From: Bacteroidales bacterium
GTDB lineage: Bacteria; Bacteroidota; Bacteroidia; Bacteroidales; F082
Assembly: GCA_017630195.1 (NCBI GenBank)
Contig: JAGBVS010000016.1
Location: forward strand, 1-45,350
Direction of reading: 5' to 3'
DNA length: 45,350 bases
The first letter of the stretch is position 1, and each line of letters opens with the position of its first letter. The position numbers and the translations under genes are program-made. The notes under the pieces are model-generated. The model was not told the DNA's origin. It did not search any database and saw only the letters and a list, made by a program, of their open reading frames with translations. Shown here in pieces: positions 1 through 45,350 of the stretch.

Positions 1-142
1 AAATCTGTGGTTGTAGAGGGACTTGAGAAATCTGTGAAATCTGTGAAATCTGTGGTTGCTGAGGCTTTTGTCTTTCGTCAAAAAAAAGACGCCACTATGT
101 AATATCAGCGTCCACTTGTTGTCTTGTAGTCTTAAAAAAACA
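1..142. repeat. Intergenic repeat cassette, copy 1 (terminator included)
   Basis: This stretch holds no gene. It carries a run of short AATCTGTG units, a TCTTTCGTC stretch, a hairpin with an A-tract and a TAGTCTT-rich tail. The same order of blocks recurs at about 3728-3915 and 32041-32184, each time directly downstream of a minus-strand gene. The three copies are recognisable but not identical. Confidence 0.8.
80..112 (-). terminator. Rho-independent terminator of the BspA-like gene
   Basis: On the minus strand the sequence forms a stem GACGC/GCGTC with a 15-nt partly pairing loop, followed by a run of at least seven T. It starts about 30 nt after the stop codon of the BspA-like gene. The same hairpin recurs behind two other genes. 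Confidence 0.75.
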
Positions 143-3100
143 TCATTCCACAACGATTCTGCAATTTATTGCTTCTTCGCCGTTTGTAAGTCTTATCATG
201 TAAACACCTGATGTTTCAATGCCGTCTATCTTGTTTACATTTGAATATTCTGCAATCTTAACACCGATTGTATTATAGATTTCTACTCTGTCGCATGTCA
301 TGCCGAGATTGATTTCTGAATTGACATTAGCAGGATTTGGATAGATGTTGATTCCTTTTGATAAATTTTCACCGATGCCTTCTGTGTCGAACATCATCGC
401 AATTGGATTGTCAACCGAGCCGTATGTAGCGTTTGTTGAGAAGATTACGTTTTCTTCTGTGAAGACAGCTTCTTCTGCGTCGGCATTTACATCATAATAT
501 CTGAATGTAACTTCTTCGTTAGATTCGCCGTATATTGTCATGAAAATCAGGTATGAATCCAATGCCTCGATATAGATTGGTCTTGCGCTGCCGCGTAACT
601 CCTCGCCTACGAATGCGCCGATTTCATATTCTGTTTCTAAATTATCTTTAACAAAAGCTATCATGCTCATATTATTGGCGTATTTTCCTGCGTCTGCAAT
701 CCAATGATTGTCTTCTGTTGTCACGTTAGCTTTTCTTCCTTTTGAAGATGAGTTTGAAGGATAGACGAGAGTCTTTGTCGTTCCTGATGTGTTTTGATAC
801 ATATAACCTTCGCCAGGAGTCATTGTGTTGAGTCCGCCGACCCAGCCGATTCCGTCATAATATTGTGAGAATACAGTCTTTGACTTGATATAATCTCCGT
901 GACTTGGATTTATAGTATTCAACGCTTCCTCGACATCAATGTTTTCGCTTACTAAATATGAAATCCATCTCCAGTTGGTTCCTATTGAAATCGGATGGTT
1001 TTCTGGGATTACCTTGTCGCCTGACAATGTCAGTTCATGAGCTGCAGAGGTTTCTATCATGTACATGCTTTCAACTGAAACGGAAGTGAGAGAGCCGTAC
1101 CATCCGGAACTTGAATTTGACACGAAAGCTGTCTGGTTCTTGATTTGAAGGCCGTTTCCTCCGAGAGCTTCTTCTATCATTTCAAGGCCTTCTGCACCAG
1201 AAATCTCGATGTAGGATGAGAACCAGCTCCAGCCGGATTTAAGATTTCTGCTTTGTACGCAGTTGAAGTTAGCAACCAATTCTCTTGATTCCGTCACTGT
1301 AAAGGAATATTCGGTTTCTTCCGAAACGATTGTTCCTTCTTCTGTCCAGTTTATAAATTGATAACCTTCGTTTGCTGTTGCTGAAAGTGTTGCCGTCTCG
1401 CCATGAGTGTAAACTCCTGAACCGCTTATTGAGCCGCCTTCCGATGGATTTGCGTTTGCTGTTACATTATAAGTTAATAGTTCAAAGTTAGCGACTAATT
1501 CTCTGGCTTCTGCCACTGTAAAACTATATTCTGACTCTTCCGAAACGACTGTTCCTTCTTCTGTCCAGTTTATAAATTGATAACCTGTATTTGCTGTTGC
1601 TGAAAGTGTTGCTGTCTCGCCATGAGTGTAAACGCCAGCACCGCTTATTGAGCCGCCTTCTGCTGGATTTGCACTTGCTGTTACATTATATGTTAAAAGT
1701 TCAAAGTTAGCAACCAATTCTCTTGATTCCATCACTGTGAAGGAATATTCAGCTTCTTCCGAAACGATTGTTCCTTCTTCTGTCCAGTTTATAAATTGAT
1801 AACCTTCGTTAGATGTTGCTGTTAAGGTGACAATATCGTTTATAGCATATTCTCCAGCGCCAGAAACAGTACCAGCGATTTCTGGATTTACGCTCGCTGT
1901 AATATTAACCATATTGCTGAAATTAAGAACATAAGGAGTTTCTATACTGCCCAATGTTCCGTTGACTGCAAATGTTATCGCTTCCGGACTTCTCAAATCC
2001 ATAACCTCTTCTGTTTCACAATTATATAATCTAAAGGAAATCTCATCATTGTCATTGCCATGGACAGTGAGGAAAACGAGATATTTATCCAATTCTGGAA
2101 TATACTGAACAAGTTGTGAGCCTCTCACTTCCTCTCCGCAGAACGCACCTATTTCCAAAGAAGTAGAGTTTTGGTTAACGCCGTCTATCTGTACCAGACC
2201 TATAAGACTCATGTTGTTGGCATAAGCGCTTTCATCTACTGTCCAGTAGTTTGTTGGACCCATTGGCAAGATTGTATATTCATTCCAAGGACTTGCAGCT
2301 TTATAAGCATCTACTGACTGTGCAGGGACGTAAATTATCATGTCGGAAGGACAACCATCAAATGTTTTAGAATCAGTTTCAGGGACATTTTCGGCATGAC
2401 AAATTATAGTTTCTAGATTAGAACATGCAAAAAAAGTATAAGATCCAATGAAATTTATACTACTTGGTAACTCTATAGTTCTCAAACTTGAACAATAAGA
2501 GAAAACATCTTGGTGTTCAATAGACTCCAATTGCGAATCCTCTTCGAACGTAATATTTGTAAGATTGTCACAATATCCAAAAGCCCAAGCGTCTATAGAA
2601 GTAATGCTATTAGGAATCTCTATGCTTGTTAATTTGGAACATCCCCAAAAAGCATAATAACCAATAGAAGTAACTGTATTGGGTATAATTGTATTTTGAC
2701 AGCCAGATATCAGCCTGTTTGTAGCTGTTTCTATAATCGCATTACAATTATTTCTGCTGTCATATATAGGATTACCATCCTCAACTGTTATGCTTGATAT
2801 ATTCGGACATGTTGCAAACACACCATTTTCAATGGTTGTAACACTGCTTGGTATTTCCACATTTATTAAGCCGCTAGCACAAAAAGCGGCATATTTTATA
2901 GAAGTAACACTATTAGGAATTTCTATGCTTGTCAGATTATTACAAACATAAAAAGCATATTCTCCAATAGAAGTTACCGTGTTAGGAATTAGCGTATTCT
3001 GACATCCTGCAACCAATGTATTTGTTTCAGTTTCTATAATGGCATTGCAATTGTTTCTGCTGTCATAAACAGGATTGTCTTCTTCAACTGTTATGCTTGT

Positions 3101-3583
3101 TAAATTGGAACAAGAATAAAAAGCCATATCCCCTATAGAAGTGACTGAGTTAGGAATCTCTATGCTTGTTAAATTGGAACAAGAATTAAAAGCCCCATTC
3201 CCTATAGAAGTGACGCAAACCTCCTTTTCTGATATTTCCACTAATGATGGAATTGTAATTTCTGTTGGAGTTGTCGGTTGTGTGCTGCAAACAACTTCAC
3301 ATTCCATTGCTCCATCCATTGTAAAACCTACTAATGTAATATATCCTTGATCCTTCAAATCCTGAATTGTCTTTCCTGCAAGATTATCAGGATTAACAAC
3401 TTGGGTTATAACACCTTTATTCATCAAACCAATTATTTGTTCTCTTGTTAAAGGCTTATAACCCGTTACTGTAAACTTCAAGGAATATCCGTCATAATCA
3501 ATGATGGTTTCGTCACCAACATTTTGTGCAAACAATCCCATTCCAGAGATTAAGATTGCAATGAAAAGTAAAAGTTTTTTCAT
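143..3583 (-). CDS. BspA-like leucine-rich-repeat surface protein with InlB-type repeats and T9SS sorting domain
   Basis: Predicted secreted surface protein of 1146 residues; the ligand is unknown, and BspA-family proteins in general bind host or bacterial surfaces. A signal peptide (MKKLLLFIAILISGMGLFAQ) opens it. Residues about 120-405 are LRR_5 repeats of the type VTSIGxxAFxxCxNLTSIEIP, including two near-identical segments with YDSRNNCNAIIET. Residues about 443-553 and 953-1062 are two copies of one module (xxYANNMSxIxxV, EIGAFxGEExRGS). Between them lie three 73-residue repeats like the divergent InlB B-repeat (GYQFINWTEEGT) at 560-775 and a Trp-rich region at 778-945. The C-terminus (residues about 1070-1146, NIYPNPANVNSEINLG ... 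GVYMIRL) is a T9SS type A sorting domain. The ATG start gives a perfect signal peptide. Domain calls are by motif recognition; adhesion is an inference. Confidence 0.9.
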   Translation of the reverse strand: MKKLLLFIAILISGMGLFAQNVGDETIIDYDGYSLKFTVTGYKPLTREQIIGLMNKGVITQVVNPDNLAGKTIQDLKDQGYITLVGFTMDGAMECEVVCSTQPTTPTEITIPSLVEISEKEVCVTSIGNGAFNSCSNLTSIEIPNSVTSIGDMAFYSCSNLTSITVEEDNPVYDSRNNCNAIIETETNTLVAGCQNTLIPNTVTSIGEYAFYVCNNLTSIEIPNSVTSIKYAAFCASGLINVEIPSSVTTIENGVFATCPNISSITVEDGNPIYDSRNNCNAIIETATNRLISGCQNTIIPNTVTSIGYYAFWGCSKLTSIEIPNSITSIDAWAFGYCDNLTNITFEEDSQLESIEHQDVFSYCSSLRTIELPSSINFIGSYTFFACSNLETIICHAENVPETDSKTFDGCPSDMIIYVPAQSVDAYKAASPWNEYTILPMGPTNYWTVDESAYANNMSLIGLVQIDGVNQNSTSLEIGAFCGEEVRGSQLVQYIPELDKYLVFLTVHGNDNDEISFRLYNCETEEVMDLRSPEAITFAVNGTLGSIETPYVLNFSNMVNITASVNPEIAGTVSGAGEYAINDIVTLTATSNEGYQFINWTEEGTIVSEEAEYSFTVMESRELVANFELLTYNVTASANPAEGGSISGAGVYTHGETATLSATANTGYQFINWTEEGTVVSEESEYSFTVAEARELVANFELLTYNVTANANPSEGGSISGSGVYTHGETATLSATANEGYQFINWTEEGTIVSEETEYSFTVTESRELVANFNCVQSRNLKSGWSWFSSYIEISGAEGLEMIEEALGGNGLQIKNQTAFVSNSSSGWYGSLTSVSVESMYMIETSAAHELTLSGDKVIPENHPISIGTNWRWISYLVSENIDVEEALNTINPSHGDYIKSKTVFSQYYDGIGWVGGLNTMTPGEGYMYQNTSGTTKTLVYPSNSSSKGRKANVTTEDNHWIADAGKYANNMSMIAFVKDNLETEYEIGAFVGEELRGSARPIYIEALDSYLIFMTIYGESNEEVTFRYYDVNADAEEAVFTEENVIFSTNATYGSVDNPIAMMFDTEGIGENLSKGINIYPNPANVNSEINLGMTCDRVEIYNTIGVKIAEYSNVNKIDGIETSGVYMIRLTNGEEAINCRIVVE
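1263..1917 (-). repeat. Three tandem 219-bp coding repeats (InlB-type)
   Basis: Three in-frame copies of about 73 codons follow each other. Copies two and three are close to identical in DNA; the first is more diverged at its start. All share the block GYQFINWTEEGT and the ending RELVAN. Such near-identity suggests recent duplication or gene conversion. Confidence 0.85.
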
Positions 3584-3727
3584 GATATAATGATTTTAAA
3601 TTTTTTCAGTGATGGAGTTTTGAAGTTTTGAAGTTATGGAGTGATGTTGTGATATAGTTAAATTAGGTAGCAAATGTTTTTATTTCATTTTTATTTGACA
3701 AGTGTTTTCGAGAGAAAATTTTGAGAA

Positions 3728-3922
3728 ACTTGAGGTGCTAAGAAATCTGAGAAATCTGTGCTTGTAGAGGAACTTGAGGGACTTGAGAAATCTGTGAAAT
3801 CTGTGGTTGCTGAGGCTTTCGTCTTTCGTCTTTTGTCTTTCGTCAAAAAAAAGACGCCACTATGTAATAGCAACGTCCTCTTGTAGTCTTGTAGTCTTGT
3901 TGACTTGTAGTCTTTTTTCTTA
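3728..3922. repeat. Intergenic repeat cassette, copy 2
   Basis: Same arrangement as at 1-142: AATCTGTG units, TCTTTCGTC repeats (two here), A-tract with hairpin, then TAGTCTTG/TTGACTTG units. It fills the space between the nrdJ stop codon and the upstream region of the BspA-like gene. A possible 94-residue reading frame across it is repeat-derived and overlaps the end of nrdJ, so I do not call it a gene. Confidence 0.8.
3845..3877 (-). terminator. Terminator of nrdJ
   Basis: The minus strand gives a GACG/CGTC stem followed by eight T, about 50 nt after the nrdJ stop. It is a slightly degenerate copy of the hairpin at 80-112, with one stem pair lost. Confidence 0.65.
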
Positions 3923-6640
3923 TCATCCGCATTTTGAATAGCCGCAGTTTTTACAGTGTTTGCAGCCGTCTTCATATACTAAGGCTTCGCCACATGTTGG
4001 GCAAACCTCTTTATCTACTTTTGTTCCGTCAGGAATGTAACGCTTCAATGCACGAGCGATACCGTTTTTCCATGCGTTGATATTGTCTTCGTCAACGCTC
4101 AAATTCTGAATCAAAGTAACCACATTTGAGATTGGCATTCCGTGACGCAAGATACCGGAAATCAATTTTGCGTAGTTCCAGAACTCTGGACTAAACGAAC
4201 GTGAAAGTCCTTCTATAGTTACTTTATAACCTTGTTTATCTTGGAATTGCAAGTCATATCTTGATTTGCCTTCTTCACCTTTATTCTTTGTAATCCATGC
4301 TGTTTCAACGAATGGTGGCAAATAGAAGTCGTCTTGTTTACCGAGGAAAATTTCGTAAGGTTTATTGTTGATTTTACCTACGAAAGCGATCCATTTCTCG
4401 TAATTATTTTGGAAACGCACGACATCGCATTCGAGAGTCTTAGGACGTACAGGTGAGTGTGTTTCAATAATATCGTTTTCTGAACGGTTGTTTTTGTTAT
4501 CTTCTTTTGATTTATTTGAAACGAGGACGCCAGTACGAGATCCGTCGCGATATATTGTCATGCCTTTACAGCCGCATTCCCAAGCTGTAAGATATATCTG
4601 GCTTACGAGTTCTTCTGTTGTCTCAGCAGGGACGTTGACAGTCACGCTGATTGAGTGGTCAACCCATTTTTGCATTTCGCCTTGCATCTTGACTTTGTTA
4701 ACCCAGTCGATGTCGTTGGCTGTAGCTTTATAATAAGGTGACTGATTTATTATTTCTTGAAGTTTTGCATCGTCGTAGTTTTTAACTTCTTCCACATTAT
4801 AGCCATTGACTTCGAGCCAGGTCATGAATTTAGGGTGGAATACGTTATATTCTTCGAATGAGTTGCCGTCGTTGTCTGTGAAAGAAACCTTTGCGTTTTT
4901 ATCGTTAGGGTTGACTTTACGGCGGCGTTTGTAAGAAACCATAAAGACTGGTTCTATACCAGAAGTTGTTTGAGTACAGATACTTACAGTTCCTGTAGGA
5001 GCTATTGTAAGCATTGCAATATTACGACGTCCGTATTTCACCATATCTTGGTAGAAATTCTCATCCATTTCGCGGAGACGTCCTATAAACGGATTGTTTT
5101 CTTCGCGTTTAGCATCATATATCTCAAATGCTCCACGTTCTTTAGCGAGGTTCACTGACGATTTATAAGCTTCGAAAGCGAGGAGTTTCTGTACTGATGT
5201 AGAGAACTCGATAGCTTCATCTGATGCGTAGCGTTTGCCGAGAGCTGCGAGCATATCGCCTTCAGCAGTGATGCCGATACCTGTACGACGACCTTGGAGC
5301 GCTTTTTTACGGATATTTTTCCAAAGGTCAACTTCGCATCTTTTAACTTCGTCGCTTTCAGGGTCGGAATAAACTTTTTCGAGAATAGCGTCGATTTTTT
5401 CTATTTCGAGGTCTATGATGTCGTCCATCATTCTTTGAGCTATAGCGACATGTTTGCCAAAGAGTTCTGCATTGAAGCGAGCTTTTGGTGTGAAAGGATT
5501 TTCGACATAGCTATAAAGGTTCATAGCGAGGAGACGGCAGCTATCGTAAGCGCACAAAGGAATCTCGCCGCATGGGTTGGTGCTCAATGTTTTGAATCCT
5601 AAGTCGGCATAGCAATCTGGAATAGATTCGCGTGTGATAGTATCCCAGAAGAGAACGCCAGGCTCAGCTGACTGCCATGCGTTATGGATAATCTTATCCC
5701 ACAATTTCTTAGCGTCAATCTCTTTTGTGAACTGAGGATTTTCTGAATCGATAGGATATTTTTGAACGAAAGGCTTGCCTTCTTTTACTGATTTCATGAA
5801 ATCGTCGCTAATACGAACAGAGACGTTAGCATTAGTGATACGACCTTGTTCCATCTTAGAGTCGATGAAATCTTCTGAGTCAGGGTGATTGATGCTGATG
5901 CTCATCATCAAAGCGCCGCGACGGCCGTCTTGAGCGACTTCTTTTGTTGAGTTGGAATAACGTTCCATGAAAGGAACGACACCTGTTGAAGTGAGAGCGC
6001 AGTTCTTGACAGGGCTGCCTGCAGGACGGATATGAGAGAGGTCATGACCAACGCCGCCACGACGTTTCATGAGCTGAACCTGTTCTTGGTCTATCTTCAT
6101 GATAGCGCCGTAAGAGTCAGAGCTTCCGCCTGTGCCGATAACGAAACAATTTGACAATGATGAAATCTGGAAATTATTTCCTATACCAGCCATAGGGCTT
6201 CCTTGTGGAACAATATATCTGAAATTCTTGAGGACATCAAAAATCTCTTCTTCTGACATTGGATTTGGGTAGCTTTTCTCGATACGAGCAATTTCTGAAG
6301 CAATGCGATGATGCATATCGTCAGGTGTCAATTCAAAAATATTGCCATCACTGTCTTTCAATGCATATTTGTTCATCCATACGTCGGCTGCCAATTGATC
6401 GCCATTAAAATATTTTATGGTAGCTTCTTTTACTTCTTCAACAGAATATATCTTATACTCTTTGTTTTCCATTTTGTCAGAATTGTTTTCAATATTTTTG
6501 TTATCTAAAATTTGTTCTTCAGGCATTATGGTTTCTTTATCATCTGCTATAATCTCAACACGAGCTTCATCAACAATAGAATTATCTTCAAATTCCATTA
6601 CAGAAAATAAATCTTGCATTTTTTTAACTTTTTTGCTCAT
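3923..6640 (-). CDS. nrdJ: Adenosylcobalamin-dependent (class II) ribonucleotide reductase
   Basis: Reduces ribonucleotides to deoxyribonucleotides in the cytoplasm using a B12-derived radical, independently of oxygen. The 905-residue protein has a hydrophilic N-terminal tail (about 1-60), then the RNR core. Visible motifs are SLSNCFV (Cys165), MKRRGGVGHDLSHIRPAG, NPCGEIPLC with Cys357 and Glu359 as the active-site pair, and APTGTVS. The C-terminus (residues about 879-904) has six cysteines in a CPTCGEA ... CKHCKNCGYSKCG pattern, a zinc-ribbon or redox-shuttle tail known from this family. No R2-type radical subunit lies beside it, as expected for class II. It is transcribed divergently from the metallo-hydrolase gene. 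I saw no clear cobalamin riboswitch in the 231-bp upstream region. Confidence 0.95.
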   Translation of the reverse strand: MSKKVKKMQDLFSVMEFEDNSIVDEARVEIIADDKETIMPEEQILDNKNIENNSDKMENKEYKIYSVEEVKEATIKYFNGDQLAADVWMNKYALKDSDGNIFELTPDDMHHRIASEIARIEKSYPNPMSEEEIFDVLKNFRYIVPQGSPMAGIGNNFQISSLSNCFVIGTGGSSDSYGAIMKIDQEQVQLMKRRGGVGHDLSHIRPAGSPVKNCALTSTGVVPFMERYSNSTKEVAQDGRRGALMMSISINHPDSEDFIDSKMEQGRITNANVSVRISDDFMKSVKEGKPFVQKYPIDSENPQFTKEIDAKKLWDKIIHNAWQSAEPGVLFWDTITRESIPDCYADLGFKTLSTNPCGEIPLCAYDSCRLLAMNLYSYVENPFTPKARFNAELFGKHVAIAQRMMDDIIDLEIEKIDAILEKVYSDPESDEVKRCEVDLWKNIRKKALQGRRTGIGITAEGDMLAALGKRYASDEAIEFSTSVQKLLAFEAYKSSVNLAKERGAFEIYDAKREENNPFIGRLREMDENFYQDMVKYGRRNIAMLTIAPTGTVSICTQTTSGIEPVFMVSYKRRRKVNPNDKNAKVSFTDNDGNSFEEYNVFHPKFMTWLEVNGYNVEEVKNYDDAKLQEIINQSPYYKATANDIDWVNKVKMQGEMQKWVDHSISVTVNVPAETTEELVSQIYLTAWECGCKGMTIYRDGSRTGVLVSNKSKEDNKNNRSENDIIETHSPVRPKTLECDVVRFQNNYEKWIAFVGKINNKPYEIFLGKQDDFYLPPFVETAWITKNKGEEGKSRYDLQFQDKQGYKVTIEGLSRSFSPEFWNYAKLISGILRHGMPISNVVTLIQNLSVDEDNINAWKNGIARALKRYIPDGTKVDKEVCPTCGEALVYEDGCKHCKNCGYSKCG

Positions 6641-6871
6641 TACTTATGTGTTGATTTTAAATAGATTAAATAAAAAAAACTCTAAATTCCTGCCCAAAAT
6701 TTCGGTTTGCTAAATTATAAAAAAGATAAATGATAAGCAAGTAATTAGTTTAAGATTTTTTGTTTTTATCAACAGATTTTTGTTGAAAATTTATTGTTAT
6801 TTTTTGCGTCTTGGCGCTTTATTTGTTTCGATTTTTTTCATAAAATAGCAGACTCTTAAAAAACTATCATT

Positions 6872-7516
6872 ATGTTAAATATTAAATGTTTCAGCTTCAA
6901 TCCTATTAGTGTAAACACATATATAATATACAACGAATCAAAAGACTGCGTCATCGTTGATGCCGGAAATTGCAATTCAAGAGAAGATAACGTTTTGTTT
7001 GATTTCATAGAAAAAAATCAGTTAAATCCTATTATGATTTTAAACACTCACGCACACATCGACCATATTTTAGGCAATTATTCAACGGCGAAGAAATACC
7101 AGATTCCGCTGGCCTCACACCCTGACGGCGAAGAATATTTCAAGAGCGCATATTCCTACGCATCAGCATTCGGAATAGAATACGATAAAAACAATACCGT
7201 TTATCCAACTATTGAATTATACGACAATCAAATAATAAAAATCGGCGATGACGAATTAGAGGTGATTCACACACCGGGACACGCCAAAGGCTGTTGTTGT
7301 TTCTATTGTGAAGAACAAGACTTCCTGATTACAGGCGACACCTTATTCCTAAGAAGCATCGGACGTACCGACCTTCCAGGAGGCTCCTACAGCGAAATCG
7401 TTGACAGCATAAGAGAGAAATTGTACGAATTGCCAGACGAGACAGTCTGTTTCTGCGGTCACGGCCCCAACACTACAATAGGTGAAGAGAAAAAATTCGG
7501 ATATATAAGACCTTAG
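6872..7516 (+). CDS. MBL-fold metallo-hydrolase (glyoxalase II-like)
   Basis: Cytoplasmic hydrolase of the metallo-beta-lactamase superfamily, 214 residues, close to the short glyoxalase II-like group. The zinc motif THAHIDH (HxHxDH) is at about residues 60-66; downstream ligands are in TPGHAKG, TGDTLF and the final CGHGPNTTIG. The family includes thioesterases such as hydroxyacylglutathione hydrolase, but the substrate cannot be told from sequence, and this short form lacks a separate C-terminal substrate domain. The gene stands alone, divergent from nrdJ and abutting the convergent lipoprotein gene with no spacer between the stop codons. Confidence 0.88.
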   Translation: MLNIKCFSFNPISVNTYIIYNESKDCVIVDAGNCNSREDNVLFDFIEKNQLNPIMILNTHAHIDHILGNYSTAKKYQIPLASHPDGEEYFKSAYSYASAFGIEYDKNNTVYPTIELYDNQIIKIGDDELEVIHTPGHAKGCCCFYCEEQDFLITGDTLFLRSIGRTDLPGGSYSEIVDSIREKLYELPDETVCFCGHGPNTTIGEEKKFGYIRP

Positions 7517-7900
7517 TCATCTCTTCCACTTAATATTCATTTTTCCAATGACAGTATTAATTTCAGAATAAATACAAGCGTTTTTATATAAGCCTAATTT
7601 ATTGTTTGTCAAGTTTTTTTCACCAAACATAAGTACGTTGTCTTCACCTAAACGATAGTAATAGTCGCCATCATAATGATACATTTTTATATAAACTATG
7701 CTATCGTTTTTGAAGACGAGTTCGTTTTTACTTTCTTCTTTTCCATATTGTGCTATCATTTCCGGTGTAGCTTTTCTTTCATTAAAATCGAAAGTCAATT
7801 CATCAACAACCCATCTACCATGAAGCGCATTATCATTTTGCGACGTACAAGATGTCATCAACACGAAAAAGACAAAAAAAATCTTAACGATAAGTTTCAT
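7517..7900 (-). CDS. Small lipoprotein, lipocalin-like, function unknown
   Basis: Predicted lipoprotein of about 127 residues. The signal sequence MKLIVKIFFVFFVLMTSC ends in a lipobox Cys. The mature part starts with a GRWVVDEL-like strand and contains aromatic beta-strand patterns (YIKMYHYDGDYYYRLG), reminiscent of lipocalin-like domains of Bacteroidetes, though I do not recognise a specific family. An in-frame TTG lies two codons upstream (at 7906), but the ATG at 7900 gives the better signal peptide. The stop codon is directly adjacent to that of the convergent MBL gene. Confidence 0.7.
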   Translation of the reverse strand: MKLIVKIFFVFFVLMTSCTSQNDNALHGRWVVDELTFDFNERKATPEMIAQYGKEESKNELVFKNDSIVYIKMYHYDGDYYYRLGEDNVLMFGEKNLTNNKLGLYKNACIYSEINTVIGKMNIKWKR

Positions 7901-7933
7901 AAACAATCTATCTTTCAGTTTTCATAATTAAAG

Positions 7934-7972
7934 AAAGACGCGCCAATGCATCTAAAACATTGACACGTCTTT
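7934..7972 (-). terminator. Palindromic repeat, probably the terminator of the downstream-reading aminopeptidase gene
   Basis: Inverted repeat with 15-nt arms (AAAGACGCGCCAATG and CATTGACACGTCTTT) and a T-rich end on the minus strand. It lies just past the stop codon of the M24 aminopeptidase gene (7987). It is one of seven copies of the AGACG-YRY-CAATG palindrome family in this window. Confidence 0.7.
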
Positions 7973-7986
7973 ATGATAATGTTAAA

Positions 7987-9408
7987 TTATATCACTCCAG
8001 GGATTCTCATCCATTCTCTACCTTCAGCGCAGCATGCTTCTACTTCTGCTACTGTCTTTGGTATCGGACGGCCGAGGACTCTGTTGCCTTCTGCTGTGAT
8101 TAACAAATCGTCTTCGATTCTGATTCCGCCGAAGTCTTTGAATGTCTCAACTTTATCGTAGTTGATGAATTCTTTATGTTTGCCTTCAGCTTTCCAGATG
8201 TCTATTAATGTTGGGATGAAATAGATTCCAGGTTCATCTGTGACAACCATTCCTGGTTTCAAGACTTTACCGCAGCGCAAGCCTTTGAAGCCTTCTTTTG
8301 TTGAACGTGGTGTTTCTGCATCATAGCCGACGTTGTTTTCGCCGAGGCCTTCCATATCGTGGACATCCATACCCATTGCGTGGCCGAGGCCGTGAGGCAT
8401 AAATAAATAATGTGCGCCTACAGCAAGTGCGTCATCAACGCTGCCTTTCATCAAACCTACTGCATTCAAGCCTTCGATGATAGTACGTACAGCGAGAGTA
8501 TGCATGTCGAAATATCTGATGTTAGGACGTGTGTTCTTGATGACTTCCATATTAGCTTTCAACACGATATTATAAATGTCACTTTGACGTGAGTTGAATT
8601 TGCCGCCTACAGGAATTGTACGTGTGAAGTCGGAAGCGTAGTAGTTCTTTGTCTCAGCGCCAGCGTCGCAAACGACCATTCTTCCTTCTTGGAGAATATT
8701 GTTATGATTGTGGTTGTGTAATGTTTGTCCGTCAAAGCTAAGGATAACAGGGAAAGAAACGCCGTAACCATTTGATATAGCGATGCCTTCAACAGCGCCT
8801 GCTATTTCCTGTTCGATAACGCCTGGCTTACACATTTTCATTGCTGTTGTATGCATATAATATGCTGTGACAGCTGCCTTTTCCATATCTTCAATCTCGA
8901 CTTCAGTCTTGATTTCACGAAGTTTAACGACTTCTTGGATAAGCTCCTGGCTTACATATTTTGAGAGATTGTCGATATCGGTGTTGAACCATTTGGCGAG
9001 TTTAATTTTCATGTCGCCACGGTAAGGAGGCAACATGTGGATTTGTCTGCCTTTAGCGACAGCATCGCGGAGATATTCACCGAAACCGTTGATGTCGCGA
9101 GTTTGTTTGACAGCGATCATCTCACCTTGTTCTGTGAGAGAAGGAAGATTGCCACACCAGATAATATCGTCTATTGTTATTTCTCTGCCGAAAAGAATTT
9201 CTTCGCCTGATTCAAAGTCGATGACACCCACCAAGTCAGGAGTGTCGAGACCGAAGAAATAAGCGAAATTGCTATCTTGACGATAACGATAAGTGTTGTC
9301 AGGGTAATTGAGAGAAGCCTCGTCGTTAGCTGGGAAGAAAGCTATACCTTTGAGACCTGATTTTAATAAAGCGGCGCGACGGCCTGCGAAAACTTCTTTT
9401 GAAAACAT
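7987..9408 (-). CDS. Xaa-Pro aminopeptidase (M24B, aminopeptidase P family)
   Basis: Removes N-terminal residues that precede proline in peptides; two-metal cytoplasmic enzyme. The 473-residue protein has an aminopeptidase P N-terminal domain (about 1-165, with YRYRQDSNFAYFFGLD) and a pita-bread catalytic domain. Metal ligands are visible: Asp in CDAGAE, Asp in YASDFTRTIP, His in HGLGHAMGMDVHD, Glu in TDEPGIYF and Glu in GGIRIEDDLLIT. It is longer than the second M24 protein at 11653-12942 and belongs to a different subgroup. Its likely promoter box (minus-strand TATCTTTG at 9553-9560) lies inside one of the direct repeats flanking the KilA-N gene. Confidence 0.9.
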   Translation of the reverse strand: MFSKEVFAGRRAALLKSGLKGIAFFPANDEASLNYPDNTYRYRQDSNFAYFFGLDTPDLVGVIDFESGEEILFGREITIDDIIWCGNLPSLTEQGEMIAVKQTRDINGFGEYLRDAVAKGRQIHMLPPYRGDMKIKLAKWFNTDIDNLSKYVSQELIQEVVKLREIKTEVEIEDMEKAAVTAYYMHTTAMKMCKPGVIEQEIAGAVEGIAISNGYGVSFPVILSFDGQTLHNHNHNNILQEGRMVVCDAGAETKNYYASDFTRTIPVGGKFNSRQSDIYNIVLKANMEVIKNTRPNIRYFDMHTLAVRTIIEGLNAVGLMKGSVDDALAVGAHYLFMPHGLGHAMGMDVHDMEGLGENNVGYDAETPRSTKEGFKGLRCGKVLKPGMVVTDEPGIYFIPTLIDIWKAEGKHKEFINYDKVETFKDFGGIRIEDDLLITAEGNRVLGRPIPKTVAEVEACCAEGREWMRIPGVI

Positions 9409-9545
9409 AGTATTTATTTTTGCTATGAGCTCTGAGCTATGAGCCCCGAGCTACTTGATTATTAACTTTTTTATTTAAGGCTTAAAGTTTAAGGTTTAAG
9501 GTAACTTTCAAAAAACCTTTAGCCATTAGACTTTAGCCTTTTTTC

Positions 9546-9581
9546 ATTGCAACAAAGATAATATTTTTTGTTGGAAGATTT
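9546..9581. repeat. Left 36-bp direct repeat flanking the KilA-N gene
   Basis: Identical over 36 bp to 10606-10641; similarity continues with TTTTTAGATT after a 5-bp difference. The minus-strand sequence includes TATCTTTG, a perfect Bacteroidetes -7 box, positioned to drive the aminopeptidase gene. Confidence 0.9.
9553..9560 (-). promoter_or_regulatory. -7 promoter box of the M24 aminopeptidase gene
   Basis: TATCTTTG matches the Bacteroidetes TAnnTTTG consensus, about 145 nt upstream of the start codon. I see no clear -33 TTTG element. Confidence 0.5.
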
Positions 9582-9709
9582 ATCTTTTTAGATTAATAAA
9601 ATGTTATGAGAGTTTCTATAAATTCCACATCTATATTAAGTTCACTGACGACAATTAAGACTTTACTTGATTTATTATTTATTAATCAAGACCTGACAAT
9701 TCTCTCTGT

Positions 9710-10534
9710 TTAGTATTTTGTATAGTCTTTAGTATTTTGTATAGTCTTGCTTTGAGAGAGAACATCGAATTGCCTCTGTGCTTCCTGTTGTATTAGTTCA
9801 AAACGCTGTTCTTTAGATATGTTCTGCGATATAAGATAAGAATTAAAACTTTGCATATTGTCCAATACAATCAACCCTTCTAATGGCAAATAGTCCCTGT
9901 GGTTCTTGTTAGACATCACTAAATCAGGATGTTCTTCAGACCACTGCTTAGATGTATATCCTAATGTCGCATAATTTATCAATTCTGCCTCACTCGCATA
10001 AATTATTCCCAACTTATCTTTTGGCAAAGCCGATAACGGAACAAGATATTTTTTTACGGCATCAGTCTGTATAACATAGTTTGCTTTTGCCGTAAATCTA
10101 TGATACAACCAGTCTGCACTTTTAATTTGCTTTTGCTCTTCTTCCTTTAGTCTTTGAAACTCTTTTATAACAAGCAGATTAAACTCTGGACTTAACCACA
10201 TACCAAAATGATATGCAATGTCTGTATGAGCATAAGTACCACCATATTTACCAGTTTTTGCAACAAGTCCTATCGCATCTGTTTTTTCGACCCATTTTTT
10301 CACAGATAATTTGAAGCGATTTAATCCTACTTGCATCATAATTCCGTCGAATTCGACGGAATTAAAACTCATATTATTCAATCGTTCCCAAATACCTAAA
10401 AACTCTACTGTATTCTTATTTCTCAACCAGTTTTCTATCAAGCTATTACCACCTTCAAATGCCTTTGTCATATCCGTTAAAGATATGTAGTCTTTTTCAT
10501 TATATGATGTGATGGAAATAGATGTACCTTGCAC
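9710..10534 (-). CDS. KilA-N domain protein (phage-related DNA-binding)
   Basis: The 274-residue protein has a KilA-N domain in residues about 5-115 (YISLTDMTKAFEGG, IENWLRNKNTVEFLGIWE, VEKTDAIGLVAKTGKYGGTYAHTDIAYHF) followed by a helical region. KilA-N domains are typical of phage and other mobile-element DNA-binding proteins; the role here is unknown. No other phage gene is nearby. The start is uncertain: the first usable codon is GTG at 10534, yet the frame stays open upstream and encodes IKSNLVKNKLIQVQG, resembling the usual KilA-N start with an ATT at 10568-10570 where an ATG would be expected. A 19-bp tandem duplication changes the last five codons. Direct repeats flank the gene. Confidence 0.85.
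   Translation of the reverse strand: MQGTSISITSYNEKDYISLTDMTKAFEGGNSLIENWLRNKNTVEFLGIWERLNNMSFNSVEFDGIMMQVGLNRFKLSVKKWVEKTDAIGLVAKTGKYGGTYAHTDIAYHFGMWLSPEFNLLVIKEFQRLKEEEQKQIKSADWLYHRFTAKANYVIQTDAVKKYLVPLSALPKDKLGIIYASEAELINYATLGYTSKQWSEEHPDLVMSNKNHRDYLPLEGLIVLDNMQSFNSYLISQNISKEQRFELIQQEAQRQFDVLSQSKTIQNTKDYTKY
9711..9748 (-). repeat. 19-bp tandem duplication at the KilA-N 3' end
   Basis: Two successive copies of ACTATACAAAATACTAAAG (minus strand). As 19 is not a multiple of three, the second copy is read in another frame and ends the protein with DYTKY. Confidence 0.9.
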
Positions 10535-10605
10535 TTGTATAAGTTTGTTTTTAACTAAATTTGATTTAATGATTTTGATTTTTATTAAATTATTATCTAT
10601 TTCTT

Positions 10606-10641
10606 ATTGCAACAAAGATAATATTTTTTGTTGGAAGATTT
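10606..10641. repeat. Right 36-bp direct repeat flanking the KilA-N gene
   Basis: Second copy of the repeat at 9546-9581, located 72 bp upstream of the KilA-N start. It carries the same minus-strand promoter box (10613-10620). Confidence 0.9.
10613..10620 (-). promoter_or_regulatory. -7 promoter box of the KilA-N gene
   Basis: TATCTTTG on the minus strand, in the right direct repeat, about 80 nt upstream of the GTG start. Confidence 0.55.
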
Positions 10642-10693
10642 TTTTAGATTCTTTTTATATTGAAAAAAGTGTTAAAGATTTTGCCTAAATGCC

Positions 10694-10749
10694 AAGAGAC
10701 GCACCAATAACACCTTATCTATTTCATCGGTAACATTGATGCGTCTCTT
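10694..10749 (-). terminator. Palindromic repeat behind the DUF5020-like gene
   Basis: Inverted repeat with arms AAGAGACGCACCAATAACA and TAACATTGATGCGTCTCTT, 35 nt past the stop codon of the DUF5020-like gene. It is a member of the AGACG palindrome family and probably acts as a terminator. Short ATTATGCATT units follow at 10750-10781. Confidence 0.6.
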
Positions 10750-10783
10750 AATTATGCATTATGAATTATGCATTATGAATTAC

Positions 10784-11542
10784 TCAAAAATCCCACTTCA
10801 CACCAAAGCATGGATTGACATAGAATTTTTTGCATTGGCTCAAACCACTGAAGTTATACGACATCTCAACTTCACCGCCGATGTTGAAGTTCGGACAGTT
10901 GAAGAATTGTCCTACGTTATACCAAATCTGTGGTTCTGTGATGAAACTGAATTGTGTCACTGTATGTGGCGGCAAAGTATATGTCCAAACATTTTCTTCC
11001 CACCATAAATCAGCAAAACCGCAGAATCTCAAACCTTTCACATTGAAGATGTCTTGCATTCCCCAAACGATAGAGAATTGCAATGGAATCATCTGTTCTT
11101 TATGAGAGATGGTTTTGTACAACGCATAAACCGTCAAAGTGTTTCTGTAATCTTCCGAGTGTAAGAAATATTCGGCACCGAACATCCAAGCGTTGTTGAT
11201 GTTGTAACCAAAACCTCCTGGAATAACGCCTAAACCTCCAGTATATTCAACATGTGCGCTTAAATTCTTGAGTTTGCTGTCTTGCCAGAAGTTAAAGGCT
11301 CTTTCGATTTCCATATAAGTTCCCATCATGCCATAGTTGTTAGGATGGTTTTTCCCGTTATGATAGAAATCTGCGAAGAAGAATGTGCCGCCCCATTTGT
11401 CGGCTTTATACATTTCAAATGTCGTTGTAATGTATTGGCGTTCTTCGCCAAAGTCATACATCACTTGAAGATTTTGTGCTTTTGCCGCAAAACCTAATCC
11501 CATGAAAATCATGAGAACCAAAATTGATAATGTCTTTTTCAT
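10784..11542 (-). CDS. DUF5020-like outer-membrane protein
   Basis: Secreted protein of 252 residues with signal peptide MKKTLSILVLMIFMGLGFAAKAQ. The mature N-terminus (LQVMYDFGEERQYITTTFEM, YKADKWGGTFFFADFYHN) resembles the DUF5020 family of Bacteroidetes. Alternating aromatic strands ending in FGVKWDF suggest a small beta-barrel in the outer membrane. It resembles nucleoside-specific channel-like barrels only in general form, so no transport substrate is assigned. It lies alone between the KilA-N gene and the second aminopeptidase gene. Confidence 0.75.
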   Translation of the reverse strand: MKKTLSILVLMIFMGLGFAAKAQNLQVMYDFGEERQYITTTFEMYKADKWGGTFFFADFYHNGKNHPNNYGMMGTYMEIERAFNFWQDSKLKNLSAHVEYTGGLGVIPGGFGYNINNAWMFGAEYFLHSEDYRNTLTVYALYKTISHKEQMIPLQFSIVWGMQDIFNVKGLRFCGFADLWWEENVWTYTLPPHTVTQFSFITEPQIWYNVGQFFNCPNFNIGGEVEMSYNFSGLSQCKKFYVNPCFGVKWDF

Positions 11543-11605
11543 GTTGTTTATTTTTAATGTTTATTGTTTAATGTTTATAGATTATTATAAATTCTAAAGT
11601 TTATC

Positions 11606-11643
11606 CAATCTACGCAATCTGTGTAATCTGTGTAATCTGTGGT
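11606..11643. repeat. AATCTGTG tandem units
   Basis: Four units of the form AATCTRYG/AATCTGTGT in the spacer upstream of the DUF5020-like gene. The same unit occurs in the cassettes at 1-142, 3728-3922 and 32041-32184. Confidence 0.8.
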
Positions 11644-11652
11644 TTATAATTC

Positions 11653-12942
11653 CTAATTCCTCATTGCATTCTCAATTTCTTCCACTTCAATAGGAAGTCC
11701 TTCAAAGAGATTTATCGGTTCGCCTTCTGTGATAAGGAGGTCGTTTTCAATTCTTATTCCTATTCCTTCTTCTCTGATGTAGATTCCAGGCTCGCATGTG
11801 AGTATCATTCCCGGTTTGAAAGGCTCGTATTTATCGACGCTATCGTGTACATCGAGGCCGATATGATGAGCCATTCCGTGCATGAGATATTTACGATACA
11901 ATGGAGCATCCGGATTTTGATTTTTCACATCTTCTTCGGTGAAGAGACCGAGTTTTATCATTTCTTGTTCCATCAGTTTATAAGTCGTTCTGTTTATCTC
12001 GTCGATGGTTCCGCCCACCTTATATAATTTAGTAATCTCTTTCATGACGCGAAGCACCGCATTATAGCAGTCTTTCTGTCTCTCAGTAAATTTTCCGTTG
12101 ATAGGAATGGTGCGGCTCAAGTCGGAGGAATAGTTTTTATATTCGCAGCCTATGTCGAAGAGAATCAAATCGCCGTCTTTCAAGATTTTGTTATTTGCTG
12201 AGTAATGGAGACAGCAGGCGTTTTTGCCGGCAGCGACTATTGGATAATAGGCATGACCATTGGCACCATTATATTTGAAAATGTATTCTATTTCTGCCTG
12301 AATCTGATATTCATAAACATCAGGTCTCACAGTTTTTAGGCAGCGACGGAAAGCCTCTGCTGTGATGTCGCAAGCTTGTTTTGTCACTTCAATTTCTTCC
12401 TGCGACTTAATCATGCGCAACTTATTTAATATAGGAGCAGAACGTTCAAATTTATGAAGAGGGAATTTCGCTTTTATCTCATCAAGGAAGCGTTGTTGTA
12501 TCGTCTTCACCTTACATTCATAGCGTGGATATTCGAAAGTGTTGAGATAAATCGTCTCGCAAGAAAGAGCAATATCTTGAAGCACGCTTTCGAAGTTGTC
12601 GGAATACATCACGTTTGTCACTCCTGAGATATTGGAAGCTTCCTTAGAATCTATCATTTCGCCGCGCCATATCACTTTGCTTTCGCTATAAGGCTCCACG
12701 AAGAGAATCTCGCGCATAGCAGGATTTGGATGACTTGGACATAAAATAAGATATGCGCAGTCGCGGTCTATTCCAGTGAGATAGAAGAAGTCAGACTGCT
12801 GGCGATAAGGATAAAACTGGTCGCCATTACGAGGCATTTCTTCATTGGCGCAAAAAACCGCCATAGAATTTTTTGAGAGCTTTTCAGAAAAGTTCTTTCT
12901 GTTTCTAACAAAAAGGCTATTGTTTATATTTTTACTATTCAT
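11653..12942 (-). CDS. pepP: Second Xaa-Pro aminopeptidase (M24B)
   Basis: Second aminopeptidase P-type enzyme, 429 residues, of the standard bacterial PepP length. It has an N-terminal AMP_N domain (NRKNFSEKL, NGDQFYPYRQQSDFFYLTG) and an M24 catalytic domain with all five metal ligands in view: Asp in LFDIGCE, Asp in YSSDLSRTIP, His in HGMAHHIGLDVHD, Glu in TCEPGIYI and Glu in GIRIENDLLIT. It is only distantly similar to the 473-residue enzyme encoded nearby, so the two probably differ in substrate range and are not a recent duplication. A TACCTTTG box at 13002-13009 is the likely promoter. Confidence 0.9.
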   Translation of the reverse strand: MNSKNINNSLFVRNRKNFSEKLSKNSMAVFCANEEMPRNGDQFYPYRQQSDFFYLTGIDRDCAYLILCPSHPNPAMREILFVEPYSESKVIWRGEMIDSKEASNISGVTNVMYSDNFESVLQDIALSCETIYLNTFEYPRYECKVKTIQQRFLDEIKAKFPLHKFERSAPILNKLRMIKSQEEIEVTKQACDITAEAFRRCLKTVRPDVYEYQIQAEIEYIFKYNGANGHAYYPIVAAGKNACCLHYSANNKILKDGDLILFDIGCEYKNYSSDLSRTIPINGKFTERQKDCYNAVLRVMKEITKLYKVGGTIDEINRTTYKLMEQEMIKLGLFTEEDVKNQNPDAPLYRKYLMHGMAHHIGLDVHDSVDKYEPFKPGMILTCEPGIYIREEGIGIRIENDLLITEGEPINLFEGLPIEVEEIENAMRN

Positions 12943-13001
12943 AGTTTTACATTATTTACAACAATAAAAAAACTGTTTTTCATCATAAGATTTTCAACTT
13001 T

Positions 13002-13009
13002 CAAAGGTA
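13002..13009 (-). promoter_or_regulatory. -7 promoter box of pepP
   Basis: TACCTTTG on the minus strand matches TAnnTTTG, 60 nt upstream of the start codon. Confidence 0.5.
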
Positions 13010-13050
13010 TAAAAAACCTCAAGACGAAGATAAAGCAACGAAATAATTTT

Positions 13051-13085
13051 ATAAAAAAAGGCTAAAGATTAAACCTTTAGCCTTT
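13051..13085 (-). terminator. Strong terminator of the beta-barrel gene pair
   Basis: Perfect 11-bp stem AAAGGCTAAAG/CTTTAGCCTTT with a 7-nt loop, followed on the minus strand by a run of T. It starts about 20 nt after the stop codon at 13106. Confidence 0.9.
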
Positions 13086-13105
13086 CGTCATTAGTCTTTT
13101 ATCTA

Positions 13106-13768
13106 TTATAAAATCTTGAAACCTAATGTTACTGTAAAGATATTTTGTTTTGTGTCATCACCTAAATCAACTTCACCAACCATTGGAACGTCTATCTCAT
13201 CATCCATAACATCTGAGAGACCGATGCTGTAGTTAATGTCTAAAGTAAGTTTCCAGAGGTCGATACCGAGGTTAAGAGCTGCACCAACAGTCATATCTTC
13301 TGTAACGTCTTCGTCAAAGTAAGGAACATTCTCACCATTTATTGAATAATCAGCTTGACCCATAGCGAAGTAGAAGACAGGACCTACGTTAGCTCTCATC
13401 TTAATGATTGGTATATCAATGAATTGATAACCGACCATGATAGGCAATGCAAAATTGCTTTGGTTGATAGTAAGTGTTGGGTTAAGGACAGGATTATCAA
13501 TACCAAAACCACCCAATGGATTTATATCAAAAACTTTTCCTGATTTGTAATAAAGCAATTCAGGTTGCAAGATAATATTCTTGATTGTAAGGCGAGCGAA
13601 TACACCGAATGCCATATTGCCTTTGAAATCTGATTTGATAATATCTCTATTAGTAGATAATTTTGTTGTTTGATAACCTACTTTTGGACCGAATGTAATC
13701 GGAGAAATCTGTGCATTAGCTGCTGTAGCTATAAATAATGCTACAAATAATAATAATACTTTTTTCAT
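13106..13768 (-). CDS. Outer-membrane beta-barrel protein (PorT-like), paralogue 1
   Basis: Small outer-membrane beta-barrel protein of 220 residues with signal peptide MKKVLLLFVALFIATAANAQ. Repeated amphipathic strands (GPKVGYQTTKLS, NMAFGVFARLTIKNIILQPELLYY) and the ending FTVTLGFKIL are typical of the PorT/outer-membrane beta-barrel families of Bacteroidetes. It is clearly a paralogue of the gene just upstream (13806-14318): they share GPKxGYQTxKLS and NMAFGVFxRxT. The 37-bp gap and shared terminator suggest one transcript. Function is unknown. Confidence 0.8.
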   Translation of the reverse strand: MKKVLLLFVALFIATAANAQISPITFGPKVGYQTTKLSTNRDIIKSDFKGNMAFGVFARLTIKNIILQPELLYYKSGKVFDINPLGGFGIDNPVLNPTLTINQSNFALPIMVGYQFIDIPIIKMRANVGPVFYFAMGQADYSINGENVPYFDEDVTEDMTVGAALNLGIDLWKLTLDINYSIGLSDVMDDEIDVPMVGEVDLGDDTKQNIFTVTLGFKIL

Positions 13769-13805
13769 GTTTGTTAGTTTTAGTTTGTTAATATTAGTTA
13801 CGTTT

Positions 13806-14318
13806 TTAATATCTCAATTTAAATCCCATTGTCAATGTGAATATATTTTGATTTGCTTTTGATGCTGTTATAATATGATGGTCAAATACAGTACCGAGAC
13901 TGTAATTCAAATCAAATGTAAAACGCCAGATGTCAGCGCCAAGTCCAAGAGAACCTCCGAAAGTAAGTCTGTTGTTTGTACTTTTTTGGAAATTATAAAA
14001 GAGCATAGGACCTGCATTAGCTCTAAATTTAAAGGTTTTATTATCAATTAATTTATAACCGAAATAAACAGGCACCTGTATAGCGCTTCTGTTATTTGTT
14101 GAATACAACAATTCTGGTTGGAGGATAAATTTTGGGAATGTGAAACGAGTGAAGACACCGAATGCCATATCGTTTTGGAAATCTTGTTTAATGGATGTTC
14201 CTTTGAATGATAATTTAGAAGTTTGGTAACCTATTTTAGGACCTACAATTACGTCAGCTTGAGCATTAACCGATAATGCTACAAATAAAGCCATGAACAA
14301 TAATAATACTTTCTTCAT
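13806..14318 (-). CDS. Outer-membrane beta-barrel protein (PorT-like), paralogue 2
   Basis: Beta-barrel protein of 170 residues with signal peptide MKKVLLLFMALFVALSVNAQ. The open frame extends upstream to 14489, but the ATG at 14318 gives a proper signal peptide and sits downstream of a TATTTTTG promoter box, so I choose it. It matches the following gene along its length but is shorter, lacking about 50 residues in the middle. First gene of the two-gene unit. Function is unknown. Confidence 0.8.
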   Translation of the reverse strand: MKKVLLLFMALFVALSVNAQADVIVGPKIGYQTSKLSFKGTSIKQDFQNDMAFGVFTRFTFPKFILQPELLYSTNNRSAIQVPVYFGYKLIDNKTFKFRANAGPMLFYNFQKSTNNRLTFGGSLGLGADIWRFTFDLNYSLGTVFDHHIITASKANQNIFTLTMGFKLRY

Positions 14319-14337
14319 GTGGTTTATTTTATATCCA

Positions 14338-14345
14338 CAAAAATA
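14338..14345 (-). promoter_or_regulatory. -7 promoter box of the beta-barrel pair
   Basis: TATTTTTG on the minus strand, 20 nt upstream of the chosen start codon. Confidence 0.5.
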
Positions 14346-14421
14346 ATATTTTTTTCGATATAAATTATTTTTTAATGATTTTAAAAAAAATTGTAATTTT
14401 AACAATTCAAAATTTAAGAAT

Positions 14422-15060
14422 ATGAAAAAAATATTTCTAACATTTATTTGCGTTATCTTAATGACAATCAGCGCCAATGCGCAATACAAATCATTTCAAT
14501 TCGGATTAAACGTTTCTCCGGGATTAAACATCACGAAACTAAATAGTGATTTTCTTGGCAACGGCTTGAACAAGGCTTCGTTCAATTGGGGATTTAACGG
14601 CAATTTTTACTTCGTGGAAAACTACGGTATTTCAACCGGTTTTAATATCAAAAACATCAACGGCGGATACTCGTATAACGACAGCATCAACGGAAACATT
14701 AAATGTAGCATAAGCAACCAATATCTCGAGATTCCTATCAGTATGACAATGAGGACCGAAAAAATCGGCAAGACAAGAATTATAGGAAACATCGGATACG
14801 GAATAGGATTCTGTCTGAGTCATAACGAAGAACATAAAAATATTGATAACATCACAATAAAAGAGCAACCTGAATTTTCAAAAATAAGAAACTCACTTAT
14901 TATTAAATTAGGTATAGAGTATAATATTTACAAATCAAGCTGTATCACCGCAGCATTTGTCTTTAACAACAATTTTACTAACATATATAAAAAAGACAAC
15001 CCTCTTGAACATAATGTCATGTTAAACACTTTATGTATAGAGTTAGGTTTCATATTTTAA
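14422..15060 (+). CDS. Outer-membrane beta-barrel protein, PorT-like
   Basis: Secreted protein of 212 residues with signal peptide MKKIFLTFICVILMTISANAQ. Its strand pattern (FGLNVSPGLNITKLNSDF, YFVENYGISTGFNIKN, ending LCIELGFIF) fits the outer-membrane beta-barrel group. It is not closely similar to the two barrels transcribed in the other direction. It precedes nadE by 9 bp and may share its transcript, though no functional link is apparent. Confidence 0.75.
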   Translation: MKKIFLTFICVILMTISANAQYKSFQFGLNVSPGLNITKLNSDFLGNGLNKASFNWGFNGNFYFVENYGISTGFNIKNINGGYSYNDSINGNIKCSISNQYLEIPISMTMRTEKIGKTRIIGNIGYGIGFCLSHNEEHKNIDNITIKEQPEFSKIRNSLIIKLGIEYNIYKSSCITAAFVFNNNFTNIYKKDNPLEHNVMLNTLCIELGFIF

Positions 15061-15069
15061 ACATAAGAA

Positions 15070-16665
15070 ATGAAAATTACATTAGCGCAAATTAATTTCA
15101 TTGTCGGCGACATTGAAGGCAACAAAGAGAAAATCATCGCTGCTGCCCAAAAGGCGAAGGGCTCTTCATTAGTGGTTTTCTCCGAATTATCATTATGCGG
15201 AGTTCCTCCTTATAATATGTTATCTTACAACGACTTCATCGATCGTTGCGAGAAAGCTATAGACGAGATTGCCGAAAAATGCGACAACATTCCTTTGCTA
15301 ATAGGCGCACCTGTGAGAAACACTACCGGGAAAGGCAAACCTCTTTTCAACGCTGCAATATTTCTACATCAGGGCAAACGTCAGATTTTCAAGAAGAAAA
15401 ATGTTTCTTATTCAACATATTTTGAACCTGCCGACGAAACCAATATCTTGCAACTCGGTTGCATGAAAGTCGCCGTCACCATTGGCGAAGACCTTTATAA
15501 TATAGGTAACGACGAATTTCTCATGACAAACCGCATCGACGATTTTGAAGAGAAACCAGAGATTATCGTCAACCTTGCAGCCGACCGCTTTGATTATCAA
15601 CGTGCCGCCAAGAGAAGAGAGATTCTTCGCATGACAGCCCTAAAACATGAGATTCCGCTTATTTTTGTAAACCAAGTAGGTGGAAACGCCAACCTCATCT
15701 ACGACGGCGGTTCGATGGTATTCGGTTATAATGGCTACATCGTCAAGAGTCTTCCTTTCTTCCAAGAAGAAGTATCAACATTCGACTGCGAGCTTTTCAT
15801 CTCGATGAAAAAAGAAGACGAGCAAGTCATTCCAGAGAAGATGGAACTTATCCACGACGCTCTCGTTCTTGGAATACGCGACTTCTTCCATAAACAAGGT
15901 TTCAAAAAAGCCATACTCGGATTATCGGGAGGCTTAGACTCAGCACTCGTAATAGCATTGGCAGCCAAAGCATTAGGCGCAGAGAACGTATTAGGAATAT
16001 TGATGCCTTCACAATTCTCATCAGACCACTCCGTCAGCGACGCTATCGCTTCAGCAGAAAACCTCGGATGTCCTTATCATATCGTTCCGATAAAACCAGC
16101 ATTCGACACTTTTGATGAAATGCTGAAGCCTATCTTCAAAGACATGCCTTTCGACGTGACAGAAGAAAACATACAAGCACGAAGCAGAGGCCTCATCGTG
16201 ATGGCGATATCAAATAAATTCGGCAATATCTTATTGAACACCAGCAACAAGAGTGAAGCTGCCGTCGGTTACGGAACATTATACGGCGACCTCTGCGGAA
16301 GCTTGTCTGTAATAGGTGACATCTACAAGACAGAAGCCTTTGAGTTGTGCCGTTACATCAACCGTGACAAAGAGATAATTCCTTGGCACACAATCAACAA
16401 GCCGCCATCAGCAGAGTTGCGTCCAGGTCAACAAGATACAGATAGTCTGCCTGACTATCCAATTTTGGATGCTATTTTATATCAACATATCGAATGTAAC
16501 AAATCTGCTAACGAGCTCATAGCTTTAGGTTATGATGAAGCATTAGTTAACAAAGTTGTGAGAATGGTTTATAGAAACGACTTCAAACGTTTCCAGATTG
16601 CACCTGTGTTGGCAGTGTCGCCTAAGCCATTTGCTATGAGAGAGATGCCTATTGTCAAGAAATAA
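15070..16665 (+). CDS. nadE: NAD+ synthetase with an apparently inactive glutaminase domain
   Basis: Last step of NAD synthesis: amidation of nicotinate adenine dinucleotide with ATP. The 531-residue protein has an N-terminal nitrilase-type glutaminase domain (about 1-245) and a C-terminal synthetase domain with the P-loop LGLSGGLDSALV near residues 281-292. In active enzymes the glutaminase triad is Glu-Lys-Cys, with Cys in a ...TICED... motif. Here Glu39 (FSELSLCG) and a candidate Lys109 are present, but the motif reads VAVTIGEDLYN with Gly139 (codon GGC) in place of Cys. The rest of the domain, including NLAADRF and VNQVGGNANLIYDGG, is well kept. By inference the enzyme must use free ammonia. 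It overlaps the next gene by 14 bp if that starts at TTG 16652. Confidence 0.93.
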   Translation: MKITLAQINFIVGDIEGNKEKIIAAAQKAKGSSLVVFSELSLCGVPPYNMLSYNDFIDRCEKAIDEIAEKCDNIPLLIGAPVRNTTGKGKPLFNAAIFLHQGKRQIFKKKNVSYSTYFEPADETNILQLGCMKVAVTIGEDLYNIGNDEFLMTNRIDDFEEKPEIIVNLAADRFDYQRAAKRREILRMTALKHEIPLIFVNQVGGNANLIYDGGSMVFGYNGYIVKSLPFFQEEVSTFDCELFISMKKEDEQVIPEKMELIHDALVLGIRDFFHKQGFKKAILGLSGGLDSALVIALAAKALGAENVLGILMPSQFSSDHSVSDAIASAENLGCPYHIVPIKPAFDTFDEMLKPIFKDMPFDVTEENIQARSRGLIVMAISNKFGNILLNTSNKSEAAVGYGTLYGDLCGSLSVIGDIYKTEAFELCRYINRDKEIIPWHTINKPPSAELRPGQQDTDSLPDYPILDAILYQHIECNKSANELIALGYDEALVNKVVRMVYRNDFKRFQIAPVLAVSPKPFAMREMPIVKK

Positions 16666-18058
16666 AAAGGTGCAACACAGAACTTTAAATATTGAAGAAG
16701 ACGAACGAAAGCGCAACGAGCGCTACACCTTGATGACACAGGCTCCTATAAAGAAGTTAGTCCTCAAGATGTCGGGACCGACAATCATCAGTATGTTGGT
16801 CACTTCGTTATATAACATCATCGATGCTGCCTTTGTTGGACATATCAGCACTGAAGCGGCAGCGGCGGTGGGCGTGTCGTTTGCGTATATGACATTCATC
16901 AACGCCTTCGGATTCTTCTTCGGTCATGGCTCCGGCAACTTCATCTCGCAGGCATTAGGAGCGAAAAAATATTCAGATGCAGAAAGAATGGCAGCAACAG
17001 GTTTTCTGTCGCCATTCATATTAGGCACGATAGCAGGAATATTAGGATTGATATTCCTCACACCTTTGTCGAAAGCCATCGGCGCAACACCCGATATCTT
17101 GTCTTTATCAAATGATTATCTGTTTTATATCCTGATAGGAACGCCTTTCATGATGTCGGCATTAGCATTGAACAGTCAGTTGCGACTTCAAGGCAATGCC
17201 AATTACGCCATGATAGGAATCACGTCAGGAGCCGTTCTCAACATCATATTAGACGCTATCTTTATCCTGGTTTTAAAGATGGGTGTAACAGGCGCATCAT
17301 TAGCAACTTGCATAAGTCAGATAGTCAGCTGGATGATATTGTTAGCAGGCACTTTCAGAGAAGGGAACGTACATATCAGACTGAAAAACTTCTCACCCAA
17401 TTTAGAACATTTCAAGAAGATATTAGACGGCGGACTTCCTTCATTATGCCGTCAGGCATTGGCTTGTACAGCAACCATTTGTCTCAACCACTCGGCAGCT
17501 ATTTATGCCACAGCAGGCAACGAAGCCTCGACCATAGCTGCATTCTCCATAGTATCGAGATGCATGATGTTCGCCTTCTCCATAGTGCTCGGCATTGGAC
17601 AAGGATTCCAGCCGATATGCGGATTCAACTATGGAGCTAAGTTATACAGAAGAGTAAGAGAGTCATACACATTTACCATGAGCATCATGACGATGTTCCT
17701 GCTTATTTCCGGAACATTAGGATATATCTTCGCGCCACATATCATCAGTTTCTTCAGAAGCGAAGACCAGGTGCTCATCGAGATAGGAAGCAGAGTGCTG
17801 AGATGGCAATGCATCGCTTTCCCACTCATCGGATTATCCACATCGACGAATATGCTGCTGCAGACCATCAGGAAGACATTGCCAGCCACCATTTTATCGA
17901 TGTGCCGTCAAGGAATATTTTTCCTTCCAATATTATATTTAGCACCAATGTTCCTCGGATTGCAAGGCGTTGAGATGACACAAGCCATGGCAGACGTATG
18001 CACATTCTTATTAGCGATACCTGTTGCTATTGGAGTTTATAAGAAATTGTCTGCTTAA
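16652..18058 (+). CDS. MATE family efflux transporter
   Basis: Inner-membrane multidrug/toxin extrusion transporter with about 12 membrane segments, probably driven by Na+ or H+. The N-terminal region MTQAPIKKLVLKMSGPTIIS and the MLVTSLYNIIDAAFVG block are typical of the family; IGQGFQPICGFNYGA marks the second half. The start is uncertain: TTG at 16652 (overlapping nadE), GTG at 16670 or ATG at 16733; the conserved residues around ERYTLM favour one of the earlier two. Co-transcription with nadE is likely. The substrate is unknown. Confidence 0.88.
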   Translation: MSRNKKVQHRTLNIEEDERKRNERYTLMTQAPIKKLVLKMSGPTIISMLVTSLYNIIDAAFVGHISTEAAAAVGVSFAYMTFINAFGFFFGHGSGNFISQALGAKKYSDAERMAATGFLSPFILGTIAGILGLIFLTPLSKAIGATPDILSLSNDYLFYILIGTPFMMSALALNSQLRLQGNANYAMIGITSGAVLNIILDAIFILVLKMGVTGASLATCISQIVSWMILLAGTFREGNVHIRLKNFSPNLEHFKKILDGGLPSLCRQALACTATICLNHSAAIYATAGNEASTIAAFSIVSRCMMFAFSIVLGIGQGFQPICGFNYGAKLYRRVRESYTFTMSIMTMFLLISGTLGYIFAPHIISFFRSEDQVLIEIGSRVLRWQCIAFPLIGLSTSTNMLLQTIRKTLPATILSMCRQGIFFLPILYLAPMFLGLQGVEMTQAMADVCTFLLAIPVAIGVYKKLSA

Positions 18059-18227
18059 CGTTAAACAACAAAAAACATCACACTTTTCCTATAAAAACAG
18101 CAATATAAAAATACACTTTTCCTATTTTCAAAGCAAAATTCTAAACTTTCATTCCTAACCCCTAACTCCTCATTCCTAATTTAAAAAACTTTCCCCTTTT
18201 GTCTTTCTCCTTTAGACAATTTTTTAT

Positions 18228-18235
18228 TATATTTG
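18228..18235 (+). promoter_or_regulatory. -7 promoter box upstream of ricT
   Basis: TATATTTG matches TAnnTTTG, 47 nt upstream of the ricT start. A TTTG at 18198-18201 is somewhat too far away to be a standard -33 element. Confidence 0.55.
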
Positions 18236-18282
18236 CAAGTTCTACATACATACTAAATAAATATATATAATATTATCATTTT

Positions 18283-19746
18283 ATGAACGATAACAACAAC
18301 AATAAAGGCAATAACAAACAAGGATATAAGAAGAAATTTTATCCAAAGAAAAAATGGAATAACAACAAGAACAAAAACCATAACGAAGCTAAAAATCAAA
18401 ACGAAGAAATTCTCCAAGAAGAGGAATTAGTTGAAAATCTTGAATTGACAGAAGAAACAGCTGCTGAAGTTGAAATGGAAGTTGCTGCTGAGGAAGTTGC
18501 TGAAAACGAAAAAGAAGCAACAGAAAACACTGAAGAAAAAGACGCTGTGCCTGCAAAGAAATTCGTCAAAGAAGTAGAAGACGAGAAAGAAGATTTCAAC
18601 AAGCCAGAGGACATCAATGAGGAATACCTAAAGATAGAATGGCCTCTTCATGATAATACGAAATTATCTCCCGACTTCCACAGAGGCTGCCGTATCAAAG
18701 CAGAAGATTATACTGTAGGTTCAAACGTATTGCGTCACAGCCAATGTAAATTAGACAGTTACAACTGGTTAAAAGACTATCACGACACAACTTACGAAGG
18801 CGAACTTAAAGTAGCTGAAATTCGTTTCAAGAACGACAGAAAAGATTTCTACAGCTATCCTTCAGAATTAGAATTGATTGAAGGCGAATTAGTTGCTGTT
18901 GAGACTGCTATCGGCCACGACATCGGCATCGTCACAATGGTAGGCGCTTTAGTTGAAAGACAGAGAAAACGCAAAGGCAGCAACTGTCCTATCACCGAAT
19001 TGAAAAAGGTATATCGCAGAGCACGCGTTGCCGACGTCGAGAAGTTTTTGGAATCAGCAAGACAAGAAGAGCGTACTTTGTATCGTAGCCGCGAGATAGC
19101 TCTCAACCTCAACTTAGACATGAAGCTCAACGATATTGAATATCAAGGCGACAGAACAAAAGCCATTTTCTATTACACAGCCGACGGTCGTGTTGACTTC
19201 CGCGAGCTCATCAAGAAATTAGCTGAAGAATTTCATATCAGAGTAGAGATGCGCCAGATAGGTTTCCGTCAAGAGTCAGCGAAACTCGGCGGCATCGGTT
19301 CATGCGGCCGCGAATTGTGCTGCAGCTCTTGGATTACCAACTTCCAGTCTGTCACAACAAACGTTGCAAGAATACAACAGCTCTCCCCTAACCCACAAAA
19401 ACTTGCTGGTCAATGCGGCAAACTCAAATGCTGCCTCAATTACGAATACGACACTTATATCGAAACGCTCAAATCGTTCCCCGACAATCACATCAACCTC
19501 AAAACAAAGAAAGGCGAGGCCTTCTACCAAAAGAGCGACATCTTCAAAGGCCTGATGTGGTATTCTTATGTGTTCGACAAAGGCAATATGTTAGCAATAC
19601 CTGCTGAGAAAGTCAAGGAAATCATCGACATGAACAATAAAGGCAAGTTCCCTGAACAACTTGAAGACTACGCATTCAGCAAAGAACAACGCAACACAGA
19701 ATACGGCGAAGAAGGCAACAACGTAGATTTAAGCAAACTCGAATAG
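18283..19746 (+). CDS. ricT: PSP1-domain iron-sulfur protein RicT (YaaT-like)
   Basis: Homologue of RicT/YaaT, a cytoplasmic protein that in Bacillus works with RicA and RicF in mRNA processing and phosphorelay control; its role in Bacteroidetes is not established. Residues 1-110 are low-complexity, first Asn/Lys-rich, then strongly acidic. The PSP1 domain follows (about 125-420) with the cysteine motifs CGRELCCSSW and CGKLKCC, which likely hold an iron-sulfur cluster. gldH follows after 3 bp and PBP1A next, an order I recall as common in Bacteroidetes. Confidence 0.88.
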   Translation: MNDNNNNKGNNKQGYKKKFYPKKKWNNNKNKNHNEAKNQNEEILQEEELVENLELTEETAAEVEMEVAAEEVAENEKEATENTEEKDAVPAKKFVKEVEDEKEDFNKPEDINEEYLKIEWPLHDNTKLSPDFHRGCRIKAEDYTVGSNVLRHSQCKLDSYNWLKDYHDTTYEGELKVAEIRFKNDRKDFYSYPSELELIEGELVAVETAIGHDIGIVTMVGALVERQRKRKGSNCPITELKKVYRRARVADVEKFLESARQEERTLYRSREIALNLNLDMKLNDIEYQGDRTKAIFYYTADGRVDFRELIKKLAEEFHIRVEMRQIGFRQESAKLGGIGSCGRELCCSSWITNFQSVTTNVARIQQLSPNPQKLAGQCGKLKCCLNYEYDTYIETLKSFPDNHINLKTKKGEAFYQKSDIFKGLMWYSYVFDKGNMLAIPAEKVKEIIDMNNKGKFPEQLEDYAFSKEQRNTEYGEEGNNVDLSKLE

Positions 19747-19749
19747 TTT

Positions 19750-20232
19750 ATGAAGAAAATCTTAAAATACATATTGATTTTACTGATAACGACAGGCATT
19801 TCCTCCTGCGTTGACAACAGCATCATTTTCGATGAAAGCGTTATAATCAGCAACTCGTCATGGAATCAAGATGAAATGCCTTATTTCGATGTCAATGTGG
19901 AAGATACAACATCAAACTATGCTTTCTATCTTAATATAAGACATTTAGAAAACTATCGTTACAGTAATTTTTATATGTTTTTACATACCACCTTCCCTAA
20001 CGGCGGCCAGACACACGACACCATAGAATGTTTCTTGGCTTATCCCGACGGACGCTGGATTGGCGATGGAAGTGGCAGCATGAGAACTTCAAAAATACTA
20101 TTAAACAACAACTTACAATTCCCTCTTAAAGGCACTTACCATTTCGAAATAGAACAAGCCATGAGAGATGATGTTCTTGATGGCATAACCGACGTAGGAC
20201 TACGATTTGAGAAAGTGACGGAAGGGAAATAG
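19750..20232 (+). CDS. gldH: Gliding motility / T9SS-associated lipoprotein GldH
   Basis: Lipoprotein of 160 residues; in Flavobacterium GldH is needed for gliding, and homologues persist in non-gliding Bacteroidetes. The lipobox Cys follows ITTGISS (residue 20). The FDESVIISNSSWNQDEMPYFDV segment and the LAYPDGRWIGDGSG motif fit the family. It starts 3 bp after ricT and is surely in the same transcript. Its presence agrees with the T9SS sorting domains on the BspA-like protein and the M28 remnant. Confidence 0.85.
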   Translation: MKKILKYILILLITTGISSCVDNSIIFDESVIISNSSWNQDEMPYFDVNVEDTTSNYAFYLNIRHLENYRYSNFYMFLHTTFPNGGQTHDTIECFLAYPDGRWIGDGSGSMRTSKILLNNNLQFPLKGTYHFEIEQAMRDDVLDGITDVGLRFEKVTEGK

Positions 20233-20245
20233 TTTATTTATAGCA

Positions 20246-20286
20246 AAGACGTGTCGATGTCTCCAATGAAAAAATACATAGACATA
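20246..20286. repeat. Degenerate copy of the AGACG palindrome
   Basis: The left arm AGACGTGTCGATGT is clear and the centre shares TCCAATGAAAA with the copy at 23809-23855; the right arm has decayed. It lies between gldH and the PBP1A gene. Confidence 0.6.
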
Positions 20287-20339
20287 TATTGCAAGTTAAA
20301 GTTGAAGAAAAATTATAGGGTTATAAAATTCTAAAAACA

Positions 20340-22634
20340 ATGTCTGAGGTTAAAAAAGAAAATAAAGATAATAAGAAGGCTAACAGCAAGACAAAAGAGA
20401 ACGGCATACGTTGGTATCTCATAGTTTTATGGTCGATGTTTGCCGTTGCCGTGACATGCGGTTTTGGATTATTTTACGGTATCAACAAAGAGTGGTTCGG
20501 TGACATGCCAACATTCGAAGAGTTAGAAAATCCATCAACCAATTTAGCCACTGAAATCATATCTGCCGACGGCAAGATTCTCGGAACATATTACATAGAA
20601 AATCGATCCAACGTCAGTTACAGCGAGTTGTCGCCACATCTCGTCAACGCTCTTCTTGCTATCGAAGACATCAGATTCTACGAACACTCAGGCATCGACC
20701 AAAGAGCCTTGATGCGTGTTATATTCGGCATCGCCACCGGCAACGACAAAGGCGGCGGAAGTACTCTCACACAACAACTTGCAAAGAACCTATTCCCTCG
20801 TGGCGAAAATCTCAGCACTCCACAACTCGTTATACGTAAATTTCAAGAATGGGTCACAGCAACAAAATTGGAATACAATTATTCCAAAGACGAAATCATA
20901 GCTATGTACCTCAACACCGTTTTCTACGGACATAACGCATACGGAATCAAAAAGGCTTCAGAGACATTCTTCAACGTCGAGCCTAAAGATTTAAACATAG
21001 AACAAGCTGCTTTCCTTGCTGGCGTAGTAAACGCTCCTTCACGTTATAGCCCGATAAGACATCCAGAAAGAGCCACAAACCGCAGAAACTTAGTAATCAG
21101 CCAGATGGCTACTTACGGATTCATCACAGAACAAGAACGCGACTCTATATCTCAAATACCTATCGACATGTCGGAGTTCGGCGTTTTGGACCATAACAGT
21201 GGCCAAGCTACATATCTTAGAGAATATCTTAGAGGCACATTGACAGAATGGGCCAAGACTCATACCAAACCTGACGGAACTCCTTATAACATATATAAAG
21301 ATGGCTTGAAAATCTACACAACCATCGATTCAAGAATGCAACGTTATGCAGAAGAAGCCGTTAGAGAACATCTGTCTTTAGACCTGCAACCAGCTTTCGA
21401 CAAACACTGGAAAGGAGAACCTAACGCACCATTCTCACTTGAAGAAGAAGAAATTGAAGCTCTTATGGAGTTATCCATGAAACGTTCTGAACGTTATCGC
21501 GTGATGAAAAAAGCAGGCATCAGCATCGATTCAATAAGAAAGAATTTCAACAAGCCAACTAAAATGACCGTATTCTCATGGAACGGACCAATCGACACCA
21601 TAATGACACCGATGGATTCAATGCGTTATTATAAGTCATTCCTTCAATCATCATTGATGTCGGTCGAATCTCATACCGGTCATGTGAAGGCTTATGTTGG
21701 CGGCATCGATTATAAATATTTCAAATATGATCATGTGACACAGGCTCGCCGCCAAGTGGGATCCACTTTCAAGCCTTTCCTTTACTCATTAGCGATGCAA
21801 GAAGGCGAATACACACCTTGCACAAAAGTGCCTAATATCAGCTACAGCATCGAAATGCCAGACGGAAAATTCTGGGAACCACGAGACGCCGGTAAAACCA
21901 TGTTCGGCGAAGAAGTGACATTAAAATGGGCATTGGCTCATTCTAACAACAGAATATCAACATATCTTATGAAACGCTTCGGTCCAGAAGCCGTCATTCA
22001 AATGGCTCGCCGCATGGGCGTCACTTCTCATATAGATGCCGTGCCTTCTATATGTCTCGGCGTCTGCGACTTATCTTTATACGAAATGGTAGGAGCGATG
22101 AACACATTCGCTAACAGAGGTGTTTATATCAAACCTATATTCATAACAAAAATAGAAGATAAAAACGGTAACGTAATAGAACATTTCCATACAGAACAAG
22201 TTGAAGCCATGGACGATATAACCGCTTATAAAATGATAGAACTTATGAAAGGTGTTGTTCAAAGCGGAACCGGTGTCCGTTTAAAATATAAATACGGACT
22301 CAAAAATCCTATCGCTGGTAAGACTGGAACCACTCAAAATCAAAGCGATGGTTGGTTCATGGGCATCACTCCTGACTTGACGACAGGAATCTGGACCGGC
22401 GCTGAAGACAGAGCTGTACACTTCAGAACGATTGGCTTAGGTCAAGGCTCCAACATGGCATTGCCTGTATGGGCTATTTACATGAAGAAGATTTATGCCG
22501 ACCCTACATTAAACATCAGTCAGGGCGACTTTGAGAAACCGCTCAGCGACGTAGCATTAGAATTCGACTGCGAACTTTATGAGCAAGAGCAAAGTCAGAA
22601 AAACACTGTAGTGGCGGAAGAAGAAGAATTTTAA
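20340..22634 (+). CDS. Bifunctional penicillin-binding protein 1A
   Basis: Class A PBP that polymerises and cross-links peptidoglycan on the outer face of the inner membrane. The 764-residue protein has a short cytoplasmic tail, one membrane segment (about 25-47), a GT51 transglycosylase domain with catalytic Glu in AIEDIRFYEHSGID and the GGSTLTQQLAKNLF motif, and a transpeptidase domain with the active Ser in GSTFKPF (SxxK), SNN in AHSNNRIS and KTGTTQNQSDGW. The acidic C-terminal tail is short. Length is normal for Bacteroidetes PBP1A. Confidence 0.93.
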   Translation: MSEVKKENKDNKKANSKTKENGIRWYLIVLWSMFAVAVTCGFGLFYGINKEWFGDMPTFEELENPSTNLATEIISADGKILGTYYIENRSNVSYSELSPHLVNALLAIEDIRFYEHSGIDQRALMRVIFGIATGNDKGGGSTLTQQLAKNLFPRGENLSTPQLVIRKFQEWVTATKLEYNYSKDEIIAMYLNTVFYGHNAYGIKKASETFFNVEPKDLNIEQAAFLAGVVNAPSRYSPIRHPERATNRRNLVISQMATYGFITEQERDSISQIPIDMSEFGVLDHNSGQATYLREYLRGTLTEWAKTHTKPDGTPYNIYKDGLKIYTTIDSRMQRYAEEAVREHLSLDLQPAFDKHWKGEPNAPFSLEEEEIEALMELSMKRSERYRVMKKAGISIDSIRKNFNKPTKMTVFSWNGPIDTIMTPMDSMRYYKSFLQSSLMSVESHTGHVKAYVGGIDYKYFKYDHVTQARRQVGSTFKPFLYSLAMQEGEYTPCTKVPNISYSIEMPDGKFWEPRDAGKTMFGEEVTLKWALAHSNNRISTYLMKRFGPEAVIQMARRMGVTSHIDAVPSICLGVCDLSLYEMVGAMNTFANRGVYIKPIFITKIEDKNGNVIEHFHTEQVEAMDDITAYKMIELMKGVVQSGTGVRLKYKYGLKNPIAGKTGTTQNQSDGWFMGITPDLTTGIWTGAEDRAVHFRTIGLGQGSNMALPVWAIYMKKIYADPTLNISQGDFEKPLSDVALEFDCELYEQEQSQKNTVVAEEEEF

Positions 22635-22806
22635 TTAAAATTCAAAATCTCAGAAAATCAGAAACTAAAAAGTTTCAGAAATTTTAAAAATAAATATAAC
22701 ATCATAATACATTAAAAGTATTAATTATAAAAAATGAATAGAATAAACTCCGAGATTCAAAATTTCTAAGTTTCTGAATTTCTGAGTTTCAAAAAAAATA
22801 AAGTTT
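22635..22806. repeat. Spacer with TCAGAAA-type inverted repeats
   Basis: No gene. Short units such as AATCTCAGAAAATCAGAAAC on the left (22648-22670) and their complements (ATTTCTGAGTTTC, 22777-22790) on the right form a loose inverted repeat. The same motif appears after fucP (42454-42519). Confidence 0.55.
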
Positions 22807-23802
22807 ATGGCATCAAATTTCGTCGATTATGTAAAGGTCTTCTGTCGTTCAGGTAATGGCGGAGGCGGTTCAATGCACTTTCATCGTGCCAAGTATGTTC
22901 CCAAAGGCGGTCCTGACGGCGGTGACGGCGGTAAAGGCGGCGACGTCATCATGAGAGGCAACGCTCAGTTATGGACATTGTTGCACCTTCGTTACACCAA
23001 ACACCTCTTCGCTGAAGACGGCGGCCATGGCGGCGATGCATTACGCACCGGCGCTAACGGAAAAAACATATACATCGACGTGCCTATCGGAACTATAGCT
23101 TACGATGCCGAGACACGTGAACCTCTCGGTGAAATATCAGAAGACAAACAAGAGATAGTCATTATGAAAGGCGGCCGCGGCGGTAAAGGCAACGCATTCT
23201 TCAAGACTGCAACAATGCAAGCTCCTAAGTTCGCTCAACCAGGCGAGCCTTGCCAAGAAGGATGGATTATCATCGAACTTAAACTCCTCGCCGACGTGGG
23301 CCTCGTAGGTTTCCCTAATGCCGGAAAATCAACATTACTATCAGTAGTGTCTGCCGCTAAACCTGAAATAGCCGACTATCCTTTCACAACATTGACTCCT
23401 AACCTCGGGATCGTGCCTTATTATGACATGAAATCTTTCATCATGGCCGACATCCCTGGCATCATAGAAGGCGCCGCCGAAGGAAAAGGCCTTGGACTAC
23501 GTTTCTTACGCCATATTGAACGCAACTCTATATTGTTATTCATGGTCGCTGCCGACAGCGAAAACGTGAAAGAAACTTATGACATATTGCTTAAAGAGTT
23601 GAAAAAATATAATCCAGAACTACTCGATAAAAAACGTATCCTCGCTATCAGCAAAAACGACCTTATCGATGAACAACAAAGAAAAGATATCAAAAAACAT
23701 CTTCCTAAAAAAATACCTCATATCTTCATCAGCTCCGCTACAGGTGAAGGTATCAAAGAATTGAAAGATATAATCTGGGACAGCATTAATAATGAGGAAT
23801 AA
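22807..23802 (+). CDS. obg: GTPase Obg/CgtA
   Basis: Essential ribosome-associated GTPase, 331 residues. The glycine-rich Obg fold (about 1-158, with [14 protein letters not shown] and [11 protein letters not shown]) precedes the G domain: G1 GFPNAGKS, switch region [13 protein letters not shown]3 [10 protein letters not shown]4 SKND (variant of NKxD) and G5 ISSATGEG. It lacks a C-terminal OCT domain, as is usual in Bacteroidetes. It is preceded by a repeat-rich spacer. Confidence 0.95.
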
Positions 23803-23808
23803 TTGTAG

Positions 23809-23855
23809 AGACGCATCAATGATTCCAATGAAAATAAACACTCATTGACACGTCT
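23809..23855 (+). repeat. AGACG palindrome behind obg
   Basis: Arms AGACGCATCAATGA and TCATTGACACGTCT, loop about 19 nt. It sits 7 nt after the obg stop and may terminate or attenuate transcription, though no long T run follows. Confidence 0.65.
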
Positions 23856-23888
23856 GATTAATTAGGAGTTAGGAATTAAAAAATTTAG

Positions 23889-24527
23889 ATGTCTAAGTTA
23901 AGAGTCATATTATTTCTTATAGTATTATTAGCTCAGAGCACAAGGCTCATGGCCCAAAGCTCTGAGTTAAGTAAGACATTGTCGGAAAACAATAAAATCA
24001 TCAAGACAATGCTCGATTATAGATATAAAGGAGGCAGCGGCGCTTTCGAACGCGACTTCTTCGTCTATGTCGATTACAACCAAATTTCCAGACAAAGCTG
24101 CACTGTAGGAACAACGATAATGGTATTCGACGTTCATTGCGACGGAACTCTCGGCGAATTCAGCATCATAAATCCTCTCAACGACTATATCAGCTCGCAA
24201 TTGCAGAAATTCTTCATCATGACAAAAGACAAATGGAACGAATGCAACAACAGCGACTACGAATATTTCGAGATACCTATTTTATTCACAATAGAAGGAT
24301 TACAAACTGAAGCCATTGGATTTATAACCAATTACGCCGACAAAGAAGGGTATCCTTGTAAAGATGACAATTATTATCACGAAGAATTTCAACGCTTTAA
24401 AGAGAAAAAACCAGAGAAAGCTCTCAGAGCAATGGAAGAACTCATAAGAAGAAATCCTTACAATGAGTTATATATCAATGAAAAAGAAAATCTCTTGAAA
24501 GAATTTCCTAAAATGAAAAAGAAATGA
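23889..24527 (+). CDS. Secreted protein with a TonB-C-like domain
   Basis: Periplasmic protein of 212 residues with an N-terminal signal peptide ending near LMAQSS. The region about 70-140 (GTTIMVFDVHCDGTLGEFSI ... KDKWNEC ... FEIPILFTIEG) has the pattern of the TonB C-terminal domain, but there is no membrane anchor or Pro-rich linker, so it is not a classical TonB. A helical, charged tail (about 165-212) resembles a single TPR. It overlaps the PAP2 gene by 4 bp. Function is unknown. Confidence 0.65.
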   Translation: MSKLRVILFLIVLLAQSTRLMAQSSELSKTLSENNKIIKTMLDYRYKGGSGAFERDFFVYVDYNQISRQSCTVGTTIMVFDVHCDGTLGEFSIINPLNDYISSQLQKFFIMTKDKWNECNNSDYEYFEIPILFTIEGLQTEAIGFITNYADKEGYPCKDDNYYHEEFQRFKEKKPEKALRAMEELIRRNPYNELYINEKENLLKEFPKMKKK

Positions 24528-25099
24528 TAGATTTTTTGACAAGAATAGACACCGAATTATTTCTGTTTCTCAACGGACTTCATGTCGATTGGCTCGACCC
24601 TGTCATGACTTTCATCTCAGGAAAAATAACATGGGCTCCATTTTATATCGTTCTTTTATTTCTCGTCATAAAAAATTACAAGAAACAAAGCATTATAATT
24701 ATAATAGGCATCATATTATTGATTGTATGTTCTGACCAAGTCTCGTCAGGAATCTTCAAACCTATCTTTGAGCGTCCTCGTCCTTGTCATAATGAGGCGA
24801 TAAAAGATTTGGTTTATCTTCCCAACGGACATTGCGGCGGCGCTTACGGCTTCATTTCATCACATGCGTGCAATACATTCGCATTAGCTGCATTCCTTAC
24901 ATTATTACTTAAAAAATATTACAAAAAAATTGCCTATGTTATGTTCATCTGGGCAACATTGGTCGCCTACAGCAGAATATATATGGGAGTGCATTATCCT
25001 GGCGACGTGATAGCAGGAGCTGCTGTCGGTGCTATAATAGGAGTCATCATCGCTAAAATAGCCGATAAAATAATAAATAGAAAAGTTAACAGAAATTAA
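24524..25099 (+). CDS. PAP2 family membrane phosphatase
   Basis: Integral membrane acid phosphatase of 191 residues with about five membrane segments. The three PAP2 motifs are present: KPIFERPRP, SSHACNTFA and SRIYMGVHYPGDV. Likely substrates are undecaprenyl pyrophosphate or phospholipid phosphates, which I cannot distinguish. The ATGA overlap with the preceding gene points to co-translation. Confidence 0.88.
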   Translation: MIDFLTRIDTELFLFLNGLHVDWLDPVMTFISGKITWAPFYIVLLFLVIKNYKKQSIIIIIGIILLIVCSDQVSSGIFKPIFERPRPCHNEAIKDLVYLPNGHCGGAYGFISSHACNTFALAAFLTLLLKKYYKKIAYVMFIWATLVAYSRIYMGVHYPGDVIAGAAVGAIIGVIIAKIADKIINRKVNRN

Positions 25100-25107
25100 A
25101 AATAAAA

Positions 25108-25138
25108 AACGGCTGCATGTCATAAGTATGCAGCCGTT
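25108..25138. terminator. Bidirectional terminator between the PAP2 and CoA-transferase genes
   Basis: Perfect 11-bp stem AACGGCTGCAT/ATGCAGCCGTT with a 9-nt loop, A-rich before and T-rich after. It serves the two convergent genes. Confidence 0.9.
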
Positions 25139-25159
25139 AATATTTTAATTCTCAAATAA

Positions 25160-26641
25160 TTATATTTCTACATTTCTCATATCACCAGAGCGTAAGAATT
25201 CTTCATGGAATGATAATGCCTTATTCAGATTATGGTGAATATGACCTTTCGCGCTTATCTCAAGATATTTTCTCAACATAGGACGATAAACTGGATGAGC
25301 ACAATTTTCAATAATGAGTTCTGCTCTTTGTAATGGATCTTTGCCTCTCAAATCAGCTACACCCCATTCTGTGATAATAACTTTAACAGAATGTTCGCTG
25401 TGATCTTGGTGAGAAACCATAGGAACGATAGAGCTTATCATTCCGTCTTTCGCTACTGAAGGACATGTAAATATTGACAAATATGCATTACGAGTAAAGT
25501 CGCCGGAGCCACCAATACCGTTCATCAATTTTGTTCCGCATACGTGAGTACTATTGACATTACCATAGATGTCAGCTTCTATAGCAGTATTCATAGTGAC
25601 AAGACCTAAACGATGTACCATTTCAGGATTATTGCTGATTTCAGAAGGACGAAGCACAAGTTTATCACGATAGAAGTCAAGGTTTTTAAATACATCACCT
25701 GCAAGAGTATCGCTGATACTCAATGAACAAGTACTTGCGAAAGTACATCTGCCTTCTTTCATAAGGCTGATAACAGAATCCTGAACGACTTCGGTGTACA
25801 TTTGGAAGTTAGGGATTTCTTTATTTTCACCCAAACAACTCAACACAGCATTTGCGATGTTGCCAACACCTGATTGCAAAGGCAAGAACTCGGCAGGGAT
25901 ACGTCCTGTTCTAAGTTGCTCAGCAAGGAAGTCACTGACATTCTTACCGATTTTCATAGTAACCTCGTTGAGAGTATCGAAGTCTTTTACACCATCAGAA
26001 AGATCTGTTTCAACAACACCAATAATTTTTTCAGGTTCTACTTGAACATAAGGAGTTCCTATACGGTCGCTTGGTTTATAGATAGGCACCTCTCTTCTAT
26101 AAGGAGGATCCAATGGTTCATAAATATCGTGGAAGCCCATCAAACCTTCAGGAAGATGGTGGTTCAATTCTATTATTATTCTCTTTGCCATTTTACAGAC
26201 TGTCGGAGCGATACCGACACCTGTACCAAGATAAATCTTACCATCATCGGTGATATGAGATGCCTCAATAACTGCAATGTCAACATCTCCGAATGCTTTA
26301 TAACGCATTTTAGGAGCCACTTCAGAAAGATGCAAGTCAAAGAACGGAACAGAACCCTTGTTGATAGCCGAACGCATATCGGCGCATGATTGATATGGAG
26401 TTCTGAATTTTATTGCGTTAGCACGAGATAAAGCTCCGTCAAGTCTGTCGCTTGTTGATGCGCCAGTAAACATTCCTATTTGGAATGGACGGCCTGCTGC
26501 ATGTTCGTCTTCGGCTTTTTGCGCAATAGCCATTGGTATAACTTTTGGACTTCCTGATGCTGTAAATCCGCTAAATCCAACATTGTCATTATGGTTTATG
26601 TAAGAAGCAGCTTCCTCTGCAGTAATGATTTTGTATCTCAT
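25160..26641 (-). CDS. Acetyl-CoA hydrolase/succinate CoA-transferase family protein
   Basis: Transfers CoA between carboxylates (for example acetate, succinate, propionate); cytoplasmic, 493 residues, the usual length of the Cat1/AarC group. Visible motifs are GFTASGSPKVIP near the N-terminus, LQSGVGNIANAVL, the likely catalytic Glu in MYTEVVQDS, and GIGGSGDFTRNAYLSIF. The usual role in propionate- or acetate-forming anaerobes is succinyl-CoA:carboxylate transfer, but the exact pair is not readable here. It diverges from the Hdr-like operon across 276 bp. A near-consensus AATCTTTG lies at 26676-26683 on its strand. Confidence 0.88.
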   Translation of the reverse strand: MRYKIITAEEAASYINHNDNVGFSGFTASGSPKVIPMAIAQKAEDEHAAGRPFQIGMFTGASTSDRLDGALSRANAIKFRTPYQSCADMRSAINKGSVPFFDLHLSEVAPKMRYKAFGDVDIAVIEASHITDDGKIYLGTGVGIAPTVCKMAKRIIIELNHHLPEGLMGFHDIYEPLDPPYRREVPIYKPSDRIGTPYVQVEPEKIIGVVETDLSDGVKDFDTLNEVTMKIGKNVSDFLAEQLRTGRIPAEFLPLQSGVGNIANAVLSCLGENKEIPNFQMYTEVVQDSVISLMKEGRCTFASTCSLSISDTLAGDVFKNLDFYRDKLVLRPSEISNNPEMVHRLGLVTMNTAIEADIYGNVNSTHVCGTKLMNGIGGSGDFTRNAYLSIFTCPSVAKDGMISSIVPMVSHQDHSEHSVKVIITEWGVADLRGKDPLQRAELIIENCAHPVYRPMLRKYLEISAKGHIHHNLNKALSFHEEFLRSGDMRNVEI

Positions 26642-26857
26642 AGTATATTATTATGTTATTATTTTTAACGAATTGCAAAGATTGTAATTTTATTTCAATT
26701 TTAAAAACTTTTTTTTAAAAAAATAACATCATATTATAATTTCCAATCCATTTTTGGGGAAATTTCTATAATTCTATTTTCAAACAATTTATGAATTTAT
26801 ACTATGGAAGTTTTTGTTTTTCTTAAAACATTTTCATCTTCTCTTATGTTTTTTTAT

Positions 26858-26865
26858 TACTTTTG
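26858..26865 (+). promoter_or_regulatory. -7 promoter box of the Hdr-like operon
   Basis: TACTTTTG matches TAnnTTTG, 52 nt upstream of the first gene of the operon. Confidence 0.6.
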
Positions 26866-26877
26866 CGCTCGAAAATA

Positions 26878-26897
26878 ATAGTAAACGTTTTTACTAT
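26878..26897 (+). promoter_or_regulatory. Inverted repeat in the Hdr operon leader (candidate operator)
   Basis: Perfect palindrome ATAGTAAA-CGTT-TTTACTAT, directly downstream of the -7 box and 20 nt before the start codon. Its position fits a repressor site or a leader hairpin; no regulator gene is nearby. Confidence 0.45.
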
Positions 26898-26917
26898 ATA
26901 TTATTTTACTTATAAAA

Positions 26918-27652
26918 ATGAAATCTATGTCATCTGACACATTATTATATAAAGGACATCTATACGAGAAGCTTCAAGAAGATTACCGAATAAAAGAAGG
27001 ATTGAAGGCTTGCATGAACTGCGGTGTCTGCACTGCTGTATGTCCTGCCGCCGAATTTTATAAATATAATCCGAAAAATATTGTCAATATCGTTCAAAGG
27101 AAAGACGAAGAAGAACTTGAAAAATTGCTGAAAAGCGACACTATTTGGTACTGCGGCGAATGTATGTCGTGCGTAACACGCTGTCCAAGAGGCAATGCGC
27201 CTGGTCTTATAATCATGGCGTTACGCAAGCTCTCTATGCTGAGCGGCTACTATATGGAATCGGAGAAAGGCAGACAACAATATATTTTGGTCAAGGATTT
27301 ATGCAACAACATTTTAAATCATGGATATTGTATTTATCCGCGTAACTTCGACTACGAAGAACATAAGGAATACGGAACGGTAGGAAAATGGATTAATGAG
27401 AATCTCGATGACTTGCATAAAAGAATGGGTTCCAACCTCGACGGCGAAGGTCCAGGCGGACTTCGCAAAATACCACAAGAGAGCCTCGACCAATTGAAGA
27501 AAATATTTGATGTGACAGGCGCGACAGACTTGATGAATAAAGTCATCAACGATGCTCATCAGCAGGCTGAGAAAGAAAATCTCTCCGATGAAGATTACTT
27601 CAAGAAAGTTTATACTGTCAACAATAGTTCAAAACATCTTAATAACGGATAA
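26918..27652 (+). CDS. HdrC-like 4Fe-4S dicluster protein
   Basis: Small electron-carrier subunit like HdrC of heterodisulfide reductases. The 244-residue protein has two cubane cluster motifs in its first 100 residues: CMNCGVCTAVCPAAEF (from about residue 31) and CGECMSCVTRCPRG (from about 78). The remaining 140 residues are charged and helical and longer than in classical HdrC, with no family I recognise. It begins a five-gene operon; the HdrB-like gene starts 2 bp after its stop. It likely passes electrons between the HdrA-like flavoprotein and HdrB-like subunit. Confidence 0.85.
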   Translation: MKSMSSDTLLYKGHLYEKLQEDYRIKEGLKACMNCGVCTAVCPAAEFYKYNPKNIVNIVQRKDEEELEKLLKSDTIWYCGECMSCVTRCPRGNAPGLIIMALRKLSMLSGYYMESEKGRQQYILVKDLCNNILNHGYCIYPRNFDYEEHKEYGTVGKWINENLDDLHKRMGSNLDGEGPGGLRKIPQESLDQLKKIFDVTGATDLMNKVINDAHQQAEKENLSDEDYFKKVYTVNNSSKHLNNG

Positions 27653-27654
27653 TC

Positions 27655-28725
27655 ATGATAGTAGAAGGAAAACAAAAAATTTGGGCTGATTATCAGAAAG
27701 ATATTCCCGACGATCATTATTTTTATGTAAGAAGCTGCATACGTCAGTCGTTCTTCCCTGGTTCTGAGGTGACGTTTTTAGACATAACAAGAAATAAATT
27801 AGGCAAAGACTTCTACGAAAGTGCTTATCACACCACATGTGGCGGCATCGCTTATCACAGCGACAGCATCCCACAAGAGACTGCCATGACAATCATAGCT
27901 CGTCAGTTTGCGCTTATGCATGAGAGCGGCTACGAAAATTACGTCTGTTCTTGTATCACTTCTTTCGGATGTTACACAGAGACTTTAGAGACATGGCATG
28001 AATTTCCAGAATTAGAAGCCAAAATACGTCAATACCTTTGGGATTCTTGCAAGAAAGAATTCGCCAAGCCAAAATATCTCGCTCACGCCAGCGACATCAT
28101 TTATAAATTCCGACACGAAATCGCTAAACAGGCTAAATATAAACTCGTCAATGCAAAGACAGGCGAGCCTCTCAAAGTAGTGGAACATATTGGATGTCAT
28201 TATGCAAAGATGTTTCCATCCAAAGGATTCGGAGGCGCTGAATACCCACACGTCCTTGTCGGAATGATTGAGGCTTGGGGTGGCGAAGTCGTCGATTATC
28301 CTGAACGTCGCCAATGCTGCGGATTCGGTTTTCGTCAATATTTTGTTCAAGCTAACAGAGGCTACTCTTTATCTAACACTTACAAAAAATTCGAGTCTAT
28401 GGAACCATACGAACCCGACTTGATTATCACCAATTGTCCAGGCTGCCCTTATTTCTTAGACCGCTGGCAATATGTCATCGCAGAACAAACAGGCAAGACA
28501 TACGGCAAAAACGGCTACGGCATCCCTGCGCTCACTTACGAAGAAGTGGCCGGTCTTGTCATGGGATATAACCCTTGGGACTTAGGATTGCAAATGCATC
28601 AGGTTGCAATAGAACCTTTGTTAGACAAAATGGGAATAGAGTACGACCCGAAAGCTAAATATAAAGGTATCAACGGGAAAGACTTGGGAACACCTATAAA
28701 TCCTATTAACATAAAATTACAATAA
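27655..28725 (+). CDS. HdrB-like CCG-domain iron-sulfur subunit
   Basis: Likely catalytic subunit of the Hdr-like complex; in methanogen HdrB, two CCG domains each bind a noncubane 4Fe-4S cluster that cleaves a disulfide. In this 356-residue protein the C-terminal CCG domain is complete: Cys181, Cys221-Cys222 (QCCGFG) and Cys261-x2-Cys264 (NCPGC). The N-terminal one is altered: Cys28, then TTCGG with Thr61 in place of the first Cys of the pair, and Cys98-x-Cys100 in place of CxxC. So only one canonical noncubane cluster is assured. A 70-residue C-terminal extension follows. The substrate is unknown. Confidence 0.85.
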   Translation: MIVEGKQKIWADYQKDIPDDHYFYVRSCIRQSFFPGSEVTFLDITRNKLGKDFYESAYHTTCGGIAYHSDSIPQETAMTIIARQFALMHESGYENYVCSCITSFGCYTETLETWHEFPELEAKIRQYLWDSCKKEFAKPKYLAHASDIIYKFRHEIAKQAKYKLVNAKTGEPLKVVEHIGCHYAKMFPSKGFGGAEYPHVLVGMIEAWGGEVVDYPERRQCCGFGFRQYFVQANRGYSLSNTYKKFESMEPYEPDLIITNCPGCPYFLDRWQYVIAEQTGKTYGKNGYGIPALTYEEVAGLVMGYNPWDLGLQMHQVAIEPLLDKMGIEYDPKAKYKGINGKDLGTPINPINIKLQ

Positions 28726-28770
28726 AGCCTGAAAGGCTTATATAGATATAACGTATGGCTTCGCCTTACG
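28726..28770. repeat. Short dispersed repeat (GCCTGAAAGGC / GGCTTCGCC type)
   Basis: Between the hdrB-like and hdrA-like genes lies a unit with hairpin GCCTGAAAGGC followed by CGTATGGCTTCGCCTTACG. A second, related copy is at 43979-44023. It occupies most of the only sizeable gap (61 bp) in the operon. Confidence 0.65.
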
Positions 28771-28786
28771 ACACAACACGAATACT

Positions 28787-29821
28787 ATGAACGAATACAG
28801 AATATTAATAATAGGTGGCGGCCCTGCCGGAATGGAAACTGCCTATCAACTTAAAAATCTCGGGCTTAATCCTGTCATTATTGAGAGAAATGATAAGTTA
28901 GGCGGACATCTCGCACAATGGGACCGTCTCTTTCCATCCAGCGACTCTGCCGAAACACTTCTCGAAAAGTTAAAAGATCAAACTAAAGATATAGAAAAAA
29001 AGCTCAACGCAAAAATCTCTAATATCACAAAAGAAGGCAACATATTCCACGTAACGCTTTCTAATGGAATCAAATACGATGCTGCCGCCATAGTGATTTG
29101 TACAGGTTTCGACCTCTTTAAAGCAGAAAAAAAACAAGAATACGGTTACGGCATATATAACAACGTGATAACCAACGCCGAATTGGAGGATTATTTCAAG
29201 ACTCATAACGACAAACGTATCGATGAGCCTAAACGAATCGGTTTCGTTCACTGCGTTGGCTCGAGAGATGTTAAAGTCAATAACACTTATTGTTCCAAGG
29301 TTTGCTGCGCCACCGCATTGAAACAAGCCTGCGAAATAAAGGACGAGTTTCCTTATGCCGATGTCTATTGTTTCTATATGGATTTAAGAATGTTCGGCAA
29401 AGGCTACGAAGACCTTTACCTCAAAGCACAAAAAGATTTCGACATCAAATGCGTGAGAGGCCGCGTCTGTGAAGTATCGGAAAATATTGAAGGAAAATTA
29501 GTCATAAAAGCTGAAGACACACTTCTCGGAACTCCGATGAAAATGACTTTGGACTTGTTGGTATTGATGTGCGGAATGGAAAAATCAAAGAGTTCCAATG
29601 AGATACAGAAAATGCTCAACATAAACAACAATGAAGACGGTTTCATCGAGACTCGCGACAATTTCTCAGGACTGAATCTCACCAAAGAAAAAGGAGTCTT
29701 TGTTGCTGGAGCTTGCACTTCTCCTAAGACATTGCCCGACACAATAGCAGAAGCACGCGCCGCAGCAATGGAAGTATTTAATTATTTGAAAGTCAACGGA
29801 CAACCATCCTTAGTTCAATAG
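28787..29821 (+). CDS. HdrA-like FAD-dependent oxidoreductase
   Basis: Flavoprotein core of the Hdr-like complex, 344 residues. The N-terminal FAD-binding motif is IIGGGPAGMETAYQL (residues about 6-20), with the conserved LGGHLAQW after it. The HdrA-type motif CVGSRD ... YCSKVCC (about residues 153-172) is present, and the C-terminal region keeps VFVAGACTSPKTLPD. It is far shorter than methanogen HdrA: both the N-terminal and C-terminal ferredoxin-like domains are absent, which makes bifurcation of the methanogen type unlikely without partners. Confidence 0.87.
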   Translation: MNEYRILIIGGGPAGMETAYQLKNLGLNPVIIERNDKLGGHLAQWDRLFPSSDSAETLLEKLKDQTKDIEKKLNAKISNITKEGNIFHVTLSNGIKYDAAAIVICTGFDLFKAEKKQEYGYGIYNNVITNAELEDYFKTHNDKRIDEPKRIGFVHCVGSRDVKVNNTYCSKVCCATALKQACEIKDEFPYADVYCFYMDLRMFGKGYEDLYLKAQKDFDIKCVRGRVCEVSENIEGKLVIKAEDTLLGTPMKMTLDLLVLMCGMEKSKSSNEIQKMLNINNNEDGFIETRDNFSGLNLTKEKGVFVAGACTSPKTLPDTIAEARAAAMEVFNYLKVNGQPSLVQ

Positions 29822-29843
29822 CCTTAGCTCTTAGTTCATAATT

Positions 29844-30182
29844 ATGATAGATTTCGGATTCTGCATATCAAAAAGTTCTCATATCCAAATGGATAATGTT
29901 GACTTAAAATTATTTAACAAAATAGAAGCTCTTAACCCCGACATCAATACTTGCATGGCTTGCGGATTATGTACAGCGACATGTACAGCTGGTAATTTCA
30001 CTGACATGAGTTTCCGTAAAATCATTTTGATGTTACAAAGAGGCAAAGATAAAGAGGCAATTGAGTTAGTCAAAAAATGTATGATGTGCGGAAAATGTAT
30101 GATGATTTGCAGCCGAGGTATCAACACAAGAAACATATTACTTTCTATAACAAGAATCTATAACGAAGAACAAAATATATGA
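29844..30182 (+). CDS. Second HdrC-like 4Fe-4S dicluster protein
   Basis: Small 112-residue electron carrier with two cubane motifs: CMACGLCTATC (from residue about 35) and CMMCGKCMMICSRG (from about 75). It lacks the long C-terminal part of the first HdrC-like protein. The true start may be the second ATG at 29889 (MDNVDLKLFN), since the first 15 residues look unconserved. It overlaps the next gene by 4 bp (ATGA), a sign of tight coupling and possibly stoichiometric assembly. Confidence 0.82.
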   Translation: MIDFGFCISKSSHIQMDNVDLKLFNKIEALNPDINTCMACGLCTATCTAGNFTDMSFRKIILMLQRGKDKEAIELVKKCMMCGKCMMICSRGINTRNILLSITRIYNEEQNI

Positions 30183-32032
30183 GACCAATATTCGACCCAT
30201 TTGTACTGCCTTTTGTTATAAGCATGACTTTCGTGCTTTTGTATTGTATCATCGGAATGATACGTATCATTTTCCAACTTCCTAAAGAAGACAGACGTAA
30301 ATTCTTACGCTCTCTGATATATCCTAAGTCGGCATTGAAAAACTTCAGAGACCTCGTCAACGATTGCCTATTTCACACAAAAATATGGAAAAGAAAACCG
30401 CTCCTCGGTTATATGCACATGTCCATCGCATTAGGATGGTTCATGATTATCATCGTCGGCCATTTTGAAAGCATCACATTCTCACCATTGAGAGGATTGG
30501 AAGTGCCTTTTATGCAAAAAATGATGTCGAATTTATACCTCCCGATTTTCTTTCGTTACTTCGCAATCGAAGAATTAAGTCTCAAAGCGCAGATATTCAG
30601 TTTCTTGATGGATTTCTTCTTATTGATGATAATAAGCGGCATTTTCATTGCTGTCGTCAAAAAGAAGAAACCTAAAAAGGTAGGCATGAAACGTGTTACC
30701 AAATTCGGAATAAAAGAAGACATGGTGCGACTATCTTTATGGACCATCTTCCCTTTACGTTTTCTGGCAGAATCATCAATAGCCAACATCGCAGGAGGCT
30801 CGTTCCTGACAAAATACCTCGGATTTGAATTAGTGTTCGGTGGGAATTATAACGAGACATTAAGCATGGTTTTCTGGTGGTTATATTCCATCGACTTGGC
30901 AATATTCATGACATTGCTGCCTTTCTCTCGATATATGCATATACCGGCGGAAGCATTGTTGATTTTACTTCGTAACGCTGGATTGAAAACGACAGAACCT
31001 CGAAAAGGCTATGCCGTAGCTGAAATTTATTCTTGCCCAAGCTGCGGACTCTGCATCGATGTCTGCCCTATGAGCGAAGTGAAAGACAATTACAAAAACA
31101 CTGCGGTTTATTTCATTCGCAACATCAGAAAAGGAAAGAGAAGAAGAGACGTCAAGAACATGACCGAGAAATGTCTGATGTGCGGAAAGTGCATCGAAGT
31201 TTGTCCGCTCGGAATTGAGTCATTGAACATCAAAATTGCACAACGCAAAAAGACCTATTATAAGATAAAATCAGATTTCTCATATCTTGAAAGACTACAA
31301 GACTACAAGACTACAAGACCACAAGATGATTTGTCAGCTCACAGCCAAAAAACTCTTTATTTCGCTGGTTGCATGTCGCATCTGACACCTAAGATTACTC
31401 GTTCCATGACCAAGATTTTCAAACTTGCTAATGAAAATTTTGAGTTTCTTGATGCTGACGGAAGTATATGCTGCGGTCGTCCGATGATGCTTACCGGTAA
31501 AATCAACGAAGCCAAAGCGTTGATAGCAAAGAACACCGAACTTATCAAAAAATCAGGTGCAAAGAAATTAGTGCTTTCTTGTCCTATATGTTATAAGGTC
31601 TTCAAAGAAGAATATCAGCTTGATGGAATAGAAATATTACATCACACTCAATATATCAATGAGTTAATAGAAAACGACAAATTAAACATCGACAGAAGCG
31701 ACAAACGTTATGCCTATCACGACCCTTGTGAATTAGGTAGAGCTTTCGGCATTTACGACGAACCTCGCAATGTTATTGACAATATCGGTCTGCTTACACA
31801 GGGCAAATCGGACAGAGACATGTCGGCATGTTGCGGAGGCAGCATCGGCAGTCTTACCATGAGCATGGAAGAACGTGACGAGATAACGAAAAATACCATC
31901 AAAGATTTGACGCTCAACCAGCCCGATGAAATCGTGACAGCCTGTCCTTTATGCTTGAAGACATTCGCACGATTGTCGCCAATAGAAGTCAAAGACATCG
32001 CAGAAATAGTGGTAGAGGGGTTAGAGGGCTAA
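30179..32032 (+). CDS. Membrane-bound HdrE/HdrC/HdrD-like fusion protein
   Basis: Predicted membrane anchor and electron-transfer subunit, 617 residues. Four or so membrane segments lie in residues 7-29, 78-100, 140-163 and 222-250, resembling a NarI/HdrE-like cytochrome b domain with histidines in GYMHMSIALGW and IIIVGHF. A 4Fe-4S dicluster follows (CPSCGLCIDVCP from Cys286, CLMCGKCIEVCP from about 332), then two CCG domains (about 395-470 and 515-595: SICCGRP, CPIC; SACCGGS, CPLC). This fits an HdrED-type or EtfD-like quinone-linked oxidoreductase. A short linker, LQDYKTTRPQDDL, comes from an intergenic-type repeat. Heme binding and quinone use are inferences. Confidence 0.85.
   Translation: MRPIFDPFVLPFVISMTFVLLYCIIGMIRIIFQLPKEDRRKFLRSLIYPKSALKNFRDLVNDCLFHTKIWKRKPLLGYMHMSIALGWFMIIIVGHFESITFSPLRGLEVPFMQKMMSNLYLPIFFRYFAIEELSLKAQIFSFLMDFFLLMIISGIFIAVVKKKKPKKVGMKRVTKFGIKEDMVRLSLWTIFPLRFLAESSIANIAGGSFLTKYLGFELVFGGNYNETLSMVFWWLYSIDLAIFMTLLPFSRYMHIPAEALLILLRNAGLKTTEPRKGYAVAEIYSCPSCGLCIDVCPMSEVKDNYKNTAVYFIRNIRKGKRRRDVKNMTEKCLMCGKCIEVCPLGIESLNIKIAQRKKTYYKIKSDFSYLERLQDYKTTRPQDDLSAHSQKTLYFAGCMSHLTPKITRSMTKIFKLANENFEFLDADGSICCGRPMMLTGKINEAKALIAKNTELIKKSGAKKLVLSCPICYKVFKEEYQLDGIEILHHTQYINELIENDKLNIDRSDKRYAYHDPCELGRAFGIYDEPRNVIDNIGLLTQGKSDRDMSACCGGSIGSLTMSMEERDEITKNTIKDLTLNQPDEIVTACPLCLKTFARLSPIEVKDIAEIVVEGLEG
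31284..31327 (+). repeat. In-frame GACTACAA repeat inside the HdrD-like gene
   Basis: Three to four units of GACTACAA(GACTACAA) encode QDYKTTRPQDD between the dicluster and the first CCG domain. The units are the reverse complement of the TTGTAGTC units in the intergenic cassettes at 1-142, 3728-3922 and 32041-32184. Confidence 0.85.
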
Positions 32033-32040
32033 AGGGTTTT

Positions 32041-32184
32041 GAGGAGCTTGAGGCATCTGTGTAATCTGTGAAATCTGGGGTTGCTAAGGACTTTCGACTT
32101 TTGCTTTTCAACTTTAGCCTTTACAAAAAAAGGACGCCACTATGTAATAGCAGCGTCCACTTGTAGTCTTGTTGACTTGTAGTC
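32041..32184. repeat. Intergenic repeat cassette, copy 3
   Basis: Same block order as at 1-142 and 3728-3922: AATCTGTG units, CTTTCGAC stretch, A-tract plus hairpin, and TTGTAGTCTTGTTGACTTG units. It separates the convergent Hdr-like operon and S46 peptidase gene. Confidence 0.8.
32125..32158 (-). terminator. Terminator of the S46 peptidase gene
   Basis: Stem GGACGC/GCGTCC with partly pairing loop and seven T after it on the minus strand; the best-preserved of three copies of this hairpin. It starts about 27 nt after the stop codon. Confidence 0.8.
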
Positions 32185-34323
32185 TTATTCAATAACAGTC
32201 AATTCGTTGATGATGTTATGAGCTTTACCGACTTTTTCGATGCACCATAATAAGTAACGAGCGTCCATAACGATTGTACGTTGTACCTTTTGTTCAAATG
32301 AGAGGTCGCCGCTCATAGCTTCCCAGTTGCCGTCGAAAGCGAGGCCTATGAGTTCGCCTTTGCCGTTGATTACAGGGCTGCCTGAGTTACCGCCGGTGAT
32401 GTCGTTTGTTGTGATGAAGTTGACAATCAAATCACCGTTTTCGTCAGCATAACGACCATAATCTCTTGCTTCATATAAGTCTCTAACATCTTGTGGGATG
32501 TCGAATTCCCAGTTGTTAGGTTTATATTTTGCCATCACGCCGTCCATTGTTGTCACGTAATCATAGTTAACTGCATCGGCGCCTTTATAAGGTTCAACAG
32601 AACCATAAGTGAGTCGCATTGTGAAGTTAGCGTCTGGATAGAAATTGCGGTCTTTCTGCATTTCCATCAAACCTTTCATATAAAGGCGTTCAGCTTCGTC
32701 GCCTGAGTTAGCAGCTTCTAAATACATAGGAACGATGACGTTGTTATAAACATCGATGATATTCATTGTCAAAGCGTAGATTGGGTCTTTATCTAATTTC
32801 TTAGGTTTAGCGAGCCATTTCTCTACTTTTTCTTGACTTACGAAGATAGATTTTTCGAAAGCTTCATTCACCCATGCTGTGAAGTCGCCATTGTTTTTAT
32901 CGCCTATTTCAGTAATCATTGAAGGAACATATTTATCGATGTCTTTGTAGATAAGGTTTAACAAAGCGATTGTCACGTCTTTATCAAGATTCATGTCATA
33001 GTCTTTATAGAATGCTTCAGCTTGAGCTTTTAATGCTTCTGTTGCTTGAGCTATTTCTTCTTTAGAAGCCTTGTCTTTGAATAAGTTGTTTATTCTCATA
33101 AATCTGCGTGAGAAAGAGATAGCTTCGCCGCCGTTCCATCCAGCTTCGCGGAGATAAGTCATAGGCTTGTTAATTTCGTCCAAGACATTCCATTTTGCGT
33201 CAACGTCTTCGAAGATAGTACCGTATTCTGCCTTACGATTTTCGTCAGCGTTAACCCAAGCTCTGAATGCTTCTTCTTGAGCGAGGCGTCTGTCTTCTAC
33301 TTTGTTACGTTGTAATTGTTTTACCTGACCGATATAATATTTCCAGTAGTTAGAAACGCTAGCTTGTTTTGAAGCATATTTGATGAATACTTCTTGGTCT
33401 GCGTCCATGTGTTTGCGATATTCGTTGAGTTTTGTTGTGCGGCAGTCGATGATAGCAGGACCTTCTTCATTGATAATGTTGCTGATAGTGCGGCTTGTTG
33501 AGTAGCGGTCGGTGCTTCCTGGATAACCCATAATCATAGCGTAGTCGCCTTGTTCAACGCCTTTGATATTAATAGGTAAATAATGTTTAGACTGCATTGG
33601 GATATTTTCTTCGCTGTAACGAGCTGGTTTGCCGTCAGGAGAAGTATAGACTCTGAAGATGCAGAAGTCGCCTTTATGACGAGGCCATGTCCAGTTGTCG
33701 GTATCAGCGCCATATTTTCCGATTCCCCAAGGAGGGCAGCATGTGAGACGGACGTCGCGATACACATCATATTCAAACATAATGTATTGGTTGCCGCTGT
33801 AGAAAGGAACGATTTCAATTCTTATGTCACGGTCGCCTTTACGTTCTTCTTTTAAGGCTTTGATGTTAGCTTCGATGATTTCTTCGCGTGTTTCTTTTGT
33901 TGTTACGCCTTCAAGAACTGCTTCTGTAACGTCTTCAACGTTAGCGAGAAATGAAACATAGAGTCCTTCGCAAGGAAGTTCTTCTTTCATATCTAAAGCC
34001 CAGAAACCGTCGGTGAGGTAGTCGTGTTCTACAGAAGCGAGAGCTTGAACATAACCGAGGCCGCAGTGATGGTTGGTGAGTAATAATCCTTTAGGAGAGA
34101 TGAGTTCACCTGTACAACCATTAGCGAATTGTACGATAGCGTCTTTCAAACTTGGTTGGTTGAGGTTAAAGATTTGTTCAGCTGTGAGTTGACAACCGAG
34201 TTGTTGCATCTCATATAAGCTTTGATTACTTAAATTGTAAGGCAACCACATGCCTTCATCAGCTTTCAACTGCATATTGAAGACAGTTAAAAAAGCAAAG
34301 ATACTTAACAAAATTTTTTTCAT
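32185..34323 (-). CDS. S46 family dipeptidyl-peptidase, DPP7-type
   Basis: Periplasmic serine exopeptidase that releases dipeptides from peptide N-termini, feeding amino-acid fermentation. The 712-residue protein has a signal peptide ending near residue 21 (QLKADEGMW). The catalytic residues are His86 (LLTNHHCGLG), Asp219 (WPRHKGDF) and Ser647 (TGGNSGSP). In S46 enzymes the residue 18 positions after the serine sets specificity: Arg in acid-preferring DPP11, Gly in DPP7-type enzymes. Here it is Gly665 (LAFDGNWEAMSGD), so hydrophobic P1 residues are expected. The promoter box TATATTTG is at 34370-34377. Confidence 0.93.
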   Translation of the reverse strand: MKKILLSIFAFLTVFNMQLKADEGMWLPYNLSNQSLYEMQQLGCQLTAEQIFNLNQPSLKDAIVQFANGCTGELISPKGLLLTNHHCGLGYVQALASVEHDYLTDGFWALDMKEELPCEGLYVSFLANVEDVTEAVLEGVTTKETREEIIEANIKALKEERKGDRDIRIEIVPFYSGNQYIMFEYDVYRDVRLTCCPPWGIGKYGADTDNWTWPRHKGDFCIFRVYTSPDGKPARYSEENIPMQSKHYLPINIKGVEQGDYAMIMGYPGSTDRYSTSRTISNIINEEGPAIIDCRTTKLNEYRKHMDADQEVFIKYASKQASVSNYWKYYIGQVKQLQRNKVEDRRLAQEEAFRAWVNADENRKAEYGTIFEDVDAKWNVLDEINKPMTYLREAGWNGGEAISFSRRFMRINNLFKDKASKEEIAQATEALKAQAEAFYKDYDMNLDKDVTIALLNLIYKDIDKYVPSMITEIGDKNNGDFTAWVNEAFEKSIFVSQEKVEKWLAKPKKLDKDPIYALTMNIIDVYNNVIVPMYLEAANSGDEAERLYMKGLMEMQKDRNFYPDANFTMRLTYGSVEPYKGADAVNYDYVTTMDGVMAKYKPNNWEFDIPQDVRDLYEARDYGRYADENGDLIVNFITTNDITGGNSGSPVINGKGELIGLAFDGNWEAMSGDLSFEQKVQRTIVMDARYLLWCIEKVGKAHNIINELTVIE

Positions 34324-34369
34324 GTGAAATGTATTGAATTTAATGATTTGCTATTTTTCATTTCTTTTG

Positions 34370-34377
34370 CAAATATA
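34370..34377 (-). promoter_or_regulatory. -7 promoter box of the S46 gene
   Basis: TATATTTG on the minus strand, 46 nt upstream of the start codon. Confidence 0.55.
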
Positions 34378-34423
34378 GGCAAAAAACATTAAAATTTCTA
34401 TTCGTTATTTTTTAAAAAATATA

Positions 34424-34431
34424 TATTTTTG
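34424..34431 (+). promoter_or_regulatory. -7 promoter box of the PurF-type gene
   Basis: TATTTTTG, 35 nt upstream of the start codon; divergent from the S46 promoter. Confidence 0.5.
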
Positions 34432-34466
34432 TTGCTCAATTTTCAAACAATATAAAATAAAAAACA

Positions 34467-35876
34467 ATGGGTGGCTTTTTCGGAGTAGTATCAAAGAGGA
34501 CATGTGTATCAGATCTTTTCTATGGTACTGACTATCATTCACATCTCGGCACAAAACGTGCTGGTCTTGCAACTGTTAAAGACAATACATTCTATCGTTC
34601 AATTCACAACATCGAAGGTGCATATTTCAGGACGAAATTCGATTCCGACCTCGCCAAGTTTCATGGCAATATGGGAATCGGAGTCATCAGTGACACTGAC
34701 GCTCAGCCTATAATTGTCAATTCGCACCTCGGACGTTTCGCTATCGTCACAGTGGCAAGAATAAACAACTTAGTTGAACTTGAACAAGAATGTCTCAACA
34801 ACAAGCAACATTTCGCTGAACTAAGCGGAGGTTCAACAAATCCTACAGAGTTGGTTGCTCTTCTCATCACACAAGGCAAAGACTTTGTTGACGGCATTCA
34901 AAACGTCTATAACAAAATCAAAGGCTCTTGTTCAATGTTGATACTCACACCAGAAGGTATCATAGCTGCTCGCGACCGTTACGGCCGTACTCCTATAGTT
35001 ATTGGTAAAGACGCTGATGGCTTTGTTCTTGCAACAGAAAGTCACAGCTATGTCAATTTAGATTATAAGACAGAAAAGTTTATCGGCCCAGGCGAAATCG
35101 TCAAGGTAACTCCAGAAGGTTACACACAATTGCTCGCTCCTAACAATAAATGCCAGATGTGTTCTTTCATGTGGATTTATTACGGTTATCCGGCAGCCGA
35201 TTACGACAATATCTTCGTAGAGAATATGCGCTACAACGGAGGTTTCGCCATGGGACAAATGGACGATGTTGATGTCGATTACGTCGCTCCTATTCCAGAT
35301 TCCGGCATCGGTATGGCGATAGGTTATTCTAACGGAAAACAAATTCCTTACGTTCGCAGCGTGGTGAAATATACTCCAACATGGTCACGAAGCTTCATGC
35401 CTGTAACTCAAGAAGAAAGAGAACACGTGGCTAAGATGAAACTCATCACCAACGCTTCATTGTTAAAAGACAAGAAAGTAGTTTTCTGCGACGACTCTAT
35501 CGTGAGAGGAACACAGCTCCGCGACAACGTCAAGATGTTGTACGAATGTGGAGCAAAAGAGGTTCACATCAGAATCAGCTGTCCTCCTTTGTTATACGGA
35601 TGCCCATTCCTCAACTTCTCTAACTCAAAGACTGACATGGAGTTGATTACACGCCGTTGCATCAAAGAGTTAGAAGGCGATGCTTACAAAAACTTGGAAT
35701 ATTACAGCGACCACACCACAAAACAATATGCTAACCTCGTTGAGATGTTACGCAAACATATCGGTGTCGATTCATTAAAATTCAATACTATAGACATTAT
35801 CAGAGATGCCATCGGACTTCCTAAAGAAACAATCTGTACACACTGTTTCGATGGAACAAGTTATGGTCATAAATAA
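34467..35876 (+). CDS. purF: Amidophosphoribosyltransferase-type protein lacking the N-terminal nucleophile
   Basis: PurF catalyses the first step of purine synthesis, making phosphoribosylamine from PRPP and glutamine. This 469-residue protein has a class II glutaminase-like domain (1-225) and a phosphoribosyltransferase domain with the PRPP motif VFCDDSIVRGTQ (Asp342, Asp343). Cysteines matching the 4Fe-4S ligands of Bacillus PurF are present (Cys232, Cys379, Cys457, Cys460). Class II glutaminases use a cysteine directly after the initiator Met, but here the protein starts MGGFFGVVSK. ATG at 34467 is the only sensible start, as the frame begins at the family's N-terminus. It may be an ammonia-dependent PurF or a paralogue with another job; the usual purF may lie elsewhere. 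Confidence 0.88.
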   Translation: MGGFFGVVSKRTCVSDLFYGTDYHSHLGTKRAGLATVKDNTFYRSIHNIEGAYFRTKFDSDLAKFHGNMGIGVISDTDAQPIIVNSHLGRFAIVTVARINNLVELEQECLNNKQHFAELSGGSTNPTELVALLITQGKDFVDGIQNVYNKIKGSCSMLILTPEGIIAARDRYGRTPIVIGKDADGFVLATESHSYVNLDYKTEKFIGPGEIVKVTPEGYTQLLAPNNKCQMCSFMWIYYGYPAADYDNIFVENMRYNGGFAMGQMDDVDVDYVAPIPDSGIGMAIGYSNGKQIPYVRSVVKYTPTWSRSFMPVTQEEREHVAKMKLITNASLLKDKKVVFCDDSIVRGTQLRDNVKMLYECGAKEVHIRISCPPLLYGCPFLNFSNSKTDMELITRRCIKELEGDAYKNLEYYSDHTTKQYANLVEMLRKHIGVDSLKFNTIDIIRDAIGLPKETICTHCFDGTSYGHK

Positions 35877-35893
35877 GACTACATGTCAACAAG

Positions 35894-35930
35894 CAAATAA
35901 GTCACTTCGATTGAAGTGACTTATTTGTTT
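35894..35930. terminator. Strong bidirectional terminator after the PurF-type gene
   Basis: Perfect 15-bp stem CAAATAAGTCACTTC/GAAGTGACTTATTTG with a 4-nt loop and a T run. It separates the gene from the convergent pseudogene. Confidence 0.92.
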
Positions 35931-35943
35931 CATACATTACTAT

Positions 35944-36908
35944 TTATTTCAATACTACTCGTTTAGTGATTCCGTCTGTACCATTATCGACAGTGATGAA
36001 ATATGTTCCTTTTGGTAGGAAATTCAAATCGAGCGGACCGTCAGAGAAAGAATTGTCCGTAAACAGTCTGACACCGAGTATATTATAAACATAGATGTTA
36101 TATTCTTGTTTCATTCCTGATGTGATATTGACTATGCCGTCAGATGGATTAGGCGAGATTGACAGATCGAATTCTTCTTGTAACGAAGTATCTGTCATAT
36201 CATCAATAGATTCAAAATTGATGAATAAGTCATCGATGTAAACATCTCTGCTCCAAGTCGTGACTTCGCCTTCTCCGCTGCTTTCATATCGTATTCTCGC
36301 CTGGACGTAATCTTTTCCAATATAATCGTTTAATGAAACTAAAACCTCTTTCCAGTTTTTTCCTGTTTTGGGCACTATCGCTAATTTGTGCCAAGTCTTT
36401 CTGTCAGTAGTAACTTCTACAAAAGAATTGCCATTATAAGGCGACCATGTTACAGAATTTGTATTTATTATTTTAAATCCAAGAGTGATGTCTTTAACAG
36501 TATCTGGAATTGCAAACCATTGAAATTCTATAATTTGTAGAATATTATCATGCGTATAAGTCTCAGATTTCAAAACATTTTCTGATTCGTAACTGCTAAG
36601 GTTCCAATTATTATTTAATTATGTAGGCATTTCTGGAATGTAAAGATTCGCTACTTGTTGGTAATAATCGAACAGCTGTTTCGAGATATATGAATATCCA
36701 GAATACATAGTGAGTGCACCATATTCAGGACCTGGCCAAAATCCAAGCATATCAAGGTTGAAAACGCCGAGTATATTCATATTCTCACGAGCGCATTTCT
36801 GTACAAAAGGATAGCTTCCGACCATCCATCTTTCCTCACCATTGAATGGTATGTAAAGTATGCTGCGTTTAAAAATAAAGTGATAATAAGTAATATATAC
36901 TTTTTCAT
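35944..36908 (-). pseudogene. Decayed M28-type peptidase with T9SS sorting domain
   Basis: Remnant of a secreted zinc aminopeptidase. An ATG at 36908 opens a signal peptide (MKKYILLIITLFLNAA) in one frame. Around 36862 the sequence jumps to the middle of an M28 domain in another frame (ILYIPFNGEERW, GVFNLDMLGFWPGPEY), so the first half of the enzyme, including the first zinc ligands, is deleted. A TAA at 36619-36621 then stops the frame; beyond it the same frame runs on as NNNWNLSSYESENVLK, a jelly-roll-like region (DVYIDDLFINFE) and a T9SS type A domain (SISPNPSDGIVNITSG ... ITKRVVLK). The SDHxxF part of the M28 fold is also missing. Two open pieces (36951-36619 and 36573-35944) are parts of this one gene. 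Confidence 0.85.
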
Positions 36909-36951
36909 AACACAAAATTTTAGGCACTGCAATATACATATTATTTTTCAA

Positions 36952-37116
36952 TTTTTATAATAATTATGCATTATGAATTATGAATTATGAATTGTTTTAT
37001 GGCGTTCCGGCTATCGCCGTCGGGCTTTCCGCATTGTACGGACGTGGCTTGCCGCGTCCCCTACAATTCCTAACTATTTTTTCTTTCTTTTTTAAAATAA
37101 TAATAACATATTTTCA
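36952..37116. repeat. Repeat-rich spacer upstream of fucI
   Basis: No gene. It has ATTATGAATT tandem units (36961-36992) also seen at 10750-10781 and 44073-44112, then a GC-richer block with the hairpin GGACGTGGC-TT-GCCGCGTCC (37039-37058) next to GGCTATCGCCGTCGGGC. This block stands out in composition from its AT-rich setting and looks like a dispersed Bacteroidales repeat. Confidence 0.65.
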
Positions 37117-37124
37117 TATCTTTG
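37117..37124 (+). promoter_or_regulatory. -7 promoter box of the fuc operon
   Basis: TATCTTTG, exact TAnnTTTG match, 92 nt upstream of fucI. No clear -33 box. Confidence 0.6.
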
Positions 37125-37134
37125 TAGATGGCTA

Positions 37135-37175
37135 AAGACTCCTATCATCTTGACGACACAATGACTCGGAGTCTT
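37135..37175 (+). promoter_or_regulatory. Leader hairpin upstream of fucI
   Basis: Perfect 8-bp arms AAGACTCC/GGAGTCTT with a 25-nt loop, beginning about 10 nt after the promoter box, hence at the 5' end of the transcript. It might be an operator or an mRNA stabiliser; no T run follows, so it is not a terminator. Confidence 0.4.
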
Positions 37176-37215
37176 GGCAATTTAAACAAATAGTAACTTA
37201 ACAACTCAAAATAAT

Positions 37216-39009
37216 ATGGCAAAAAACAGACTCATAGGCGATTATCCTGTTATTGGAATCCGCCCAACCATCGACGGCCGTCGTGGTGCTCTTAAAGTTC
37301 GTGAATCTCTTGAAGATCAAACCATGAACATGGCAAAAGCTGCAGCAAAACTCTTTGAAGAAAACTTGAAATATTCTAACGGCGAACCTGTTAAAGTCGT
37401 TATCGCTGATACAACAATAGGTCGTGTTGCAGAAGCTGCTGCTTGCGCCGACAAGTTCAGAAAAGAAGGCGTTGACATCACATTAACTGTCACTCCTTGC
37501 TGGTGCTACGGCGCTGAGACAATGGACATGGACCCAATGACAATCAAAGGTGTTTGGGGATTCAACGGAACAGAACGTCCAGGTGCTGTTTATCTCGCAT
37601 CAGTTCTCGCAACACACGCTCAAAAAGGTTTGCCAGCTTTCGGCATCTATGGTCATGACGTACAAAACGCTGACGACACTTCAATCCCAGCCGACGTACA
37701 AGAAAAACTCTTGCGCTTCGCTCGCGCTGCCGTCGCTGCTGCTTCAATGCGTGGCAAGTCATATCTCCAAATCGGTTCTATCTGCATGGGCATCGGAGGC
37801 TCAATCATCGACCCTAATTTCATAGAAGAATATCTCGGAATGCGCGTCGAGTCAGTTGACGAAGTGGAAATAATCCGCCGCATGACTAACGAGATCTACG
37901 ATAAAAATGAATACGAAAAAGCTCTCGCTTGGACTAAAGAAAAATGTATCGAAGGTCTCGATAAAAATCCTGAATATCTTAAAAAGACAGCTGCTGAAAA
38001 AGAAGAGATGTGGGAATTTGTCGTTAAGATGATGGTCATCATCAAAGATATGATGAACGGCAACCCTAACCTTCCAGAAGGCTGCGAAGAAGAAATGGTA
38101 GGTCACAACGCCATCGCTGCCGGCTTCCAAGGACAACGTCAATGGACCGACTTCTATCCAAACGGCGACTTCGCTGAGTCAATGCTTAACTCTTCATTCG
38201 ACTGGAACGGCGCTCGCGAGCCTTATATCCTCGCAACAGAAAACGACGTCCTCAACGGCATCGGCATGTTATTTATGAAACTGTTGACAAACCGTCCACA
38301 GATGTTCGCCGACGTTCGTACTTACTGGAGCCCTGAAGCAGTGAAAGGCGCAACAGGCTACGAGCTCGAAGGCGTTGCACAACAGTCAGGCGGTATCATC
38401 CACCTCATCAACTCTGGCGCTTGCTGCGTTGACGCTTCCGGCGTTTGCAAAGACGAAAACGGCAACAACGTTATGAAACAATGGTGGGAAGTAACAGAAG
38501 CCGACCAAGACGCAATGATGAACGCCACAGAATGGTGCTCTGCTGACTACGGATACTTCCGTGGTGGCGGCTACTCATCACGCTTCGAGACAAAAGCAGA
38601 AATGCCTGTCACAATGATTCGTCTCAACCTCGTCAAAGGCCTCGGACCATGCATCCAAATAGCTGAAGGATGGACAGTCAACCTCCCAGAAAAAGTTTCT
38701 GACACATTATGGAAACGTACCGACTACACATGGCCTTGCACATGGTTCGCTCCTCGCACAACAGGCAAAGGCGCTTTCACATCAGCTTACGAAGTTATGA
38801 ACAACTGGGGCGCTAACCACGGAGCTATCAGCTACGGCCACATCGGCGCTGACCTCATTACATTATGCTCAATGTTACGCATCCCTGTATCAATGCACAA
38901 CGTGCCAGAAGAGAAAATCTTCCGTCCTTCTGTATGGAACGCCTTCGGCATGGATAAAGAAGGTCAAGACTTCAGAGCTTGCGCTAACTTCGGACCAATG
39001 TATAAATAA
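37216..39009 (+). CDS. fucI: L-fucose isomerase
   Basis: Converts L-fucose to L-fuculose in the cytoplasm, a Mn2+-dependent aldose-ketose isomerase. The 597-residue length is that of FucI. Recognisable parts are the N-terminal [20 protein letters not shown], the [14 protein letters not shown] block, [17 protein letters not shown], and the C-terminal [20 protein letters not shown] and [11 protein letters not shown]-like ending. First gene of fucI-fucA-fucK-fucP. No fucR-type GntR repressor gene lies in the window, unlike the Bacteroides thetaiotaomicron operon, where it comes first. Confidence 0.96.
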
Positions 39010-39023
39010 TTGAAAATATTGTA

Positions 39024-39070
39024 GAGACGTATCAATGTAACAAAAAAATAAAAAAACATTGATGCGTCTC
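39024..39070. repeat. AGACG palindrome between fucI and fucA
   Basis: Arms GAGACGTATCAATGT and ACATTGATGCGTCTC with a 17-nt A-rich loop. Its position, 15 nt after the fucI stop and 54 nt before fucA, could reduce read-through and set fucI above the distal genes. Confidence 0.7.
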
Positions 39071-39123
39071 AATTTAATAATTAGTGACTATTGTCTGTAG
39101 TCCGTTGACTTAAAAAAACAATC

Positions 39124-39768
39124 ATGAGTATCATAGACGAAAAACATTATACAGAATTTCTGAAACAGGCTCATCGTTATGGTGATTCAAAACTGACTTT
39201 ATGCAGCAGCGGCAATCTCTCATGGCGCATCGACGACAACCTCGCTCTCGTTTCAGGAACAGGATCATGGGTTCCTACTTTAAAAGAAGAAAACATCTCT
39301 CTCTGCAATATTGAGACAGGCGAATTTCTCAATGGCGTGAAGCCTTCGATGGAAAGCACATTCCACCTCGGAATCATGCGCCAACGTCCTGAAGTCAATG
39401 TGGTGTTCCACTTCCAATCTGAATACGCTACAGCGATAGCTTGCATGAAAGAGAAACCAACAAACTTCAACGTCACAGCTGAGATTCCAATTCACGTTGG
39501 AAGAGAGATTCCTGTGATTCCTTATTACAGACCAGGCTCTCCTGAATTAGCAAAAGCCGTTTTAGAAGCGATGAAAGACCACAACTCATGCCTCATGACA
39601 AACCACGGTCAGGTGGTATGCGGCAAGAACTTCAACGAAGTCTTTGAACGTGCCACATTCTTCGAGATGGCTTGCAGAATAATAGTACAGTCTGGCGGCA
39701 ATTATTCAACCTTGACACAAGAAGAGATTGAAGATTTAGACGTTTACGTTTTAGGAAAGAAAAAATAA
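39124..39768 (+). CDS. fucA: L-fuculose-1-phosphate aldolase (class II aldolase family)
   Basis: Splits fuculose-1-phosphate into dihydroxyacetone phosphate and L-lactaldehyde. The 214-residue protein matches the zinc-dependent class II aldolase/adducin family: SSGNLSWR for phosphate binding, catalytic Glu77 (SMEST), His96 and His161 (MTNHGQVVCG). The spacing of Glu77 and His96 is the same as Glu73 and His92 in E. coli FucA, but the ligand equivalent to His94 is Gln98 (VFHFQSEYA). This may be normal for the Bacteroidetes branch or alter metal binding. fucK starts 1 bp after its stop codon. Confidence 0.88.
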   Translation: MSIIDEKHYTEFLKQAHRYGDSKLTLCSSGNLSWRIDDNLALVSGTGSWVPTLKEENISLCNIETGEFLNGVKPSMESTFHLGIMRQRPEVNVVFHFQSEYATAIACMKEKPTNFNVTAEIPIHVGREIPVIPYYRPGSPELAKAVLEAMKDHNSCLMTNHGQVVCGKNFNEVFERATFFEMACRIIVQSGGNYSTLTQEEIEDLDVYVLGKKK

Positions 39769-39769
39769 G

Positions 39770-41140
39770 ATGAAAAGATATATAGCAGCAGACTTCGGCG
39801 CAGGCAGCGGTCGTGTTATCGTAGGAACGTGGCTTGCCGAGTCCAATGAAATTCAATTGGAAGAAATACATCGTTTCAGTAACGATCAAAAATTTATCGA
39901 TGGTCATCTGAGATGGGATTTCGAAGCTCTTTTTAATGAACTTAAAATTGGTTTGAAGAAAGCTTTTGCCAAATACGGCAACGAGATCGAAAGCATCGGC
40001 ATCGACACCTGGGGTGTTGATTATGGCCTTTTGGATAAAGATGGAAAATTAATTTCCACTCCAATATGCTATCGTGATGACAGAACCAAAGGAATGTTAG
40101 AATTAGCATTTCAAAAGTTGCCAAAGGAAGAATTTTTCCAACATGCTGCTAATCAGTTTATGGAGATAAACACAGCGTTTCAGTTGTTGAGCTCTGTTAC
40201 AGCCTGTAAGGCTGATACAAATATAGCGTATGACGATGTCATACGAGCTAAAAAAATATTATTCATGCCAGATTTGTTCAACTATTTCTTGACAGGAAAA
40301 TGTTATAACGAATTTACAATATCATCGACTTCGCAGTTGATGAATTCACTCACTCATCAGTGGGACGATGTCATCTTTGAAAGATTAGGATTACCTAAAC
40401 ACTTGATGCAAGAGATTATTTATCCTGGCACTGTGATAGGACGACTTACCGATGAGTTAGCTGAAGAATTAGGCGGCAACCTCAATGTCGTCGCTGTCGG
40501 CTCACACGACACCGCGAGTGCCGTCGCTTCCATAAGCGACACCTCCGACGACTGGGCATTCATCAGCTCCGGCACATGGTCGCTCATGGGAACACCGACA
40601 AAAGAACCTATCATCTCGCAAGAAGCCTTTGATGCCGCTTTCACCAACGAAGGCATGACCGACGGAAGGATACGTTTCCTCAAAAACATAACAGGACTCT
40701 GGCTCATACAGCAACTCGTAAAAGAGTGGGAACAAGAAGGCTACAAATGCGACTATTCAGAATTAGTCAAAGAAGCTGAGCTGTCAGAATTTAACTCATC
40801 ATTCGACGTTGATGACGCACGTTTCATGAATCCTGATAAGATGTCGGAAGCTATTGTTTCATATCTCAAAGAAAATAATGAAGAACTCCCTGTCACCAAA
40901 GGCGACTTCATGAGATGTATCTGTATCTCATTGGCAAAGAAATATGCCGAGGTAAAGACCCAGATGGAACGCTGCACCAACAAGAAAATCAACAAGATTT
41001 ACATCGTTGGCGGCGGTTCAAAAAATCAGTTGCTGAACAAACTCACTGCAGAATACACAGGATGCGAAGTGATAAAAGGTGAAGTAGAAGCCACAGCGAT
41101 GGGAAACATTTTGGTTCAAGTCTCAGTTCATAACTCATAG
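39770..41140 (+). CDS. fucK: L-fuculokinase (rhamnulokinase-like FGGY kinase)
   Basis: Phosphorylates L-fuculose with ATP. The 456-residue protein is closer to the RhaB side of the FGGY family than to E. coli FucK, as is usual in Bacteroides; context gives the fuculose assignment. Motifs: ATP site ADFGAGSGRVIVG, GIDTWGVDYGLLD, probable catalytic Asp in AVGSHDTASAVA, FISSGTWSLMG and IYIVGGGSKNQLLN. It is the third gene of the operon, with 13 bp before fucP. A rhamnulokinase role cannot be excluded by sequence alone. Confidence 0.9.
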   Translation: MKRYIAADFGAGSGRVIVGTWLAESNEIQLEEIHRFSNDQKFIDGHLRWDFEALFNELKIGLKKAFAKYGNEIESIGIDTWGVDYGLLDKDGKLISTPICYRDDRTKGMLELAFQKLPKEEFFQHAANQFMEINTAFQLLSSVTACKADTNIAYDDVIRAKKILFMPDLFNYFLTGKCYNEFTISSTSQLMNSLTHQWDDVIFERLGLPKHLMQEIIYPGTVIGRLTDELAEELGGNLNVVAVGSHDTASAVASISDTSDDWAFISSGTWSLMGTPTKEPIISQEAFDAAFTNEGMTDGRIRFLKNITGLWLIQQLVKEWEQEGYKCDYSELVKEAELSEFNSSFDVDDARFMNPDKMSEAIVSYLKENNEELPVTKGDFMRCICISLAKKYAEVKTQMERCTNKKINKIYIVGGGSKNQLLNKLTAEYTGCEVIKGEVEATAMGNILVQVSVHNS

Positions 41141-41153
41141 CAATATTAACATT

Positions 41154-42449
41154 ATGACACAAAATCTACAATCGAAACTCGTCGAGAAAAAGTATCTCTT
41201 GACATTCATTTTAATAACATCATTATTTGCCTTATGGGGCTTCGCCAACGACATCACTAACCCTATGGTGGCAGCTTTCCAGACTGTCATGGAACTGTCG
41301 GCAGCAAAAGCCTCTCTCGTACAATTCGCTTTCTACGGAGGCTATGCCACAATGGCGATACCGGCAGCTCTCTTTGCAAGACGCTACAGCTACAAAAAAG
41401 GTATCTTGTTAGGATTGATACTCTATGCCATAGGAGCGTTTATGTTCATCCCTGCCGCTAACCGTCAGGAGTTCGGCTTCTTCTGCGTATCGTTGTACGT
41501 CCTCACTTTCGGACTCGCTTTCCTCGAAACAACAGCAAATCCTTACATATTATCATTAGGAAGCAAAGAGACTTCAACACGTCGTCTCAACCTTGCTCAG
41601 GCTTTCAACCCTATCGGCTCTCTGATGGGAATGTTCGTAGCTTCTCGTATCGTTCTCGCTAAACTCGAATCCGACACAGCTGCTGTTCGCGAAGTGGGAT
41701 TCAGCAACTTAGACGAAATGACAAAACTCTCAATACGCGAACACGACCTCGACATCATCCGTAATCCATACGTCGCATTAGGTTGCGTGGTGTTGTTTGT
41801 CTTTGTTATCATTGCTATTTTTGTTAAGAATCAAAATAATGAAGCAATAGAAACAACTTCTAATAACAAAGGTACTTTAAAACGTCTTTTCTCCAACAAA
41901 GTATATCGTGAAGGTGTTGTCACTCAGTTGTTCTACGTGGCAGCTCAAATCATGACATGGACTTTCATCATTCAATATGCCGACAGACTTGGCATCGACA
42001 AGGCGACAGCTCAATTGTATAACATCATCGCAATGGGCATGTTCTTATGCGGTCGTTTCATAAGCACATTCTTGATGAAATATGTCAACTCACGTAAGTT
42101 ATTAATGTTCTTCGCCATCGGTGCGATGCTCGCTTCAGCAGGAACGATATTGATTGACGGAGTTATGGGACTTTACTGCTTGATGGCTATTTCAATCTTC
42201 ATGTCGCTTATGTTCCCAACAATATATGGCATCGCTTTGGAAAACGTCAGTTTAGAAGACAGTTCATTAGGTGCAGCGTTTTTGGTCATGGCTATCGTTG
42301 GCGGCGCTTTGATGCCACCGCTTCAAGGCATGATAATCGATTTGGGAACAGTAGGAAGTCTGCCAGCTGTCAATTTCTCATTCATACTTCCATTTATCTG
42401 TTTCGTAGTTATATTCATTTTCGGATTGAGAACAAGTAGGATGAAATAA
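41154..42449 (+). CDS. fucP: L-fucose:H+ symporter
   Basis: Inner-membrane MFS permease of the FucP family, 431 residues, about 12 membrane segments. Family signatures are SLFALWGFANDITNPM, GGYATMAIPAALFARRYSYK, and FLETTANPYILSLG, including the conserved acidic and Asn residues of the sugar/proton site. It ends the fuc operon, consistent with uptake of free fucose from host mucin glycans. Confidence 0.95.
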   Translation: MTQNLQSKLVEKKYLLTFILITSLFALWGFANDITNPMVAAFQTVMELSAAKASLVQFAFYGGYATMAIPAALFARRYSYKKGILLGLILYAIGAFMFIPAANRQEFGFFCVSLYVLTFGLAFLETTANPYILSLGSKETSTRRLNLAQAFNPIGSLMGMFVASRIVLAKLESDTAAVREVGFSNLDEMTKLSIREHDLDIIRNPYVALGCVVLFVFVIIAIFVKNQNNEAIETTSNNKGTLKRLFSNKVYREGVVTQLFYVAAQIMTWTFIIQYADRLGIDKATAQLYNIIAMGMFLCGRFISTFLMKYVNSRKLLMFFAIGAMLASAGTILIDGVMGLYCLMAISIFMSLMFPTIYGIALENVSLEDSSLGAAFLVMAIVGGALMPPLQGMIIDLGTVGSLPAVNFSFILPFICFVVIFIFGLRTSRMK

Positions 42450-42453
42450 GGAT

Positions 42454-42519
42454 TTCAGAATCTCAAAATCACAGAAACTCAGAAATAATTTTGAGGTTTT
42501 GAAGTTCTGAGATTCTGAA
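42454..42519 (+). terminator. Long inverted repeat after fucP
   Basis: Perfect 12-bp arms TTCAGAATCTCA and TGAGATTCTGAA enclose 42 nt that also partly pair. No T run follows, so termination is only a guess. The TCAGAAA units resemble those in 22635-22806. Confidence 0.5.
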
Positions 42520-42535
42520 TTTCAAATATAAGTGT

Positions 42536-42543
42536 TATCTTTG
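42536..42543 (+). promoter_or_regulatory. -7 promoter box of tRNA-Pro
   Basis: TATCTTTG, ending 13 nt before the tRNA, a typical distance. Confidence 0.65.
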
Positions 42544-42556
42544 CACTCTCAAAGAT

Positions 42557-42630
42557 CGGGGTGTGGTGCAGTCGGCTAGCATTCTTGCATGGGGTGCAAG
42601 CGGTCGCCCGTTCGAGTCGGGCCACTCCGA
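42557..42630 (+). tRNA. tRNA-Pro(GGG)
   Basis: A full cloverleaf folds: acceptor CGGGGTG/CACTCCG (one G-T pair), D stem GTGC/GCAT, anticodon stem CTTGC/GCAAG with loop ATGGGGT giving anticodon GGG, T stem GCCCG/CGGGC with loop TTCGAGT, discriminator A. CCA is not encoded. GGG decodes CCC and CCU proline codons. It is a single tRNA gene with its own promoter box. Confidence 0.95.
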
Positions 42631-42636
42631 CAAAAC

Positions 42637-42669
42637 AAAAAAAGCAGCGAATTACTTCACTGCTTTTTT
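42637..42669. terminator. Bidirectional terminator between tRNA-Pro and trxB
   Basis: Hairpin AGCAGCGAA/TTCACTGCT (one mismatch) with A run before and T run after, so it serves both convergent units. Confidence 0.85.
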
Positions 42670-42688
42670 TATATCTAAAAGTTTTAAA

Positions 42689-43636
42689 TTAGTTTTCCAT
42701 GAGGAATCTTTCAACTTCCATACCTGCCATTGCGCCTGTACCAGCAGCGATGATAGCTTGACGGAACAATCTATCTTGACAGTCGCCTGCTGCGAAGATG
42801 CCAGGAACGCTTGTTGCTGTTGATTTAGGTTTTGTGATGATATAACCAGCTTCGTCCATTTCTAACTTATCTTTGAAGATAGCTGTGTTTGGAATATTTC
42901 CGATTGCTTCGAAGAAACCATCGACTTTAATTGTACGTTCTTCGTTTGTTTTGCTGTCGAAAAGGACTGCACCTTGGAGGTTTGCCATGAAGCCATCAAC
43001 TTCACCGAATAATTCTTTTGTTTGTGTATTCCACAAAACTTCGATGTTTGGAGTATTTAAAACTCTATGTTGCATAGCCTTTGATGCGCGGAGAACATCA
43101 CGACGAACAATCAAATAAACTTTGTTGCAGAGATGTGAGAGATATGTTGCATCTTCACAAGCTGTGTCGCCGCCGCCAACAACTGCAACGTCTTTACCTC
43201 TGAAGAAGTAGCCATCGCAAGTAGCACATGCAGAAACGCCGCCGCCTTTGAATTGTTCTTCACCTTGAACACCTAACCAACGAGCTGAAGCGCCTGTAGC
43301 GACAACGATAGTATCGGCTAACAATTCATCGCCTGTTTCTGATTTCACTCTGAAAGGACGAGCTGTAGTATCAACTTCAACGATAGAGCCCATGCGGAAT
43401 TCTACGCCAAAACGTTCTGCTTGTTGACGTAAATCCATCATCATTTGGCTGCCATGTACGCCTTGTGGATAACCAGGGAAATTTTCAATTTCTGTTGTCT
43501 GCATCAATTGACCGCCTGTTATTGGTCCTTCGTAAATAACTGTTTTAAGGTCAGCACGACATGTATAAATTGCTGTTGTGTATCCTGCAGGTCCTGAACC
43601 GAGGATAAGACATTGTACGCGTTCTAAATTTTCCAT
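42689..43636 (-). CDS. trxB: Thioredoxin-disulfide reductase
   Basis: NADPH-dependent flavoenzyme that reduces thioredoxin, 315 residues. FAD motif LILGSGPAGYTTAIYT, redox-active CATCDG, NADPH motif VVGGGDTACEDA and the basic RRD..R for the 2'-phosphate are all in place, along with the C-terminal GIFAAGDCQD. Monocistronic between its own promoter box and a shared terminator. Confidence 0.96.
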   Translation of the reverse strand: MENLERVQCLILGSGPAGYTTAIYTCRADLKTVIYEGPITGGQLMQTTEIENFPGYPQGVHGSQMMMDLRQQAERFGVEFRMGSIVEVDTTARPFRVKSETGDELLADTIVVATGASARWLGVQGEEQFKGGGVSACATCDGYFFRGKDVAVVGGGDTACEDATYLSHLCNKVYLIVRRDVLRASKAMQHRVLNTPNIEVLWNTQTKELFGEVDGFMANLQGAVLFDSKTNEERTIKVDGFFEAIGNIPNTAIFKDKLEMDEAGYIITKPKSTATSVPGIFAAGDCQDRLFRQAIIAAGTGAMAGMEVERFLMEN

Positions 43637-43664
43637 TATAGTAATAGTTTAATTTTATTTTTTG

Positions 43665-43672
43665 CAAAAGTA
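43665..43672 (-). promoter_or_regulatory. -7 promoter box of trxB
   Basis: TACTTTTG on the minus strand, 28 nt upstream of the start codon; a TTG lies about 23 nt further upstream. Confidence 0.6.
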
Positions 43673-43781
43673 ATGTTTTTAAAAGAAAAAAAAAAGCAAT
43701 AGTTAAAATATTTTTAATGAGACAGACAAAAGGCTATTGTACATAGTGAAAGCCCTCGTCTCCAAAATCCGTCTCCCCGTA

Positions 43782-43826
43782 GAGACACGTCAATGCGACA
43801 TGCTATAAAAAACATTGACACGTCTC
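43782..43826. repeat. AGACG palindrome, copy upstream of trxB (a)
   Basis: Arms GAGACACGTCAATG and CATTGACACGTCTC, loop about 17 nt. Confidence 0.75.
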
Positions 43827-43856
43827 AAAAATAAAATGACATTTTCAATTTCCATC

Positions 43857-43905
43857 AGACGTGTCAATGTTTTTTATTTTTTTGCAGGATACATTGACGC
43901 ATCCT
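43857..43905. repeat. AGACG palindrome, copy upstream of trxB (b)
   Basis: Arms AGACGTGTCAATGT and ACATTGACGCATCCT, 30 bp from copy (a). Confidence 0.75.
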
Positions 43906-43978
43906 ACCGAAAAAAAATCAAAAATCCGTCTCCAACCTCCGTCTCCCCGTAAAGACGTGTTACGAGTGATGAACATTG

Positions 43979-44023
43979 AGCCCTGAAAGGGCGAGACAAA
44001 TATAGCATAAGGCAACGCCTTAT
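43979..44023. repeat. Dispersed GCCCTGAAAGGGC element
   Basis: Same plan as at 28726-28770: CCCTGAAAGGG hairpin, AT-rich centre with ATATAGCATA, then AAGGCAACGCCTT hairpin. Confidence 0.7.
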
Positions 44024-44037
44024 AAATTAGGATAATT

Positions 44038-44072
44038 AAAAAAAGGTGTTACCCTTCTCCAGAGCAACACCC
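44038..44072 (-). terminator. Terminator of the FISUMP-like gene
   Basis: Minus-strand stem GGTGTT/AACACC with a 15-nt loop followed by seven T, about 54 nt after the stop codon. Confidence 0.75.
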
Positions 44073-44125
44073 CAATTATGCATTATGCATTATGAATTAT
44101 GAATTATGAATTGATATAATCGCTT

Positions 44126-45350
44126 TTATTCTAAGACCGGACGCACACTTTGACCGACGTAACGGCTGCTGAAGTCCATGATGTGATAGTCGCTATTGAA
44201 GCCGAGGCAGTACGCGTAGCAGCTATTGCTAGCGCTAGGCGCCGACCTCCAATAGCAACCGTAGCCTCCAGCGACGTTGAGCGATGACCACATGCGATAA
44301 CCAGCAGCAGGAAGGAAGATGCTGTTACCGTTTGGTCCTTTTACATTATAGCCGTTAACGCCGTTCTGGGTCGTCCATGTCCAGGTGCAGTTGTTTAACA
44401 ACTCTTCTTGTTCTGCACTTGTTGGCATACGCCAGTCTCCGCCCCAATTGGCTGTCGCTGCATCGTATTGAGCTGTTAATTTGCCTTCTCCATCTATATA
44501 GCCTTGAGATTGCAACTCTGAATTACTAAGTCCGTAGGTTGAGCAGTTTTCTTCTGTATATTCAGATTTTGTCGTTGTCTCGCCCCAAGCATAATAATTG
44601 CCGTATGCTTCTGCTGAAGTGGCTCCAACGTTGCATGTAGCCCATTTTACGCTCAAGCCTAAGTCAACGTATTCATGGTTGTTGTTGTCTGGTTCTTCTG
44701 GCTCAGCATTATTACCTCCAGAAACTGGGCGCACACTCCGACCGTCGTAACGGTAGCCGTAGTCCATGCCGTAACTGTTTCTTTTGAAGTAGAAGCGGTG
44801 CGCGTAGTAGCTATTGCTTTCGTCAGGCGCCGAATCCCAAAAGTACCCGAAGCTCCCAGCGTCGTTGAGCGAAGACCCGCCGCGATAACCAGCAGCAGGA
44901 AGGAAGATACTGTTGCCGTTTGTCTTTGATGTAACCTTACAGCCGTTAACACCATTCTGCGTTGTCCATGTCCAGGTGCAGTTGTTCATTAATTCTTTCA
45001 GTTCTGCTATTGTCGGCATTCTCCAGCTACCGCCCCAGTTGGCTGTGGCAGCATCGTATTGCGCTGTAAGATTGCCTTCGCTATCTATATAGCCCTGAGA
45101 TTGCAACTGTGAATAACTAAGTCCGTAAGTAGAACAGTTAGAAGAACTATAGTTATTATTTGGTGCTGGTTCAGTCTCGCCCCAAGCATAATAATTTCCG
45201 TATGCTTCAGGTGTTTCTGCTCCAACGTTGCAGGTCGCCCATTTTACGCTCAAGCCTAAGTCAACGTATTCGTGGTTGTTAATCTCGTTTGTTTCCTCTT
45301 CTATCTCTTCCCATTTCAAGGCTACTTTGTCGTTAGTCGCTGTTCTGTAA
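44126..45350 (-). CDS. Surface-type protein with two FISUMP-like repeats, 5' end outside the window
   Basis: The reading frame is open to the window edge (its upstream codons read YRTATNDKVALKWEEIEEE), so the gene is incomplete; a TTG at 45319 is unlikely to be the real start. The visible part has two copies of a domain of about 185 residues, at 44700-45280 and 44126-44695. Each runs from HEYVDLGLSVKWATCNVG through YGNYYAWGET, WRMPT, NGNSIFLPAAGYR to SVRPV. This is like the Fibrobacter succinogenes major paralogous (FISUMP) domain common in gut Bacteroidetes proteins, often extracellular. No T9SS sorting domain follows the second copy. Function is unknown. Confidence 0.8.
   Translation of the reverse strand, partial: YRTATNDKVALKWEEIEEETNEINNHEYVDLGLSVKWATCNVGAETPEAYGNYYAWGETEPAPNNNYSSSNCSTYGLSYSQLQSQGYIDSEGNLTAQYDAATANWGGSWRMPTIAELKELMNNCTWTWTTQNGVNGCKVTSKTNGNSIFLPAAGYRGGSSLNDAGSFGYFWDSAPDESNSYYAHRFYFKRNSYGMDYGYRYDGRSVRPVSGGNNAEPEEPDNNNHEYVDLGLSVKWATCNVGATSAEAYGNYYAWGETTTKSEYTEENCSTYGLSNSELQSQGYIDGEGKLTAQYDAATANWGGDWRMPTSAEQEELLNNCTWTWTTQNGVNGYNVKGPNGNSIFLPAAGYRMWSSLNVAGGYGCYWRSAPSASNSCYAYCLGFNSDYHIMDFSSRYVGQSVRPVLE

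Follow-up and report, generated by a model that had tools for sequence, protein, structure and literature searches.

The nadE gene and its glutaminase site

The window, by which we mean the whole analysed stretch of 45,350 nucleotides from a Bacteroidales bacterium, carries on its forward strand a gene for a two-domain NAD synthetase, preceded by a gene for an outer-membrane protein. The features referred to below are:

14422..15060, + strand: gene for an outer-membrane beta-barrel protein, the conserved upstream neighbour of nadE or of the stand-alone domain (domain search, locus comparison)
15070..16665, + strand: nadE, two-domain NAD synthetase of 531 amino acids with ATG start (open reading frame, domain search)
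15070..15855, + strand: N-terminal nitrilase-fold domain (CN_hydrolase, PF00795), residues 1-262, a presumably dead glutaminase (domain and fold match)
15184..15186, + strand: Glu39, the triad glutamate, kept (alignment)
15394..15396, + strand: Lys109, the triad lysine, kept (alignment)
15397..15420, + strand: lid (YRE) loop, shortened to the 8 residues that separate Lys109 from Phe118 (alignment)
15484..15486, + strand: GGC codon for Gly139 at the nucleophile position, which is Cys in relatives (codon, alignment)
15496..15498, + strand: Tyr143 at the position of the glutamine-site Trp (human Trp179, Cys+4; alignment, role from an excerpt of PMC6946656)
15520..15534, + strand: Leu151 to Arg155, the dead-type signature of the genus, in place of Tyr and Pro (alignment)
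15583..15588, + strand: Asp172-Arg173 in place of Ser-Pro (alignment)
15856..16662, + strand: C-terminal NAD synthetase domain, residues 263-531, intact (domain match, dN/dS, alignment)
15925..15942, + strand: synthetase P-loop SGGLDS (SGGxDS in 19/19 Gly-type fused proteins)

The CN_hydrolase and NAD_synthase models match residues 3-241 and 264-507, respectively, and the NCBIfam model NF010588 (NAD+ synthase) is matched with 554.8 bits against a cut-off of 479. The best PDB matches of an AlphaFold model built with 17 aligned sequences (pLDDT 81, pTM 0.87) are the two-domain enzymes 3n05, 5kha and 4f4h. The C-terminal extension of the fused type is present, with the end of the protein aligning through residue 529 to 5kha, the NadE of Acinetobacter baumannii. 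A second NadE was not found in the window genome assembly, which is 84% complete.

In an alignment with 5kha and relatives, Gly139, within VAVTIGEDLYN, lines up with the cysteine of the ICED motif. Codon and alignment column thus agree with the first-pass annotation, which had read glycine in place of the expected cysteine and had noted that Glu39 and, as a candidate, Lys109 remain; both occupy positions of the now incomplete Cys-Glu-Lys triad. Its question whether Gly is lineage-wide can be answered for the genus. The domain is present in 43 of 99 genomes, 18 times fused to a synthetase and 25 times as a stand-alone protein, and every copy has Gly at the nucleophile position (18/18 and 25/25). 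Elsewhere in the family, 74 genomes were searched, of which 51 were left out of the counts, and Cys was found in 22 of the 23 that were read, as it was in 6/6 outgroups. G004, a genome of a second genus in the family, also has Gly.

The description of the change as a point loss in an otherwise complete domain did not hold up. The YRE loop of human and Mycobacterium tuberculosis NadE is described as touching glutamine, gating the tunnel and communicating with the synthetase site (PMC6946656, excerpt). This lid comprises 14 residues in all 22 Cys relatives read in the family and in all 6 outgroups, against 8 in window NadE, in which several lid columns have no counterpart; residues 113-122 of the model have pLDDT values below 50. 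Tyr45 is replaced by Val, and substitutions also affect Tyr151, Ser172, Pro173 and Trp143, the last corresponding to human Trp179, one of two residues said to define the glutamine site (PMC6946656, excerpt). Among the 18 fused Gly proteins of the genus, lid length ranges from 6 to 22 residues and is still 14 in six. The loop of 22 residues belongs to L006:6001-7635, a fused relative in which the lid is longer rather than shortened.

Nitrogen donor of the fused enzyme

Judged by its sequence, window NadE is very probably a fused (type F) NAD synthetase that uses ammonia only and carries a catalytically dead, yet still selected, glutaminase domain. The sequence losses thereby support the central proposal of the earlier annotation, a lost glutaminase site and hence presumable use of ammonia alone. 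The synthetase domain would adenylate NaAD with ATP and then take up free cytosolic ammonia; fused NAD synthetases can take ammonia from solution in vitro (PMC3376133, excerpt). With its nucleophile, most of its glutamine lid and the aromatic wall of its pocket missing, the glutaminase domain would have lost the ability to hydrolyse glutamine. Purifying selection acts on both halves of the protein: the synthetase domain has a median dN/dS of 0.045 (49 of 153 pairs), and the ratio of divergence between dead half and synthetase half is 1.65 in fused Gly proteins, about the same as in Cys proteins (1.57). The dead domain would be retained for a non-catalytic job, in the fused form probably as a scaffold stabilising the synthetase. 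To this extent the earlier suggestion of a structural or channel-gating role is plausible, but it must be incomplete, since 25 relatives have kept the dead domain and lost the synthetase domain.

De Ingeniis 2012 distinguished four classes of NAD synthetase (fused, clustered, remote and none) and treated the fused type as glutamine-utilising (PMC3376133, excerpt). Window NadE shares with fused NadE-Gln (type F, NF010588; 5kha, 4f4h, 3n05) both domains, their order and fold and an intact synthetase motif, but it lacks the nucleophile and the glutamine-site Trp, has a shortened lid and is probably unable to use glutamine. The NF010588 naming and the domain layout alone predict glutamine use, which is misleading here. 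Free ammonia as expected nitrogen donor would be shared with the NH3-dependent NAD synthetase (NadE-NH3, type N), which has no glutaminase domain, whereas in window NadE the domain is there, under selection and apparently dead. The nearest working analogue may be mammalian CPS1, an amidotransferase that likewise went ammonia-only, lost its catalytic Cys and kept the dead domain (PMC4655335, excerpt); in CPS1, Ser has taken the place of the Cys in a domain that was retained (PMC4655335, PMC7657897, excerpts). The same combination of a lost catalytic Cys and a domain kept under selection was found in window NadE. CPS1 differs in that its glutaminase is of class I, which is another family, and that it has a detoxifying role and is activated by N-acetylglutamate (PMC4655335, excerpt). 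Stand-alone survival of the dead domain, as seen in relatives of window NadE, is not described for CPS1 in the same excerpt. Among the open-access titles and abstracts listed, none concerned an NAD synthetase naturally lacking the Cys, and the paper excerpts consulted mention no such enzyme.

Delivery of glutamine-derived ammonia to the synthetase by another glutaminase, working in trans, is very unlikely. The genome does encode two further members of the nitrilase superfamily that have the usual Cys, but both lie on other contigs, and we take one to be an apolipoprotein N-acyltransferase and the other a small amidase, which counts against such a role; moreover, the fused dead domain would presumably occupy the docking surface. 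Continued hydrolysis of glutamine by the domain itself through another nucleophile, for example Cys131 or Cys43, appears extremely improbable. Cys131 is new and occurs in 12 of the 18 fused and in all 25 stand-alone copies, but residue 131 is Gly in 6/18 fused Gly proteins and in G004, and column 43 varies, for which a relocated cysteine was rejected. In the model, residue 131 precedes the nucleophile position by eight residues and sits just ahead of the strand, and a new nucleophile would also have to act without the lid and the Trp/Tyr wall. An assembly or base-calling error at codon 15484-15486, conceivable in an assembly of 84% completeness, is refuted because all 43 domain-bearing genomes of the genus have Gly, specified by four different codons (GGC, GGA, GGT and GGG).

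Ammonia-rich host habitats may have relaxed the need for glutamine, and the first-pass annotation had in this sense related an ammonia-only enzyme to life in an ammonia-rich gut. Among the nine nearest named loci, six are titled as ruminant gut and the other three name no host, and a search of the window genome assembly (84% complete) for the ammonium transporter AmtB gave no match. In a comparison of 80 genomes of our own choosing, with the stand-alone genomes outside the set, AmtB was found in 1/37 Cys-less versus 27/43 Cys genomes; counted by lineage, the figures are 1/12 and 12/18 (p 0.002). Loss of AmtB accompanies smaller genomes (median 2.6 versus 3.8 Mb), and at matched genome size (2.8-3.8 Mb) AmtB occurs in 0/10 Cys-less versus 12/22 Cys genomes (p 0.004). 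Exceptions exist on both sides: the Cys-less genome G391 keeps AmtB, which is missing in turn from the Cys-bearing relatives of families f49 and f115. The pattern fits a habitat in which ammonia never runs short. Ammonia supply alone is no full explanation, however, because two further proteins of the same genome, which we take from our own reading of their sequences and of the Cys motif GICLG/GICYG to be PyrG and GuaA, keep their glutaminase cysteines. A genome-wide loss of glutamine use is ruled out by the Cys kept in these two and in the two other nitrilase-family proteins.

Distribution and recurrence of the loss

On a glutaminase-domain tree of the family, built without the nucleophile and lid columns, which are the trait columns, a single Cys-to-Gly change is needed (bootstrap/aLRT 100/97). 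Of 295 genomes searched across the order, 176 had a match. After leaving out three genomes of the window genus, the nucleophile column could be read in 155 of 173 matches; the 18 unread ones comprise 16 matches that were weak (E above 1e-6) and presumably concern other types of protein, and two fragments at contig ends. Cys is present in 137 of the 155 genomes and absent from 18, of which 11 have Gly, three Leu and one Ser, while in three the end of the strand is cut short. These 18 genomes fall in 11 further families, and both states occur within five families, that of the window included. Leu was found in 3/3 fused NadE proteins of family f80 (L232-L234). In family f106 (L224, L227 and L229), the strand is cut short in 3/3, and these proteins score as Asp solely for that reason. 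L220 of family f4 is an uncertain case, with a Cys one residue ahead of the aligned Gly and Asp in place of the triad Lys.

For counting events, the synthetase-domain tree was chosen because the order-wide glutaminase-domain tree, on which six changes are needed (four forced), joins long dead-domain branches. On the synthetase-domain tree of 106 proteins, 29 of them without Cys, ten changes are needed (8-10 over bootstraps), four of which are forced by well-supported branches. This count includes the window genus, and G004 as a separate event, and comes from a tree with an unsettled base and unsettled bootstrap values, on which the window genus does not group with its Cys-bearing family members. 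G004 stands apart from the window genus on this tree and is joined with it on the glutaminase-domain tree. Because the loss recurs, nature offers a set of cases in which to study under what conditions a cell can do without glutamine as the nitrogen source of an essential cofactor. Control by habitat ammonia likewise becomes testable, with AmtB loss as a marker.

Other Cys-less sequences lose much the same residues, though not each residue every time. Across 19 of them that do not belong to the genus, the share with the residue retained is 5% for Trp143 and for Tyr151, 21% for Ser172, 26% for the lid Tyr, 32% for Tyr45, 42% for Pro155 and 53% for Pro173. For Glu39 and Lys109 it is 95%. Their retention could be read as residual chemistry, but it is not remarkable by itself because 105 of 252 columns are invariant among the stand-alone copies; we infer that Glu39 and Lys109 form a buried structural pair rather than supporting residual catalysis.

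The stand-alone domain

The 25 stand-alone proteins of the genus (252-273 amino acids) form one clade (100/99) that requires a single change of form on the glutaminase-domain tree (100/99). Since this clade is nested within the fused Gly proteins, the death of the glutaminase site preceded the loss of the synthetase half. The stand-alone genes occupy the place of nadE: in 17/17 loci that were laid out, the barrel gene lies directly upstream on the same strand with an aminopeptidase gene beyond it. No remnant of the synthetase persists at these 17 loci, because the following gene overlaps the stand-alone gene or starts at most about 35 bases away. The barrel gene directly precedes the stand-alone gene in 25/25 loci. 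It lies upstream of nadE in 17/18 fused Gly loci (within 30 bases in 16) and in 21/22 Cys loci read in the family, but in 0/6 outgroups, so that it forms a conserved gene pair with nadE or the stand-alone domain. Its product weakly resembles the TDE1717/PorT models, below their cut-offs. In G140, identical stand-alone gene copies lie on two contigs (G140:C8 and G140:C32; L153 and L152), perhaps an assembly duplicate.

Because the dead domain outlasted a synthetase half that was lost in place, it has a job of its own in the stand-alone clade, and this job is non-catalytic. Our likeliest guess is that the emptied pocket binds a small ligand or that the domain contacts another protein. With slightly more doubt than belief, the stand-alone dead glutaminase might be regarded as a new kind of protein in the making: catalysis died, new residues were fixed (Gly139, Leu151, Arg155 and Arg104), the enzyme was shed in place, and the domain now acts as a separate non-catalytic factor, perhaps as a sensor of the glutamine or ammonia state or as a partner of the barrel protein. 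All steps are represented among living species, namely the live fused, the dead fused, the dead stand-alone and the lost form, which makes the stand-alone domain a rare ordered record of a pseudoenzyme gaining a separate life.

As an alternative to such an independent factor, the stand-alone domain could be the non-catalytic partner of a single-domain NadE that replaced the synthetase half, which we consider unlikely. A single-domain NadE, only distantly related to the synthetase half (about one third identical), is encoded in 0/18 fused, 23/25 stand-alone and 46/56 domain-free genomes of the genus; the two stand-alone genomes without a match are 62% and 83% complete. This distribution and the existence of two-subunit NAD synthetases (PMC3376133, excerpt) favour a partnership. 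On the other hand, an NadE of this kind occurs without the domain in the 46 genomes (identity to the query over matched stretches 75-100%, but 50% in G090), and in the 23 genomes having both genes these lie on different contigs. Furthermore, the 43 single-domain NadE proteins that were read, of 69, are 246-251 residues long from the aligned start, continue for at most 3 residues past the alignment and lack the extended C-terminal loop of two-component enzymes, and thus the extension for docking. Like the two-subunit type R NAD synthetase (PMC3376133, excerpt), the stand-alone relatives encode a lone glutaminase protein of the NadE type alongside a separate synthetase. Unlike type R, the glutaminase has no Cys (Gly in 25/25) and the synthetase appears to have no docking extension, for which reasons typing by gene content would wrongly suggest the use of glutamine.

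That the stand-alone domain is instead a non-functional remnant on its way out seems quite improbable. In 56 of the 99 genomes of the genus no copy of the domain was found, and the 46 of these with a single-domain NadE manage without it. In ten flanks taken from genomes without the domain, a barrel gene and the aminopeptidase gene are kept in nine, six of which also retain the phosphorylase gene found downstream of the stand-alone gene; the remaining flank (L176) has the aminopeptidase gene only. Against decay, all 25 stand-alone copies have open frames with a median dN/dS of 0.107 (range 0.047-0.181, from the 185 pairs, out of 300, whose dS could be measured), and Gly139, Leu151, Arg155 and Arg104 are constant in 25/25. 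In addition, the start codon overlaps the stop codon of the barrel gene by one base in 18/25 loci (seen as TGATG in four).

Two genomes of the window genus, G100 and G108, each 93% complete, yielded neither a fused nor a single-domain NadE and may salvage NAD or use another enzyme. The single-domain NadE L070:2989-3732 matches Francisella 3fiu, titled NMN synthetase, nearly as well as the NH3-dependent NAD synthetase 2e18, and its substrate is worth checking because the two matches are almost equal.
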